Of a stretch of DNA of 64,000 bases, positions 1 through 64,000 are shown in pieces. The stretch is from positions 496,001-560,000 of the forward strand of contig ADAC02000001.1 of the NCBI GenBank assembly GCA_000163555.2, in the 5' to 3' direction. The position numbers were made by a program, and so were the translations under genes. The first letter of the stretch is position 1, and every line of letters begins with the position of its first letter. This DNA comes from an alpha proteobacterium HIMB114. Lineage in GTDB: Bacteria; Pseudomonadota; Alphaproteobacteria; Pelagibacterales; Pelagibacteraceae. The notes under the pieces were generated by a model, which was not told the DNA's origin, searched no databases, and saw only the letters and a program-made list of their open reading frames with translations.

Positions 1-2
1 TA

Positions 3-1226
3 AGTGAAATTGGGGTTAAATTTATTGTTGAAAACGATTTAGAGTATAGTTTTTTAGAAAAAATAATCAAAAATAAAAAAATTACTGAAGTTTGTTGGAA
101 TAAAATATTTTCACCTGAAGAGATAGCTATTGAAAACAATATTATAAAACTATTAGAAAAGAATAATATTAAATATAAGATATTTTCTTCAAATTTGTTA
201 CAAAATCCAGATCAATGCAGAAAAAAAGATAATACTCCCTTTCAAGTTTTCACTCCATTTTGGAAAAATGCTGAAATGATTTATCTTAAAAATTATAAAT
301 ATAAAAAAAACCTGATAAAATCAAAAAAATCGTTAAAAAATAATAATCAATCTAAAATTGAAACCATATTGCCAAAAAAAAAATGGTATGAAAAATTTGA
401 GAAATATTGGTTTCCTGGTGAAGATATAGCATTAAAGAAAATTAAGAGTTTCAATTCTGAAAAAATAAATTTCTATGATAAAAATAGAGATTTTCCATCA
501 ATAGAAGGCACCTCTAAACTATCGCCTCATTTAGCTTTTGGAGAAATTTCTCCTAAAAAAATATATGACGAATGTACAAAGATAAAAAATAAAAAAATTG
601 GAGTTACAAAATTTTTAAATGAAATCGGTTGGAGAGAATTTGCTTATCATTTGATAAATCATTTTCCTATAATGTTAAAAAAAAATTTAAGAAAAAACTT
701 TGATAAATTTCCCTGGTCTGAAAATAAAAAATTTTTAGATAAATGGAAAAAAGGAAATACTGGATATCCAATAGTTGATGCTGCTATGAAGCAACTATAT
801 GAAACTGGCTGGATGCACAATAGACTTAGAATGGTTGTTGGTTCATTTTTAGTAAAACATTTGAGAATTAATTGGACCGAAGGTGAAAAATATTTCAAAG
901 ATACACTTTTGGACTATGATACAGCCAATAATGTTTCAGGTTGGCAATGGATAGCGGGCTGTGGAGCTGATGCAGCTCCATATTTTAGAATTTTTAATCC
1001 TATAACCCAAGGAGAAAAATTTGATCCAAATGGAGAATTTGTGAAATACTGGATACCTAATTTAAAAAAAGTTCCAAAAAAATTTATTCATAAACCTTGG
1101 GAATTACCAGAGGAACAAGCAAAACTTATTAATTTCAATTTGATAAAAGATTATTTTGAGCCAATCGTTGATCATAAGATAGCGAGAGAAGCGGCATTAA
1201 AAGCATTTGAATTCACAAAAAAATGA
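3..1226 (+). CDS. phrB: Deoxyribodipyrimidine photolyase, 5' end outside window
   Basis: Light-driven repair of UV cyclobutane pyrimidine dimers using FAD. The frame is open from base 3 (407 residues), so roughly the first 65 residues of a usual 470-480 residue protein lie upstream; the internal TTG at 195 is not the start. Photolyase landmarks are present: the EGTSKLSPHLAFGEISP block that opens the FAD-binding helical domain, GWREFAYH, the long WMHNRLRMV segment, and the C-terminal block DYDTANNVSGWQWIAG followed by ADAAPYFRIFNP, typical of class I CPD photolyases. A (6-4) or cryptochrome function is less likely but cannot be excluded. The stop overlaps the next start (ATGA at 1223-1226), so it is coupled to the COG2907 / DUF1365 / CFA genes, a partnership common in proteobacterial light-stress regulons. 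Confidence 0.93.
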   Translation, partial: SEIGVKFIVENDLEYSFLEKIIKNKKITEVCWNKIFSPEEIAIENNIIKLLEKNNIKYKIFSSNLLQNPDQCRKKDNTPFQVFTPFWKNAEMIYLKNYKYKKNLIKSKKSLKNNNQSKIETILPKKKWYEKFEKYWFPGEDIALKKIKSFNSEKINFYDKNRDFPSIEGTSKLSPHLAFGEISPKKIYDECTKIKNKKIGVTKFLNEIGWREFAYHLINHFPIMLKKNLRKNFDKFPWSENKKFLDKWKKGNTGYPIVDAAMKQLYETGWMHNRLRMVVGSFLVKHLRINWTEGEKYFKDTLLDYDTANNVSGWQWIAGCGADAAPYFRIFNPITQGEKFDPNGEFVKYWIPNLKKVPKKFIHKPWELPEEQAKLINFNLIKDYFEPIVDHKIAREAALKAFEFTKK

Positions 1227-2437
1227 AAAAATTAGCAATAGTCGGAACAGGTATTTCTGGGTTAGCCTCTGCCTACTTGCTTAGAAATAATTTTGAAATA
1301 ACTCTGATTGAAAAAAATGATTATATTGGAGGGCATACTCATACGCACTATTATAAAAAAGAGAATATTCATTACGATAGCGGTTTCATTGTTTTGAATA
1401 ACAAAAACTACCCAAATCTCATTAAGTTGCTCAAAGAACTTAATGTTGAATATCAAAAGAGTGATATGTCTTTCTCTGTAGTAAAAGAAGACATAGGCTA
1501 TGAATGGGCGGGAAAAAATATAAAAACTATACTAGATATTAAAAACATTTTTTCTTTAAAATATTTAAAAGTCTTAAAAGATATAATCAGGTTTTCCAAG
1601 ATATGTGAAGCTAAATTAGCTGATGAGGAAATATCATTAAATAGTTTTTTAAAAAATAATAAATTTTCAAAAGAATTTATAGAATTATATTTTTTTCCTA
1701 TGTGTTCTTCAATATGGTCATCAGATTTAAATCAAATAGAAAACTATAAAGCTTGTTTTATTTTAGATTTTTTTAAAAACCATGGACTGCATAATATTTT
1801 AGCTAAAAGACCAATTTGGTTCACTATTAAAAATGGAAGTAATACGTACATAAAAAAAATATTAGAAAAAACAAATTTTAATATTATAAAAAATAACAAA
1901 GTAACAATTATAGACCAGGAGAAAAAAATTATAAAAACAGAAAATAATAATGAATATAAATACGACTATTTGATTTTATCATCACACTCTGATGAAACAT
2001 TTCAATTATTAAAAAATAAAACTTTTGAACAAAATCAATTATTATCTTCAGTAAATTATCAGAAAAATAAAATTATAATTCATACCGATGAATCTATAAT
2101 GCCTAAAAATAAAAACAATTGGAGTTCATGGAATTTCAAATATCAAAAAAAACAATTAGTTTTAACTTATTGGATGAATTTATTACAAAATTTAAGATGC
2201 AAAACAAATATCTTTGTTACTTTAAATTCAAATGAAATTAACCAAGAAAAAATAATAAAAAAAATTGAATATTCACATCCTATTTTTTTAAAATCAAAAA
2301 AAAAAATATCAGAACTTTCTGAAAAAGCTCAGGGTCAAAATAATATTTGGTTCACGGGAGCATGGTTAGGATATGGTTTTCATGAAGATGGTTTAAATTC
2401 TGCAATAAATGTCTATAATTTAATTAATGTTAGGTAA
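1223..2437 (+). CDS. FAD/NAD(P)-binding amine-oxidase-like flavoprotein (COG2907)
   Basis: Predicted flavin-dependent oxidoreductase of 404 residues. The N-terminus carries a Rossmann dinucleotide motif, VGTGISGLASAYLL, followed by an acidic residue at the end of the second strand (LIEKNDYIGGHTHT). A C-terminal FAD-binding block, FTGAWLGYGFHEDGLNSA, is characteristic of COG2907 proteins. Its substrate is not established; homologues sit beside DUF1365 and cyclopropane-fatty-acid-synthase-like genes and are thought to act on membrane acyl chains in unusual or furan fatty-acid pathways. That role is inferred here from context. It overlaps the photolyase by 4 nt and the DUF1365 gene by 11 nt. There is no signal peptide. 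Confidence 0.85.
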   Translation: MKKLAIVGTGISGLASAYLLRNNFEITLIEKNDYIGGHTHTHYYKKENIHYDSGFIVLNNKNYPNLIKLLKELNVEYQKSDMSFSVVKEDIGYEWAGKNIKTILDIKNIFSLKYLKVLKDIIRFSKICEAKLADEEISLNSFLKNNKFSKEFIELYFFPMCSSIWSSDLNQIENYKACFILDFFKNHGLHNILAKRPIWFTIKNGSNTYIKKILEKTNFNIIKNNKVTIIDQEKKIIKTENNNEYKYDYLILSSHSDETFQLLKNKTFEQNQLLSSVNYQKNKIIIHTDESIMPKNKNNWSSWNFKYQKKQLVLTYWMNLLQNLRCKTNIFVTLNSNEINQEKIIKKIEYSHPIFLKSKKKISELSEKAQGQNNIWFTGAWLGYGFHEDGLNSAINVYNLINVR

Positions 2438-3173
2438 TTATGTTTGTGACAATAAAGTTTTTCATTCAAGAATAAAACCATTCAAAAATTATTTCTCTTA
2501 CAATATTTGCTCAGTTATTTTTGATCTAAAAAAAATTAATAAACTTAAAAACCTTAAGTTTTTATCGATTAATAAATTTAATATTTTCAGTATTAATTTG
2601 GGAGATTACGGTAACTATGACCAAAAACTTTACGAATTTTTAATAAAAATGATTAATAAGAAATATAAGAAAAATAAAGATTACAATATTTACCTATTAA
2701 CATCTCCAAAATTTTTAGGATATATATTTAATCCAATTTCAATTTATTTTGTCGTTTACAAAAAAAAAATTGAATTTGTAATATACGAAGTAAGAAACAC
2801 TCATGGAGAAAAGCATATGTATTTTAAAAAAATACGAAATAATAAAAATATAACACATTATATAAATAAAAAACTTTATGTTTCACCTTTTTTAAAAATG
2901 GATTTGAAATATTTTTTTAAATTAAATATTCATAAAAAAAAAATTAAAATATTAATCGATGCTTATAAAAATAATGAAATTCTTAAAACTGGGATGTTTT
3001 TAAAAAATTATCATTTAAATGACAAAAATTTGTTAAATATTGCTTTAAAAAGACTATTTTATGCTCAAAAAATTATTATTTTAATACATTATCAAGCTAT
3101 TAAAATATTGTTAAAAAAAGCTAAATTTAATTTTAAAAAAAGAATAGCGACTAATACAAATAGTTTCTCATGA
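2427..3173 (+). CDS. DUF1365 family protein
   Basis: 248-residue protein of unknown biochemical function. The family signature is visible at the N-terminus (VFHSRIKPFKNYFSYNIC then VIFDLKKI) and in the middle: LLTSPKFLGYIFNPISIYFV followed by VIYEVRNTHGEKHMY, where family members typically read FNPvSfyy and EVxNTfgErh. The ATG at 2427 leaves only a short tail before the conserved block and overlaps the upstream gene by 11 nt. DUF1365 genes accompany COG2907 and CFA-synthase-like genes, so a part in membrane-lipid modification is likely but unproven. The protein is unusually rich in Lys, Asn and Ile, as expected at this base composition. Confidence 0.85.
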   Translation: MLGNYVCDNKVFHSRIKPFKNYFSYNICSVIFDLKKINKLKNLKFLSINKFNIFSINLGDYGNYDQKLYEFLIKMINKKYKKNKDYNIYLLTSPKFLGYIFNPISIYFVVYKKKIEFVIYEVRNTHGEKHMYFKKIRNNKNITHYINKKLYVSPFLKMDLKYFFKLNIHKKKIKILIDAYKNNEILKTGMFLKNYHLNDKNLLNIALKRLFYAQKIIILIHYQAIKILLKKAKFNFKKRIATNTNSFS

Positions 3174-4327
3174 GTAGATTATTTAAAAATTTAGTTGATA
3201 AAGAGTTTAAAAAGATTTTATGGGGAAAGGTAAAATTTAATTTTGATGATATTTTAGAAAAAATTTACTCTGGAAATCAAGGTAATCTTGAGTCTAATAT
3301 CATTGTGAAAGACAAATCTTTATATAAAGATTTAGTCCTTAGAGGTGATTTGGGTTTTGCAGAAGGTTATATAGAAAATAAATGGGAAACATCAAATTTA
3401 AACTCTTTACTCAAAATTTTATTAAAAAATCAACAACTTAAAAAAAACCGTTATACACCAACTTTATTCAACAAAATTCTAGAACAGGTAAATTTTATTT
3501 TTAAAAGCAATTCTATTAAACAGGCGAAAAAAAATATTAGTTTTCATTACGACTTAGGTAATAATTTCTACAAAGAATGGCTCGACGAGACAATGACCTA
3601 CTCTTCTGCTTTATTTAAAGGTAAAGACATCACACTAAAAGACGCGCAAATTCAAAAATATAATTCTATATGTGAAAATTTAAATATTAATGATAATGAC
3701 AAAGTATGTGAAATTGGTTGTGGCTGGGGTGGATTCATTAACAATTTAAAAAATTACAATCCAAATACTAAAATTGATGGCTATACAATAAGTAAAAATC
3801 AATATGATTTTGTAAATAACAATAATCACAATGTTTTTTTTACTGATTACAGAGAAATTAATAATAAATATTCAAATGTTGTTTCAATTGAAATGTTTGA
3901 GGCTGTTGGGCAAAAATATTGGAAAAAGTATTTTGAAAAACTTAATAGTATTTTAAACTCAAAGGGTACTGCATGCTTGCAAATTATTACAATAAACGAA
4001 AATTCTTTTTCTAAATATTTAAGGAATGTTGATTTTATACAAAAATATATCTTCCCTGGGGGTATGTTACCAACAAAAACTATTTTGGCAAAACTTTTTA
4101 AAAGTAATGGATTTCAACTATATCATAAAATTTCTTTTGGACATGATTACTCAAAAACACTTTTAGAATGGAAAAAAAATTTTAATAATTCTTGGATAAA
4201 GCTTAAAAATTTAGGTTTTGATGATAAATTTAATCGTCTATGGAATTATTATTTAGATTATTGTGAAACAGGCTTTTCATTAGATCACACCGATGTTACA
4301 CAATTTTATATAAAAAAAATTAACTAA
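3170..4327 (+). CDS. cfa: Cyclopropane-fatty-acid-phospholipid synthase family methyltransferase
   Basis: SAM-dependent enzyme that adds a one-carbon unit to the double bond of phospholipid acyl chains; 385 residues, near the family norm. Visible are the region around NISFHYDLGNNFYKEWLDE and MTYSSALF that shapes the active site, the SAM-binding glycine motif VCEIGCGWGGF, the post-motif segment YTISKNQYDFV, and the later VSIEMFEAVGQKYWKKYF block. Family members in this neighbourhood may make methylated or furan fatty acids rather than cyclopropanes, so the product is uncertain. The start overlaps DUF1365 by 4 nt and the stop shares one base with cysK (TAATG). Confidence 0.92.
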   Translation: MSRLFKNLVDKEFKKILWGKVKFNFDDILEKIYSGNQGNLESNIIVKDKSLYKDLVLRGDLGFAEGYIENKWETSNLNSLLKILLKNQQLKKNRYTPTLFNKILEQVNFIFKSNSIKQAKKNISFHYDLGNNFYKEWLDETMTYSSALFKGKDITLKDAQIQKYNSICENLNINDNDKVCEIGCGWGGFINNLKNYNPNTKIDGYTISKNQYDFVNNNNHNVFFTDYREINNKYSNVVSIEMFEAVGQKYWKKYFEKLNSILNSKGTACLQIITINENSFSKYLRNVDFIQKYIFPGGMLPTKTILAKLFKSNGFQLYHKISFGHDYSKTLLEWKKNFNNSWIKLKNLGFDDKFNRLWNYYLDYCETGFSLDHTDVTQFYIKKIN

Positions 4328-5325
4328 TGAAAAATCACTCTGTAATAGATCTTATTGGAAATACACCATTAATTTATTTAAAAAAACCTTCAGAAATAAG
4401 TGGATGTAATATTTACGGAAAAGCTGAATTTTTAAACCCTGGTCAATCTGTAAAGGACAGAGCGGCGCTTTATATTATTAACGATGCACTTAAAAATAAC
4501 AAACTAGAAAAAGGTGGTACCATTGTTGAGGGAACAGCCGGTAATACAGGGATTGGTATAGCAATGGTTGCAAACTTCTACGGTATAAATACGAAAATTG
4601 TAATTCCAAATACACAGTCAGAGGAAAAAAAAGATGCACTTAGAAATTTAGGAGCAGAATTAATAGAGGTAGATGCAGTACCCTACTCGGATCCAAAAAA
4701 TTATGTAAAATACTCAAAAAATGTAGCAGATGAACTATCTAAAAAAAATTCAAAAAAAGTATATTGGGCAAATCAATTTGATAACACAATTAATAAATTA
4801 GCTCATATAGAAACTACGTCACAAGAAATATTAAAACAAACTGAAAATAAAGTAGATGCATTTACCTGCTCGGTCGGCACAGGAGGTACATTAGCAGGTA
4901 CTGCTGAAGGTTTGAAAAAATTTAATAAAAATATAATAACAGCTTTAAGTGATCCTTTAGGATCCTCTCTATTTAATTTTTTAAAAAAAAATGAGTTATC
5001 AGCTACAGGATCTTCAATAACTGAAGGTATCGGTACATCAAGGATAACTGAAAATTTTAAGAATTCTTTGGTTGATGAAGCATTTCAAATAAACGATCAA
5101 TATGCTTTAGATATTATTTTTGACTTACTTAAAAATGAAGGTTTAAGCTTAGGTACGTCTTCTGGAATTAATGTTGCTGGTGCAATAGAACTTGGAAAAA
5201 AAATTGGTCCAAATAAAAATATTGTTACAATATTATGTGATTATGGCTCAAGGTATGCATCAAAACTTTATAATAAAAAATTTTTAGAAAGTAAGGGTCT
5301 TGAAGCACCTAACTGGCTAAAATAA
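4327..5325 (+). CDS. cysK: Cysteine synthase family PLP enzyme
   Basis: O-acetylserine (thiol)-lyase family: makes cysteine from O-acetylserine and sulfide with PLP. 332 residues. The PLP lysine is K43 in NPGQSVKDRAA; the substrate-binding loop reads EGTAGNTGIG rather than the E. coli-type PTSGNTG, a variant common in alphaproteobacterial CysK-like proteins; the phosphate-binding glycines are in SVGTGGTLAG. The C-terminal SLGTSSGINVAGA block is typical. It shares one base with the cfa stop. A related beta-replacement activity cannot be excluded. Its last 17 nt overlap the end of the convergent GIY-YIG gene. Confidence 0.9.
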   Translation: MKNHSVIDLIGNTPLIYLKKPSEISGCNIYGKAEFLNPGQSVKDRAALYIINDALKNNKLEKGGTIVEGTAGNTGIGIAMVANFYGINTKIVIPNTQSEEKKDALRNLGAELIEVDAVPYSDPKNYVKYSKNVADELSKKNSKKVYWANQFDNTINKLAHIETTSQEILKQTENKVDAFTCSVGTGGTLAGTAEGLKKFNKNIITALSDPLGSSLFNFLKKNELSATGSSITEGIGTSRITENFKNSLVDEAFQINDQYALDIIFDLLKNEGLSLGTSSGINVAGAIELGKKIGPNKNIVTILCDYGSRYASKLYNKKFLESKGLEAPNWLK

Positions 5326-5563
5326 ATTTTTGCTTTATCTCTTTTCTCAATCTATAATTTTTTTTTAGTTTTATCTCTTCTTTCATAGCCTGTGACTTAG
5401 ACTTATATTTATTAGAGTAAATAACTTTCCATTTTCTGCCACGAGTAAATTTAGCACCCTTGCCACAATTATGAAGATTTAGTCTTTTGTTGAGATTATC
5501 TGTGTAGCCAACATATGTATGTTTATAATCATCTAAACTAATTAAAAGATACACATAAAACAT
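5309..5563 (-). CDS. GIY-YIG domain endonuclease-like protein (UPF0213 type)
   Basis: 84-residue single-domain protein. The fold signature appears as FYVYLL near the start and HTYVGYTDNLNKRLNLHN, with the family arginine in NKRL and the downstream GAKFTRGRKWKVIYS block. Small stand-alone proteins of this type are widespread, and a nuclease role in DNA or RNA processing is assumed rather than shown. The start lies only 5 nt downstream of the CCA end of tRNA-Arg on the same strand, leaving no room for a Shine-Dalgarno sequence outside the tRNA. The 3' end overlaps cysK by 17 nt. Confidence 0.85.
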   Translation of the reverse strand: MFYVYLLISLDDYKHTYVGYTDNLNKRLNLHNCGKGAKFTRGRKWKVIYSNKYKSKSQAMKEEIKLKKNYRLRKEIKQKFILAS

Positions 5564-5568
5564 TTGTA

Positions 5569-5645
5569 TGGCGCGCCCTCCGCGACTCGAACACGGGACC
5601 CACGGTTTAGAAAACCGTTGCTCTATCCAGCTGAGCTAAGGGCGC
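5569..5645 (-). tRNA. tRNA-Arg (anticodon TCT)
   Basis: 77 nt including encoded CCA. Read on the minus strand it folds as a cloverleaf: acceptor GCGCCCT / AGGGCGC, D arm GCTCAGCTGGATAGAGC, anticodon stem ACGGT / ACCGT with loop TTTCTAA (anticodon TCT), T arm CCGTG-TTCGAGT-CGCGG, discriminator G, then CCA. It decodes AGA and probably AGG, the preferred Arg codons at this base composition. It lies between trkH and the GIY-YIG gene and may be cut out of a longer transcript. Confidence 0.97.
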
Positions 5646-5688
5646 CTAAAAGTTTAATATAAAATTTTATCAAAACTTCAAACATTTT

Positions 5689-7089
5689 TTATTTTAAAAA
5701 TCTATATTTTACTAATGCAATTATGCTTAACGGAGTGACTTTAGATAATATGAGCATAATACAAGTAAAAATTATTGTTAAATTTGAAAAATTATTAAAA
5801 TTTATGTCTTCTGATACAAAAATATTTGAAGGCAACGTATTAAAAGTTAGTAAAACGGCGGTTAAAAAACTATCTTCAAACTTTATATTTTCTAATGTCA
5901 AAATAAAAGAATAAATTACAAACATTAAAATATAAAAAAATAATAATAATGAACATGAATAAAAATCTTTCGACTTAATTTTTTCATTTGATTTAAAAAT
6001 TGTAGAATTTACTACTGCAGAAGGTGTTAAAAGCTTAATTAATTCAGAATAAATTTTATTAAATATTATTAATATCCTTGAAACTTTAAAACCTGATGTA
6101 GAAGATATTAGGCAACCTCCCAAAAAAGAAGCTGATATCAATATAAACACAAAATTATTACTATCACTGTTGGAAAAGTTTAAACCAGAATTAGATATAG
6201 AGGATGATAAAAGAACTAATAAATCTGAATAATGAATATTATTAGTAAAAAAAACTAAAGTAATAAAAAAAAATATATATGCTAATAAAAAGTATCTATC
6301 TTCAAAAAAAGTATACGTATTATTTATTTTAAATAAACCTAAAATTAAAAAAATATTTAAAGAGGATAAAATTAATAAAAAAGAAATAATTAACTTATCA
6401 CTATTAGATAAAACTAAATCAGAAATAAAAAAACCACCAGTAGAAATTATTGTTAATGATAAAGTAAATTTATCTAATATTCTTAAATCAGTAAAGTTTA
6501 AAAAAAATAAAGAGATTAAAAATAAAATTACAAAAGCATAACAAGTATTATTAAAAATGTTTTCAAAATTAATAGAAAAATAAACAGTTTCTTTTTTTTT
6601 CGTTATAAACTTAATCGGGTAAAGATTTATTTCCTTATTTCCAAGTACAAGAATAATGGTAATAACAAAAAATATAGCACCCATTAATTGTGTGGAGGCT
6701 CTCCAAAGTAATAATGGAGAATCTAAAAAATTTAATTTTTCTATAAAAACAGATGCACCAAAAGATGTGAATCCTGAAAGTGTTTCAAAATAAGAATTTA
6801 AAAAATTTTCATAACCTCCCAACCAAAATGGTATTGAAATAATTAAGGGTAGAATAATCCAACCAAGAATAGTAAGGGAAATTAGGTTGTATGATCTAAG
6901 ATTTTCCTCATTAAATTTAATCTTTTTGGATAAATAGAAAAATATCAAAGAAAAAATTAAAGTAATTAAATAAACATGAATGTTAAGATTAAAATTAAAA
7001 TATAAACAGTAAATTAAATTAATTATGCTAAAAAAAACTATTAATAAATTTAATTTACCTAGAAAGTAAAGTATTGCCTTTATATTCAT
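5689..7089 (-). CDS. trkH: Trk-type potassium (cation) uptake membrane subunit TrkH
   Basis: Pore subunit of a Trk cation transporter, 466 residues, strongly hydrophobic with repeated membrane-pore-membrane units. Pore loops: P1 TSFGAS (108-113), P2 STGG (216-219), P3 NSGL (300-303), P4 FNTLPSN (416-422). The family signature FLGGCLISSTSGFKVSRI is at 322-339. Ordinary TrkH proteins keep one glycine in each of the four filter segments; here the fourth has none, so selectivity may differ from classic K+ uptake. It follows trkA by 8 nt, so the two are surely made together. It could be a Na+- or H+-coupled K+ transporter with a relaxed filter. Confidence 0.9.
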   Translation of the reverse strand: MNIKAILYFLGKLNLLIVFFSIINLIYCLYFNFNLNIHVYLITLIFSLIFFYLSKKIKFNEENLRSYNLISLTILGWIILPLIISIPFWLGGYENFLNSYFETLSGFTSFGASVFIEKLNFLDSPLLLWRASTQLMGAIFFVITIILVLGNKEINLYPIKFITKKKETVYFSINFENIFNNTCYAFVILFLISLFFLNFTDLRILDKFTLSLTIISTGGFFISDLVLSNSDKLIISFLLILSSLNIFLILGLFKINNTYTFFEDRYFLLAYIFFFITLVFFTNNIHYSDLLVLLSSSISNSGLNFSNSDSNNFVFILISASFLGGCLISSTSGFKVSRILIIFNKIYSELIKLLTPSAVVNSTIFKSNEKIKSKDFYSCSLLLFFYILMFVIYSFILTLENIKFEDSFLTAVLLTFNTLPSNIFVSEDINFNNFSNLTIIFTCIMLILSKVTPLSIIALVKYRFLK

Positions 7090-7097
7090 TTAAAATG

Positions 7098-8471
7098 TTA
7101 ATAATATTCACTTATACGAAATAATTGTTCAACTTTTTTAAGCTGACTTCTTGAAGACAAAAGAATAACCCTATCGTTTAATTTAAATTCGAATTTTTTA
7201 TTTGGTACAATTATATTCTTATCTCGTGCAATTAATCCAATCTTTATGCCCTCTGGTAAAGAAGATTTTTCAATAGATTTGTTAACCAACTCAGAATTCT
7301 CTAAAATTTTTGCCTCAATAATTTCGTATTCACCATCATCAAGCGTAAATACGCTATCAATCTTTCCTTTATGAACGTGTTTTAAAATTGTAGATACTGT
7401 TGTCATTCTTGGGTCAACGATATCATCAATTTTCAGAGATGATTGTAACAAACTATAATTGTGACTATTTGCAATTGCTATGACTCTTTTTATGCCTTTC
7501 TTTTTGCATAACAAAGCACTCATTAAATTAACCTCATCATCATCGGTAATGCACAAAACTGTATCAATTTCTTCAAGATTTACCTCTTTTAGGATGTTTT
7601 CATCTAAACCATCTCCCTTGATCACCATTGCTTCATTTAGTTCATTGGCAACATACTGGGCTCTTTCATCGTTTTTTTCTATAATTTTAATCCTTGGATT
7701 GCTTGGCAGGTCTTCTAAAGATTTTGCAAGATCAAGACCTATATTACCGGCTCCTATAATTAATATTTTGTCAGAAATTTTTTCATTCTTACCAAAAACA
7801 TCCATGGTTCTCTCAACTTGACTTGAGTCAGTTAAAATAAAAGCTTTATCATTTTCAATTAAAATATCTTTCTTTTTTAATATTATAAATTTATCTTCTC
7901 TCTGAACTCCAACTACATTGGCGTTTAAGTCAGAAAAAGACTCTGTAAGCTTTTGTAAAGGTGTATTGACCAATGGACATTTGTTATCGATATTTATTTC
8001 AATTAGTCTTATTGTATCATTTGCAAACGGAAAACTTTCTATTGCGCCAGGAGCTTCGATTTTTCTTAAAAGAGATTTAGCTACCTCGAACTCCGGAGAT
8101 ATAATTGTATCTATTGGTAAATGGTTCTTGCTAAATAAATTACTATAAGTTGGGTTCAAAAATTCTTTAGATCTTATTCTCGCAATTTTTCTAGAAACAT
8201 TGAATAAAGAATGTGCTATTTGACATACAATCATATTAGTTTCATCATTTCTGGTTACTGCAATTATCATATCTGCATTTTTTGCTTCTGCTAATTCTAA
8301 AACACTTGGATAGGTAGCAATACCAACTATGCCCTTGGCATCTAAATTATCATTTATTTTTTGAATATCGGCACTAGTTTTATCAATTACAGTTATAGAA
8401 TGCCCTTGCTGGGATAATTGGTTAGCAATTGAATAACCGACCTGGCCCGCACCACAAATTATAATATTCAT
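7098..8471 (-). CDS. trkA: Trk system regulatory subunit TrkA
   Basis: Cytosolic NAD(H)-binding regulator of TrkH, 457 residues, built as two RCK repeats. The first Rossmann motif is ICGAGQVGYSIANQL with the acidic VIDKTSADIQ turn; the second, near residue 236, is IIGAGNIGLDLAKSL. Each is followed by an RCK_C (TrkA-C) domain, the last covering SSLPEGIKIGLIARD to the end. Length and layout match E. coli TrkA (458 residues). It sits 6 nt after ntrX and 8 nt before trkH. The order ntrY-ntrX-trkA is common in alphaproteobacteria. Confidence 0.96.
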   Translation of the reverse strand: MNIIICGAGQVGYSIANQLSQQGHSITVIDKTSADIQKINDNLDAKGIVGIATYPSVLELAEAKNADMIIAVTRNDETNMIVCQIAHSLFNVSRKIARIRSKEFLNPTYSNLFSKNHLPIDTIISPEFEVAKSLLRKIEAPGAIESFPFANDTIRLIEINIDNKCPLVNTPLQKLTESFSDLNANVVGVQREDKFIILKKKDILIENDKAFILTDSSQVERTMDVFGKNEKISDKILIIGAGNIGLDLAKSLEDLPSNPRIKIIEKNDERAQYVANELNEAMVIKGDGLDENILKEVNLEEIDTVLCITDDDEVNLMSALLCKKKGIKRVIAIANSHNYSLLQSSLKIDDIVDPRMTTVSTILKHVHKGKIDSVFTLDDGEYEIIEAKILENSELVNKSIEKSSLPEGIKIGLIARDKNIIVPNKKFEFKLNDRVILLSSRSQLKKVEQLFRISEYY

Positions 8472-8477
8472 TGTTTT

Positions 8478-9818
8478 CTAGTATTTAATATTTAGTAATG
8501 ACAGCTTTCTATGCAAGGCTGACCTTTCCATTCCGACTGATTTTGCTGTTTTTGAAACATTTCCGTCATTTATTTTTAATTGCTTTATTAAATATTCTCT
8601 TTCAAAATTATCTCTTGCTTCTTTTAATGTTAAATCTGATTTTGATGAGTTTATTTTATCAACTTTTAAATTTGAATTGAAATAATTATATACTAATTTT
8701 CCTACTTTATCTACATCATCTTGAGCTAAAATTGCTATTCTTTCAACTAAGTTTCTTAATTCCCTAATATTTCCTGGCCAATTATAATCATAAAATAAAT
8801 CAATATTTTTAATTTTATTTTTATACTCATAATTTTCGCCTTTAAATTTTTTAAAGAAATAATTGATTAGCAAAGGTATATCAGTTGATCTTTCAATAAG
8901 CGGTGGCAAATAAAAATATATAACATTTAATCTATGGAACAAGTCCTCTCGAAAACTACCATCTATTGTATTCTGTTTTAAATTTTCAGATGAAGAAGCA
9001 ATAACTCTGAAATTTGATTTTACAGTAAGTGTATCGTTTAACCTTTTAAACCTTTGGTCAGTAATCACTCTTAATAATTTATTTTGAGCGTCAAGTGGTA
9101 GTTCGTTTATATTATCAATAAATAAAGTACCATTATTAGCTTTTTCTAAGTGACCTTTGATAACAGTGCCCTCTTTAATTATTCCAAATATATTTTCTTC
9201 AAAATTTTTGGAATTTATTCTAGAAGAGTCTAAGATTACGAAATCAAAATCACTTCGTTTAGAACTTTTGTGTATTTCTCTTGCTAATAATTCTTTACCA
9301 CTACCGCTAGGTCCTTCAATTAAAATTCTACCATCTGAATTTGCAATTTTATTTATCTCTTCTTTAATTTTTAAAATTTCTTTTGATTGGCCAATTAACT
9401 CAAAAGATTTAAAAATATTTTCTTGTAAATTTTGTTTAGAAGTTGACAGCTCTGAAAACTCAATTCCTCTTTTAATAAAATTTAATAATCTTTCTTGATT
9501 AAAAGGTTTTTCTAAAAATTCAAAAGCTCCATCTTTGACAGAGTTTACTGCAATTTGGATATTTGCATGACCTGACATCATGATAACTGGGATATCTTTA
9601 TTTTTTTTTTTTATTTGGTTTAGTAAATACAATCCATCTCTAGATTTTTCATCTAAAAGAACATCTAATAAGGCAAGATCAAAATGATCGTTGTTAATTA
9701 TGCTTTCGGCTTCTTTGATGGTTCCAGCAGAAACTACAGTATAGTGATTTTCAGTTAAGATTTCATTTAAAATGAACCTTATATCTTTTTCGTCGTCAAC
9801 TATTAAAATTTTTTTCAT
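8478..9818 (-). CDS. ntrX: Nitrogen-regulation response regulator NtrX, degenerate AAA+ domain
   Basis: Partner regulator of NtrY, 446 residues: receiver domain (1-120, phosphoacceptor D52, acidic pair D8/D9, K104), AAA+ domain (about 140-365) and Fis-type helix-turn-helix (about 415-440, NVSKTAKSVGMERSALHRKL). Walker A is GPSGSGK (169-175) and the arginine-finger region SFREDLFHRLN is intact. The GAFTGA loop that contacts sigma-54 is absent (FGIIKEGTVI occupies its place near 211-220), and Walker B reads TLFIDN, so the usual catalytic Glu is Asn at 236. This argues for a DNA-binding regulator that does not remodel sigma-54 holoenzyme. It overlaps ntrY by 23 nt. Confidence 0.93.
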   Translation of the reverse strand: MKKILIVDDEKDIRFILNEILTENHYTVVSAGTIKEAESIINNDHFDLALLDVLLDEKSRDGLYLLNQIKKKNKDIPVIMMSGHANIQIAVNSVKDGAFEFLEKPFNQERLLNFIKRGIEFSELSTSKQNLQENIFKSFELIGQSKEILKIKEEINKIANSDGRILIEGPSGSGKELLAREIHKSSKRSDFDFVILDSSRINSKNFEENIFGIIKEGTVIKGHLEKANNGTLFIDNINELPLDAQNKLLRVITDQRFKRLNDTLTVKSNFRVIASSSENLKQNTIDGSFREDLFHRLNVIYFYLPPLIERSTDIPLLINYFFKKFKGENYEYKNKIKNIDLFYDYNWPGNIRELRNLVERIAILAQDDVDKVGKLVYNYFNSNLKVDKINSSKSDLTLKEARDNFEREYLIKQLKINDGNVSKTAKSVGMERSALHRKLSLLNIKY

Positions 9819-11565
9819 TTAATTTTGGAAGTGTAATTGTTACAAATGCCCCTTCTTGATCGTTTCTATTATCATAAAAAATTTGTCCGTTATGTTCATG
9901 AATAATTTTTGATACTATTGACAAACCTAATCCACTTCCATTTTTTTTTGTTGTGAAATAAGGATCATCCTGCTTATTATTACCAGAGTCTCTAAAACCT
10001 ACCCCGTTATCAAAAATAGTAATCAAAAAATATTTTCTATCTTCAGATAAATTAGTAATTATTTCTCCTTCAGAATTTTTTTCCTCAATAGACTCGACTG
10101 AATTTTTATAAATATTTATCATCACTCTATTAATTTGATTTTTATCACAAAAAATATCACCATTTTTAATTGTATTATTGATTACAAACTTAATCTTTTC
10201 GTAGTTTAATCTATATGTTTCTGAGGCACCTAAAACAATTTTAGTTAAATTATTTTTTTCAAAAACTGGCTTTGGCATTCTTGCAAAGTCGGAAAAGTTA
10301 TTTACCAATTCTGAGATCGCATTTATTTGGTTATCAATAATTAAAAGATGTTTTTTTGAATTATCATCATCAATAATTTTAGATTTAATTCTATCTAAAG
10401 ATAATTGAATAGGTGTTAATGGATTTCTAATTTCATGGGCTAATTTTCTTGCAATTACTTGCCAAGCCTCGAAACGACCAGATAAAATGTTTTTTTGTTT
10501 TTGTTTTTTTATCTGTGAGACCATGTCGCTAAAAATTAAATTTAAATTTTGAAAATCTTCATTTTTTGATTTTTCTAAGTTAATATCATAATCCCCTTCT
10601 CCCACACTTTTAGCTGCTTTAAATAAATTATTAAGTGGTTTCGTCGTTTTTGCAGCAAAATTAATTCCAAAAATCGCAGACATCAATACAAGCAAAAGAG
10701 TAAAAATTATATAAATTGTAAAAAATGTAATTTGTATTTTAAAAGTATTATTTTTTACCTGATAATAATATGTTGACGCGTCACCAGTCTCTTTTAAAAA
10801 AGAATTAATTTTTGCATCTACATTCTGAAATGAATATAAATATAAATTCTTATAATTATTTAACTTTATTAATGCGTATGTTTTTTTTTCTACTGCATTT
10901 GAAATGATCAACGGTTTTCCATTACTTGCTTGTAACAACATATTTTTAGATGGGGAAATATAATTGTTATTTGGTGATTCAATTAACTTTCCATTTTTAT
11001 CAATTAAAAATATATTTTTAACATCTCTAAAATTTAGTTGAAATATTAGGTAATTCTTTAATTTTTTGTTATCAGATAAAAGTATTTTCTTATTTCTGTT
11101 TAAGTCATTGGCAATAAGTTTTAAATCTTTTACAATTGATTTTTGATAATCATTTAAATAATTGACAGCTATATTTCTTGAATTGTTAACTAAAGATAGG
11201 ATTTTTTGATCAAACCAATTTTGAATACCATAGTTAAATATAATAATTGAAAAAATTGCAATCAATAAAGAAGGCAACGAAGATATTAGTAAAAAAGATA
11301 AAACTAAGTTTTTACTAGTTTCTCCACCTAATTCTTTTGATTTTTTTTTTTGATAATTTCTATAAACTTTAAGTGCAATAGAAATTATTAAAACTAATAA
11401 TAAAATCAAATTTAAAATTAGTAGAATTTCAACATTAAACTGACTTAACCTAAAATACCCAATGCCAATAAATGTTTGGAGCGAGACAAAACCTAATACT
11501 ATTGATGATAAAAATAAAGTTGATAAAAAATATGTATTCGATAATAAATTTAAAATATATTTCAT
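9796..11565 (-). CDS. ntrY: Sensor histidine kinase NtrY
   Basis: Membrane histidine kinase pairing with NtrX; 589 residues from the ATG at 11565. Two N-terminal membrane helices, a third near residues 90-115, an extracytoplasmic sensor region, another helix near 275-300, a HAMP domain (AKTTKPLNNLFKAAKSVGEGDY), H-box LAHEIRNPLTPIQLSLDR, N-box INIYKNSVESI, and G boxes DNGVGF and GSGLGLSI. I see no clear PAS domain between HAMP and kinase. The open frame extends 13 codons upstream to 11604, but that stretch is antisense to ispD. MKYILNLLSN is the natural start, and its ATG shares two bases with the ispDF ATG. Confidence 0.92.
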   Translation of the reverse strand: MKYILNLLSNTYFLSTLFLSSIVLGFVSLQTFIGIGYFRLSQFNVEILLILNLILLLVLIISIALKVYRNYQKKKSKELGGETSKNLVLSFLLISSLPSLLIAIFSIIIFNYGIQNWFDQKILSLVNNSRNIAVNYLNDYQKSIVKDLKLIANDLNRNKKILLSDNKKLKNYLIFQLNFRDVKNIFLIDKNGKLIESPNNNYISPSKNMLLQASNGKPLIISNAVEKKTYALIKLNNYKNLYLYSFQNVDAKINSFLKETGDASTYYYQVKNNTFKIQITFFTIYIIFTLLLVLMSAIFGINFAAKTTKPLNNLFKAAKSVGEGDYDINLEKSKNEDFQNLNLIFSDMVSQIKKQKQKNILSGRFEAWQVIARKLAHEIRNPLTPIQLSLDRIKSKIIDDDNSKKHLLIIDNQINAISELVNNFSDFARMPKPVFEKNNLTKIVLGASETYRLNYEKIKFVINNTIKNGDIFCDKNQINRVMINIYKNSVESIEEKNSEGEIITNLSEDRKYFLITIFDNGVGFRDSGNNKQDDPYFTTKKNGSGLGLSIVSKIIHEHNGQIFYDNRNDQEGAFVTITLPKLNEKNFNS

Positions 11566-12664
11566 GAATTTAGCAGTAATTATATTGGCGGCAGGAAACA
11601 GCACTAGATTTAAAAGTTATATTCCTAAACAATTTCATTTTTATAAAAAGGACATCCTTATAAATCATAGTATAAAAAAATTTGATGAAATCAAAGAAGT
11701 AAAGCAAATTCATGTTGGTATAAACAATAAATATCAAAAAAAATACAACTCAATTATAAAAAAAACTAAAAAAGTTGTTTTTTTTAATGGTGGGAAATAT
11801 CGATGTGACTCCGTTAAAAATGGTCTTAAAAAGATAAAAAATAGTTATTCTCATGTTTTAATCCATGATGCAGCTAGAGCTGATGTATCAATTAAATTAA
11901 TTAAAAAAATAATAAAACAATTAAAAAAAAATGATTGTGTTATACCAGCTGTTAAAAGCTCAGATACAACAATTTATAGAAATTCACATGTCGATAGAAA
12001 TCAAATTAAATTGTTACAAACGCCTCAAGGTTTTAAACTTGATAAAATAAAAAAATTTCACAAAAAAAATAAAGATAAAAAAATTACCGATGATTCAATT
12101 TTATTTGATATAAATAAAGAAAGAATAAAAACAATAAGTGGAGAAGAGCAAAATAAAAAAATAACTTATATTAAAGATTTAGGGTCAAAAGAAAAATTTT
12201 TTGGAATTGGGTATGATATTCATAAAATGTCACCAGGGTATAATTTATATATTGGTGGTATAAAAATACCTTCAAAGTATGGTGCTGTAGGTCATAGTGA
12301 CGGGGACAGTCTTCTACACGCATTAATAGATAGTTTTATGGGTGCGGCTAGATTGGGCGATATTGGTACACTTTTTCCAAATAATAAAAAATACAAAGGT
12401 ATTAGATCGACCAAATTAGTAAGAGAAATAATAATAAAATTAAAAATGATTAACTTAAAAATCTCCTCTATTGATTTAAATATTATTTTACAATCACCTA
12501 ATTTAAAAAATTATAAAGAAAAAATTAAAAAAAATATTTCCAAGCTTTGTTTTATCAAACCAAATAAAATTAATATAAAAGCAAAGACAACTGATAAACT
12601 TGGAATAATTGGAAAAAATAAAGCACTGGCTTGTGAAGTAATTTCGACACTAGAAAATGCTTAA
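11564..12664 (+). CDS. ispDF: Bifunctional IspD/IspF (MEP isoprenoid pathway)
   Basis: Fusion of 2-C-methyl-D-erythritol 4-phosphate cytidylyltransferase (about residues 1-210) and 2-C-methyl-D-erythritol 2,4-cyclodiphosphate synthase (about 212-366). IspD motifs: nucleotide loop LAAGNSTRF, PKQF, HDAARADVS, LLQTPQGF. IspF motifs: GIGYDIHKM (metal Asp/His), GGIKIP, GHSDGDSLLHALIDSFMGA, GDIGTLFPN, KAKTTDKLGIIG. The ATG at 11564 is chosen because the IspD fold begins MNLAVIILAAG; the open frame runs back to 11462 only as antisense of ntrY. It shares two start-codon bases with ntrY and overlaps pgpA by 8 nt. It supplies precursors for the UppS product, together with Dxr (35088-36197). Confidence 0.95.
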   Translation: MNLAVIILAAGNSTRFKSYIPKQFHFYKKDILINHSIKKFDEIKEVKQIHVGINNKYQKKYNSIIKKTKKVVFFNGGKYRCDSVKNGLKKIKNSYSHVLIHDAARADVSIKLIKKIIKQLKKNDCVIPAVKSSDTTIYRNSHVDRNQIKLLQTPQGFKLDKIKKFHKKNKDKKITDDSILFDINKERIKTISGEEQNKKITYIKDLGSKEKFFGIGYDIHKMSPGYNLYIGGIKIPSKYGAVGHSDGDSLLHALIDSFMGAARLGDIGTLFPNNKKYKGIRSTKLVREIIIKLKMINLKISSIDLNIILQSPNLKNYKEKIKKNISKLCFIKPNKINIKAKTTDKLGIIGKNKALACEVISTLENA

Positions 12665-13109
12665 TAATATTAATTATTTAATTTTTACGCTATTTAACAT
12701 AGGCAAGCTACCAGCTGCTGGTACCTTTGGCAGCATATTTACTATTATCTTTTATTTTGCTTGTTATAATTTTTTTTCAAATTTGGTTTTTGTATTTATA
12801 ATTATTGGAGTTCTTTTTTACTCATTATTTTTTTTACAAAAAGTACTTAATAACTTCTCAAAAGATGATCCTAAGGAAATTGTAATTGATGAATTTATTG
12901 GACAATTAATTCCATTGGTAATTTGTGATGGAAATTTATTACTAATTTTTTTATCGTTTATAAGTTTCAGATTTTTTGATATTTTAAAAATATATCCTGC
13001 AAATATTTTTGATAAAAAGATTAAAGGGCCAATTGGAATTATTGGTGATGATATAATTGCTGGAATATATAGTTTTATAATAATTTATGTTATTAAATTA
13101 TATTTATGA
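12657..13109 (+). CDS. pgpA: Phosphatidylglycerophosphatase A
   Basis: Dephosphorylates phosphatidylglycerophosphate to phosphatidylglycerol at the inner membrane. 150 residues with several hydrophobic helices. PgpA motifs are clear: LPAAGTFGSIFTI near residue 19, the acidic DPKEIVIDEFIGQLIPL block, FRFFDILKIYPAN, and GPIGIIGDDIIAGIYS. The start lies 8 nt inside ispDF and the stop overlaps pncC by 4 nt, so the three are translated as a coupled set. Confidence 0.93.
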   Translation: MLNNINYLIFTLFNIGKLPAAGTFGSIFTIIFYFACYNFFSNLVFVFIIIGVLFYSLFFLQKVLNNFSKDDPKEIVIDEFIGQLIPLVICDGNLLLIFLSFISFRFFDILKIYPANIFDKKIKGPIGIIGDDIIAGIYSFIIIYVIKLYL

Positions 13110-13573
13110 TCAATAAAAAAATTATTAATAAATTAATTAAAAATAAGATCACTATATCTGTCGCTGAGTCATGCACGGGAGGATTGATTGCAAGTGAAAT
13201 AACTTCAGTTCCGAATTCATCAAATATTTTTAACCTTGGGTTGGTCACATATTCAAATCAATCAAAAGAAAAATTACTAAAAATTAAAAAAAAAAATTTA
13301 AAAAAATACGGAGCTGTAAGTGCACAGATATGTAAAGAAATGGTTGAAAATCTTTTTAAAATATCCAAAACTGATCTATGTATATCAACCACTGGTATTG
13401 CAGGTCCAAGCGGAGGTAGCAAGGTGAAACCAGTAGGTTTGGTTTATATTGGTATCAAGTTTAAAAAAATCTCTAAAATCTACATGTATAATTTTAATAA
13501 AAAGTTAGAAAGAAACAAAATTCAAAAAAAAACTGTAAACACTATATTTAATTTGCTTCATCAAATAGTCTAA
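13106..13573 (+). CDS. pncC: CinA C-terminal family: nicotinamide-nucleotide amidohydrolase PncC
   Basis: Deamidates nicotinamide mononucleotide, recycling it to nicotinic acid mononucleotide for NAD salvage. 155 residues, corresponding to the stand-alone CinA C-terminal domain. Family motifs: VAESCTGGLIASEITSVPNSS, GLVTYSNQSKEKLL, GAVSAQICKEMVEN and TTGIAGPSGGSKVKPVGLVY. No CinA N-terminal (MoaB-like) domain is attached. The stop overlaps the convergent ratA stop by 4 nt, so neither gene has a separate terminator. Confidence 0.93.
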   Translation: MINKKIINKLIKNKITISVAESCTGGLIASEITSVPNSSNIFNLGLVTYSNQSKEKLLKIKKKNLKKYGAVSAQICKEMVENLFKISKTDLCISTTGIAGPSGGSKVKPVGLVYIGIKFKKISKIYMYNFNKKLERNKIQKKTVNTIFNLLHQIV

Positions 13574-14019
13574 TTTTTGTGTAAGTAATCAGCTCTATTT
13601 TCAAAAGATTTTAATATTTTATCAAAGCCGATGTCAAACATTGAGGTTAACATCTTATTTAACAAAAAATTCTGGAGTTCTAAGTTTATAGAAAAAGACA
13701 CTTCGCACTGATTATTTGAAATTTTTTTTAGAGACCAGATATTTTCTAAATTTTTTAATGGACCCTTTATTGATTTAACTATTATTTTTTTCTTAACTTT
13801 ATCAAAGTTTACACTGCTAGTATAAATATCTTTTGCAAAAGAATAACCTATTTCAAGATCTGCAATAATATCAATATTTTTCTCATTTTCTTTTTTTGAT
13901 ACTATTCTTGAGTCGCTGCACCAGGGTAAAAATTTTTTGTATTCGTCTATATCAAGTATTAACTTTTCTATTAACTCAATTGGATAATCAAATTTTTTAA
14001 CTATTTTTTTTTGAGGCAA
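13570..14019 (-). CDS. ratA: RatA / Coq10-type START-domain protein
   Basis: 149-residue member of the SRPBCC superfamily related to mitochondrial Coq10 and E. coli RatA. The N-terminal signature fits: DYPIELIEKLILDIDEYKKFLPWCSDSRIV, then ADLEIGYSFAKDIYTSSV and a long C-terminal helix. Coq10 homologues bind ubiquinone and support respiratory function; the ribosome-anti-association role reported for E. coli RatA is not assured here. In alphaproteobacteria the gene customarily follows lipA, as here with 1 nt between them. Confidence 0.88.
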   Translation of the reverse strand: MPQKKIVKKFDYPIELIEKLILDIDEYKKFLPWCSDSRIVSKKENEKNIDIIADLEIGYSFAKDIYTSSVNFDKVKKKIIVKSIKGPLKNLENIWSLKKISNNQCEVSFSINLELQNFLLNKMLTSMFDIGFDKILKSFENRADYLHKN

Positions 14020-14020
14020 G

Positions 14021-14944
14021 TTAAATAAGGTTATTTTTTCTTTTTTCTTTTAATTTCTGAAAATCATCATCAGCATGATAACTAGATCTTGTCATAGGAC
14101 TTGAGGATACTAATAGAAAACCTTTTGAATAAGCAATTTTTTTATATTTTTCAAAGTCCTCAGGAGGTATAAATTTTTTTATTGGATAATGCCTGTCAGT
14201 TGGTTGTAGATATTGGCCTAAAGTTAAAAAGTCTACCTTTGCACATCTTAAATCGTCCATAACTTGATATAACTCGTCTTCATTTTCTCCTAAACCAAGC
14301 ATTAAACCAGATTTTGTAAATATCTTATCATCATAATCTTTTACTTCTTTTAGTAAGTTTATAGATTGAAAATAACGTGATCCAGGCCTTACTTTTGTAT
14401 AATTAGAAGGGACAGTTTCAATATTGTGATTAAATACATCAGGTTTTGCTAAGATAATTTTTTTATACACATCACCTTTTCTTAAGAAATCAGGTGTTAA
14501 AATTTCAACACTTGTATTTGGGTTTAATTTTTTTATTTCTAAAATTGTTTGAGCAAAATGTTCTGCTCCACCATCTTCTAAATCATCTCGATCAACAGAA
14601 GTAATAACTACATGTTTTAAATTTAAATCGTTCGTTGCTTTTGCAATTCTTAACGGCTCTTTGCGATCTAGAACATTTGGTAAACCTGTTTTAACATTAC
14701 AAAAAGCACAAGCCCTGGTGCAAGTATCTCCCATAATCATAAAAGTTGCATGTCTCTTGCTCCAACACTCAGATATATTGGGGCATCCTGCTTCTTCACA
14801 AACTGTATGAAGATTATTACTTTTTACTATTTCTTTAGTTTCATTATAAATTGAAGAATTTGATATTTTTACCCTAATCCAATCAGGTTTTCTCTGTATG
14901 GGATTTATTGGTTTATTAATCTTTTCTGGATGCCTTGGTTTCAT
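14021..14944 (-). CDS. lipA: Lipoyl synthase LipA
   Basis: Radical-SAM enzyme that inserts two sulfurs into octanoyl groups on lipoyl domains. 307 residues. The auxiliary cluster cysteines are C49, C54 and C60 ([12 protein letters not shown]), the radical-SAM cluster cysteines C75, C79 and C82 (CTRACAFC), and the conserved C-terminal serine lies in [11 protein letters not shown]. It follows ftsB with a 4 nt overlap. In many relatives pdhA-pdhB-pdhC-lpd lies between these two; here that block is absent although lipA remains. Its targets would be 2-oxoacid dehydrogenases or the glycine cleavage H protein encoded elsewhere. Confidence 0.97.
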
Positions 14945-15240
14945 TTAATTATTATGAGCTTTTCACCTTTTTTTCCAACTAAAAATTTTTTTCTATACAT
15001 TTCATCAATAAATTCGAGATTTATTTTTGTTGTTAGTGCTTCATTTTCTTCTTTTAATTGTTGGTTTTTAATTTTAAGATTTTTTTCAACTTCTACTAAA
15101 CTTTGATATTCAAGTTTTTTATTTTGAAAAGAAAAATAACCTCTATTTCCATCAAAAAAATTAATTACAAAGTACATTATTAAAAAAATATTAATAATTA
15201 TAAATTTATAATTCTTAAAAAATAAAAAAAACTTTTTCAT
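14941..15240 (-). CDS. ftsB: FtsB/DivIC-type septum formation initiator
   Basis: 99-residue bitopic membrane protein: short Lys-rich cytoplasmic tail, one helix at about residues 13-28, then a coiled coil (about 40-75, [20 protein letters not shown]) and the [20 protein letters not shown] tail usual for FtsB (family consensus around iEe.AR..lgmv.pgE). It is expected to link FtsL and FtsQ in the division septum. It follows eno with a one-base overlap at 15240, a conserved alphaproteobacterial arrangement. Confidence 0.88.
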
Positions 15241-16493
15241 TATATTACTGACATTCCAGGATTCTTTAGAATTTCTTCAATATTTAACAATCTATTATAT
15301 TTTGAAACTCTTTCAGATCTTGAAAGAGAGCCTGTTTTGATTTGATTAGATTTTGTGGCAACTGCTAAATCAGAAATAAAGGTATCCTCAGTATCACCGG
15401 ATCTGTGGGAGATAATTGTATTAAAGTTATTATCTTGAGCTAAATATATGGTTTTTAAAGTTTCACTGACAGTTCCTATTTGATTTAATTTAATTAAAAT
15501 TGCATTTGCTGATTTTTCTTCAATACCTTTGCTTAACCTTTTATGATTAGTTACAAATAAATCATCACCTACAATTTGAACTTTTTTTCCTAAACTCTTG
15601 GTTAAATTCGACCATGAACTCCAATCATCTTCAAAAATTGGGTCCTCAATTGATTTTATAGGATATTTATTTGTTAAAGATGAATAATAATCAATTAATT
15701 CTCCTGAGCTAATTTTTTTATTAGTTATTATTGAATAATTTTTACCATCATATAATTCATTGGAAGCAACATCTAAACACAATGTTACATTTTTACCTGG
15801 CTTAAATCCTGATTTTTTTATAGATTCTAAAATTAAATCTATTGCCTCTTCATCAGAATTTAAATTTGGGGCAAAACCACCTTCGTCACCTACGCTTGTA
15901 TTCATTTTATTTGCTTCAAGTATTTTTTTTAAATTTTGTATTGTTAAAAAAGCTATCTGCATGCATTCTTCAAAAGAATTTGCTCCATCAGGTCTAATCA
16001 TAAATTCTTGAATATTCAGAGAATTATTTGCATGTGCACCACCATTAATAATATTCATTAATGGAAAAGGTAATTTATATTTTTTATCTTTTGACAAATA
16101 CTCAAATATTTCTTTTTTTTGACTTTGAGCAGCAGCTTTGCAATTAGCTATAGAAACAGATAGAATTGAATTCGCTCCCAATTTAGATTTATTATCTGTA
16201 CCATCTAAATTAATTAATAATTCGTCAATATTTTCTTGATCTAAAGAATCTTTTCCTTTTAGATGATTGTTAATCAAATTGTTTACATTTTCGACTGCAT
16301 TAAAAACACTTTTATTTAGATATTTAGAATTTTCATCTCTCAACTCACAAGCCTCATAACTACCGGTTGATGCACCGGATGGTACTATAGATGTTCCAAT
16401 TGAACCGTCCTCGAGTTTTACATTTGATTGAACAGTTGGAAAACCTCTGCTATCAAATACCTGTCTAGACTTAATCTCAATTATTTTTGTCAT
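15240..16493 (-). CDS. eno: Enolase
   Basis: Interconverts 2-phosphoglycerate and phosphoenolpyruvate in central carbon metabolism. 417 residues from the ATG at 16493; the frame also offers a TTG one codon earlier, but ATG forms a TGATG junction with the kdsA stop. Signature parts: SRQVFDSRGFPTVQ, the catalytic-loop SGASTGSYEACELRD, NIINGGAHANN, SVGDEGGFAPN (catalytic Glu), metal ligands in LCLDVAS, SIEDPIFEDDW and VGDDLFVTN, LIKLNQIGT and the catalytic SHRSGDTED. It has the normal length. Confidence 0.97.
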   Translation of the reverse strand: MTKIIEIKSRQVFDSRGFPTVQSNVKLEDGSIGTSIVPSGASTGSYEACELRDENSKYLNKSVFNAVENVNNLINNHLKGKDSLDQENIDELLINLDGTDNKSKLGANSILSVSIANCKAAAQSQKKEIFEYLSKDKKYKLPFPLMNIINGGAHANNSLNIQEFMIRPDGANSFEECMQIAFLTIQNLKKILEANKMNTSVGDEGGFAPNLNSDEEAIDLILESIKKSGFKPGKNVTLCLDVASNELYDGKNYSIITNKKISSGELIDYYSSLTNKYPIKSIEDPIFEDDWSSWSNLTKSLGKKVQIVGDDLFVTNHKRLSKGIEEKSANAILIKLNQIGTVSETLKTIYLAQDNNFNTIISHRSGDTEDTFISDLAVATKSNQIKTGSLSRSERVSKYNRLLNIEEILKNPGMSVI

Positions 16494-17323
16494 CAAAAAT
16501 TGTTTTGTTTAACCAAATCATCTATTTTTTTTATATTATTTAAAAAATTTTCTAAATCAGATAATTTTAACATATTTGGTCCATCTGAGGGTGCGTTATC
16601 TGGATCATCATGAACTTCTAAAAAAAGACCTGCAACCCCTACTGCAATTGCAGCTTTTGATAAATCATAAATAAACTCTCTTTCCCCACCGCTTGAATCG
16701 CCTTTTCCACCAGGTTGTTGGACTGAATGTGTAGCGTCAAATATAACTGGGTACTGTTCTTTTTTTAAGATAGATATTGATCTCATATCTGAAACTAAAG
16801 TATTGTATCCAAAAGATACTCCTCTCTCAGTTACTAAAATATTATCATTATTTGAATCTGATATTTTTTTTATTACATTTTTCATATCCCACGGCGCTAA
16901 GAATTGGCCTTTTTTAATATTTACTATTAAATTTGTTTTTGCTGCAGAAACCAACAAATCTGTTTGTCTACACAAAAAAGCCGGGATTTGAATAATATCA
17001 ACTACATTTTTAACTTGATTACATTGTTCTGGTGAATGAACATCAGTTAAAATTGGTAAATTAAAATTCCTCTTAATTTCTTCGAATACTTTAATAGATT
17101 TATCTAAACCAATGCCTCTTTCGGACTTTAAGCTTGTTCTATTAGCCTTATCGAAAGAGGTTTTATAAACTAAGTTTATTTTTAATTTATCAGTAATTTT
17201 TTTAATTTCTTCTGCCATGAACATGGCATGATCTCTATTTTCAAGCTGGCAAGGTCCAGAAATTAAAAAAAAAGGAAGATCGTTTGAAACATTAAATTTG
17301 TTTAAACTAATTTGTTTGCTCAT
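16493..17323 (-). CDS. kdsA: 3-deoxy-8-phosphooctulonate (KDO-8-P) synthase
   Basis: Condenses arabinose 5-phosphate with PEP to give KDO-8-phosphate, precursor of the LPS inner-core sugar. 276 residues. Visible: FLISGPCQLENRDHAM, YKTSFDKANRTS, the GIGLDKSIKVFEEIKR segment, TDVHSPEQ, IQIPAFLCRQTDLL, ATHSVQQPGG and EVHDDPDNAPSDGPNML. It sits between pyrG and eno, with the PEP-producing enolase overlapping its stop, and complements the lipid A genes near 30 kb. The stop directly abuts pyrG upstream. Confidence 0.96.
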   Translation of the reverse strand: MSKQISLNKFNVSNDLPFFLISGPCQLENRDHAMFMAEEIKKITDKLKINLVYKTSFDKANRTSLKSERGIGLDKSIKVFEEIKRNFNLPILTDVHSPEQCNQVKNVVDIIQIPAFLCRQTDLLVSAAKTNLIVNIKKGQFLAPWDMKNVIKKISDSNNDNILVTERGVSFGYNTLVSDMRSISILKKEQYPVIFDATHSVQQPGGKGDSSGGEREFIYDLSKAAIAVGVAGLFLEVHDDPDNAPSDGPNMLKLSDLENFLNNIKKIDDLVKQNNF

Positions 17324-18940
17324 TTACTTTTTGTTTTTAGCGGCTTTTATAAAAGATGCAAATAAAGGGTGTGGAGAAAGTGGCCTAGATTTAAACTCGG
17401 GGTGAAATTGTACACCCACGAACCACGGATGAGAATTTAGCTCAATAATTTCAGTTAATTTATTATTATTTGATAATCCAGAAAAAATTAACCCCTTGCT
17501 TTCAAATTTGTTTTTGTAAGCAATATTAACTTCGTATCTATGTCTATGTCTTTCATATATTTTTTTTGATTTATATATTTTCTTAACCATAGATTTTTCA
17601 TTAAGATTGCATTCATATGAACCTAACCTCATTGTTCCACCCAGCTTCTTTAAGTCACCTTTTTTTAACATTCCATCCTTATACCACTCCTCAATCAATC
17701 CGATTACAGGTATACAATTTTTGTTTAATTCAGTTGAGTTTGCATTTCTTAATTTTAAAACATTTCTAGCAAATTCAATTAGCGATAACTGCATTCCAAA
17801 ACAAATGCCAAAAAATGGAATTTTATTTTCTCTTGCAAACTTTATGCATTGTATTTTACCTTCGGTTCCTCTTTTCCCAAATCCTCCTGGTATTAAAATA
17901 CCATCTGCGTTTTTTAATTTATTTTTAATATGATTTTTCTTTAATTTTTCAGAATCTATTTTGTTTAGATTCACTTTAATACCATTCGCTAATCCACCAT
18001 GGATTAAAGCTTCATCAATAGATTTGTATGCATCTTTTAAATCAACATATTTTCCAACAACAGAAATATTTACTTCTTTTTTAGAATTTAAAATAATGTT
18101 TTTAGTCCTGTACCATGGTTTCAAATTAGGTTGTTTTTTGTTTTTTATATTGAAATGTTTTAAAACCTGATAATCAAATTTTTCTTTATAAAAACTAATT
18201 GGTGCTTCGTAAATTGTTTTAACATCTACAGTTTGAATAACATTTTCAATGTTAACATTGCAAAATAAAGATATTTTTTTTCTTTGACCTTTTGGTAAAG
18301 AGATTTCTGATCTACAAACAATAATATCCGGTTGTATTCCCAGGCTTCTCAATTCTTTCACAGAATGTTGCGTGGGTTTAGTTTTTATCTCTTCAGAGGA
18401 TTTTAGGTATGGAACAAGAGTTAAATGAACAAATAAACTTTTATCTTTTCCAATATCATTTGAAAATTGCCTAATTGCTTCTAAAAAAGGAAGGCTTTCG
18501 ATATCTCCAACTGTTCCACCAATTTCACATATCACAAAATCATATCCGATGGTTTTTGCTTTTATGAAATCCTTGATTTGATTTGTTACATGAGGAATTA
18601 CTTGAACAGTATTCCCCAAATATTTACCAGATCTTTCTTTTTCCAAAATTTGAGAATAAATTTTACCTGTTGTAACATTATCAAGTGATGTAAGATTTAT
18701 ATCAATAAATCTCTCATAGTGACCAAGATCTAAGTCTGTTTCTGCTCCATCATCAGTAACAAAAACCTCTCCATGCTCAAAAGGATTCATTGTACCAGGA
18801 TCAATATTTAAATATGGATCAAGTTTCCTAATCTTTACTTTATACCCTCTGCTTTTGAGTAAATAGCCTAATGAAGCTGAGGAGAGACCTTTTCCTAAGG
18901 AAGATACCACACCGCCAGTTACAAATATATAACGCGCCAT
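17324..18940 (-). CDS. pyrG: CTP synthase
   Basis: ATP-dependent amination of UTP to CTP using glutamine. 538 residues: N-terminal synthetase domain (VTGGVVSSLGKGLSSASLG, P-loop; DPYLNIDPGTMNPFEHGEVFV) and C-terminal class I amidotransferase domain with nucleophile Cys in FGICFGMQLSLIEFARN and the catalytic HPEF motif near residue 515. An ATG is used, with no evident Shine-Dalgarno. It is separated from secG by 44 AT-rich nt. Confidence 0.97.
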   Translation of the reverse strand: MARYIFVTGGVVSSLGKGLSSASLGYLLKSRGYKVKIRKLDPYLNIDPGTMNPFEHGEVFVTDDGAETDLDLGHYERFIDINLTSLDNVTTGKIYSQILEKERSGKYLGNTVQVIPHVTNQIKDFIKAKTIGYDFVICEIGGTVGDIESLPFLEAIRQFSNDIGKDKSLFVHLTLVPYLKSSEEIKTKPTQHSVKELRSLGIQPDIIVCRSEISLPKGQRKKISLFCNVNIENVIQTVDVKTIYEAPISFYKEKFDYQVLKHFNIKNKKQPNLKPWYRTKNIILNSKKEVNISVVGKYVDLKDAYKSIDEALIHGGLANGIKVNLNKIDSEKLKKNHIKNKLKNADGILIPGGFGKRGTEGKIQCIKFARENKIPFFGICFGMQLSLIEFARNVLKLRNANSTELNKNCIPVIGLIEEWYKDGMLKKGDLKKLGGTMRLGSYECNLNEKSMVKKIYKSKKIYERHRHRYEVNIAYKNKFESKGLIFSGLSNNNKLTEIIELNSHPWFVGVQFHPEFKSRPLSPHPLFASFIKAAKNKK

Positions 18941-18984
18941 GGAAGGTCTTTATATTTTAAATATATAAATAGTAAAACTTTTTA

Positions 18985-19284
18985 TTATTTGGATTTTGGT
19001 ATTTTTGGAGAGTTATCTTCTTTTTTCTCTATTTTATCTATAACAGAATTATTCTTTGCATCGTTTCTATGCATTGCTGTGAGTGTAATGCTTGTGATTA
19101 TGAACATAATTGCAACTACAGAAGTGAATTTCGTTAAAAAACTACCTGCGCTTCTTGACGACATAAATGAGTCGCTGCCAGAAGAACCTATTCCAAGAGC
19201 GCCTCCTTCAGATTTTTGCATTAACACAGAGCCAATTAATAAAAAGGCTAATATCACATGTACGGTTAAAATTATATTTTCCAC
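18985..19284 (-). CDS. secG: Preprotein translocase subunit SecG
   Basis: Small accessory subunit of the SecYEG channel, 99 residues. Two membrane helices (about 4-22 and 53-73) flank the conserved LLIGSVLMQKSEGGALGIG motif and a Gly/Ser-rich loop (GSDSFMSSRSAGSFLTKFT). The tail is charged (KIEKKEDNSPKIPKSK). It follows tpiA by 5 nt and precedes pyrG, the standard alphaproteobacterial order. Confidence 0.95.
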   Translation of the reverse strand: MENIILTVHVILAFLLIGSVLMQKSEGGALGIGSSGSDSFMSSRSAGSFLTKFTSVVAIMFIITSITLTAMHRNDAKNNSVIDKIEKKEDNSPKIPKSK

Positions 19285-19289
19285 GCAGA

Positions 19290-20042
19290 CTAAATATAAT
19301 ACTTTTTAATAATATCAATGAAATTTTGTGTTTTCAATGATGCGCCACCAATCAAAAATCCATCACAACAGTCTATATTTTTTAAACTTGATATATTTTT
19401 TGATGAAACTGAACCTCCATATAAAACTGGAACATTTTTTTTAAAATCTTTTCTAATTAAATCTTTAATTTTTTTAAAAAAACTGTCCAAGTATACTTTC
19501 TTCGGAATTATGCCTGTACCGATTGACCAAATTGGTTCATATGCAATGACTATATTGCCTAAGTGCCTTTTATTATCTTTAAATGCTGAATAAATTTGGC
19601 TTTTAACTTTATTAAAAGATTTTTTATTTTTAAATTCATTTAAGGTTTCACCAACACACAAAATAGCTTTTAAATTTTTGCTTGAAGCAAACTCAATTTT
19701 TTTATTTATATCTTTGTCTGTTTCACCTTCATTTCTATTTTCCGAATGACCTATAATTGTGTATTTGCAACCCAGTTGTCTTACCATTTTAGCACTCACA
19801 GATCCTGTAAATGCACCATAATCAATTGCTGAGGCAGTAATATTTTGCGACCCGATTTTTATAAAAGAGATTTTTTTATGATTGATCAAACCTAATAATG
19901 TGAACGGTAAACAGAAAATACAGTTTAAATTAATTTTTTTTTTAAAATTTTTTAAAAATTTTTCAATTTTATATATCCGGCCAAGGTCTTTGGGCTCACC
20001 GTTCATTTTCCAATTTGCAATAAAATACTTTTTTGAATACAT
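19290..20042 (-). CDS. tpiA: Triose-phosphate isomerase
   Basis: Interconverts dihydroxyacetone phosphate and glyceraldehyde 3-phosphate. 250 residues from the ATG at 20042; an upstream in-frame ATG at 20072 would add ten unconserved residues, whereas TIM normally begins just before the catalytic FIANWKMNG. Catalytic His is in IIGHSENRN, Glu in AYEPIWSIGTG, and the phosphate loops are VLYGGSVS and FLIGGASL. It is divergent from the ppiD-like gene across 43 nt. Confidence 0.96.
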   Translation of the reverse strand: MYSKKYFIANWKMNGEPKDLGRIYKIEKFLKNFKKKINLNCIFCLPFTLLGLINHKKISFIKIGSQNITASAIDYGAFTGSVSAKMVRQLGCKYTIIGHSENRNEGETDKDINKKIEFASSKNLKAILCVGETLNEFKNKKSFNKVKSQIYSAFKDNKRHLGNIVIAYEPIWSIGTGIIPKKVYLDSFFKKIKDLIRKDFKKNVPVLYGGSVSSKNISSLKNIDCCDGFLIGGASLKTQNFIDIIKKYYI

Positions 20043-20085
20043 TTTTATATTATTAAGGTAAATAACATTCACATATCAAGAAAAA
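20043..20085. promoter_or_regulatory. Short divergent promoter region tpiA / ppiD-like
   Basis: 43 nt lie between two divergent ATGs, so promoters for the tpiA-secG-pyrG direction and the ppiD-trp direction must lie here or extend into the coding ends. The sequence is almost pure A/T with a TATCAA element at 20074-20079 (TTGATA on the minus strand), but I could not place a convincing -10 at normal spacing. Leaders must be very short. Confidence 0.4.
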
Positions 20086-21489
20086 ATGCAAAGCCTAACT
20101 AAAAAAATAGCTATCACAATTATAACGGGAATAATTATTATTGTTTTTGGCGCCTGGGGTATGGGCGATTTATTTAGTGATGGTAATAAAAACATTATAG
20201 CTCAAATAAAAGATAAAAAAGTTTTTACAAAAGAATATATTGAATCTGCGCGTAACTATGTAAATAGAAAAAATAAAACTGAATTAACAGATATTGATCA
20301 CTCATTAATATTAAATGATCTTTTAGCTGAAAAAATATATGAAAAATTTGCAGAAGATCTTGGAATAATTATTAACGATGATGCTCTAGCGTATTATATT
20401 AAATCTCTTGAAAACTTTAAAGATAGTAATGGAAAATTTTCAAGAGTAGAATACGAAAAATTTTTACTTTTGAATAATATAAATGTAAAAAAATTAGAAG
20501 AACGTTTAAAGAAAGAATTAATTAAAAATTTAGTTGTAAAAGTTTTCACCAACGGTGTTTCATCAACAGATTACCATATAAAGAAAATAGAAAATGAATT
20601 TTTAAAGCAAGTTAATGCTGAATTTTATCAAATTGGAAATTATGAAAAAATTTCAGATGAAAAAATAGAAAAATATTTTAATCAAAATAAACAAAAATTT
20701 TCATTAGGTGAATTAAGAGAAGGTGAAGTTGCAAAATTAGATAATAAAACCCTTGGTTTTGAAAAAGAAAATGATCAATTTTATAAATTATTAAACGACA
20801 TAGAAAATGACGTGGTAAATAATCTAAACTATATTGATTTAAAAAAAAAATATAACATAAAAACCTCACTCTTAGAAAAAATTAACAAAAACGGTATAAA
20901 TAAAAATCGTTTATTATCTGAACAAAAACAATTCAAAGAAATCTTATTCTCATTAACTGAAAATTTTAAAACAGAAATAATTGAAATAGAAAATGTTAAA
21001 TATCTAGTACATTTAAAAAATATTATTAAAGATTACGAAGTAAAATTAGAAACTGGAATTAAAAAAGAAATTCAAGATATCTTAAACTATCAAAAAAATA
21101 AAATGCTAGCAAAAAATATAACAGAATCAAACGATGATGATATTTTTAAAATTTCTGCGAAAAAATATGACTTAAAAATAGAAAATGTTTTTTTTGAAAA
21201 TATATTAGATAATAACAAAATATTTAGTCAAAAGAATGTCGAAAAAATATTTAGTGCAGAAGAAAACAAAGTATTGAGCATTAATGAAAAGAATAAAATT
21301 TATATTTTAAAAATAAAAAAAATATCTAAAAATAAAAATAAAATTGATAACTTGGATAAAATTCTTAAAAATCAAACAAAACAAGAATTTAAAACTTTAA
21401 TTTTAAGAGACCTGGATGCTTATTTAATTAAGAAATATCCCATAAATTTAAACGAAAGAGTTTTAAATCAGGTTAAAAATAGTTTTTAA
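20086..21489 (+). CDS. ppiD: PpiD/SurA-N-like periplasmic folding factor, membrane anchored
   Basis: 467 residues. One N-terminal signal anchor (about 8-26, IAITIITGIIIIVFGAWGMG) is followed by a SurA_N-like chaperone region (NKNIIAQIKDKKVFTKEYI, SLILNDLLAEKIYEKFAEDLGI, FSRVEYEKFLLLNNI) as in PpiD, which helps secreted proteins leaving SecYEG. PpiD is usually about 620 residues; I do not recognise a parvulin (PpiC) rotamase domain with its GG and SxCPS-type motifs, so this may be a chaperone-only version. The position between tpiA and trpE matches alphaproteobacterial ppiD genes. It is Lys/Asn-rich and poorly conserved, and it shares one base with trpE. Confidence 0.75.
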   Translation: MQSLTKKIAITIITGIIIIVFGAWGMGDLFSDGNKNIIAQIKDKKVFTKEYIESARNYVNRKNKTELTDIDHSLILNDLLAEKIYEKFAEDLGIIINDDALAYYIKSLENFKDSNGKFSRVEYEKFLLLNNINVKKLEERLKKELIKNLVVKVFTNGVSSTDYHIKKIENEFLKQVNAEFYQIGNYEKISDEKIEKYFNQNKQKFSLGELREGEVAKLDNKTLGFEKENDQFYKLLNDIENDVVNNLNYIDLKKKYNIKTSLLEKINKNGINKNRLLSEQKQFKEILFSLTENFKTEIIEIENVKYLVHLKNIIKDYEVKLETGIKKEIQDILNYQKNKMLAKNITESNDDDIFKISAKKYDLKIENVFFENILDNNKIFSQKNVEKIFSAEENKVLSINEKNKIYILKIKKISKNKNKIDNLDKILKNQTKQEFKTLILRDLDAYLIKKYPINLNERVLNQVKNSF

Positions 21490-22928
21490 TGATTTCTCAA
21501 AAAAAAATTGAATTTAATAAATTTAAAAAAAAAAATAAATTCTCGATTACGTATATAATCGAAAAAAATACCCCAATTAATAAAATAGATATTTTGATAA
21601 ATAATGTTCTTCGAAAAAAAAATTCATTCATATTTGAGTCTGTTGAAAAAGCAAAGACTAGAGGTAGGTACACTATTTTTGGTTTCAAACCAGATTTAAC
21701 ACTCAAAATAATAAATAAAAAAATTTTTCTTAATAATAAAAAAATAAAAAAAAAATTAGAGCCAAAATTATTTTTAGAAAAATTTATTAAAGACTTTAAT
21801 TTTAAATTACCCTCTATCCTTCCTAAAATGTCAATGATGTTATCGGGATATCTAGGGTACGATATAATTAGATATTACGAAAATATACCTGATAAAAATA
21901 AAGATGATTTAAATATACCTGATGTCAGACTTATTAGACCTAATTTTATCTATATTCATGACAATCAAACTAATAAAATGTTTTATTTAAAATTAAATTT
22001 TAATAATAAATCAAATTATAAAAATGAAATTAATTCTCTCAAAGAAGAAGTATTAAAAGATTTCAATACATCTAAAATTCAAAATAAAATAAAAATAAAA
22101 AAAAATTTTTATTCAAAAATAAAATCAAATTTTACCAAAAAAGAGTTTTTAAAATTGGTGAACAAGGCAAAAAAATATATATCTATAGGAGATATTTTTC
22201 AGGTAGTAATAAGTCAAAGATTTGAAAAAAAATTAACAAAAGATCCACTGGAAATTTATAAAAAAATCCGAGTTACAAACCCTTCACCCTTTCTGTATTT
22301 TTTTAATTTTGAAGACTTTCAAATTATTGGCAGCAGTCCTGAAATCTTGGTAAGAGTTAGAGATCAAAAAATAACCATAAGGCCAATTGCGGGAACTAGA
22401 AAAAGAGGAAAGGATAATAATGAAGATAATAAGCTTGCAAAAGATCTTTTAAATGATCCTAAAGAAATATCTGAACATCTAATGTTATTAGATCTTGGAA
22501 GAAATGATGTAGGTAGAGTATCTGAGGATAATACAGTAAAAGTTAATGAAAAATTTAAAATAGAAAAATATTCACATGTAATGCATATTGTTTCGAATGT
22601 TGTAGGGAGATTTAAAAAGAATATTTCACTAATAGATGGCTTACTTTCAGGTTTTCCAGCCGGAACAGTATCTGGTGCGCCAAAAATAAGAGCTATGGAA
22701 ATCATTGATCAATTAGAAAATAAAAAAAGAAAGTTATACGCGGGTGGCGTTGGTTATTTTTCTGCTAATGGTGATATGGATACATGTATTGCTTTAAGAA
22801 CAGCTCTTGTAAAAAATAATAAAATTTATGTACAAGCCGGTGCAGGCATTGTAGCTGATAGTGTTCCCACTAAAGAATACCAAGAAACAATCAATAAAGC
22901 TAAGGCCTTACTCGAAGCTTCAAAATGA
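21489..22928 (+). CDS. trpE: Anthranilate synthase component I
   Basis: Converts chorismate to anthranilate with ammonia from TrpG. 479 residues. Chorismate-binding motifs: GDIFQVVISQRF, IIGSSPEILVRV, RPIAGTRKRG, LLDLGRNDVGRV, SGFPAGTVSGAPKIRAMEI and YVQAGAGIVADSVP. The N-terminal FIFESVEKAKTRGRYTIFGF matches the SLFIESVE-type region that forms the tryptophan feedback site, so inhibition by Trp is likely. It overlaps the ppiD-like gene by 1 nt and trpG by 4 nt. No attenuator or leader peptide is possible directly upstream, because the gene starts inside the previous one. Confidence 0.97.
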   Translation: MISQKKIEFNKFKKKNKFSITYIIEKNTPINKIDILINNVLRKKNSFIFESVEKAKTRGRYTIFGFKPDLTLKIINKKIFLNNKKIKKKLEPKLFLEKFIKDFNFKLPSILPKMSMMLSGYLGYDIIRYYENIPDKNKDDLNIPDVRLIRPNFIYIHDNQTNKMFYLKLNFNNKSNYKNEINSLKEEVLKDFNTSKIQNKIKIKKNFYSKIKSNFTKKEFLKLVNKAKKYISIGDIFQVVISQRFEKKLTKDPLEIYKKIRVTNPSPFLYFFNFEDFQIIGSSPEILVRVRDQKITIRPIAGTRKRGKDNNEDNKLAKDLLNDPKEISEHLMLLDLGRNDVGRVSEDNTVKVNEKFKIEKYSHVMHIVSNVVGRFKKNISLIDGLLSGFPAGTVSGAPKIRAMEIIDQLENKKRKLYAGGVGYFSANGDMDTCIALRTALVKNNKIYVQAGAGIVADSVPTKEYQETINKAKALLEASK

Positions 22929-23491
22929 AAATAGCACTAATTGACAACTATGATAGCTTTACATTTAATGTCTACCATTATCTAAAAAATATAAAGTGTG
23001 AAGTTGAAGTTTTCAGAAATGACAAGTTTAAAATAAAACAAATAAAAAGTTTTGATAAAATTGTAATTTCTCCAGGGCCAGGAAATCCAAGACAGGCTGG
23101 AAAATGTTTGGAGTTAATAAAATATTATTTTAAAAATAAACCAATACTTGGAATTTGCTTAGGCCATCAAGCTATAGCCCAATCATTTGGGGCAAAAATT
23201 ATTAAAGCCAAAAAGTTAATGCATGGAAAAATTAGCAAAATTAAAATATTAAGTACAAAAAGCAAAATGTTTAAAAAAATTCCAAGAATTATTAATGCAA
23301 CAAGATATCATAGCTTGATAATTGATAAAAAAACACTTGATCAATCTTTTGAAATTACCGCCCAAACTACTGATAAGATAATTATGGCAATAGAACATAG
23401 GAATTATCCATTATATGGCATTCAATTTCATCCAGAAAGTTATAAAACTAAACATGGGCAACAAATTATTAAAAACTTTATAAAATTATGA
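22925..23491 (+). CDS. trpG: Anthranilate synthase component II (glutamine amidotransferase)
   Basis: Releases ammonia from glutamine for TrpE; 188 residues of class I amidotransferase. It starts LIDNYDSFTFNVYHYL, with oxyanion strand ISPGPGNPRQAG, nucleophile Cys in ILGICLGHQAIAQSFGAKI, and the catalytic His/Glu in GIQFHPESYKT. Proteins of this type often also serve PabB for folate synthesis. It overlaps trpE and trpD by 4 nt each. Confidence 0.96.
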   Translation: MKIALIDNYDSFTFNVYHYLKNIKCEVEVFRNDKFKIKQIKSFDKIVISPGPGNPRQAGKCLELIKYYFKNKPILGICLGHQAIAQSFGAKIIKAKKLMHGKISKIKILSTKSKMFKKIPRIINATRYHSLIIDKKTLDQSFEITAQTTDKIIMAIEHRNYPLYGIQFHPESYKTKHGQQIIKNFIKL

Positions 23492-24486
23492 AAATTGAAG
23501 AAATAATTAAAAAAACAATAAATAAAACTGACCTACAGAAAGATGAAAGTAAATATTTATTTTCAAATATCATGGAAGGAAAAATTGAAGATGAAGATTT
23601 AAAAAAAATCCTCGTTAATCTTTCAGAAAAAGGAGAGACTGTTGAGGAAATAACTGGAGGAGCTGAAGTTCTAAGAGAGAAATCTTTGAAAGTAAACATA
23701 GAAGGTGATGTTATAGATACTTGTGGTACTGGCGGAGATGGAAAAAATACAATAAATATCTCAACAGCAGTTGCTTTAGTTCTAGCTAGTATGAGTCATA
23801 AAGTTGCTAAACACGGAAACAAAAGTGTTTCTTCAAAATCTGGATCTGCTGATTTATTAGAAAAATTAGGAATTGATATTAATTTAAAGCCTTTAGAGGT
23901 AGAAAAATCTATCATAAAAAATAATTTTGCATTTATGTTTGCGCCAAACTTTCATTCAGCAATGAAAAATGTTGCTAATGTTAGAAAAGATTTAAAACAA
24001 AGAACAATTTTTAATTTGTTAGGACCCTTATGCAACCCCGCAAGTGTAAATAGACAATGTATAGGTGTTTTTTCAAATGATATATTAGAAAAATATATAA
24101 AAGTATTAAAAAATCTTAATATAAAAAAAGCTTGGGTATATCATAGTTATGATGGCTTAGATGAAATATCTATTTTTAAAAAAACAAAAGTTTATGAGTT
24201 AAATAATCAAAAAATTACATCATTTGAAATTGACCCGACTAAATATATAAATAAAAATTATAATTTTGAGGATATAGTAGGAAATGATGCTGAGTACAAC
24301 TCAAAAAAAATTTTAGATTTGTTTAACGGAGATGAAAGTGCCTTGCTTGAAATTGTGTCACTTAATACAGCCGCAGGTTTAATAGTTCTTGATAAATATC
24401 AAAATCTTAATGATGCATTTTTATTTGCGAAAAAACATATTAAATCAAAAAAAGTTTCGCATTATTTAAATCTTATAAAAAAATGA
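23488..24486 (+). CDS. trpD: Anthranilate phosphoribosyltransferase
   Basis: Transfers the phosphoribosyl group from PRPP to anthranilate. 332 residues. PRPP-binding DTCGTGGDGKNTINISTA, anthranilate-site KHGNKSVSSKSGSADLLE, and FAPNFHSAMKNVANVRKDL with RTIFNLLGPLCNPA are all present. It overlaps trpG and trpC by 4 nt each. trpF, trpB and trpA are not in the window. Confidence 0.97.
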   Translation: MKIEEIIKKTINKTDLQKDESKYLFSNIMEGKIEDEDLKKILVNLSEKGETVEEITGGAEVLREKSLKVNIEGDVIDTCGTGGDGKNTINISTAVALVLASMSHKVAKHGNKSVSSKSGSADLLEKLGIDINLKPLEVEKSIIKNNFAFMFAPNFHSAMKNVANVRKDLKQRTIFNLLGPLCNPASVNRQCIGVFSNDILEKYIKVLKNLNIKKAWVYHSYDGLDEISIFKKTKVYELNNQKITSFEIDPTKYINKNYNFEDIVGNDAEYNSKKILDLFNGDESALLEIVSLNTAAGLIVLDKYQNLNDAFLFAKKHIKSKKVSHYLNLIKK

Positions 24487-25274
24487 ATATTTTAGAAAAA
24501 ATAATTAATGACAAAAAAAAAGAGGTCAAACTAGATAAAATCAAAAATCCAATCGATCAATTAAAAAAAAAAGTTTCAAATAAAAAATATATTTTTTCAA
24601 ATACCTTAGAAAATTATAAGCAAGAAAATAAAATAGCAATTATTGCTGAAATAAAAAAAGCAAGTCCGTCAAAAGGTATAATAAAGGAAAATTTCGATCA
24701 CTTAAAAATTGCAGAAGAATATATAAAAAATAATGCAGCTTGTTTGTCTGTTTTAACAGAAAAGAAATATTTTCTTGGAAATAAGAAATTTGTAAGAGAT
24801 ATTAAAAAGAAATTTAATACCCCCATATTAAATAAAGATTTTTTTATTGATCCGTACCAAGTAATAGAAGCAAATCAAAATGGATCAGATTGTATATTAG
24901 TAATCATTAACTCATCTGACAAAACTTTAATTAACGAATTAATTTCAACAGCGGATGAATTGGGTATGAATAGTATTTTAGAAGTACACAATCAAAAAGA
25001 GATGGAGATCGCGCTAAATTTTAAAAACGTTTTATTTGGTATAAACAATAGAAATCTAAAAAACTTTTCCGTATCCTTGGATACTACGATTAATATTTAC
25101 AAAGAATTTGAAAGCGCTTTAAAAAATAAAATAGTCATTTCCGAAAGTGGTTTCCATTCAAATGAAGAAATAAAAAAAGTAAAAAACGAAACTGGGATAA
25201 ACAATTTTTTAATTGGTGAATCACTAATCAAATCTGATTCAATTACTGAGTGTTTCCAAAATTTTATTAAATAA
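24483..25274 (+). CDS. trpC: Indole-3-glycerol-phosphate synthase
   Basis: Closes the indole ring in tryptophan synthesis; 263-residue TIM barrel without a fused TrpF. Motifs: IIAEIKKASPSKGIIKENF (catalytic Lys), ACLSVLTEKKYFLGN, ILNKDFFIDPYQVIEA, MNSILEVHNQKEM, FGINNRNLKNFSV, VISESGF and FLIGESLIKSD. It ends 80 nt before lexA. The moaC and moeA genes that often follow in alphaproteobacteria are absent. Confidence 0.97.
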   Translation: MNILEKIINDKKKEVKLDKIKNPIDQLKKKVSNKKYIFSNTLENYKQENKIAIIAEIKKASPSKGIIKENFDHLKIAEEYIKNNAACLSVLTEKKYFLGNKKFVRDIKKKFNTPILNKDFFIDPYQVIEANQNGSDCILVIINSSDKTLINELISTADELGMNSILEVHNQKEMEIALNFKNVLFGINNRNLKNFSVSLDTTINIYKEFESALKNKIVISESGFHSNEEIKKVKNETGINNFLIGESLIKSDSITECFQNFIK

Positions 25275-25316
25275 GTTATTGATTTTATTATATTTTTATA
25301 GATTGCAATTTTAAAA

Positions 25317-25331
25317 GAACTTTTATAGAAC
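25317..25331. promoter_or_regulatory. LexA box (GAAC-N7-GAAC)
   Basis: GAAC TTTTATA GAAC on the plus strand equals GTTC-N7-GTTC on the minus strand, the established alphaproteobacterial LexA operator. It ends 23 nt before the lexA ATG. A possible promoter, TTGCAA (25303-25308) with TATAGA (25324-25329), overlaps it, although the 15 nt spacer is short. Binding here would repress lexA itself, as expected for SOS autoregulation. Confidence 0.85.
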
Positions 25332-25354
25332 AAAAAAAGTTTAGGTTTTGTTCT
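25327..25354. repeat. 9-bp perfect inverted repeat abutting the lexA start codon
   Basis: AGAACAAAA at 25327-25335 and its exact reverse complement TTTTGTTCT at 25346-25354, with a 10 nt spacer; the right arm ends at the base before the lexA ATG. The left arm shares its GAAC with the second half of the LexA box. It could be an extra LexA half-site or an mRNA hairpin masking the start. No T-tract follows, so it is not an intrinsic terminator. Confidence 0.8.
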
Positions 25355-26035
25355 ATGTTAACTAAAAAACAAAAAAATTTATTAATTTATATCAACGAGA
25401 AGTTGAAAAATGATGGTGTCTCTCCATCATATGACGAAATGAGACAATCATTAAATTTAAAATCAAAATCTGGAATTCACAGATTAATCTCAGCTTTAGA
25501 AGAAAGAGGATTTGTAAAAAGATTAGCCCATAAAGCTAGAGCTCTTGAGGTAGTTAAACTTCCAGAAAATGCCGGGGTAAAAGACCTTTATAACAACTTT
25601 ACTCCTAGCGTAATATCAGGGGGATTAGACAAAATTAAAAAAGAGAAAGAAAAAAAATATATACCAGTTGTTGGAAAAATTGCCGCTGGTCTTCCTATTG
25701 AAGCCATTGAAGACTCATCAGAAAATATTCCCTACCCTCCAAATTTATCAGATAAAAACGATGAATTTTATGGATTAAAGGTAGAGGGTGATAGCATGAT
25801 AAATGCTGGGATAAATGATGGTGATACGGTTATTATTAAAAAAACAAATACTGCTGAAAATGGAAAAATTGTGGTTGCCTTAATTGATGACCATGAAGCT
25901 ACTTTAAAAAGATTAAGAAAAAAAACAAATTCAATTGCGCTTGAAAGTGCAAATCCTGCATATGAAACAAGAATTTTTAATCCTGAAAGAGTAAAAATTC
26001 AAGGTATTTTAGTTTCTCTTTATAGAAATTTCTAA
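25355..26035 (+). CDS. lexA: SOS repressor LexA
   Basis: Autocleaving repressor of the DNA-damage response; 226 residues. N-terminal winged helix (1-65; PSYDEMRQSLNLKSKSGIHRLISALEERGF). The cleavage bond is A111-G112 in VGKIAAGLP; the Ser/Lys dyad is S147 (EGDSMINAG) and K185 (EATLKRL). Length and linker are typical of alphaproteobacterial LexA, agreeing with the GTTC-type box just upstream. RecA is not in the window. gltX follows after 32 nt. Confidence 0.97.
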   Translation: MLTKKQKNLLIYINEKLKNDGVSPSYDEMRQSLNLKSKSGIHRLISALEERGFVKRLAHKARALEVVKLPENAGVKDLYNNFTPSVISGGLDKIKKEKEKKYIPVVGKIAAGLPIEAIEDSSENIPYPPNLSDKNDEFYGLKVEGDSMINAGINDGDTVIIKKTNTAENGKIVVALIDDHEATLKRLRKKTNSIALESANPAYETRIFNPERVKIQGILVSLYRNF

Positions 26036-26040
26036 TTAAC

Positions 26041-26049
26041 TGTTATAAT
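26041..26049 (+). promoter_or_regulatory. Extended -10 promoter element for gltX
   Basis: TGTTATAAT is a perfect extended -10 (TG-N-TATAAT) 18 nt before the gltX ATG, within the 32 nt lexA/gltX gap. No good -35 is seen at normal spacing, as is common for extended -10 promoters. The transcript would have a leader of about 10-12 nt. It would let gltX-gltA be expressed independently of LexA. Confidence 0.5.
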
Positions 26050-26067
26050 AGTAACAACTTAATATTT

Positions 26068-27435
26068 ATGGTTATTACTAGATTTGCACCCTCTCCTACA
26101 GGACAGCTTCATATTGGTGGCGCCAGAACAGCTTTATTTAATTATTTATATTCAAAAAATCAAAAAGGAAAATTTTTATTAAGAATTGAGGATACTGACA
26201 AAGAACGTTCTAAAAAAATATATGAAAATCAAATAATTGATAGCCTCGGTTGGTTAGGAGTTAATTTTGATGATAATGTTTTTTATCAATCTCAAAATAT
26301 TAAAAAACATACAGATGTAGCAAATCAACTTTTGAAAAATAATTTTGCATACAAATGCTATTGTACTCAAGAAGAGCTTGACCAAAAAAGAGAAATAGCA
26401 AAACAAAACAGCGTTAATTATATATATGATGGAAAATGTAGAGATCTGAGAGAAGAAAAAAACTTACCATTTGTCGTTAGATTAAAAATAGAAAAAAATA
26501 AAAAAATAATGCTTTACGATGGTGTGCAAGGCGATATTGAAATAGACACAAGCACACTGGAAGATTTTATTCTTTTGAGATCAGATAATACCCCCACTTA
26601 TAATTTATCAGCTTCAGTAGATGATAAATTAATGAATATTACACATGTTATACGAGGAGATGACCATAAAATAAATGCATTAAAACAAATAATGATTTTT
26701 CAATATATGGGTTGGAAATTACCAAAGTATTTTCATATCCCATTAATTCATTCTGAAGATGGAAAAAAATTATCCAAAAGAGATAATGCATCTACAACAG
26801 AAGATTATAAAAAGATTGGAATATTACCAATTGCATTAAGAAACTATCTTTTAAGATTGGGATGGTCATATAAAGATAAAGAAATTTTTAATGATGAAGA
26901 AAGTATAAAATATTTTTCTCTTAAAAATATTGGTAAATCACCATCTAAATTAGATTTTGAGAGAATTAAATCTTTAAATGAATTTTATATTAAAAACTTA
27001 AATGAAAGTTTTCTAATAGAAAATTTGGTCATATACATAAAAACTTATAAAAAAAAACTAGATGATAATATTATTGATAATATAACTAGTAATATCAATA
27101 TTCTTAAAAATAAAGCCAAAACACTTGAAGATATTTATAATAATTCAAATTTTATTTATGATTTTCAAAAAAAATTAGATGTAATAAATGATAGAAATAA
27201 AACTATTATTAATGAATTCTATAGTGAACTTGTCAAATTAAAATCATATGATGAAGAAAAAATATCACAAATAAATCAAAATATAATAAAAAATAATAAT
27301 ATTAAATTTAAAGATTTAGGACAACCACTTAGGTTAATTCTAACTGGTTCAGATCAAGCGCCAAGTATTAAAGATATCATTAAAATATTGGGCATAAGTG
27401 AAACAATTAATAGAATTAAATTACATATAAATTAG
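26068..27435 (+). CDS. gltX: Glutamyl-tRNA synthetase
   Basis: Charges tRNA-Glu, and probably tRNA-Gln for later amidation by GatCAB, as in most alphaproteobacteria. 455 residues, class I: HIGH-type motif [20 protein letters not shown], Rossmann core, IRGDDH and the KMSKS-equivalent [10 protein letters not shown] near residue 233. A zinc-like cysteine cluster, [13 protein letters not shown] with YDGKCR, lies around residues 97-130. Many alphaproteobacteria carry two gltX paralogues; only this one is in the window. Confidence 0.96.
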
Positions 27436-27469
27436 ACAATTCATATCAAAACTGATATTACGTTCCGCA

Positions 27470-28756
27470 ATGTCTGAAATAGCTAAATTAAAAGTTGGAA
27501 AAAGAGAAATAGATTTGCCCATAAAAAAAGGTTCGGTTGGGCCATCGGTAATAGATGTTTCAAAATTATATTCAGAAACTGATCATTTTACATTTGACCC
27601 TGGATTTACATCAACAGGTAGTTGTGAGTCTTCAATTACATTTATAGATGGAGACAAGGGTGAATGTTATTACCGTGGGTATCCAATGGATGTATTAGCT
27701 GAGAAAAGTAATTTTTTAGAAGTTGCTTATTTACTTTGGTATGGTGAACTTCCATCAAAAACCGAATGGACTGAATTTTCAGATGCAATCAAAAACCATA
27801 CAATGGTTCATGAACAGCTAAATACCTTTTTTAATGGTTTTAGAAGAGGCGCTCACCCTATGGCAATTATGGTTGCTGTCGTTGCTGCACTATCAGCATT
27901 TTATCCCGACTCGATTAATATCTCTGATCCAGCTCAAAGAAGGATATCTGCCAGAAGAATGGTGGCAAAAATACCTACTCTCGCTGCAATGGCTTTTAAA
28001 TATAGCTTAGGACAACCATTTGTTTATCCTGATAATTCATTAAATTATTCAGAAAATTTTATGAAAATGTGTTTTGCTGTTCCAGCTGAACCTTATAAGA
28101 TAAATAAAACATTTGCTAAAGCGTTAGATAAAATATTTATTTTACATGCAGATCACGAACAAAATGCATCTACATCAACTGTAAGACTTGCGGCATCTTC
28201 AGGTGCTAATCCATTTGCATCAATTTCAACTGGTTTTACTTCTTTGTGGGGTCCGTTACATGGTGGTGCAAATGAAGCGGCTCTAAATATGCTAAAAGAA
28301 ATTGGTGATGTTAAAAATATTCCTGAGTATATAAAAAAAGCTAAGGATAAAAATGATCCATTTAAATTGATGGGATTTGGACATAGAGTTTATAAAAATT
28401 ATGATCCAAGAGCAAAGGTAATGCAAAAAACATGCCATGATGTATTAAGCGAAATTGGTAATAATGATAATAAATTACTGCAAGTTGCAAAGGAATTAGA
28501 AAAAATTGCTCTAAGTGATGAGTATTTTATTGAAAAAAAACTTTATCCAAATATTGATTTTTACTCAGGAATTACATTAAGTGCCATGGGTTTTCCTACC
28601 ACAATGTTTACAGTATTATTTGGATTAGCCAGAACTGTTGGTTGGTTAGCGCATTGGAAAGAGATGATGGTCGACAAATCTTCCAGGATTGGAAGACCAA
28701 GACAACTATACACAGGTGCAGAACCAAGAGAATTTAAAGATTTAATAAAAAGATAA
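27470..28756 (+). CDS. gltA: Citrate synthase (type II, hexameric type)
   Basis: Condenses oxaloacetate and acetyl-CoA at the entry to the TCA cycle. 428 residues. Key elements: [22 protein letters not shown], catalytic His in [13 protein letters not shown], His in [16 protein letters not shown], Asp in [16 protein letters not shown] and the closing arginine [12 protein letters not shown]. It starts 34 nt after gltX. Its stop is separated by 2 nt from the convergent lpxB stop, with no terminator hairpin between. Confidence 0.97.
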
Positions 28757-28758
28757 AG

Positions 28759-29868
28759 TTATTTTAAATTATTAACTAAATCTTGAGCAATTTTATCAGA
28801 TGTATCCTTATTAGAAAAACCTTGTAAAATAACATTATAATCAATAATCATTTTTTTTAGTCCATTTTTGTTATTCAATAAAAAATCCAAATGATTTAAA
28901 ATTTTTTTTGAATTACAATTACCTTGGATAAACTCGGGTATAATTTCTTTATTGGCAATAATATTTATTATATTTACAAATTTCACTTTTACAAAAGGTT
29001 TAATGAGAAAATAATTTAACCAATTAAACTTGTAAATTGTAAAAAAAGGGATTTGTGATTTGCAAAGATCTAAACTTATTGTTCCAGATTTTGCTATAGC
29101 AATTAGAGATTTGGTAAAATATTTTTTTTTTTCATTTTCATCTGACGCTATGATAATTCTTGATTTATCAATATCATTTAAATATTTTTGAACACTATGA
29201 TTAGTGCTATTTGTGATAGCAAAATGATAAATATACTTGCTTCCCAAAGAATTCATTATTTCTAAAAAAATAGGCATAAAAATTTTTATTTCACTTTGCC
29301 TACTCCCGGGGCAAAAAGATATTATATTGCTATCAGCGTAGTAATTATTTTCATTGTTTACAAATTTTTCAAAAAAAGGATGGCCAACAAAATAATTTTT
29401 GATTGAATATTTGTCAAAATATTTTTTTTCAAATTCAAAAAGTAAATAAATTTTGTCTAATAATTTTTTTATTTTATTAGCTCGTTTTTCTCTCCAAGCC
29501 CATATAGATGGAGCGACATAGTGAAAAAATTTGGATTTAATTTTTTTATTTGATCTAATTTTTTTTATGACTTGAAACACAAAATCTGGGGAATCAACTG
29601 AAAAAATAATATCTGGGTTAAAATTTTCAATATATTCAACAGTAAGGTTAATTTTTTTTTTAATATAAAAAATATTTTTAATAACATCCGTAATTCCAAA
29701 AAAAGTAATATCTTTTGATTCAAAAGGACCATCGATATTCAGTTTTTTAAGATTGTTTCCAACTATTCCTTTGATTTCGATATTGTTTGTAGTTATATTT
29801 TTTATTACTTTATATGCTAATAGATCACCAGACGTCTCACCTGTGATAATAAAAATTTTTTTTGTCAT
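28759..29868 (-). CDS. lpxB: Lipid-A-disaccharide synthase
   Basis: Joins UDP-2,3-diacylglucosamine and lipid X to make the lipid A disaccharide at the inner membrane. 369 residues, family GT19. Motifs: ITGETSGDLLAYKVIK, FGITDVIKN, DSPDFVFQVIKK, HYVAPSIWAWREKRANKI, FVGHPFFE, FCPGSRQSEI and AKSGTISLDL. It is the last gene of the 35 kb minus-strand run. It shares one base with lpxI. Confidence 0.96.
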   Translation of the reverse strand: MTKKIFIITGETSGDLLAYKVIKNITTNNIEIKGIVGNNLKKLNIDGPFESKDITFFGITDVIKNIFYIKKKINLTVEYIENFNPDIIFSVDSPDFVFQVIKKIRSNKKIKSKFFHYVAPSIWAWREKRANKIKKLLDKIYLLFEFEKKYFDKYSIKNYFVGHPFFEKFVNNENNYYADSNIISFCPGSRQSEIKIFMPIFLEIMNSLGSKYIYHFAITNSTNHSVQKYLNDIDKSRIIIASDENEKKKYFTKSLIAIAKSGTISLDLCKSQIPFFTIYKFNWLNYFLIKPFVKVKFVNIINIIANKEIIPEFIQGNCNSKKILNHLDFLLNNKNGLKKMIIDYNVILQGFSNKDTSDKIAQDLVNNLK

Positions 29869-30656
29869 TACATTGTTGAAATAAAAAAATTATTTTTATT
29901 AGATAAAATGATCGATTTTTTTTGGTTTAAAAAAATATTTTGATTTTTTTTTAAAAAAATACCATTTAATTTTGATTGCATACATAATTTTACAGTTTTT
30001 AATCCAATAGTTGGGAGATCGTACTTTAGATTTTGATTTTTTTTTGGAAATTTTATTAATACTCCAGATTTTTTATTCTTGTTTTTATTTAAATTAATCA
30101 CTCTTTTTAACATACTATCTGTTCCCTCGGCTGCTTCTATGGCAACTATATACCCTTCATCAATCACAACACCTTGCGCATTGTCAAATTTACTTAAATT
30201 GTCCAAAATTTTTTTTCCTTTTTTTGCATCTTGAAGATCAATCTTGTTAGGTTTTTTTTGAGTAACTGTTTTTTTTAACAAAAGATTTTTTGAATATTTA
30301 TGGCTTTCGACTACTTTAATTTTATTTTGATTTAGAATTTTTTTAGCTAAATTCAAAATATTCCCATCACCACTTTTGAAAGCCTTAATGAGATGTGGCA
30401 TATATGAAATAGCTTTCATATCAAACTTCATATTTCTTAAATTTGGCCTTTTAACATATCCAGCAAAGATAACTTCACGTATTTCATAATCCTTTAATAG
30501 TTTTAAAATTTTTCCAAATTCTCCTAAATTAATTTTGAACGAGTCTTTAATTTTTTTTTCAGTAATATTTAAAACAATAAATTTTTTATTATTTTTTTTA
30601 AGAGAATAAATTATTTCTTTTGGATAATCTCCTGTGCCAGCAAATATTGCAATCAT
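29868..30656 (-). CDS. lpxI: UDP-2,3-diacylglucosamine pyrophosphatase LpxI
   Basis: Hydrolyses UDP-2,3-diacylglucosamine to lipid X plus UMP; LpxI (DUF1009) replaces LpxH in most alphaproteobacteria. 262 residues. Visible: AIFAGTGDYPKEIIYSLKKN, LGEFGKILKLLKDYEIREVIFAGYVKRPNL, the central LPHLIKAFKSGDGNIL, and the C-terminal domain DNAQGVVIDEGYIVAIEAAE GTDSMLKRV with LPTIGLKTVKLC. Overlaps of 4 nt with lpxA and 1 nt with lpxB indicate translational coupling. No lpxH is seen in the window. Confidence 0.95.
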   Translation of the reverse strand: MIAIFAGTGDYPKEIIYSLKKNNKKFIVLNITEKKIKDSFKINLGEFGKILKLLKDYEIREVIFAGYVKRPNLRNMKFDMKAISYMPHLIKAFKSGDGNILNLAKKILNQNKIKVVESHKYSKNLLLKKTVTQKKPNKIDLQDAKKGKKILDNLSKFDNAQGVVIDEGYIVAIEAAEGTDSMLKRVINLNKNKNKKSGVLIKFPKKNQNLKYDLPTIGLKTVKLCMQSKLNGIFLKKNQNIFLNQKKSIILSNKNNFFISTM

Positions 30657-31426
30657 TTTTTTGGTCTACAAATATCTCTGTTTGAATTTTTGTTTTCAAT
30701 GAACTTTATCAGTATATCATTTAATTTATTACCATTTTTTAAACTCGAAATGTATTCTTTCATATTGTCACTATTAAATAATCCCATCACTGTTTTTTTA
30801 TAATTTTCCATCTCTAAATTTTTGAAACCTTTTCGTCTTAACCCAATTAAGTTTATGTTTTCAAAATATGATCTATTACCCTTTATCAAAGTAAAAGGTA
30901 GAACGTCTTTATCAACACCAGTCATTCCACCAATCATTGCACCTTTGCCAATTTTAGTAAATTGCAAAACTGCTGAATTACCACCAATAATAACATCATC
31001 ATCAAAAATACAATGACCCGCAATTGCAGCATTGTTAGCAATAACAAGATTATTACCAAGCTGACAGTCATGCCCGATGTGAACACCTACCATGAATAAT
31101 GAATTATTTTTAATTTTTGTAATCTTGCCACCTTGATCGGTACCAAGACTTACATTCGTATATTCTCTAAATGAGTTATTATCTCCAATTTCAAGAAAAG
31201 TTTTTTCACCTTTAAATTTTAGATCTTGAGGAATGGTACCAATACTACAAAAAGGGAAAAAAATATTTTTTTTTCCAATTTTAGTATTGCCATTAATATT
31301 TACATGACTAATTAATTCACAATTATCGCCAATTTCAACATTTTTTCCAATTACGCAAAAGTCACCAATTTTAACATTATTTCCAATTTTTGCATTTTTA
31401 TGAATAGATGATTTTTTGCTAATCAT
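30653..31426 (-). CDS. lpxA: UDP-N-acetylglucosamine O-acyltransferase LpxA
   Basis: First step of lipid A synthesis: transfers a 3-hydroxyacyl chain from ACP to UDP-GlcNAc. 257 residues from the ATG at 31426 (MISKKSSIHKNAKIG aligns with known LpxA starts); an ATG three codons upstream, at 31435, is an alternative. Left-handed beta-helix hexapeptide repeats run through about residue 185 (IGNNVKIGDFCVIG, VGVHIGHDCQLGNN with the catalytic His, IAGHCIFDDDVIIGGN). A C-terminal helical domain follows. It overlaps the fabZ end by 8 nt. Confidence 0.95.
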   Translation of the reverse strand: MISKKSSIHKNAKIGNNVKIGDFCVIGKNVEIGDNCELISHVNINGNTKIGKKNIFFPFCSIGTIPQDLKFKGEKTFLEIGDNNSFREYTNVSLGTDQGGKITKIKNNSLFMVGVHIGHDCQLGNNLVIANNAAIAGHCIFDDDVIIGGNSAVLQFTKIGKGAMIGGMTGVDKDVLPFTLIKGNRSYFENINLIGLRRKGFKNLEMENYKKTVMGLFNSDNMKEYISSLKNGNKLNDILIKFIENKNSNRDICRPKK

Positions 31427-31883
31427 TTCTATCAACTATTGTTGCCATCCATTCAGCATCAGCCATTTTCTTTTCATTACAGTAAGCAACTCCTTTGTAT
31501 CTCCAAATCTTTCCTTTAATTTTATCTACGTTGCATTGTAGGTACAGATCACACGGCGGTATAACTGGACTTCTAAAACGCGCATTTTGAACAGACATTA
31601 GATAAACTAATTTATTTTCAACTTCTTTTTTATCGATACTATATGCAGCTAATGCCGCTGCTGCTTGACCAAAAGCCTCGACTATCATAACTCCAGGCAT
31701 TACAGGCTGTCCTGGAAAATGACCCTGTACAAAAAATTTGTCTTTATTTAATTTTAAATGACCAACAGCGGATTTCATGGGAACGATGTTGTATAAATTA
31801 TCTATTAATAACATCGGATCTCTGTGGGGTAGTAAATCTTCGATAGTTTTTTTATCAATACTTGGTAAATTTTTATCGATCAT
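31419..31883 (-). CDS. fabZ: 3-hydroxyacyl-ACP dehydratase FabZ
   Basis: Dehydrates 3-hydroxyacyl-ACP in fatty-acid elongation, competing with LpxA and LpxD for the same acyl-ACP pool; the placement between those genes is conserved. 154 residues, hot-dog fold. LLPHRDPMLLID, then GHFPGQPVMPGVMIVEAFGQ with catalytic His55 and Glu69, and the C-terminal RFRSPVIPPCDL block. It lies 11 nt after lpxD. Confidence 0.96.
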   Translation of the reverse strand: MIDKNLPSIDKKTIEDLLPHRDPMLLIDNLYNIVPMKSAVGHLKLNKDKFFVQGHFPGQPVMPGVMIVEAFGQAAAALAAYSIDKKEVENKLVYLMSVQNARFRSPVIPPCDLYLQCNVDKIKGKIWRYKGVAYCNEKKMADAEWMATIVDRND

Positions 31884-31894
31884 TTTACGCGCTC

Positions 31895-32848
31895 CTAGCC
31901 TTTCAGAAAATCTTTAATACTTCTTGCTGGGTAACCTATTACCTTGGCATTATCATCTAAATTTTTTAAAACACCTGATCCTCCGCCTATTTGAACATTA
32001 TTGCCTATTTTTAAATGTCCAGATATTCCAGCCTGACCACCAATCATGCAATGATTACCGAGAAATGCGCTACCAGCAATACCGACTTGACCTGTAATAA
32101 AGCAGCTAGATCCTATTTTAACATTGTGGGCAATATGAACTTGATTATCTATCATTGTATTTTGTCCTACTAAAGTTTTGGAAAATGAACCTCTGTCTAT
32201 TGTGCAATTTGAGCCTATATATACATTATTTTCAATTTCAACATAACCAATATGAGGAATAAAATATAATTTTTCTTTTATATATTTAAAACCGAAACCA
32301 ATTTTTCCAATAACAGAACCATCGTTAATTGTAACATTATCACCTATTATAGAATTTGAAACAACGCAATTCGAACCAATACTTACATTTTTTCCAATAA
32401 TAACATTTTTTTTAATAGTAGAATTTATACCTATTTTAAATCCATTACTAATTTTAACGCTAGCGTCTATAAACGTACTATTTTTTGTTAGATTTTTATA
32501 TTTTAAATTTTGTTTAAATTTATAATTATCTTTATCTGCTTCAGGATAAAACATTTTTGCAGCTAAAATAAAGTCTAACAATGGCTGCTCCGATATTATT
32601 GGAATAGTTGAATTATTTACATACTTTATGTACTTTTTGTCAATTAAACAATACGAAGCTTTTGTAGCAATAAGATCATTAAGAAATTTAGAGTTTTCTA
32701 AAAAAGTCAAATCACCCTTTTGAGCATCTTGTAAATTAGAAATGTTTTTGACTTTTTGATTTTTTAATTTTTCTTTTGATGAAAATAGAAAACAATCAAT
32801 TATTTTATTAATGTTGTGTGGCCCTGAATTTAAAAAAAAAGAATTCAT
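31895..32848 (-). CDS. lpxD: UDP-3-O-acylglucosamine N-acyltransferase LpxD
   Basis: Adds the second, N-linked 3-hydroxyacyl chain in lipid A synthesis. 317 residues, slightly short. The N-terminal uridine-binding domain (ISNLQDAQKGDLTFLENSKF) is followed by hexapeptide repeats (FIDASVKISNGFKIGINSTI; YIGSNCTIDRGSFSKTLVGQ), the catalytic His in VHIAHNVKIG, and GGQAGISGHLKIGN. It sits 11 nt after bamA; skp, which often lies between bamA and lpxD, is absent. Confidence 0.95.
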   Translation of the reverse strand: MNSFFLNSGPHNINKIIDCFLFSSKEKLKNQKVKNISNLQDAQKGDLTFLENSKFLNDLIATKASYCLIDKKYIKYVNNSTIPIISEQPLLDFILAAKMFYPEADKDNYKFKQNLKYKNLTKNSTFIDASVKISNGFKIGINSTIKKNVIIGKNVSIGSNCVVSNSIIGDNVTINDGSVIGKIGFGFKYIKEKLYFIPHIGYVEIENNVYIGSNCTIDRGSFSKTLVGQNTMIDNQVHIAHNVKIGSSCFITGQVGIAGSAFLGNHCMIGGQAGISGHLKIGNNVQIGGGSGVLKNLDDNAKVIGYPARSIKDFLKG

Positions 32849-32859
32849 AAAACAATTGT

Positions 32860-35103
32860 TTAAAAAACACTTCCAATTACAAAATTAAAGTTTTCTTCTT
32901 TATCTCCACTGGCACTACTTAAGGTTTCTGCAAAAGTAAAACTAATTGGTCCTAATGGAGATACCCATTCAAATGCAGCACCAAAAGAACTTCTTAATTT
33001 ATCACTATCTAGTTTTTCATTAAAATCTACTCCCCATACGTTACCTGCATCTAAAAATAAAATTGTTTTTGCATTCCATTTATCTGGTAAAGGGTTTGGC
33101 AAGGTAGAAGATATGCTAGAATAATAAGAATAATTACCTCCAATATGATCTTTGCCATCTTTGGGCCCTATTCCATAAGACTCGAAACCTCTTAGTTTTG
33201 ATGAACTTAGAAAGAGTCTATCACTTAGTTTTACATCTTTGTCACTGAGTGAGTTGTTGGTTTCTGCTCCACCTTTGATGTTTAAAGTAATTTTTTCAGA
33301 GGCAGGATAATAATAAGATCCAGAAACACTATTTTTTAAAAAAGGAATATCACTAGGTGGTATTCCTAATGTTTGTTTAAAACTGACTTTATGTCCAGAT
33401 GTTGGAAGGAAAGAACTATTTCTTTTGTCTGAAGAAATTGAATAAAAACCTTCAATTGTATTATAAGTCCCTTTTCTATCTTTATATACTTGAGATGCAC
33501 TACTATTTACATCAATATTATCACGCTCAAGGCCAAATCCTGTAGTTAAGGAAATATCCTCATAAAGATCGTATTTTAAAGCCAATGATCCCCCTTGTTG
33601 AGAACTTTCATAACCTGCATTAGCATAATCAACAGATGTTGCAAAAGCTCCAACTATTAATGTGTTATCAGTATTTTTATAATCTGGTATCAAAGTATTA
33701 ACATTTGCATTAATTTTTTCTGTACCTACTGAAATAGAGGAATTAATATTAATTCCTTTTCCAAATAAATTTTTCTCATTTAACGTTGTGCTAACAGAAC
33801 TTCCTGCAGATCCTATTCCAAGACCTGCTGATACAGACCCTGTAGGCTGTTCTTCAACATTAATATTTACGGTGGCTGTTTCTTTTGAATTATTTTCAAT
33901 TGAAGTTTTAACTGAACTAAAAATTCCAGAAGATTTTAAATTATCAATAGATCTTTTTAATTTATAATCCTCTAAGGAGTCGCCCTCTGAAAATGTTAAT
34001 TTATGCCTTATAAGCTTTTCTTCAGTTATTGAATTGCCCCTAACATTGATTAAATCAACATATCTCCTTTTGCTTTTATTGAAAAATATGTTTAAGTTTA
34101 TTCTATCTTGATCTGTCTTTTCTTCAAAAATTTGAAATTTATAAAACTCAACTTTGCTTAAATTTAAATATTCGTTAATTTTGTTTTTAATTTTATTTAA
34201 CTTTGAAACAGAATATACATTTTTTTCTATATTTTTTTCTATAATAGATCTTACTATTTTTAAATTTTTGTCGGGTATGACTTTATTTTCATCTAAAATC
34301 TTATAATCTTTGAAGAAATATTTTTTTCCAGAATTAATAGAATAGGTAATATTTGCAAAATTTTCATTAATAAATTCAATATTGGATGATGAAATTTGAA
34401 TATCATAAAAACCTCGATCTAAATAAAAGTTCTTTAATAAAGAAATATCATATTCAATTCTTCGTTGATTAACTACAGTCGAACTAGATAAAAATTTCCA
34501 CCAACCATATTTGCTTGATGAAACAACATCCGATAATGTTGAAGATGAAAAAAATTTTTCCCCAATAAAAAAAATATTTGAAATATTATATTTTTGTCCT
34601 CTATCTACATCTAAAATTACATTTATGACATTTCCATCCATCTTTGATATTCTTGGTGTAACTTTTGCATTAAAGTAACCTTCTTCATTAAAATTTTTTT
34701 TAATAATACCAATATCTTTTTTTAATAAAGCTTCTGAAAATATTCTATTTTGCCCAAGGGATAAATTATCATAAAAATATTCTTCTCTTTTTTTATTTAA
34801 AACACCTTTTACAAAAAAAGACTCAATAAAAGGATTTTCAACAACTTCTATTATTAATTTTGAATTTAAAGTTTTAACAGTAACTTGTTCAAAAAATTCA
34901 GTATCAAATAAAATTTTTTGAATTAGGTTTAAATCTTCTAAACTATAGTTTTTTTTATTAACAAAATTAATCTTTTGCTTTATTGTATTAATAGATATTT
35001 TGTCATTTCCTTTAACCTCTATGGTGTTTAAAATCTCAGCAAAACTTATTTGCTGACAGAAAATAATAACAAAAAAAAATATTTTAATTATTTTTTTAAA
35101 CAT
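32860..35103 (-). CDS. bamA: Outer-membrane assembly factor BamA
   Basis: Central Omp85 protein of the BAM complex that folds beta-barrels into the outer membrane. 747 residues: signal peptide 1-22 (cleavage near SFAEIL), five POTRA domains over about 23-415 (a late one reads YVDLINVRGNSITEEKLIRHKL), then a 16-strand barrel with the family motif region KLRGFESYGIGP and a C-terminal phenylalanine (FNFVIGSVF). It overlaps dxr by 16 nt. rseP, which usually separates the two, is missing. Confidence 0.97.
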   Translation of the reverse strand: MFKKIIKIFFFVIIFCQQISFAEILNTIEVKGNDKISINTIKQKINFVNKKNYSLEDLNLIQKILFDTEFFEQVTVKTLNSKLIIEVVENPFIESFFVKGVLNKKREEYFYDNLSLGQNRIFSEALLKKDIGIIKKNFNEEGYFNAKVTPRISKMDGNVINVILDVDRGQKYNISNIFFIGEKFFSSSTLSDVVSSSKYGWWKFLSSSTVVNQRRIEYDISLLKNFYLDRGFYDIQISSSNIEFINENFANITYSINSGKKYFFKDYKILDENKVIPDKNLKIVRSIIEKNIEKNVYSVSKLNKIKNKINEYLNLSKVEFYKFQIFEEKTDQDRINLNIFFNKSKRRYVDLINVRGNSITEEKLIRHKLTFSEGDSLEDYKLKRSIDNLKSSGIFSSVKTSIENNSKETATVNINVEEQPTGSVSAGLGIGSAGSSVSTTLNEKNLFGKGININSSISVGTEKINANVNTLIPDYKNTDNTLIVGAFATSVDYANAGYESSQQGGSLALKYDLYEDISLTTGFGLERDNIDVNSSASQVYKDRKGTYNTIEGFYSISSDKRNSSFLPTSGHKVSFKQTLGIPPSDIPFLKNSVSGSYYYPASEKITLNIKGGAETNNSLSDKDVKLSDRLFLSSSKLRGFESYGIGPKDGKDHIGGNYSYYSSISSTLPNPLPDKWNAKTILFLDAGNVWGVDFNEKLDSDKLRSSFGAAFEWVSPLGPISFTFAETLSSASGDKEENFNFVIGSVF

Positions 35104-36197
35104 AGTTCAATTTTTTTTGCATAATTAATTGCTTTGTTAATATCATTCAAATTTCTGATATTTGATTTGAATTTAAATATTTTTTTATTTTTGAAGGTAT
35201 TTATAAGAATTTTGACAATATCACCATATTTTATTTCATTTTTTAAAAACATTTTCCCTAATTTTTCATTTATTACTGTAAAAATAATCATACCAATATG
35301 GTCATATTTTGATAGAATTTCAAAACCGAGATTTATCAAAGGAAATTTTTTTTTATTTGGTAAGAGTAATGAAAACTTTTTATCATCAAAATTTATCTTA
35401 AAATTATTTTTTAAATTTAAGGCATTAGATATAGGTATTTCCATTTTTGCAGTATGCATAATTGGGAATACTAAATTATTTGTTAATTCTATAATAGCAT
35501 GTACATTCGAGCTTTTTTCAACTCTAACATCTATTTCTTTATTAGATAATTTAAATAGAATTTTAGCCTCAAATAATTCTAACACTTTATTAGCAAAATT
35601 AGATGAGTCTATTGAAATTTTTTTACCCATTTTCCACGTTGGATGTTTCAGGACATTTTTTATAGTCTGATTGTAAATATTTTTTTTATCATAAAATGGA
35701 CCGCCAGAAGCAGTAATATAATATTTTTTAATTAAGTTTTTGCTTTTAAAATTATTTATAAAAAAATCGATACAATGATGTTCTGAGTCTATTGGTAATA
35801 ATTTACAATTATTTTTTTTTGCGAAATTAATAAAAATCTCACCACCACATATAATAGTTTCTTTATTTGCTATTAATAAATTTTTTGAAATTTTTAATAA
35901 TTCAAAATTAAAGTTAATAGCTTCAAATCCACTTAAACCAGATATTACGTAATCAATTTTTTTTTTTTTATATTTTTTAATAAAAAGTTCTGCAGTAATT
36001 AGTCTTTTGTTATTAATATTATTATTTATCAAAAAAATATTTTTAGGTTTGAATATTTTTTTTTGATAGTTTAACTTTTTTAAATTTGAATGAGCAGCTA
36101 AACATAATAATTGAAATTTATTTTTATTTTTTTTAAAAACGTTCAAAGTAGATTTACCTATAGATCCTGTTGATCCAATAATTGCTAATGTTTTCAT
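35088..36197 (-). CDS. dxr: 1-deoxy-D-xylulose 5-phosphate reductoisomerase
   Basis: NADPH-dependent committed step of the MEP isoprenoid pathway. 369 residues. NADPH loop IIGSTGSIGKSTLNVF, LIANKETIICGGEIF, metal and substrate motifs PIDSEHHCIDF, ITASGGPFYDKK, HPTWKMGKKISIDSSNFANK and LELFEAKILF. The more usual MNKGLE segment reads ANKVLE. It works with the IspDF fusion encoded at 11.6-12.7 kb. It overlaps cdsA by 4 nt. Confidence 0.96.
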   Translation of the reverse strand: MKTLAIIGSTGSIGKSTLNVFKKNKNKFQLLCLAAHSNLKKLNYQKKIFKPKNIFLINNNINNKRLITAELFIKKYKKKKIDYVISGLSGFEAINFNFELLKISKNLLIANKETIICGGEIFINFAKKNNCKLLPIDSEHHCIDFFINNFKSKNLIKKYYITASGGPFYDKKNIYNQTIKNVLKHPTWKMGKKISIDSSNFANKVLELFEAKILFKLSNKEIDVRVEKSSNVHAIIELTNNLVFPIMHTAKMEIPISNALNLKNNFKINFDDKKFSLLLPNKKKFPLINLGFEILSKYDHIGMIIFTVINEKLGKMFLKNEIKYGDIVKILINTFKNKKIFKFKSNIRNLNDINKAINYAKKIELCLKK

Positions 36198-36820
36198 AAT
36201 TTAATAATAAATAAAAAATAAAAAATTGTTAAAAAAACTAAACCATCTATTCTATCTAAAATACCACCATGACCTGGTATTAAATTAGAATAATCTTTTA
36301 TTCCATTTTTTCGTTTTATAAATGAAAAGAATAAATCTCCAAAAATTACAATAAATGAAGAACCTAAAAGTAAAACTAAATTTAATATCAACGAATTGTA
36401 AATGTAATATTTATTATATATCATAAAAAAAATTGAAAGTTGTGCAAATAATATACTTCCTAGAAAACCAAAGTATGTTTTGTTTGGACTAATGTATTTA
36501 ATTTTTTTTCCTTTAAATAGCTTCCCAAAAACATAACCTCCTGTATCTGATAAAATAGTGACTATCAAAATCAATGATAAATAATAAAAGCTATTATTGA
36601 GTTTATGAATTTCTAAACAAGAATAAATAAAAAAAAATAAAATTATTAAAATTGATAATCTATAAATATTATTTTTAATATTTAAAATTTCATAAGTAGC
36701 GCCTAAAAATATAAGCAAAAGTAAAATCTTAAAATAATCATTGCCAACAAACAAAATAAAAAAAATGATTGGTATAATCAAAAATGAAAAAATCAATCTT
36801 TTAATAAAGTTTTTTTTCAT
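36194..36820 (-). CDS. cdsA: Phosphatidate cytidylyltransferase
   Basis: Makes CDP-diacylglycerol for all phospholipids. 208 residues, well below the 270-285 usual, with the loss among N-terminal membrane helices; about six hydrophobic segments remain. The C-terminal signature is complete: DTGGYVFGKLFKGKK, SPNKTYFGFLGS, and SFIKRKNGIKDYSNLIPGHG GILDRIDG. It overlaps uppS and dxr by 4 nt each. The complete catalytic region suggests a working enzyme. Confidence 0.93.
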   Translation of the reverse strand: MKKNFIKRLIFSFLIIPIIFFILFVGNDYFKILLLLIFLGATYEILNIKNNIYRLSILIILFFFIYSCLEIHKLNNSFYYLSLILIVTILSDTGGYVFGKLFKGKKIKYISPNKTYFGFLGSILFAQLSIFFMIYNKYYIYNSLILNLVLLLGSSFIVIFGDLFFSFIKRKNGIKDYSNLIPGHGGILDRIDGLVFLTIFYFLFIIKL

Positions 36821-37497
36821 GATCCAAAGTTTCTTTTTATTTTTGAAAAATTATAAAGCAATCTATTTAAATCTCTTATATTAAAATCAGGCCATAATTT
36901 ATTACAAAAGTATATTTCAGAATATGATGATTCCCATAACAAGAAATCACTAAGTCTCTTGTGACCACCTGTTCTTATAACTAAATCTAAATCCCCGCTA
37001 ATATATGTACTTAAATTTTTTGTTAAATTTTTTATTGTAAGGTTATTTTTGTTTTTAAAAGTTTTTTTGATTGATAAAATAATATCTGACCTGGAGCTAT
37101 AATTAAATGCAATATTTAAAACTAAATTTGCTTTAGGTAATTTGGTTACTTTAGAGGTTTTTTTTAATAAAATTTTAATATTTTTAGGTAGGTTTCGATT
37201 TTCACCAATAAAATTTAAATGTATTTTATTTTTAATAAAAAAATCATTATTTTGCCTGAGATATTTATCTAATAAATCAAGAATATTATTAATTTCCTTT
37301 TGATCTCTTTTTAACAAATTATCTTTTGATAAAGCGTATAATGTTAAATTTTTAATTTTTTTTTTTAAAAAAAAATCAATAAAAGGCTTTATATTCTCTA
37401 CTCCTTTTTGATGGCCTTTTATTCTATTTTTGTAATTTTTGAGGCCCCATCTACCATTACCATCCATTATGATGGCAACATGACTCGGTAATTTCAT
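36817..37497 (-). CDS. uppS: Undecaprenyl diphosphate synthase
   Basis: cis-Prenyltransferase that builds the C55 lipid carrier for peptidoglycan and polysaccharide. 226 residues. Catalytic Asp in HVAIIMDGNGRWG, GHQKGVENI, LTLYALSKDNLLKR, NIAFNYSSRSDI, and the C-terminal substrate block DLVIRTGGHKRLSDFLLWES with YFCNKLWPDF. It overlaps frr by 4 nt and cdsA by 4 nt. Confidence 0.96.
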   Translation of the reverse strand: MKLPSHVAIIMDGNGRWGLKNYKNRIKGHQKGVENIKPFIDFFLKKKIKNLTLYALSKDNLLKRDQKEINNILDLLDKYLRQNNDFFIKNKIHLNFIGENRNLPKNIKILLKKTSKVTKLPKANLVLNIAFNYSSRSDIILSIKKTFKNKNNLTIKNLTKNLSTYISGDLDLVIRTGGHKRLSDFLLWESSYSEIYFCNKLWPDFNIRDLNRLLYNFSKIKRNFGS

Positions 37498-38054
37498 ACC
37501 TTGAGTATTTCTTCTTCTTTTTCTTTAATTTTAATTTCAACCTTTTTTATAAAATCATCAGTAATTTTTTGTAATTCATTAGATAATTTTTTACTTTCGT
37601 CTTCACTAATATTTTTATTTTTTTCTTCTTTTTTTAAAAAATCCATTCCTGTTCTTCTGACATTTCTAATTGAAATTTTAATTTTTTCTGATTGCTGATT
37701 TACTATTTTAGACAATTCTTTTCTTCTATCTTCATTTAATTTTGGAACTGGAATTCTAAGTAATTGACCATCAATTACTGGATTTAAGTTCAAATCGCTT
37801 TCTCTAATTGCCTTTTCACAAAACTTTACATTATTTGCATCCCATACTTGAATTGATATTGTTTGTGGATCAGTAACTGTTATTGTAGCAACTTGATTAA
37901 TTGGCATAGATTGTCCGTAAACCTCTACTTTGACCAAATCTAACATTGAAGAGTGTGCTCTTCCTGTTCTTACAGTTGAAAGATCTTTACCAAGCGAAAC
38001 AATTGAGTCTTCCATTTTTTTTTCAAAAGATTTTAATCTACTGTCCGTAGTCAT
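37494..38054 (-). CDS. frr: Ribosome recycling factor
   Basis: Splits post-termination ribosomes together with EF-G. 186 residues: SLGKDLSTVRTGRAHSSMLD, the beta domain with QVATITVTDPQTISIQVWD, LNLNPVIDGQLLRIPVPKLNEDRR, and the long C-terminal helix KISIRNVRRTGMDFLKK. It lies 4 nt after tsf, the place where pyrH normally intervenes. Confidence 0.97.
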   Translation of the reverse strand: MTTDSRLKSFEKKMEDSIVSLGKDLSTVRTGRAHSSMLDLVKVEVYGQSMPINQVATITVTDPQTISIQVWDANNVKFCEKAIRESDLNLNPVIDGQLLRIPVPKLNEDRRKELSKIVNQQSEKIKISIRNVRRTGMDFLKKEEKNKNISEDESKKLSNELQKITDDFIKKVEIKIKEKEEEILKV

Positions 38055-38058
38055 TTTT

Positions 38059-38961
38059 TTATTTTGTTAATGATTTTACTTCCTCACTAAAATCAGTTTT
38101 TTTAACCTCGATACCTTCGCCCACCTTGTATTTATAATAATTAATAATTTCAAAATTATCTCCATTATCTTTATTAAAGTTTTCTATAGCCTTCATTACT
38201 TTAATATCTTGATCAACAACCCAACTTTGGCCTAATAAAGTATTTTCAGATATAATTTTATTTAATTTTCCTGTCATAATTTTCTCAATTATCTCAGGTT
38301 TTTTCCCTTCTTTACTAAGTTGTTCTTCAATTATTTTTTTTTCACTTTCAATAAAATTTTTATCTAAACTCTTTTCATCTAATGCAATTGGTGACATTGC
38401 AGCTATATGCATACAAATGTTATTTGCAAAACTTTTTGAAACATCTTTATTTGACTTATATTTAATTACAGCAACGATTTTTCCAGTCAAATCACTTGAT
38501 TTATTATGAATGTAATAACTTACCTTGTATCCATCTTTTTTAATATTTTCAAATCGTCTTAATTTTATATTTTCACCAATTTTAGAAATTAGATTAACAA
38601 TAGAATCTTTAACAGTCGTATCATTTAATTTTTGACTTTGTAGTTCATCTATACTTTTTGCATTTACACTTGCTTTAGAAATCTTTGAGCAAAATTCTAT
38701 AAATTCATTATTTTTAGCAACAAAGTCTGTTTCGGTGTTTATTTCAGTTAAGGTAAAATTATTTTCACTTTCACCAGTAATGATTAATCCCTCGGCTGCA
38801 TCTCTTGAGCTTTTTTTAGATGCTTTTAAGACACCTTTTTTTCTTAGATATTCTACCGATTTATCTATATCGTTATTATTTTCTTTAAGAGCATTTTTGC
38901 AATCTTGCATACCAGCTCCAGTAACTTCCCTTAACTCTTTTACTTTTTCAAGCACTGACAT
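38059..38961 (-). CDS. tsf: Elongation factor Ts
   Basis: Guanine-nucleotide exchange factor for EF-Tu. 300 residues. N-terminal UBA-like domain with VKELREVTGAGMQDCKNALKENNNDI, the core contact FTLTEINTETDFVAKNNEF, and the C-terminal LLGQSWVVDQDIKV block. It starts 14 nt inside the rpsB end; the two are a standard coupled pair controlled by the S2 leader. Confidence 0.97.
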   Translation of the reverse strand: MSVLEKVKELREVTGAGMQDCKNALKENNNDIDKSVEYLRKKGVLKASKKSSRDAAEGLIITGESENNFTLTEINTETDFVAKNNEFIEFCSKISKASVNAKSIDELQSQKLNDTTVKDSIVNLISKIGENIKLRRFENIKKDGYKVSYYIHNKSSDLTGKIVAVIKYKSNKDVSKSFANNICMHIAAMSPIALDEKSLDKNFIESEKKIIEEQLSKEGKKPEIIEKIMTGKLNKIISENTLLGQSWVVDQDIKVMKAIENFNKDNGDNFEIINYYKYKVGEGIEVKKTDFSEEVKSLTK

Positions 38962-39736
38962 TTTTATCTTCCTTGTTTATCTCTTTTTTATTATTCGATT
39001 TTTGATCTTTTAAATTATCATTTATTTTTTCTTTTTTTTCAGAAACTTTAATATTTTTCTTTGCATCTAAAATAGTTTTTTTAATTAAATCACAATAAAG
39101 ATTGATTGACCTACGTGCATCGTCATTCCCTGGAATTGGAAAATCAATATTATCTGGATCAGAATTGCTGTCTAGTACTCCAATAATGGGAATGTTAAGT
39201 TTTTTTGCCTCCAATACAGCTAATGACTCAATATTTGTATCTATTACGAAAATTATATCTGGAATTTTTTTCATCTCAGAAATTCCACCTAAGGATCTTT
39301 CTAGTTTTTCTTTTTCAAGATTCATTTTGATTAACTCTTTTTTTGTAAATCCAGAGTCTTCCTTTAATAAATTTTTCTTGAGCTCTTTTAATCTTTTTAT
39401 TGAATTGGTAATTGTATTCCAATTAGTTAGCATTCCTCCTAACCATCTAAAATTTACATAATAATTATCTGTTTCTTTGGCAACTTCAGCAATAAGTTCG
39501 GAAGCTTGTTTTTTGGTAGAAACAAATAATACTTTGCCACCACTTGATACAGATTTATGTAGTTCTAAAAGAGCGGTTTTTAAAAGCTCTAATGTTTTTG
39601 ACAAATCGATGATGTGAATAGAGTTTTTTTCTCCAAAAATATAAGGTTTCATTTTCGGATTCCACCTAAAGGTCTTGTGACCTAAGTGTACACCTGCCTC
39701 TAACAGGTCTTTTACTGTTACTTCTGGTAAATTCAT
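38948..39736 (-). CDS. rpsB: Ribosomal protein S2
   Basis: Small-subunit protein, 262 residues from the ATG at 39736, preceded by AAGGA four bases upstream. An open-frame extension to 39793 crosses the structured leader and is not protein. Motifs: LLEAGVHLGHKTFRWNPKMKPYIFGEKN, YVNFRWLGGMLTNWNTI, PDIIFVIDTN, and IPGNDDARRSINLYCDLI. The last 35 or so residues form a Lys/Glu/Asn-rich tail (KEINKEDKNVSA at the end) beyond the normal S2 fold. Confidence 0.97.
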   Translation of the reverse strand: MNLPEVTVKDLLEAGVHLGHKTFRWNPKMKPYIFGEKNSIHIIDLSKTLELLKTALLELHKSVSSGGKVLFVSTKKQASELIAEVAKETDNYYVNFRWLGGMLTNWNTITNSIKRLKELKKNLLKEDSGFTKKELIKMNLEKEKLERSLGGISEMKKIPDIIFVIDTNIESLAVLEAKKLNIPIIGVLDSNSDPDNIDFPIPGNDDARRSINLYCDLIKKTILDAKKNIKVSEKKEKINDNLKDQKSNNKKEINKEDKNVSA

Positions 39737-39738
39737 TT

Positions 39739-39828
39739 TATCCTTTCCGGTTAATCCTCCAGAGAAGCTACTGCATATGCAGACCGGGGGCATAAAGCCA
39801 CTTTCTCTGTGCGTTTTTTATGTGGCTT
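39739..39828 (-). ncRNA. rpsB (S2) 5' leader, structured autoregulatory element candidate
   Basis: A GC-richer block in the longest gene-free gap of the window. Read on the minus strand: hairpin arms AAGCCAC (39828-39822) and GTGGCTT (39801-39795); CCGGT (39787-39783) complementary to ACCGG (39751-39747); palindrome CTGCATATGCAG (39782-39771); and CAGAGAA (39809-39803), inside the first hairpin loop, complementary to TTCTCTG (39766-39760), which abuts GGAGG (39760-39756). The start-proximal Shine-Dalgarno, AAGGA, is at 39745-39741. S2 leaders of this sort have been described in Pelagibacter and are thought to bind S2. The exact structure is my inference. Confidence 0.75.
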
Positions 39829-39853
39829 ATATAACTGAATGCTAAAATTACAA
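39826..39853 (-). promoter_or_regulatory. Candidate rpsB promoter
   Basis: TTGTAA (39853-39848) and TATAAG (39831-39826) on the minus strand with 16 nt spacing, 12 nt beyond the dnaE stop. The -10 overlaps the first arm of the leader hairpin, so initiation here would remove part of that arm. Either an upstream promoter in or before dnaE is used, or the hairpin is not part of the mature leader. Confidence 0.35.
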
Positions 39854-39864
39854 CTGAAAATTTA

Positions 39865-42800
39865 TTAAAAAATTGGCTTTATTTGGTAATTTTCAAGGAA
39901 CTCAATATCAGAATGCCTAACATTAAATTTATGATCAAGTTTAAAAGAATACTTTTTAGAATTTTTATCCTTATAAATAATATTTACATTTGAAGACCCT
40001 TTTTCATTCAATCTACTTTTAATAACATCTAAAGATTTGATATTATCAATTTCAAAACTCACCTTATCAATTATTTGATTTTTTAAATCATCTATTAAAA
40101 ATATATTTTCTAAATTAATTCTTTCAATATTTTCTTTAGTGATTTCTTTCTTTACCTTTACCAAAAAAGAATTACCAACAACAAGATCAGATCTATTTTC
40201 TACTAATTTTTCTGAAAATATAAATAGTTCATACATTGAGCCTAGATCAACTAACTTAATGATTGCATAAGGATTTCCCTTTGCGGTTTTTTTTTCTTGA
40301 ATTGAAATTAATGTTCCGGCAATCATTGCATCTTTAAGAGCATTATTATTTTTTAATTCTTGATGTGAAGATACGTTATATTTTTTTAGGACTTGAAGAT
40401 TTGATTTTAACGGATGTTCTCCAACAAAAAACCCAATTGACTCAAACTCTTTTTTTATTTTTTCATTTTTATCCCAATCTAATATGTTAAATTCTTGTAT
40501 ATTTGTTTGATCATTCTCCATTTCATTTGAAAATAATTGATCTTGTTCGTTATCGTTAACTTTATCAGAAGATTTTGATTGTTTTATATATTCTGGAACA
40601 TTCTCAAAAAGTTTTTTTCTATTATTGTCTAAGATATCTAACGAACCAGACTTGATTAAACCCTCTAATTGTAACTTATTTAAATTTTTACTTTCTACTC
40701 TGCTTAAAAATTCAGAAATTGAATTGAATTTTCCATTTTTCTCTCTTTCATATACAATTTTTGAAATAGTATCATAACCTACAGCTTTTACTGCCGATAA
40801 TGCGTAATAAATAGTTTTATCTCGAGGTAAAAATTCTGCATATGAAAAATTAATATTTGGTGGTCTAATATCAATTTTTAATCTTTTTAATTCTTCGTAA
40901 AATAAATTTAATTTATCAGTATTTGATAGTTCAGTATTCATAGATGCGCAAAAGAAATATATTGGATAATGAGTTTTTAGGTACGCTGTTTGAAAAGCAA
41001 TTAACGCATATGCAGCAGCATGACTTTTGTTAAAACCATATTGTGCAAACTTTTCTACTAATTGAAAAATATAAATAACTTGATCTCTTGAAATACCATT
41101 TTTAACAGCTCCATCTATAAAATCTTTTTTTTGCCGCTCCATTTCTACTGACTTTTTCTTACCCATAGCTTTTCTTAAAATATCCGCTTTGCTTGCGCTG
41201 AAACTTGATAAAGCTTGAGCAATTTGCATCACTTGTTCTTGATAAATTATTACTCCATATGTTTCCTTTAAAATATTTTCTAACTTTGGATGAATGTAGT
41301 CAACTTCCTCTTTTTCATGTTTTCTAGAAATATAAGTTGGAATATTTTGCATAGGACCAGGTCTATACAATGCTACTAAGGCTATGATATCTTCAAATTT
41401 ATTTGGTTTTAATTGCTTTAAAACTTCTCTCATCCCAGAGCTTTCAAGTTGAAATATACCCATAGTTTCTCCAGAACTAAGTAGCTCAAAAGTTTTTTGA
41501 TCTGATAAATTGATTTTACTTATATCAAAATCAGCTTTGTCTTTTTGAATAAATTCAATAGTTTTTTTTATTACTGTTAAAGTTTTTAAACCAAGAAAAT
41601 CAAATTTAACCAAACCAGCTTCCTCTGATGATTTCATATCAAATTGAGTAACTGGAATTGGTAAGGTTGAAGATAAATCTTTATAAAGAGGAACTATTTC
41701 ATCTAAATTTCTATCACCAATAACAACTCCCGCTGCATGAGTTGCTACGTTTCTATATAACCCTTCAAGTTTCAAAGCATAATTAATTAGTTTTTTTATT
41801 ATTGGATCGTTTTTTTCAGCTTCTTGTAATCTTGGTTCTATTGCAATTGACTCAGCTAAAGACAATGGTCTAGACGGATCAAATGGTATCATTTTACAAA
41901 GCTGATCTACCCTTCCATAAGGTAGACCTAAAACTCTACCAATATCACGTAATGCCATTCTTGCTTGAAGCTTTCCAAAAGTAATAATTTGGGCAACTTT
42001 ATTTGGATATTTGTCTTTAACATAATTAATAACTTCATCACGACCTTCTTGACAAAAATCTATATCAAAGTCTGGCATTGATATTCTGTCGGGGTTTAAG
42101 AAACGCTCAAAGATCAAACCAAATCTGATAGGATCTAAATCAGTAATAGACAGGCACCAGGCAACAAGCGATCCAGCTCCCGATCCTCTTCCTGGCCCTA
42201 CAGGAATATTATTTGATTTAGCCCAATTTATGTAATCAGATACAATTAAAAAGTACCCGGAAAATTTCATTTTTGAAATTACGTTAACTTCATAATTTAA
42301 TCTGTCAAAATAATTTTTTTTAATTTCGTCTTTATCAGTAGTTGCACCTAGCCTTGGATAAACGTACTTTTCTAATCTTTCTTCTAAACCTTTCTCTGCT
42401 TTATCTTTTAATATTTGATTAGTATCTTTTCCATTTTCAGAAAAAGATGGAAGTAATGGATTACTTTTTTTTGGAAAATAATTAAATTTATATTTAAAGT
42501 TTTTGTTATTTTCGAGAGCGTCAGGCAAATCAGCAAAAAGGTTTTCAAATTCACTTGTTTTTTTAAAATAATGCTGATTGGAATATTTTAACCTGTTTTT
42601 TTCATTAACATAATTTTTTTCACCAACGCAAATAAAAGCGTCATGAGCATTATATGAATCTTGTTCCAGATAAAATACTTCATTGGTTGCAATTAATGGT
42701 ATACTTGTATCAGATGATAATTTAATTAACTTTTTTTCAAGTTGTTTTTCATGAGACTCATTATGTCTTTGAATTTCTATATAAATATTATCATTAAAAA

Positions 42801-43284
42801 TATCTTTAAGTTTTTTTACCTCGTTGAAACAGTATTCATCTTTATTTTTTACTAATAAATCTGAAAAAAAACTAAAACTTCCACCGATTAGTATAATTAT
42901 TCCCTCATGATATTTTTTTAATATATTTAAATTGATATTTGGCTTGTCGTCATGTTCTTGTAGATCGAGATAAGATTTGGAAGATAGTTTTAGTAAATTT
43001 TTATAGCCGATTTGATTTTTTGCATACAGGGATGCTGTTCCGTAGGTTATTTTTCCATCTACATTTTCTTTTATATAAATTTTTGTTCCTATTAGAGGTT
43101 GAATGCCTTCCTTCTTAAGTTGAGAAGAAAATTCTAAAGCTCCAGATAAGTTTTCAGAGTCACAAAGTCCTACTGCTGTAACACTATGCTCTTTGCAGTA
43201 ATTAACCAATTTATCAATTTTTATTGCACCTTCACAAATTGAAAATTGGGAATGTATTTTTAAATTAATTGCTTCTGCAGACAT
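39865..43284 (-). CDS. dnaE: DNA polymerase III alpha subunit
   Basis: Replicative polymerase, 1139 residues. PHP domain (1 to about 280; NLKIHSQFSICEGA), palm with PVGPGRGSGAGSLVAWCLSI and the catalytic aspartates in SMPDFDIDFCQEGRDEV, RNVATHAAGVVIGDR, DFLGLKTLTVI, VALYRPGPMQNIPTYISRKH, GVIIYQEQVMQIAQ and FNKSHAAAYALIAFQTAYLK; then a helix-hairpin-helix region and an OB domain (DAMIAGTLISIQEKKTAKGN). It shares one base with lolD. The order lolC-lolD-dnaE is conserved in alphaproteobacteria. Confidence 0.97.
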   Translation of the reverse strand: MSAEAINLKIHSQFSICEGAIKIDKLVNYCKEHSVTAVGLCDSENLSGALEFSSQLKKEGIQPLIGTKIYIKENVDGKITYGTASLYAKNQIGYKNLLKLSSKSYLDLQEHDDKPNINLNILKKYHEGIIILIGGSFSFFSDLLVKNKDEYCFNEVKKLKDIFNDNIYIEIQRHNESHEKQLEKKLIKLSSDTSIPLIATNEVFYLEQDSYNAHDAFICVGEKNYVNEKNRLKYSNQHYFKKTSEFENLFADLPDALENNKNFKYKFNYFPKKSNPLLPSFSENGKDTNQILKDKAEKGLEERLEKYVYPRLGATTDKDEIKKNYFDRLNYEVNVISKMKFSGYFLIVSDYINWAKSNNIPVGPGRGSGAGSLVAWCLSITDLDPIRFGLIFERFLNPDRISMPDFDIDFCQEGRDEVINYVKDKYPNKVAQIITFGKLQARMALRDIGRVLGLPYGRVDQLCKMIPFDPSRPLSLAESIAIEPRLQEAEKNDPIIKKLINYALKLEGLYRNVATHAAGVVIGDRNLDEIVPLYKDLSSTLPIPVTQFDMKSSEEAGLVKFDFLGLKTLTVIKKTIEFIQKDKADFDISKINLSDQKTFELLSSGETMGIFQLESSGMREVLKQLKPNKFEDIIALVALYRPGPMQNIPTYISRKHEKEEVDYIHPKLENILKETYGVIIYQEQVMQIAQALSSFSASKADILRKAMGKKKSVEMERQKKDFIDGAVKNGISRDQVIYIFQLVEKFAQYGFNKSHAAAYALIAFQTAYLKTHYPIYFFCASMNTELSNTDKLNLFYEELKRLKIDIRPPNINFSYAEFLPRDKTIYYALSAVKAVGYDTISKIVYEREKNGKFNSISEFLSRVESKNLNKLQLEGLIKSGSLDILDNNRKKLFENVPEYIKQSKSSDKVNDNEQDQLFSNEMENDQTNIQEFNILDWDKNEKIKKEFESIGFFVGEHPLKSNLQVLKKYNVSSHQELKNNNALKDAMIAGTLISIQEKKTAKGNPYAIIKLVDLGSMYELFIFSEKLVENRSDLVVGNSFLVKVKKEITKENIERINLENIFLIDDLKNQIIDKVSFEIDNIKSLDVIKSRLNEKGSSNVNIIYKDKNSKKYSFKLDHKFNVRHSDIEFLENYQIKPIF

Positions 43285-43964
43285 TAATTAAAATTAACAG
43301 TTCCATTTGAAATTGTTAATTCTAAATCTGACTTATTAACAAGTGATTTATTGTGAGTTGCAAACAATATTAAAGAATTTTCATCTTTAAAATTTAAAAA
43401 CATATCTAAAATTACTTCTGCATTTTTTGAATCTAAGCTTCCAGTTGGTTCATCTGCTAATATAAGCTTGGGTTTGTTTATTAAGCTTCTAGCAATAGCA
43501 ACTCTTTGTTGCTCTCCACCTGATAATTCCTTAGGCGTATGATTTAATCTATTTTCTAAACCAGCTTTTGTTAATAAATTTTTAGCCAACTCTAAAGATT
43601 TAGATTTGCTTTCACCCGTATAAAGATTGGGCAACATTACATTTTCTAATGCAGTTAAATCTGAAATTAAATTAAAATTCTGAAAAACAATTGAGATATT
43701 TTTTCTTCTATAGTCAGATTTTTCTTTATCACTTAAATTAAATAAATTCTTTGAAGTATCTAAATTATATTCTCCTCTATCAGGTATATCTAACAATCCT
43801 AGTAAATGAATAAATGTTGATTTTCCAGAGCCTGACGGCCCTGTTAATGCTACCAATTTATTTGTTGTTAAATCAAGGTTTATATCATCTAAAACTACAA
43901 TTTCATCAGTCGAATCAATAAATTTTTTTTTTAAACTTTTAATTTGCAAAAAACTTTTATTCAT
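43284..43964 (-). CDS. lolD: Lipoprotein-releasing ABC transporter ATPase LolD
   Basis: Energises release of outer-membrane lipoproteins from the inner membrane. 226 residues: Walker A GPSGSGKST, Q-loop VFQNFNLI, signature LSGGEQQRVAIARSL, Walker B LILADEPTGSLD, switch His ATHNK. The start overlaps lolC by 8 nt. It belongs to the MacB/LolD subfamily; pairing with the adjacent LolC permease fixes the assignment. Confidence 0.95.
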   Translation of the reverse strand: MNKSFLQIKSLKKKFIDSTDEIVVLDDINLDLTTNKLVALTGPSGSGKSTFIHLLGLLDIPDRGEYNLDTSKNLFNLSDKEKSDYRRKNISIVFQNFNLISDLTALENVMLPNLYTGESKSKSLELAKNLLTKAGLENRLNHTPKELSGGEQQRVAIARSLINKPKLILADEPTGSLDSKNAEVILDMFLNFKDENSLILFATHNKSLVNKSDLELTISNGTVNFN

Positions 43965-45180
43965 TTTTTAAGTTTTTAATTGGTTCAAGTTTGGAGGCGC
44001 TTAAAGCAGGAAATAAGGATGCAATAAAAACAATTAAAATTGAAAAAATTGAAATCAATAAAACAGAGTCATAATTAATATAAGATGGCAATTCACTTAA
44101 AAAATATATTTCTGAAGGAAAAATATTAATATTAAAATTATTATTCAAAAAACTTCTGATATTTTCTAGATAATAAGATATAAAAATACCGAGCATAACA
44201 CCAAGTGCCGTTCCTAATAAACCTATTGTTGTACCAGTTAGTAGGAAAATTTTAAGTATTGAGTTTTTTCTAAAACCTATTGATCTTAAAATCGATATTT
44301 CTTTAGATTTATTTTTAATCAAAATGGTTAATACCGAAATTATATTAAAAGCTGCAACAACTATAATTAAAGTTAAAATAATAAACATTACATTTCTTTC
44401 AACTTTTAGAGCATCAAAAAATGTTTTATTACTATCTACCCATGAATATATTAGACGATCATTATATTTTTGTTTTAAGACATTTGTAAAGTTATTTGAA
44501 TTATCAGGGTTGTTTATTCTTATTTCAATTTCATTTTCTTTATTTGAAAAAAATTTACTTTGATCTAAATTTGAAATTAGAAAGTTATTATCAAATTCAT
44601 ACATTCCAGTATTAAATATAAAACTAACTTTAAAATTAAATTGTTTTGGCAAAATTCCAAAAGGAGTTGTTTCTGTGTTATTTGATAATAAGGTTAGATT
44701 ATCACCTACGCCTAAAGACAATTTGCTTGCCAATTCTAATCCTACTCCAATTCCATTTTCATTTACTTTTCCTTTAACAATAGAGTTTTTTAGAAAATAA
44801 ATATCTTTTATCTCATTTTTAGAAAAACTTTTTACTAAAACTCCATAATTTTTATTTTGTGTAAGAATTAATGCTTCAGAATTATTTACTAAATTAAGAT
44901 CTGATATTTTAAAATTATTTTTTTTAGCAAAGTTTATGATGCTTTCTTTTTCTAAATTATATTTTCCTTTAGATTGAAATGAAATATGTGGTTGGTACCC
45001 TAGAAGTTTATCCAGCAAATCTATTCTAAAGCCATTCATAACAGACATTACTATAATTAATGTCGCTACACCTAGCATTATTCCAATAAAAGAAAAATTA
45101 GATATGACTCTTAAAAAACCATCTTTGTTTTTTGGTTTTAGATATCTTGAGATAATTAAAATTTCAGCTTTATTTATCAA
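43957..45180 (-). CDS. lolC: Lipoprotein-releasing ABC transporter permease LolC/LolE
   Basis: Inner-membrane permease partner of LolD, 407 residues. Membrane helix at about 22-48, a large periplasmic domain to about 265, then three helices ([20 protein letters not shown]; the [21 protein letters not shown] region; and near 375-395). The cytoplasmic coupling segment [18 protein letters not shown] is typical. One permease gene is present, as in many alphaproteobacteria, suggesting a homodimer rather than separate LolC and LolE. It overlaps proS by 11 nt. Confidence 0.93.
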
Positions 45181-46498
45181 TGTTATAGATTTCTTTTAAC
45201 CTATTAATAACTTCTTCTTTTGATAGAATTAATTTTTCTTCACCAATTTCTTTAAATTCAAATTCATCTTTTTTTAATTTTGATCCAATTATAATTTGAT
45301 ATGGAATTCCAATTAAATCAAAGTTTTTAAATTTACTAGATGGATTTTCAGATGTGTCGTCTAAAATTGGATCAAGATTAGCATTAATTAAATTCTGATA
45401 TATTTCATTTGATTTTTGATCAGCCTCATCTCCATTTTTGCCGAGATTGATAATTGCTACTTTAAATGGAGTAACTGTCTTTGGCCATTTCATAAAAGTA
45501 CCATTGTATTTTGCCTCAATAATTGCTGCTGGTAACCTTGAAACACCAATTCCATATGAGCCCATTTGAGGGTTTATATTTTTTCCTTCTTTATTATTAA
45601 CTAAAGCTTTCATAGATTTTGAATATTTGTCACCAAAATAAAAGATGTGACCAATTTCAATACCTTTCGTCCTTAATTGATTTTCTTTGGATACGTTATT
45701 TTCAAACTCATTAACATCATGTTTTTCGTCTGTAGCAGAATAAAATTTGGAAAATCTTTCTATAATTTCATTAATATTTTTTTCTGAATAATCTACTTCA
45801 TTAACATCTATATCTAATAAATTTTTATCTAAAAAAACTTCACTTTCGCCAGTATCTGCTAAAATTATAAACTCATGAGATAGGTCTCCTCCTATTGGTC
45901 CAGTTTCCGCTTTCATAGGAATTGCATTAAGTTCAAATTTTTGAAAAGTTTTAAGATATGATAAAAACATTTTCTTATAAGAAAACTCTGCAGTAGCTTT
46001 ATCTACATCAAAAGAATAAGTATCTTTCATTAGAAACTCTCTACATCTCATAACACCAAATCTTGGTCTTATTTCATCTCTAAATTTCCATTGAATGTGA
46101 TAAAGCATTAAAGGTAAATTTTTATAAGATTTAATATTATCTCTAAAAATTTGAGTAATTAATTCTTCATTTGTTGGTCCATATAACAAATCCCTTTCAT
46201 GCCGATCAGAAATTCTTAGCATTTCTTTACCATAGTCATCATATCTGCCACTCTCTTTCCAAATATCTGCAGACTGAATTGTTGGCATTAATAATTCTAT
46301 AGCTCCAGCTTTATTTTGTTCTTCTCTGACAATTTGCTCAATATTTTTTAAAACTTTAAAGCCCATAGGTAACCAAGAATAAATACCTGAGGCGGACTGT
46401 CTTATCATACCAGCTCTTAACATTAGTTGATGAGATTTAATTTTAGCCTCTGAGGGATTTTCTTTCAAAATGGGTAAAAAATAATTTGATAATTTCAT
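45170..46498 (-). CDS. proS: Prolyl-tRNA synthetase (short alphaproteobacterial type)
   Basis: Class II synthetase charging tRNA-Pro. 442 residues, the compact form lacking the full INS editing domain of E. coli ProS (572 residues). Motif 1 around [21 protein letters not shown], motif 2 [29 protein letters not shown], motif 3 [15 protein letters not shown], and a C-terminal anticodon-binding domain. In such organisms mischarged Ala-tRNA-Pro is usually cleared by a free-standing editing protein, not present in this window. It shares one base with the DUF1467 gene. Confidence 0.96.
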
Positions 46499-46749
46499 TA
46501 AGATAAAATTTCTCTAATGTTTAAAATATTAAAATAAGTCAAAAAAAAGATGATCGCAAATAATAAAGACGTAATAAATGTAGTTATAACTAATTTTTTA
46601 ACAATATTTGGGTTGGTAGGTGCTCCAGGATCGGTACCTTCAATTATATTTCCTTTCTCATGTTGTGAATTTATATTTCTAGGTAAAATTATAAATAAAA
46701 CAAGCCACCATAAAATTATAAAAACAACAACTGATCCTGTAATGGACAT
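46498..46749 (-). CDS. DUF1467 family small membrane protein
   Basis: 83 residues, two membrane helices (about 4-22 and 52-72) flanking a polar loop with [15 protein letters not shown], the pattern of the DUF1467 family found between rnj and proS in alphaproteobacteria. Function unknown. It overlaps both neighbours by a single base, so it is translated as part of the rnj-proS-lolCD-dnaE run. Confidence 0.85.
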
Positions 46750-48416
46750 TATAAACGAATTAAATTTATATTAGTAAAAGGTTTTTTTGATAATCTAGAT
46801 TGTAAAATTTTTCTGAGAGAGTTTTTTAAATTATCAATAAGATTATTTTCCTGTTTTTTATTATTTAGAGAGTAACTTCTACAAATATCTAATATTTTAT
46901 CTTCTAATTCATATTTAATTTCATTTAATTCCTGATCATGCAAAGGAAGTCCTCTAAGATTTATCAAAGGAGATCTTTCTACATTACCATTTCTTGAAAT
47001 TATTAAATTAATATCCATTAAACCATTATATGAAATATTTTTTCTCTCTTTTAGAGCTGGAGACTCCTCATCAACTAATCTATTACCATCAACTAAGAGT
47101 TTACCAGAATTTACTTTATTTATTATCTCTGCTTTATTTGGAAAAATCCTAAGGACATCTCCATTTTCTATCAACATTGGTTGCTTTATTTTTTTTTCCT
47201 TTGCAAAAAGGTTGTGCTCTTTTAAATGACGGTGCTCACCATGAACTGGTACTGAAATTTCTGGTCTAATCCAATCATACATTTCATGCATTTCCTCTCT
47301 GCCAGGGTGACCAGATACATGAATAAATGCGTTCTCCTCAGATATAACGTTTATACCTCTTCTTACTAAAATGTTGTGCATTAAATAAAGTTTTTTTTCA
47401 TTACCTGGAATAATTCTTGATGAAAAAATTACAGTATCATCTTGTGCAATATTAATATCAGGATGTGTTTCGTTACAAATTCTATTCATTGCTCCTTTTG
47501 GTTCTCCTTGGCTTCCAGTACAAAGATAAACAATTTTTTCTCTTGGCATTTGTTTAGTATCTCTTGGATCTAATGGTGGTTTGATATCAGAAAAATATCC
47601 ACAAGATTTTGCAGTATTAAATATTCTATACATAGACCTACCAACTAAACTCACATGTCTTCCAACTTTTTCAGCACATTGAAATACAGTTTGCATTCTA
47701 GCAGCATTAGAAGCAAAGGTTGTTACTATTATTCTTTTTTGTTGTTTTTCAAAAATTCTAAGCATACTTTCTTTAACATCTTTTTCTGAACCAGATCTTC
47801 CTTCAGTAAAAATATTAGTTGAGTCGCAAATCATTGCTAATATCCCCTTGTCTCCAATTTCCTTTAATTTTTTTTCATTAATATTACTACCCATCATTGG
47901 ATTAAGATCACATTTCCAGTCACCGGTATGAAAAATTTTTTTACCCTTGTATTCAATTAACAATGCGTTGGGCTCTAAAATTGAATGCGTTAAAGATACA
48001 AGATCAATTTTTAAAAATTCTAAATTTATATTTCCATTTAAAGGAATTATTTTCAAATATTCATCTATATTAATTCTTTTTTCTTTAAATTTTTCTCTAA
48101 TTAATGCACCCGTGAAGGGTGTTGCATATATATTAGTTTTTAAATTTGGCCAAACATGTGTCAAGGCGCCTATGTGATCTTCATGACCGTGGGTTATTAT
48201 AATTCCAACACAGTTATTTCTGTTTTGATAAATAAAGTCTGGGTCAGGAATTATAACATCAATTCCTGGAACGCTTTCTTCTGCAAAAGTAATGCCACAG
48301 TCTACCATTAACCATTTATGATTATTTGGCTCACCAAAACCATATAAATTCATATTTGCGCCAATTTCACCGGATCCCCCAAGAGGACAAAACAAAATTT
48401 CTTCTTTAGAACTCAT
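46749..48416 (-). CDS. rnj: Ribonuclease J
   Basis: Metallo-beta-lactamase / beta-CASP ribonuclease for mRNA decay and rRNA maturation. 555 residues from the ATG at 48416, chosen because the fold begins EEILFCPLGGSGEIGANMN; the frame continues 14 codons into coaX. The zinc motif is THGHEDHIGAL, then HTGDWKCD, DSTN, the beta-CASP part (FASNAARMQ; LCTGSQGEPKGAMNRI) and HVSGHPGREEM with PVHGEHRHL. It overlaps coaX by 11 nt. Confidence 0.96.
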   Translation of the reverse strand: MSSKEEILFCPLGGSGEIGANMNLYGFGEPNNHKWLMVDCGITFAEESVPGIDVIIPDPDFIYQNRNNCVGIIITHGHEDHIGALTHVWPNLKTNIYATPFTGALIREKFKEKRINIDEYLKIIPLNGNINLEFLKIDLVSLTHSILEPNALLIEYKGKKIFHTGDWKCDLNPMMGSNINEKKLKEIGDKGILAMICDSTNIFTEGRSGSEKDVKESMLRIFEKQQKRIIVTTFASNAARMQTVFQCAEKVGRHVSLVGRSMYRIFNTAKSCGYFSDIKPPLDPRDTKQMPREKIVYLCTGSQGEPKGAMNRICNETHPDINIAQDDTVIFSSRIIPGNEKKLYLMHNILVRRGINVISEENAFIHVSGHPGREEMHEMYDWIRPEISVPVHGEHRHLKEHNLFAKEKKIKQPMLIENGDVLRIFPNKAEIINKVNSGKLLVDGNRLVDEESPALKERKNISYNGLMDINLIISRNGNVERSPLINLRGLPLHDQELNEIKYELEDKILDICRSYSLNNKKQENNLIDNLKNSLRKILQSRLSKKPFTNINLIRL

Positions 48417-49167
48417 CAAAAATTTCTCTATTCTGTTTAATAGTTTTAACAAGTCCATAAAGGGTAATGTCTTGATTTACAATTGTTTTATACTTTAAGG
48501 ATTTTTTAAATAATTTTGAATAACCACCAGTTAAAATAATAAGGTATTTTTTTTTGGATTGTTTTTGAATTTTATCAATAATGCCGTCAATCAAACAAGT
48601 ATATCCAATGAATACACCTGATTTGATAGCTGCAATTGTATCTTTTCCAATGACATTTTTTTGTTTAGTAATTTTTACCAAAGGCAATTTAGCTGTAAAT
48701 CGATTTAAAGCTTTCAAAGCTAGCTCGATACCTGGTGCAATAACCCCTCCTTGATAAATATTATTTTTTTGAACAATATCAAATGTCGTAGTGGTGCCAA
48801 AATCAATAATAATACAATTTTTGTTGTAACAGCTTAAAGCGCCTACAGAATTTACAATTCGGTCGGAACCAACTTGAGATTTTTTTTTAACATTAATTTT
48901 AATTGATTTGGTAATTTTTTTATCATTAAATTCATAAAGTTTTATATTTTGCTTAGAAGTAAATGATTTTATAATATTAAAAATTTTTGGAACAACAGAA
49001 GTTGAAAATATCACTCTAATATTATTTTTTTTTAAATAAGATTTAATGAATGATAAAGTTTTTTTTGAGTATGTAAGTAAAGAGATTGGTTTGGTAATTT
49101 TATTATTTCTGAGGTTGTATAAAGCTAATTTTATACTCGTATTACCAATATCAACTAATAAAATCAT
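48406..49167 (-). CDS. coaX: Type III pantothenate kinase
   Basis: First step of CoA synthesis. 253 residues, ASKHA fold: LVDIGNTSIKLAL near the start, the substrate loop VGSDRIVNSVGAL, IIDFGTTTTFDIV with the catalytic Asp, QGGVIAPGIELALKAL, and GYTCLIDGIIDK. Insensitivity to feedback by CoA is a known trait of this type. The order nuoN-birA-coaX-rnj is conserved in alphaproteobacteria. Confidence 0.95.
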   Translation of the reverse strand: MILLVDIGNTSIKLALYNLRNNKITKPISLLTYSKKTLSFIKSYLKKNNIRVIFSTSVVPKIFNIIKSFTSKQNIKLYEFNDKKITKSIKINVKKKSQVGSDRIVNSVGALSCYNKNCIIIDFGTTTTFDIVQKNNIYQGGVIAPGIELALKALNRFTAKLPLVKITKQKNVIGKDTIAAIKSGVFIGYTCLIDGIIDKIQKQSKKKYLIILTGGYSKLFKKSLKYKTIVNQDITLYGLVKTIKQNREIFDEF

Positions 49168-49168
49168 T

Positions 49169-49687
49169 TTATAATTTATTAAAATTTTTTTTTATAAATT
49201 CTAAAAAGTCTAACTTGTTAACCTTTTTTTTTAAATATTTATTTAAAAATGTAGTTTTGTATTTTTTTAAGTTTGGACTCGAGACTAAATTAAGCCCAAT
49301 TCCAGCTATTACAAATAAATTTTTATTATTTTTATAACTCTCAACTAATATTCCGCATATTTTTTTATCATTTATCAGAATATCGTTAGGATCTTTAATT
49401 TGAATATTTTGTTCTTTTAAGCCTATTTTTATTAAAAAATTTTTTACTATTTTTAAAACTTTATACTGATATTTTATAATATCCTTTTGTAATTTAATTT
49501 TTTTATAAAAACTTAAAAAAATATTTCCTTTTTTTGAAATCCATTTATTTCCATATCTTCCTCTTCCATTTGTTTGGATTTCTGCAGAAACAATACCATT
49601 TGTTGAAATGTTATTCTTAATCAAATTAATACAAAATTCATTTGTACTATTTGTTTTGTCCAATAGAGAAATGTGCGGTAAGTTCAA
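49169..49687 (-). CDS. birA: Biotin-[acetyl-CoA-carboxylase] ligase, catalytic domain only
   Basis: Attaches biotin to the carrier domain of acyl-CoA carboxylases. 172 residues, much shorter than E. coli BirA (321): there is no N-terminal DNA-binding domain and essentially no C-terminal SH3-like domain. Catalytic parts remain: LDKTNSTNEFCINLI, the nucleotide loop GRGRYGNKWISKKGNIFLSF, and KDPNDILINDKKICGILVES with GIGLNLV. It therefore cannot act as the bio-operon repressor. It lies 2 nt after nuoN and 1 nt before coaX. Confidence 0.9.
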   Translation of the reverse strand: MNLPHISLLDKTNSTNEFCINLIKNNISTNGIVSAEIQTNGRGRYGNKWISKKGNIFLSFYKKIKLQKDIIKYQYKVLKIVKNFLIKIGLKEQNIQIKDPNDILINDKKICGILVESYKNNKNLFVIAGIGLNLVSSPNLKKYKTTFLNKYLKKKVNKLDFLEFIKKNFNKL

Positions 49688-49689
49688 AT

Positions 49690-51108
49690 TTAATTAAAAA
49701 CCTTAGATGCTATTTCAGTTATATTAACTAAAAAAGATGGATTTATAAAATAGAACAAAATTAAAAAAGACGATGAAAACAATGAAAATTTCATACCAAG
49801 TCCAGATATATCATCAAATTTTTCTTGTTCAGTGTCAAAATACATAATTTTTATTATTCTTAGATAATAGAATGCTGATATCACCGAACTTAACAAACCT
49901 ATCACGGCCAAAATATACATTTCTGACTCTATTACAGATTTAAAGATGTAAAACTTTGCAAAAAATCCAGCTAAAGGTGGAATGCCTGCAAGTGAAAATA
50001 GTATAATGCAAAAACAAACAGCAACTACTGGATGGTTTTTTGATAACCCTCCTAAATCTCTTATGTCTTCACAATATTTTTTATCTCTACTAAAAAAAAG
50101 AATTGAGGTAAAAGCCGCAATATTCATCACTACATAAATAAAAATATAAGATAATGTTGCAGAAATGCCTGATAAAGATCCTGTGGCAAGACCTGCAAGA
50201 CCGTAACCCATATGTCCAATACTACTATAAGCCATTAGTCTCTTTATATTCGTTTGACCTATCGCGGCTACTGATCCTAATATCATTGATGCAACTGATA
50301 TAAATATAATAATAGTTTTCCATTCAGCAAAAGCTCCACCAAAAGCAACAAATAAAATTTGAATAAATGCACCCATACCCGCAACTTTTGGGGCAAGAGC
50401 AAAAAACGCTGTAACCGCAGTTGGCGAACCTTCGTAAACATCTGGCGTCCACATATGAAAAGGTACAGCAGAAACCTTAAATGCTAAACCAACGATAACA
50501 AAAACTAAACCAAATATTAAACCAATATTTTCAACAGTAAAATTTTCGTTAATAATTAAATAATTAGTAGAACCAGTGAATCCGTAAATCAATGAACAGC
50601 CGTATAAAAATAATCCTGATGATAATGCTCCTAAAACAAAATACTTAACACCAGACTCAGAAGATTTTAAAGAATTTCTGTCAATTGAAGAGAGCACATA
50701 TAATGATAATGATTGTAACTCGATACCTAAATATAGGCCAATTAAATTGTTTGTACTCACCATCACAAACATTCCTAATGTTGAGCATAAAATCAGTATC
50801 ATATATTCAAATTTTTCTATCTTTAATCTTTTTAAATATTGACCCGTAAAAATTAATGAAAAGGCTGAAGAAATTAAAATAATTATTTTTAATAAATTTG
50901 AAAAATTATTAATTGAATAATTATTATTAAAAATCAAAATTTGGTTATCATAATTAACATATACAAGCGGTATACAAATTAATAATAATATAATGGTTAT
51001 TTTTTTAATTAACGAAAAAGAATTTTTTAAAAATACACCTGCAATCAATAAAAGCAAAAGTGAAAGCGTTAGAAAAATTTCAGGAAAAATATTTTGCAAT
51101 TCTATCAT
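49690..51108 (-). CDS. nuoN: NADH-quinone oxidoreductase subunit N
   Basis: Antiporter-like membrane subunit of complex I, one of three proton channels. 472 residues, about 14 helices. The channel Lys/Glu region is visible in LYLGIELQSLSLYVLSS, FKVSAVPFHMWTPDVYEGSPTAVTAFFA and IGQTNIKRLMAYSSIGHMGY. It closes the nuo operon and precedes birA by 2 nt. Confidence 0.96.
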   Translation of the reverse strand: MIELQNIFPEIFLTLSLLLLLIAGVFLKNSFSLIKKITIILLLICIPLVYVNYDNQILIFNNNYSINNFSNLLKIIILISSAFSLIFTGQYLKRLKIEKFEYMILILCSTLGMFVMVSTNNLIGLYLGIELQSLSLYVLSSIDRNSLKSSESGVKYFVLGALSSGLFLYGCSLIYGFTGSTNYLIINENFTVENIGLIFGLVFVIVGLAFKVSAVPFHMWTPDVYEGSPTAVTAFFALAPKVAGMGAFIQILFVAFGGAFAEWKTIIIFISVASMILGSVAAIGQTNIKRLMAYSSIGHMGYGLAGLATGSLSGISATLSYIFIYVVMNIAAFTSILFFSRDKKYCEDIRDLGGLSKNHPVVAVCFCIILFSLAGIPPLAGFFAKFYIFKSVIESEMYILAVIGLLSSVISAFYYLRIIKIMYFDTEQEKFDDISGLGMKFSLFSSSFLILFYFINPSFLVNITEIASKVFN

Positions 51109-51110
51109 TT

Positions 51111-52610
51111 TTATTTAACAGCTCCTGCCAATTTAATATAATCCGTCATATTACTAGAAACCTTGTCAACACTTGATGAAATTAGATCAAGTATTAAAGC
51201 AGGATAAAAACCTAAAATAATAGTCATGATTAACAATGGCGTTAATATTAAATATTCATTTTTGTTTAAGTCAGTTAAATTTCGAATTTTTTCATTCGTG
51301 ATTTTTCCAAACACAACTCTTCTATATAACCACAAGCTATAACAGGCAGATAAAATGACACCTGTTGCTGCAAAAAATGCGATCCAATAATTGTATTTAA
51401 AAGACCCAATTAAAACCAAAATCTCACCAACAAAACCACTAGTTCCGGGCAAACCTAAACTTCCTAGTGTAAATACCATAAACATTACCGCATACTTTGG
51501 CATTATATTTACAACACCACCATATTCTGAGATTTCTCTTGTATGCATCCTGTCATAAACTACACCTACACATAAAAATAAGGCGGATGATATTATTCCG
51601 TGACTAATCATTTGAAATATACTTCCTTCAATGCCTTGTTTGTTAAACACAAAAATACCTATTGTTACAAAACCCATATGGGCAACGGATGAATATGCTA
51701 TTAATTTTTTCATATCTTTTTGCACAAGAGCAACCAAAGATGTATAAATAATCGCAATAATACTTAAGGCAAAAACCAATGGAGCAAAATAAACTGATGC
51801 ATCTGGAAACAAACCCAGAGAAAATCTTATGAAACCATAACCTGCCATTTTAAGTAGAATAGCCGCTAAAATTACTGAACCAGATGTAGGTGCTTCAACG
51901 TGTGCATCGGGTAACCAGGTATGAACTGGCCACATCGGTGTTTTGACAGCAAAAGATGCAAAAAAACCAAGCCATAAATATTTTTGATAATCCTTATTAA
52001 TTTGAATATTTAATAGTTTTTCAACATCTAAAGTTCCTGCATCAAAATAAATATAGATAATTGAAATCAACATAAATATTGATCCAAAGAGAGTATATAA
52101 AAAGAATTTAAACGCAGAATACACTCTTTTTTCACCACCCCAAATTCCAATAATTAAAAACATTGGAATTAACCCAGCTTCAAAAAATAAGTAAAAAATA
52201 AACAAATCTAATGAACAAAAGACACCTATCATCATTGTTTCCATTAAAAGAAGTGCAATCAAGAATTCCCTCAATCTTTTTTTAACACTATTAATCGTTG
52301 CTAAAATACAAATTGGAGTAATGAAAGTTGTTAGTAATATAAATGATAAAGAAATACCATCGATTCCAACTTTGTAATTTACAAAATTAAATATCCAGTC
52401 ATGTTGCTCAACAAATTGGAAATCAGGATTGTTATAATTAAAATTATTTAATATTAAAATTGAAGCTAAAAATACAATTCCGCTTGTTAATAAAGAAATA
52501 TAACCTGATGTTCTGCTAACAAATTCTTCTTCCCCTTTTAAAAAAAGTAAAAAGAAAACACCAATTAAGGGTAAAAATGTTGTTAATGTTAAGATAGGTA
52601 TTTCGTTCAT
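51111..52610 (-). CDS. nuoM: NADH-quinone oxidoreductase subunit M
   Basis: Antiporter-like subunit of complex I; 499 residues with about 14 helices. Landmarks: VGIDGISLSFILLTTFITPI, FYLFFEAGLIPMFLIIGIWGG (channel Glu), FAVKTPMWPVHTWLPDAHVEAP, LVALVQKDMKKLIAYSSVAH MG, and GLPGTSGFVGEILVL. It overlaps nuoL by 4 nt and is followed by nuoN after 2 nt. Confidence 0.97.
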   Translation of the reverse strand: MNEIPILTLTTFLPLIGVFFLLFLKGEEEFVSRTSGYISLLTSGIVFLASILILNNFNYNNPDFQFVEQHDWIFNFVNYKVGIDGISLSFILLTTFITPICILATINSVKKRLREFLIALLLMETMMIGVFCSLDLFIFYLFFEAGLIPMFLIIGIWGGEKRVYSAFKFFLYTLFGSIFMLISIIYIYFDAGTLDVEKLLNIQINKDYQKYLWLGFFASFAVKTPMWPVHTWLPDAHVEAPTSGSVILAAILLKMAGYGFIRFSLGLFPDASVYFAPLVFALSIIAIIYTSLVALVQKDMKKLIAYSSVAHMGFVTIGIFVFNKQGIEGSIFQMISHGIISSALFLCVGVVYDRMHTREISEYGGVVNIMPKYAVMFMVFTLGSLGLPGTSGFVGEILVLIGSFKYNYWIAFFAATGVILSACYSLWLYRRVVFGKITNEKIRNLTDLNKNEYLILTPLLIMTIILGFYPALILDLISSSVDKVSSNMTDYIKLAGAVK

Positions 52611-54514
52611 ATTATTAAATAAGTTAATAAAATTGTTAATCCAATTAAAATGACAAACGCATAATGATATAAGTAGCCAGATTGAAATAATACAGCGCGA
52701 TCAGATAAAATTTTTATTATCTTTGCAAATCCATTTGGTCCAAAACCGTCTATAATTTTTACATCGCCCTTTGACCAAAAAAATGAACCAATTGCTTTAG
52801 CAGGCTTTGTAAATAAAAAGTCATACAATTCATCAAAGTACCACTTATTTAGTAAAAAATTATATAACGGCTTATGTGTTTGTTTTAAATTTTCTAAAAT
52901 TTTTTCATTTCTTACATAAAAATAATAAGTAGCGAATATTATGATAACGCCAGAAATTGGAGTAAATAATAAAAACCATAAAGGAGGATGTTTTAGCTCA
53001 AACTGTTCTTTAAAAAATATAGCTGATTTCCAAAAATTTTGATGGTCAGTACCAATAAATATATCTTTAAATACAAAGCCTGCAAATATTGCACCTATAG
53101 TTAATACAAATAATGGAATTAATATGACTGGAGGTGATTCATGAATTTTATCGAGTTCATAACTTTCATTTTTATAATTTCCATGAAATGTTTTATAAAT
53201 CAATCTCCAAGAATAAATTGACGTTAGTAAAGCGGTAAAAACACCAATTGATGTTGCATACATGCCCATACTATTAGTTGAGAAATATGCAGCTTCTAAA
53301 ATTGCATCTTTTGAGTAAAATCCTGATAAAAAAGGAAACCCAGTTATAGCTAGAGTTCCTATAACCATAAAAGCATATGTATATGGAATTTTTTTATAAA
53401 TCCCTCCCATTTTTCGAATATCTTGCTCTTCATGCAAGCTGTGAATTACAGAACCTGCACATAAAAATAATAAAGCTTTAAAAAAAGCATGAGTAAACAA
53501 ATGAAATATTGCAATATGATAAGCGCCTATACCTGCTGCAAAAAACATATAACCTAGCTGACTGCATGTAGAATAAGCAATGACTTTTTTAATATCATTT
53601 TGAACCAGACCAATGGTGGCAGCAAAAAAAGCAGTTGAAGCACCAATGGTTACAATTAAACTCTGTGAAAAAGGTGAAAATTCAAAAATCGGGGAGCATC
53701 TTACTACTAAAAATACACCTGCAGTAACCATTGTAGCTGCATGAATTAGTGCTGAAACTGGTGTAGGGCCCTCCATGGCATCTGGTAACCAGGTGTGGAG
53801 AAAAAGTTGAGCTGATTTTCCCATAGCGCCTATAAACAAAAACACACAAATATAAGTAATTAAATTTCCATCTGTTCCTATAAAATTAATCTTTTTATCA
53901 AGTAAACTTGGAACTGCTTGAAATACTTCTGAAAAGTTTAAAGAGCCTGTATATTTGTAAATTAAAAATATTCCAATTGCCAAACCAAAGTCACCCACTC
54001 TATTAACCACAAATGCTTTTATTGCAGCAGCATTTGCACTTGGTTTTTTAAACCAAAAACCAATTAACAAATATGAAGCTAGCCCAACACCTTCCCATCC
54101 AAAAAATAATTGTAAAAAATTATCTGAAGTGATCAGCATTAACATTGCAAATGTAAATAATGATAAGTAACTCATGAAACGAGGTTTATCTGGATCATGA
54201 CTCATGTAACCAATTGAGTATACATGAACTAGAAATGAGACCGATGTTACAACTACTAACATTACAGCTGTAAGCGTATCAATATAGATGGACCAATTTA
54301 AATTAAGTTGACCTGATGAAATCCAGTTAAAAATAACAAAATTTAAAACATCAGATCCAATGATGAATTGATATAAATAATAACAAGATATTATAGCTGA
54401 TAAGAAAATTAATGAACTTGTAATAATCTGTGAACATAGGTCACCAATTTTTCTTCCAAATAAACCTGCTATTAAAAAACCTATCAAGGGTGCAAAAATG
54501 ATTGTATAAGCCAC
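52607..54514 (-). CDS. nuoL: NADH-quinone oxidoreductase subunit L
   Basis: Distal antiporter-like subunit, 635 residues, including the long C-terminal amphipathic helix that runs along the membrane arm. Landmarks: LFFGWEGVGLASYLLIGFWF, VVNRVGDFGLAIGIF, FLHTWLPDAMEGPTPVSALI HAATMVTAGVFL, and VQNDIKKVIAYSTCSQLGYM. It starts 3 nt after nuoK and overlaps nuoM by 4 nt. Confidence 0.97.
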   Translation of the reverse strand: MAYTIIFAPLIGFLIAGLFGRKIGDLCSQIITSSLIFLSAIISCYYLYQFIIGSDVLNFVIFNWISSGQLNLNWSIYIDTLTAVMLVVVTSVSFLVHVYSIGYMSHDPDKPRFMSYLSLFTFAMLMLITSDNFLQLFFGWEGVGLASYLLIGFWFKKPSANAAAIKAFVVNRVGDFGLAIGIFLIYKYTGSLNFSEVFQAVPSLLDKKINFIGTDGNLITYICVFLFIGAMGKSAQLFLHTWLPDAMEGPTPVSALIHAATMVTAGVFLVVRCSPIFEFSPFSQSLIVTIGASTAFFAATIGLVQNDIKKVIAYSTCSQLGYMFFAAGIGAYHIAIFHLFTHAFFKALLFLCAGSVIHSLHEEQDIRKMGGIYKKIPYTYAFMVIGTLAITGFPFLSGFYSKDAILEAAYFSTNSMGMYATSIGVFTALLTSIYSWRLIYKTFHGNYKNESYELDKIHESPPVILIPLFVLTIGAIFAGFVFKDIFIGTDHQNFWKSAIFFKEQFELKHPPLWFLLFTPISGVIIIFATYYFYVRNEKILENLKQTHKPLYNFLLNKWYFDELYDFLFTKPAKAIGSFFWSKGDVKIIDGFGPNGFAKIIKILSDRAVLFQSGYLYHYAFVILIGLTILLTYLII

Positions 54515-54517
54515 GAT

Positions 54518-54829
54518 CTAACCTTTTAAAGTATTAATGTCTTCGACATGAATACTTCCTTTATTTCTAAAAAATACTACTAGTATCGCTAAACCAATAG
54601 CCGCTTCACCTGCTGCAACTGTTAAAACAAACATAGTAAAAACTTGACCAACAATATCTTGTAAATAGACTGAAAAGGCTACAAGGTTAATGTTGGCTGA
54701 AATCAAAATTAACTCAATTGACATTAAAAGAACAATAACGTTTTTCCTGTTTAAAAATATACCAACAATTCCAATAGTAAAAATGATAGCTCCTAAAAAT
54801 AAATAATGACCTAACGAAATATCAATCAT
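54518..54829 (-). CDS. nuoK: NADH-quinone oxidoreductase subunit K
   Basis: Small membrane subunit of complex I (ND4L homologue), 103 residues, three helices. Conserved membrane glutamates appear in [20 protein letters not shown] and [17 protein letters not shown], expected on the proton path. It overlaps nuoJ by 8 nt. Confidence 0.96.
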
Positions 54830-55442
54830 TTAATTTTACTCCCTTAAAGCTTTCAACTTCTTCTAATAAAACACCATCATCTCTCTCTCTTGAAACTTGC
54901 TTGGTAATGTCTTGTCTTTTTAAATTTTCTTTCTGTCTAAAGGTCAATAAAATTGCACCAATCATTGCAACTAATAAAATTATTCCTGAAATTTGAAAAT
55001 AATGAATGAAATCGGTATATAAAACATTCCCTAATGCTTCTGTATTTGAAACTTTAGAACTTATCTGAATTTCTGATGTTTTGATAAAAGAGTCTTTGTA
55101 TTTCCACGTACCAATCATCATTCCAAGCTCAATGATAATTACTATTCCGATTAATAAACCAAAAGGTAAGTAACTTAGAAAGCCAGTTCTAAGATCTTTA
55201 AAATTTACATTTAACATCATTACTACGAACAAAAATAATACTGCCACCGCGCCCACATAAACGATTAATGTCAACATACCTAAGTACTCAGCACCCATCA
55301 TAATAAAGAGGCAAGATATACTGACAAAATCTAAAATTAAAAAAAATACAGCATGCACGGTATTTTTTGATGAAATAACAGCCAATGATGAAGAAATGGC
55401 AATAAAAGAAAATAAATAAAAAACTAAAGCGTGTGCTAGCAT
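54822..55442 (-). CDS. nuoJ: NADH-quinone oxidoreductase subunit J
   Basis: ND6-like membrane subunit, 206 residues with about five helices. Family features: [56 protein letters not shown] with the pi-bulge helix, and the final helix [18 protein letters not shown]. The hydrophilic tail (about 170-206) ends the protein. It lies 2 nt after nuoI. Confidence 0.96.
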
Positions 55443-55444
55443 GG

Positions 55445-55930
55445 CTATCGGTAAGGTTTATCCAATTTAATGTTATTAGCGATTTCAGATTCCCAACGAT
55501 CGCCATTTTCAAGAAGCTTTTCTTTTGTATAGTATAATTCTTCCCTGGTTTCTGTTGTAAATTCAAAATTGGGTCCTTGAACAATAGCATCTACTGGACA
55601 AGCTTCTTGGCACAAACCGCAATATATACATTTTACCATATCAATATCGTATCTTGTAGTTTTTCTTGACCCGTCATCCTTAGGCTCTGACTCAATGGTA
55701 ATTGCTTGAGCTGGGCAGGCAGCTTCACAAAGTTTACAAGCTATGCATCTTTCCTCGCCATTTGGATATCTTCTAAGAGCATGCTCACCTCTAAACCTTG
55801 GACTAATAGGACCTTTTTCAAAGGGATAGTTAACTGTTGCTTTTGGCTTGAACATAAATTTGATTGCTAAATATAATCCTTTAACAAACTCACTTAAAAA
55901 TATTGTTTTCAATAATCTATTAAATTTCAT
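55445..55930 (-). CDS. nuoI: NADH-quinone oxidoreductase subunit I
   Basis: Carries iron-sulfur clusters N6a and N6b in the peripheral arm; 161 residues. Two 4Fe-4S motifs: [16 protein letters not shown] and [16 protein letters not shown]. The N-terminal amphipathic part and [17 protein letters not shown] are typical. It lies 1 nt after nuoH. Confidence 0.97.
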
Positions 55931-55931
55931 A

Positions 55932-56936
55932 TTAATTTACCGGCAACATTTTAAAATAAACTAAAAAACCTGACACAAGAATTACCCAAACTAAAGATAC
56001 AGGTAAAAAAACTTTCCAACCTAATCTCATTAATTGATCATATCTGTATCTAGGAACGATTGCTTTAATTAATGCAAAAGCAACAAACAACAAAAGAATT
56101 TTTAGAACTAACCATAAAGGAGAAGGTATTGCATTTAACGGAAAAATATCTGCCGGAGGTAACCACCCTCCTAAAAATAATATAGAGCCCATAGCACACA
56201 TTAATAAAATATTTGCGTATTCACCTAACCAAAAAAGAGCATACATCATACCGGAATACTCTGTTTGATAACCTGCAACCAGTTCTGCTTCTGCCTCTGG
56301 TAAATCAAATGGCGGTCTATTCGTCTCTGCTAAAGCTGATATAAAAAAAATTACAAACATCGGAAAAAGAGGAATTGCAAACCAAACTTTTTTTTGTGCA
56401 ACCACGATATCAATTAGATTCAAAGATCCAACACATAACAAGACTGTCACTATAATAAAACCAATCGAAACTTCATAAGAAACCATTTGCGCAGCCGATC
56501 TTAGCGCTCCTAAAAAAGGATATTTAGAATTTGAAGCCCAACCAGCCATAATAATTCCGTAGACACCAAGTGATGAAACAGCAAATAAATATAAAATACC
56601 AACGTTAATATTAGCTACATAAATATTTTCACCAAATGGGATAACAGCCCAAGCTAAAAGAGCTAATGACATCGTAACAACTGGGGCTAAAATAAATATT
56701 ACTTTGTTTGCACCTGCAGGAATTATGATTTCTTTAAAAATATATTTTAATGCATCTGCTGCAGTTTGAAGTAAACCAAAAGGTCCTACAACATTGGGCC
56801 CCCTTCTTAATTGAACCAAGCCCCAAACTCTTCTATCCACCCAAACAATCATTGCTACAGCAATAAGAACAGGCACAAGTAAAAGCATAATCTTTAAAAC
56901 ATCTAAAAATATTATGTTTAAATATTCGTTAATCAT
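55932..56936 (-). CDS. nuoH: NADH-quinone oxidoreductase subunit H
   Basis: ND1 homologue forming the quinone chamber; 334 residues, eight helices. Conserved quinone-site loops: [54 protein letters not shown], and [27 protein letters not shown]. The C-terminal [17 protein letters not shown] is typical. It shares one base with nuoG. Confidence 0.97.
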
Positions 56937-58948
56937 TAATTTTCTGTTCCAGTTTTTCTTGGTTGTTGTTTCACAGATTTACATTCATCCATTGTTTTTG
57001 AGGATCTTGCTACAATATTCGTTTGATAGTAATCGATATTATTTATTTCAATTAAATGATCTTTTTTAATATGTTTTTCAATTTTAAGATTTTCAATATC
57101 TGATGGCTGAATTTCATCATAAATACCAAGTAATTTATGCTCATTAATCATTTCTTCTCTTAAACTATCAAAAGAAACATAGTTATGATTAGATCCTTTG
57201 TTTTTTGCAATATCGTTAAATATTTCAAAATCTTCTTTGGCAAAACCTGGTGGGTAACTGGCTTTGTAAGATCTTTGTACCCTTCCTTCTAAATTTACAA
57301 AAGAACCATTTTTTTCTGAGTAGGCAGCAGATGGCAATATAACATCAGCAATTCTAGAATTTTCACCACCGTGCGAACCTTGATAAATAATAAATTGATT
57401 ATTTTTTTTATCTATATTCACTTCATCAGCATTTAATAAATACAAAACATCAGCATCATAAACTTTCTGCAAATTTTCTGTTTGCAAACCTAAAATTAAT
57501 GAACCTGCATTTGATGCAGACTGGTGAAGTATATTAAAGCCATCTAATTTATTGATATCTTTTAATAAAGTTTGAACTGAAGAAATTACATTTTTAGATA
57601 TTTCAGATTTTAAAACACTCTCACCTATTATAATTACAGGATTTTTTGCTTCTTTTAATAGTTTTGATTCTGAAATATTGCTAAATAACAAATCATCTAA
57701 AATTGAGATATTATTACCAATAACCTTAAATTTATAATGCTGGTCTCCAGGATCTCCGATTGAGAATACTTTGCATCCAGATTTAACTGCTTTTCTAATT
57801 CTTGAACTTATTATCGTAGCTTCTAATCTAGGATTTGCTCCAACTAATAAAATAAAATCAGCTTCATCAATTTTGCTTATTGTTGTGTTAAATTTAAAAT
57901 TAAAAGTATTTGATGTATCAAATAAAATATCCTTTTGTCTAAAATCAACTAACTCAGAATTAAAAACATTCTTGAATAACTTTTTAAAAGCATAACTTGT
58001 TTCAAGATCAACAAGTTGACCAACTAGTCCGCCAAAAGTTTTTTTATTTTCTAAGTTTTGGTTTATAAAATTTAAAGCTTCTTTCCATGATGCCTCTTTG
58101 AATTCTCCATCTTTTTTAATGAAAGGTGTATCTATTCTATTGTTTAATAAACCGTCACAAGCATAACGGGTTTTATCTGATATCCATTCTTCATTAATTT
58201 CATCGTTAATGCTTGGTAAAACTCTTTTAACTTCCCAACCTTTTGAGTCCATTCTAATATTAGAACCAACAGCATCCATAACATCGATAGTTTCAACTTT
58301 ATTAAGCTCCCACGGTCTTGCTTCATACGAATAAGGTTTTGAAGTGAGTGCACCAACTGGACATAAATCAATTACATTTCCAGACATTTCAGATTCAATT
58401 GTGTTTTCTAAGAAGGTTGTAATTTCCATATTTTCACCACGATTTATTGCTCCGATTTCAGAAACCCCTGCTACCTCTTCAGAAAATCTAACGCATCTAG
58501 TACAGTGAATACATCTATTCATGTGGGTTTTGATCAAAGGACCCATATATTTTTGATCAACTGATCTTTTGTTTAATTCATATCTGGATCTACCGCCCCC
58601 ATAATTAAATGCCTGGTCTTGAAGATCACATTCGCCTCCTTGATCACAAATCGGGCAATCTAATGGGTGGTTAATTAATAAAAACTCCATGACCCCTTCT
58701 CTTGCTTTTTTTACCATTGGAGTATTTGTTTTTATCACTTGTCCATCCATTACAGGCATCGCACATGATGCTACAGGTTTAGGTGATTTTTCCATTTCAA
58801 CTAAACACATTCTGCAATTACCAGCTATTGATAATCTTTCATGATAACAAAATCTTGGGATTTCTTTTCCTGCAGCTTCGCACGCTTGCAGTACTGTTGA
58901 CCCAGACTCAACTTCTACTTCTATTCCATCAACAGTTACTTTTGGCAT
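56936..58948 (-). CDS. nuoG: NADH-quinone oxidoreductase subunit G
   Basis: Large peripheral subunit, 670 residues. N-terminal ferredoxin-like domain (2Fe-2[21 protein letters not shown] with a distal Cys in VASCAMPV), His-Cys 4Fe-4S cluster ([18 protein letters not shown]), another 4Fe-4S cluster ([10 protein letters not shown] and [12 protein letters not shown]), then the molybdopterin-oxidoreductase-like domain without cofactor ligands. No extra N7 cluster motif is apparent. It shares one base with nuoF and one with nuoH. Confidence 0.97.
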
Positions 58949-60231
58949 TAAGCAATCTTTCTATTAGCTAAGTTTGAACACTTCTCTTCCATTTGTTCTC
59001 TAAAGTGTCTTAATAAACCTTGAACTGGCCAAGCTGAGGCTTCTCCAAATGCACAAATCGTGTGTCCTTCAATTTGTTTTGTAACTTCTAATAACATATC
59101 AATTTCATGTATTTCAGCTTCACCTCTATTAATTCTTTCCATCATTCTCCATAACCAACCAGACCCTTCTCTGCATGGTGTGCATTGACCGCAGCTTTCG
59201 TGTTTATAAAATCTTGAAATTCTTGAAATGCAAGAGACAATATCTTGTGATTTATCGATCACAACTATCCCTGCAGTTCCCATCCCACTTTTAGCTTCTA
59301 CTAAAGCATCAAAGTCCATCAAAATATTATCACAAACTTTTTTCGGTAATAATGGCATTGAAGACCCGCCTGGAATTACAGCTTGCAAATTACCCCATCC
59401 ACCTATGACACCACCTGCATGAGTTTCAATCAATTCTTTTAACGGTATGCTCATTTCTTCTTCAACATTACAAGGATTAACAACGTTACCTGATATACAG
59501 AAAATTTTTGTTCCTCTATTTTTAGGCCTTCCAAAAGAAGCAAACCATTCGGGTCCGCGTCTTAAAATTGTAGGCACAACAGCAATAGTTTCCACATTAT
59601 TTACAATTGTTGGACAGCCATACAAACCAACTAATGCTGGAAATGGTGGTTTTAATCTTGGCTGACCTTTATTACCTTCCAAACTTTCTAGCAGAGCAGT
59701 TTCTTCACCACAAATATATGCACCGGCACCGAAATGAATATACATATCAAAATCCCAACCACTGCCAGCAGCATTTTTTCCAATTAGATTTTTTTCATAA
59801 GCTTCATCGATAGCTTGTTGTAAAACTTTACCCTCGTTAACATACTCTCCTCTAATATAAACATAACAAGTTTTAGCTCCCACAGCGTATGCAGCTATTA
59901 AAGAACCCTCGATCAATTTTTGTGGTTCATATCTAAGTATATCTCTATCTTTGCAAGTTCCTGGTTCAGACTCATCTGCATTAATGACAAGATAATGAGG
60001 TCTATCAGCAGTTGGTTCTTTTGGGGCAAAAGACCATTTCATTCCTGTTGGAAATCCTGCACCGCCTCTTCCCCTTAATTCAGATTTTTTTACTTGATCG
60101 ATAATCCACTCTTTTCCTTTTGCAATAATTTCTTTTGTATCTTTCCAATCACCTCGGTTTAAAGCGTTAGAAAGGTTAAAGCTTTCATCTCCATATAAGT
60201 TCCTAAAAATTCTATCTGTATCTTTAAGCAT
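58948..60231 (-). CDS. nuoF: NADH-quinone oxidoreductase subunit F
   Basis: NADH- and FMN-binding subunit with cluster N3; 427 residues. NADH/FMN loops: [52 protein letters not shown]. 4Fe-4S cysteines: [17 protein letters not shown] with a later Cys in HTICAFGEA. It overlaps nuoE by 8 nt. Confidence 0.97.
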
Positions 60232-60829
60232 TTTTTTTTAATAATGTTGTACGGTTTTGAATTGGCTCTGAGCCTTTTCTACCAGATTGAGAGCCTATAT
60301 TTGGCAATTTGCCTTCTTTAAAACCTTTGATAATGGCTTCAGCTTTTTCTGCATTTAAATCTTCAAAATAATCATCATTGATCTGAACCATTGGAGCGTT
60401 AACGCAAGCTCCTAAACATTCAACTTCTATCCATGAACTATCTAATTCCTTATTTAAATGTCCTTGTTTTTCAGAAATATGTTTTTTGCATACTTCAACA
60501 ACTTTTCCTGACCCTCTAATCATACATGGAGTTGTCGTACATACTTGAACAAAATATTTTCCAACAGGTGCTAAATTATACATTGTGTAAAACGTAGCGA
60601 CTTCATATACTTTGATATATGTAACACCTAACATATCTGAGATTAATTGTATTGCAGCAAGTGGTATCCAGTTATTATTTTGTCTTTGAGCAATATATAA
60701 AAGAGGCATCACCGCACTCTTTCTTTTATTCTCAGGATACTTCTTTAAAACCTCTTCAATCTTCTTTTTGTTTTCATCTGTGAACGCAAAAGATGAGGGT
60801 TGATTTTTGGCTACATGTTTTCCGCTCAT
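60224..60829 (-). CDS. nuoE: NADH-quinone oxidoreductase subunit E
   Basis: Thioredoxin-like 2Fe-2S subunit (cluster N1a), 201 residues. Cluster cysteines: [11 protein letters not shown] and [13 protein letters not shown]. The helical N-terminus with [17 protein letters not shown] and [12 protein letters not shown] is typical. The 35-residue tail after [15 protein letters not shown] is family-variable. It overlaps nuoD by 4 nt. Confidence 0.97.
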
Positions 60830-62001
60830 CGATCAACTTCTCCAAAAACAATATCCATTGATCCGAGTAATGCCGGAACATCAGCTAACATATGGCCTTT
60901 AATTAAATAATCCATTGCTTGTAAATGTGTAAAACCTGGTGCTTTAATCTTGCAACGATAAGGTTTGTTTGTTCCATCAGCTACTAAATAAACTCCAAAT
61001 TCACCTTTAGGAGCTTCAACAGCTGCATAAGTTTCGCCTTTTGGAACACTATAACCTTCGGTATAAAGTTTAAAGTGATTGATCAATGCTTCCATTGAGG
61101 TTTTCATATCTGATCTCTTGGGAGGTCCAACTCGAGTATCCAAAGTCATGATCGGACCATCCGGTAAATTAGAAAGAGCCTGAGTTATAATTTTTACACT
61201 TTCTCGCATCTCTTCAATACGACAAAGATATCTGTCATAGCAATCTCCGTTTTTTCCAACTGGTACTTTAAACTCATAATTTTCATAACCATCATATGGT
61301 TGAGATTTTCTCAAATCCCAAGGTATGCCCGAACCTCTAATCATAACCCCTGAGAAACCATGATCTAAAGCTTCTTGTACAGAAACAATTCCAATATCAA
61401 CATTTCGCTGTTTAAAAATTCTATTATCAGTTAATAAATTTTCTAAATCATCAATTACTTTTGGGAAAGATTTACAAAACTCTAAAATATCTTTGTCTAA
61501 TCCGGTTGGTAAATCAATATGAACTCCACCTGGTCTAAAGTAATTAGCATGTAATCTTGAACCTGAAACTCTTTCATAAAATACCATTAATTTTTCTCTT
61601 TCTTCGAACCCCCAAAGAGAAGGTGTTAGCGCTCCAACATCTAAAGCTTGTGTAGTGATATTTAAAATATGACTTAAAATTCTACCAATTTCACAAAAAG
61701 CAACTCTGATGTTTTTAGCTCTGATTGGAACGTCAATATTAAGTAATTTTTCTACAGCAAGCGCAAATGCATGCTCTTGATTCATCGGCGCTACGTAATC
61801 CAGTCTATCAAAATATGGAACGGCCTGAGTATACGTCTTATGTTCTATAAGTTTCTCAGTTCCTCTATGCAACAATCCAATATGAGGATCTGCTCTTTCA
61901 ACAACTTCCCCATCTAATTCTAAAATAAGTCTTAAAACACCGTGCGCGGCAGGGTGTTGAGGTCCAAAGTTTAGGTTAACTGTTTTGAATTCTTTAGACA
62001 T
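60826..62001 (-). CDS. nuoD: NADH-quinone oxidoreductase subunit D
   Basis: 49-kDa-type subunit lining the quinone cavity; 391 residues. [57 protein letters not shown], the quinone-site [12 protein letters not shown], and the C-terminal [17 protein letters not shown]-type ending (here [11 protein letters not shown]). It is separate from nuoC, with a one-base overlap. Confidence 0.97.
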
Positions 62002-62600
62002 TATTCCCCACTCTTTTCTTGCTGTTTTTTAATGTAATCAGGTCCTTGCCAAGGACTTTTGAAATCAAAATCTCTATATGCTTGCTGTAACTTAACTGGA
62101 CCGTAAACTACTTTTTTTGTTTCTGGATCGTATCTGACTTCTTTATAACCAGTTAAAGGAAAATCTTTTCGCAAAGGAAAACCTTCAAAGTTATAATCTG
62201 TTAAAATTCTTCTTAAGTCAGGATGGTCACTAAATTCAATACCATTCATATCAAAAACTTCTCTTTCCAACCAGTTTGCAGAAGGAAATACATTGGTTAG
62301 TGTTTGAATTTTTTGCTGATCCTCTAAATCAATTTTAATACTTATTCTTAAATTATTTTCATGGCTCAAAAATAAATAAATAATTTCAAAACGCTTTTCT
62401 CTATTTGGATAATCTACTGCAAGAATATCAACTAGTTGTCTAAATTTTAAATCTGAATGTCTTTTTAATTGAACAACATTATCAATCAATTGATCTGCAT
62501 TACAGTGACAAACTAAATTATCATTTTGAAATTCAATTTTAGCAAATCTAAAATTTGGGCTTCCTTCAATGATAGTTTTCATTTCATCTAATGATTTCAT
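62001..62600 (-). CDS. nuoC: NADH-quinone oxidoreductase subunit C
   Basis: 30-kDa-type peripheral subunit, 199 residues from the ATG at 62600. The frame extends 28 codons into nuoB but those are antisense-free shadow of that gene; the chosen ATG gives a TAATG junction with the nuoB stop. Motifs: [74 protein letters not shown]. Confidence 0.95.
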
Positions 62601-63121
62601 TATCGTTGTAAAGATCCTTCTCTTCTTATCTTTTTTTGTAATTGTAATATTGCATATAACAAAGCCTCTGCACTTGGAGGACATCCTGGAACATAAATAT
62701 CAACGGGAACAATTCTATCGCAGCCCCTCACTACAGAATAAGAATAGTGATAATAGCCACCACCGTTTGCACAGCTGCCCATAGAGATGACATAACGGGG
62801 CTCTGGCATTTGATCATAAACTTTTCTCAAAGCTGGTGCCATCTTGTTTGTTAAAGTTCCTGCTACAATCATAACATCGGATTGTCTTGGTGATGCTCTT
62901 GGCGCTGCGCCAAATCTTTCAAGATCATATCTAGGCATTGATGCCTGCATCATTTCAACTGCACAACACGCAAGTCCAAATGTCATCCAATGTAATGATC
63001 CAGTTCTCGCCCAATTAATTAAAGTGTCGCTTGCAATGGTAACAAAACCTTTTTCAGAAAATTCTTCTGCAACTTCTCTAAACTCTTGTGGAATTTGATC
63101 TAACTTTGACACTGCACTCAT
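62600..63121 (-). CDS. nuoB: NADH-quinone oxidoreductase subunit B
   Basis: Carries cluster N2, the last electron donor to quinone; 173 residues. The adjacent cysteines are in [12 protein letters not shown], the others in [17 protein letters not shown] and [15 protein letters not shown]. The region [20 protein letters not shown] is typical. It lies 1 nt after nuoA. Confidence 0.97.
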
Positions 63122-63122
63122 A

Positions 63123-63491
63123 CTATTCCCAATCTAATGCTCCCTTTTTCCACTCATAAATAAAACCTACAGTCAAAATAAATAAAAAGAACATCATCGA
63201 CCAAAAACCTAGTAAGCCAATATTTCCTAAAGAGACCGCCCATGGAAATAAAAATGCAACTTCAAGATCAAAAATAATAAATAAAATTGCTACTAGATAA
63301 AACCTAACATCAAATTTCATTCTTGCATCATCAAATGCTTCAAATCCACACTCATAAGCAGAAAGTTTTTCTGGATCAGGATTGCTTGGAGAAAATAAAA
63401 AATTCACAATAATAAAAGCAAATCCAAGACCAATAGAAATAAAAAGGAATATTAAAATAGTTGCGTAATCTCTTAAAAAATCAAATAACAT
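63123..63491 (-). CDS. nuoA: NADH-quinone oxidoreductase subunit A
   Basis: ND3 homologue, 122 residues, three helices. Landmarks: [49 protein letters not shown], including the conserved Cys of the flexible quinone-site loop (YECGF). First gene of the nuo operon; 59 nt separate it from the gpsA stop. An A/T-rich stretch lies upstream but no confident promoter was placed. Confidence 0.96.
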
Positions 63492-63550
63492 TGAGCATGT
63501 TTATATAGATAATCAAGCTTGGATAAATGTGTATTTTTGACCTTTGAGAT

Positions 63551-64000
63551 CTAAATTGTGAACTGTTTCCAATCGATTTTAAGTTTTTTGTTACGATAAA
63601 TTGAGTTTAATAGGGCTTTTAATAACGGTAACTTATTTTGGCCAACTAAAGTTAAAATTTTCTTACCAGCTGACTTAACAACCTCTGCCCCCTCAACAGT
63701 AATACCCTTCATTTGTTTTTTAATGATTGATTTAAACAAATAGCCTTGTCCCAAATAAGAACCCAATTTTGCATTTCTTCCGCCAAGAACGCTTACATAT
63801 AAATCGCCAGCCCCAGCTAAACCAAAAACAGTTTCAGAATCTCCACCAAACTTTTTAGTAATGTATTTCATTTCTTTTAATGATTGTTCAAATAAACCTG
63901 ATGAAGAATTAAAAAAATTTTCTTTTTTATTTTTAACCAAATCACCAACCTGACCCATCGCAGAACCAATGACGATTGCATAAATATTTTTTATTGCAGC
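63551..64000 (-). CDS. gpsA: NAD(P)-dependent glycerol-3-phosphate dehydrogenase, C-terminal part (5' end outside window)
   Basis: Reduces dihydroxyacetone phosphate to sn-glycerol 3-phosphate, the phospholipid backbone. The frame is open to the window edge (149 residues seen of about 330); the ATG at 63958 is internal, since upstream codons read AAIKNIYAIVIGSA, matching the conserved GALKNVIAI block with the catalytic Lys. Further motifs: FGLAGAGDLYVSVLGGRNAK LG, GQGYLFKSI, and ITVEGAEVVKSA. Its N-terminal Rossmann domain must lie beyond 64000. Confidence 0.92.
   Translation of the reverse strand, partial: AAIKNIYAIVIGSAMGQVGDLVKNKKENFFNSSSGLFEQSLKEMKYITKKFGGDSETVFGLAGAGDLYVSVLGGRNAKLGSYLGQGYLFKSIIKKQMKGITVEGAEVVKSAGKKILTLVGQNKLPLLKALLNSIYRNKKLKIDWKQFTI

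Follow-up and report, generated by a model that had tools for sequence, protein, structure and literature searches.

The rpsB-tsf locus

In the genome of alpha proteobacterium HIMB114, several complementary stretches lie between dnaE and rpsB, the gene for ribosomal protein S2. This raises the question whether they form a regulatory mRNA leader and, if so, to which family the leader belongs and how it could act on rpsB-tsf. We analysed this region within a DNA stretch of 64,000 nucleotides (the window). The stretches named in a preliminary description of the locus are all present on the minus strand where it had placed them. The genes and elements are as follows:

38059..38961, minus strand: tsf (elongation factor Ts), second gene of the operon; follows rpsB also in the related loci examined
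38948..39736, minus strand: rpsB (30S ribosomal protein S2); start ATG 39736-39734, first residues MNLPEVTVKDLL; 581 tblastn relatives align from residue 1
39741..39746, minus strand: AAAGGA, likely Shine-Dalgarno sequence, judged from the sequence
39747..39813, minus strand: rpsB (S2) leader motif, from the P1 5' end to the pseudoknot 3' end; matched by RF01815 and model R1
39747..39751, minus strand: pseudoknot 3' strand ACCGG, 10 nt before the start codon
39756-39760, minus strand: GGAGG, P1 end and one further base; distance to the ATG 19 nt
39757..39766, minus strand: P1 3' strand TTCTCTGGAG, with TTCTCTG at 39766-39760; holds most of GGAGG
39771..39782, minus strand: P3, CTGC/GCAG (39782-39779 with 39774-39771), read from the sequence
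39783..39787, minus strand: pseudoknot 5' strand CCGGT in the P2-P3 junction; covaries phylum-wide
39789..39799, minus strand: P2, 3-bp hairpin GGC/GCC (39799-39797 with 39791-39789)
39803..39813, minus strand: P1 5' strand CGCACAGAGAA, including the previously noted CAGAGAA (39809-39803); covaries
39795..39828, minus strand: hairpin AAGCCAC/GTGGCTT (arms 39828-39822 and 39801-39795); rejected as a functional element
39826..39853, minus strand: probable promoter, -35 TTGTAA (39853-39848), 16 nt, -10 TATAAG (39831-39826); predicted start near 39819
39865-43284: dnaE; the leader region sits between dnaE and rpsB

The closest named rpsB is that of the alphaproteobacterial single cell SCGC AAA028-C07, with Pelagibacteraceae next. 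Within the leader, at 39793, an in-frame ATG lengthens the rpsB reading frame by 19 codons, and a gene caller might pick this ATG and hide the leader. We regard the extension as non-coding, because the leaders of the genus vary by single bases (80-82 nt) and their helices covary. No terminator or attenuator was found at the rpsB leader. Downstream, frr directly follows tsf (window 37494-38961). The gene pyrH usually lies between tsf and frr; it is missing at this place, as it is from the SAR11 loci examined. A search of the whole genome with TIGR02075 gave only matches below the cut-off (34.8 and 31 bits), possibly other amino-acid kinases, and the UMP kinase is unaccounted for.

The leader is a member of the rpsB motif family

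The region had been called an S2 leader, of a kind known from Pelagibacter, and this holds. The rpsB motif was described in 2009 from Candidatus Pelagibacter ubique, in the gap between dnaE and rpsB (Meyer et al. 2009, PMC2704228), and the window genome falls in the order of that bacterium. In the published motif, P1 joins P2 and P3, both short, in a three-stem junction, and the stretch between P2 and P3 forms a pseudoknot of five pairs with a 3' extension of P1 (PMC2704228). In the window, likewise, a long P1 closes a junction with a 3-bp P2 and a short P3, five pairs connect J2-3 with the extension 3' of P1, and the motif lies directly upstream of rpsB-tsf. Furthermore, the window leader shares GG-N-GG followed by UAACCGG, and its place between dnaE and rpsB is that found in Pelagibacter. 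It differs from the typical motif in the letters of P1 (CAGAGAA/TTCTCTG instead of CACAGTT/AACTGTG), in having GGAGG for GGUGG, in its four-pair P3 and in its retained Shine-Dalgarno sequence.

The assignment is borne out by the place before rpsB, by an RF01815 match at exactly this place and by the conservation of P1 and the pseudoknot. RF01815 matches positions 39733-39813 over its full length (1-132) with 38.1 bits (E 4.3e-5). The search with Rfam models that had been suggested as a check thus hits the site, but the score stays just under the gathering score of 40, and a default Rfam scan of the leader region returned nothing above the cut-off. With R1, a model that we made from 29 SAR11 leaders found by Rfam, the window leader scores 69.9 bits (E 3.9e-13). 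The leader belongs to an RNA family published from this very order, and as such it is already known. This also applies to the loop-to-Shine-Dalgarno pairing that the preliminary description had read directly from the sequence: CAGAGAA/TTCTCTG is stem P1 of the published motif, and CCGGT/ACCGG is its published pseudoknot.

We compared the leader with t44 RNA (RF00127), which occupies the same position before rpsB-tsf in Escherichia coli. The P1 of t44 ends in GUGGAGG, and its pseudoknot strands (GGGGU/ACCCC) lie at equivalent places, whereas its internal stems are longer and the letters of its pseudoknot differ. RF00127 finds no match in the window genome, while E. coli, used as positive control, is matched.

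Covariation of P1, P2, P3 and the pseudoknot

Among 97 distinct SAR11 leaders, which were aligned to the P1/P2/P3 structure in a way that favours these helices and leaves the pseudoknot outside the model, changes on both sides occur at 8 of 10 pairs of P1 (95.4% of cells paired), at all four alignment pairs of P2 (90.3%) and in P3, for which two pairs were counted (91.8%). The whole-structure covariation score is 0.362, compared to 0.128 for shuffled alignments, and sliding the partners gives no more than 0.069. One relative from the genus of the window (L001) has CAAAGAA/TTCTTTG in place of CAGAGAA/TTCTCTG, a compensatory change in the very helix that had been pointed out.

The pseudoknot is nearly invariant in SAR11, with 99.8% of cells paired: 96 of 98 rows have CCGGT/ACCGG, one has CCTGT/ACAGG (L088, a single-cell genome), which is the one compensatory change, and one has CCGGT/ACCGA. 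A search of 397 genomes for further variants at the middle position gave eight pattern matches, none of which was confirmed as a leader. Across Proteobacteria the pseudoknot covaries (CCGGU/ACCGG, CCUGU/ACAGG, GGGGU/ACCCC, CGGGU/ACCCG and UGGGU/ACCCA). Beyond SAR11 we used a script that seeks complements to find the strands, so that the counts select for exact pairing, and the missed ones were inspected separately. Counted in this way, CCGGT/ACCGG is kept in 27 of 30 alphaproteobacterial loci, plus one further locus that the script mis-called. In gammaproteobacteria we found GGGGT/ACCCC in 14 and in E. coli, CGGGT/ACCCG in three and TGGGT/ACCCA in two; the remaining ones mostly have TGGGT/ACCCG, with a terminal U-G pair.

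Compensatory changes had been proposed as a check for CAGAGAA/TTCTCTG and CCGGT/ACCGG, and both pairings have them. Judged by this comparison with relatives, which separates real from accidental pairing, P1 and the pseudoknot are real. The crossing pairings had been read as a pseudoknot or as two mutually exclusive folds. The first reading is correct for two of the three helices, P1 and CCGGT/ACCGG, which adjoin the ribosome binding site. The second reading fails: P1 and the pseudoknot cross yet are compatible within one fold, and the only helix that would exclude P1, the AAGCCAC hairpin, is unconserved.

Distribution of the leader

Of 398 genomes in the order, 327 have a motif match with R1. 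RF01815 gives weak matches in 41 of 100 relatives and passes its cut-off in none of them. Some genomes lack the motif; no rpsB was detectable in the 21 of these that were checked (a part of all negatives), using a query that detects rpsB in six of eight members of the genus. Thus, no rpsB without the leader was found among the genomes checked. Across the class, RF01815 has matches in 121 of 192 genomes, 52 of them over the cut-off, and gammaproteobacteria, including E. coli, carry the sister family t44 (RF00127).

Two individual loci are unusual. One genome bin (G007) has two rpsB genes (L144 and L147) with leaders from two different SAR11 genera, likely due to its reported contamination of 6%. 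Another leader (L176, G151:C48) has an insertion of about 20 nt in the P2 loop (TATCACTACATTAGAAGTTATA).

Possible regulation by S2

We propose, with a probability of about 0.85, that this RNA is the S2 autoregulatory leader of a SAR11 bacterium, in which S2 acts on the fold of P1, P2, P3 and pseudoknot and lowers translation of rpsB-tsf. A short mRNA leader would begin near 39819, P1 (39813-39803 with 39766-39757) would close the junction that holds the small stems P2 and P3, and CCGGT, located between these two stems, would pair with ACCGG directly ahead of the ribosome binding site. Free S2, which is assisted by S1 in E. coli, would then bind this fold, presumably also in SAR11, and rpsB-tsf would be translated less. 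The simplest mechanism would be that the S2-stabilised pseudoknot itself is the blocking element and directly prevents binding of the 30S subunit. Against this proposal stand the RF01815 score below 40 and the near invariance of the SAR11 pseudoknot, with its single compensatory change in one single-cell genome. A literature search for S2-binding or expression data from SAR11 found none.

Covariation establishes the leader fold, and the fold has a fixed place before rpsB. From the end of ACCGG to the start codon there are 3-12 nt in SAR11 (mode 8; 10 nt in the window) and 10-17 nt in other alphaproteobacteria, whereas the pseudoknot of t44 in E. coli, read from the sequence, ends 24 nt before the start codon. 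The short distance in SAR11 makes occlusion of the ribosome site by the pseudoknot plausible.

It is less likely, though well worth considering, that the leader RNA is real and S2 acts by another route, for instance through a block of S1-dependent unwinding or standby binding, or through mRNA decay after uncoupling, and not by a pseudoknot over the ribosome site. S2 and S1 jointly repress translation of rpsB-tsf via the E. coli leader, deletion of a conserved bulge abolishes repression, and the mRNA level drops after uncoupling (PMC10931766). We infer that this bulge is the 5' strand of the pseudoknot, because the t44 consensus leaves GGGU unpaired there. The same review places the ribosome binding site outside the S2 operator and calls the mechanistic details unclear (PMC10931766); thus, S2 may act otherwise than by direct occlusion. 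The 24 nt between pseudoknot and start codon in E. coli agree with such a route. In SAR11, however, the pseudoknot strand ends within the usual 30S footprint as far as spacing can tell, which favours direct occlusion there.

The pairings had also been described as bracketing Shine-Dalgarno-like sequences. AAAGGA, which follows ACCGG, is likely the Shine-Dalgarno sequence. GGAGG is probably not, since it is part of P1, lies 19 nt from the start codon and is replaced by GGUGG in most SAR11; we therefore rejected it as the ribosome site and regard it as a probable feature of the motif. GGAGG is also present in gammaproteobacterial leaders, including that of E. coli. A Shine-Dalgarno-like core is found throughout the genus, but in only 9 of 98 SAR11 leaders. 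Tentatively, and at somewhat less than even odds, the S2 leader of SAR11 may have been shortened, so that the pseudoknot strand came to lie in or next to the Shine-Dalgarno position and the remote operator of E. coli was turned into a direct, minimal ribosome-blocking pseudoknot. This reading is based on the 3-12 nt between ACCGG and the start codon and on the lack of a Shine-Dalgarno core in 89 of 98 SAR11 leaders.

The promoter and the first hairpin

The preliminary description had noted a promoter candidate at 39826-39853 that overlaps the first arm of the hairpin AAGCCAC/GTGGCTT, and it had pointed out the conflict between the two. The promoter is real as a pattern (TTGTAA, 16 nt, TATAAG), although a strict sigma-70 scan did not list it. 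The 5' stretch TTATATAAGCC, which contains the -10 TATAAG, is identical throughout the genus. Of the TATA tetramers upstream of 96 SAR11 leaders, 63 fall between -20 and -17 relative to the motif start, and about 30 lie elsewhere in the 60 nt. A literature search found no paper on transcription starts in SAR11. From the position of the -10-like TATA we predict a transcript start near 39819. This would leave the AAGCCAC arm (39828-39822) upstream of the start and probably mostly untranscribed; transcripts that read through from dnaE could still form the hairpin. The minimum-energy fold takes the AAGCCAC hairpin if the 5' arm is included, and P1/P2/P3 without the arm. Together with the predicted start, this resolves the conflict between promoter and hairpin against the hairpin.

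That minimum-energy fold is what speaks for a two-state switch, in which AAGCCAC/GTGGCTT forms first and excludes P1, and the leader toggles between exposing and hiding the ribosome site. We consider such a switch very improbable. In six genus members with detected rpsB, compared with an anchored script, the hairpin has 7, 7, 6, 4, 4 and 4 of 7 pairs with no compensatory change, and other SAR11 genera have unrelated sequence at this position. The 5' arm of the hairpin shares bases with the -10 element and lies ahead of the predicted start, and stems of this kind are common by chance: at least one perfect stem of at least 7 bp occurs in 437 of 1000 dinucleotide shuffles of the 148-nt region. 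We thus rejected the hairpin as a switch and as a functional element; it is not a conserved alternative helix that would exclude P1.

Complementarity by itself does not exceed what the shuffles lead one to expect. Folding energies of the single sequence are not unusual compared to shuffled sequences (z-scores -0.96, 0.05, 0.36 and -0.05), so that single-sequence folding is uninformative as evidence for the leader; coincidental complementarity in a short intergenic region, with which these energies would agree, is nevertheless refuted for P1 and the pseudoknot, as P1, P2 and the pseudoknot covary, and it has next to no probability as an account of the locus, although it stands for the first hairpin.

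Implications

Our additions to the published motif are small: a wide sampling of SAR11, the covariation of the pseudoknot, the failure of the RF01815 cut-off in SAR11, the promoter geometry and the removal of an extra hairpin. With its gathering score of 40, RF01815 misses the motif in every one of the 100 relatives searched, even though the motif was discovered in this order. With many more genomes, a published ribosomal-protein leader is confirmed as near-universal in SAR11, which are among the most abundant marine bacteria. Furthermore, because pseudoknot and start codon are so close in SAR11, the mechanism of repression can be tested more easily in these bacteria than in E. coli.
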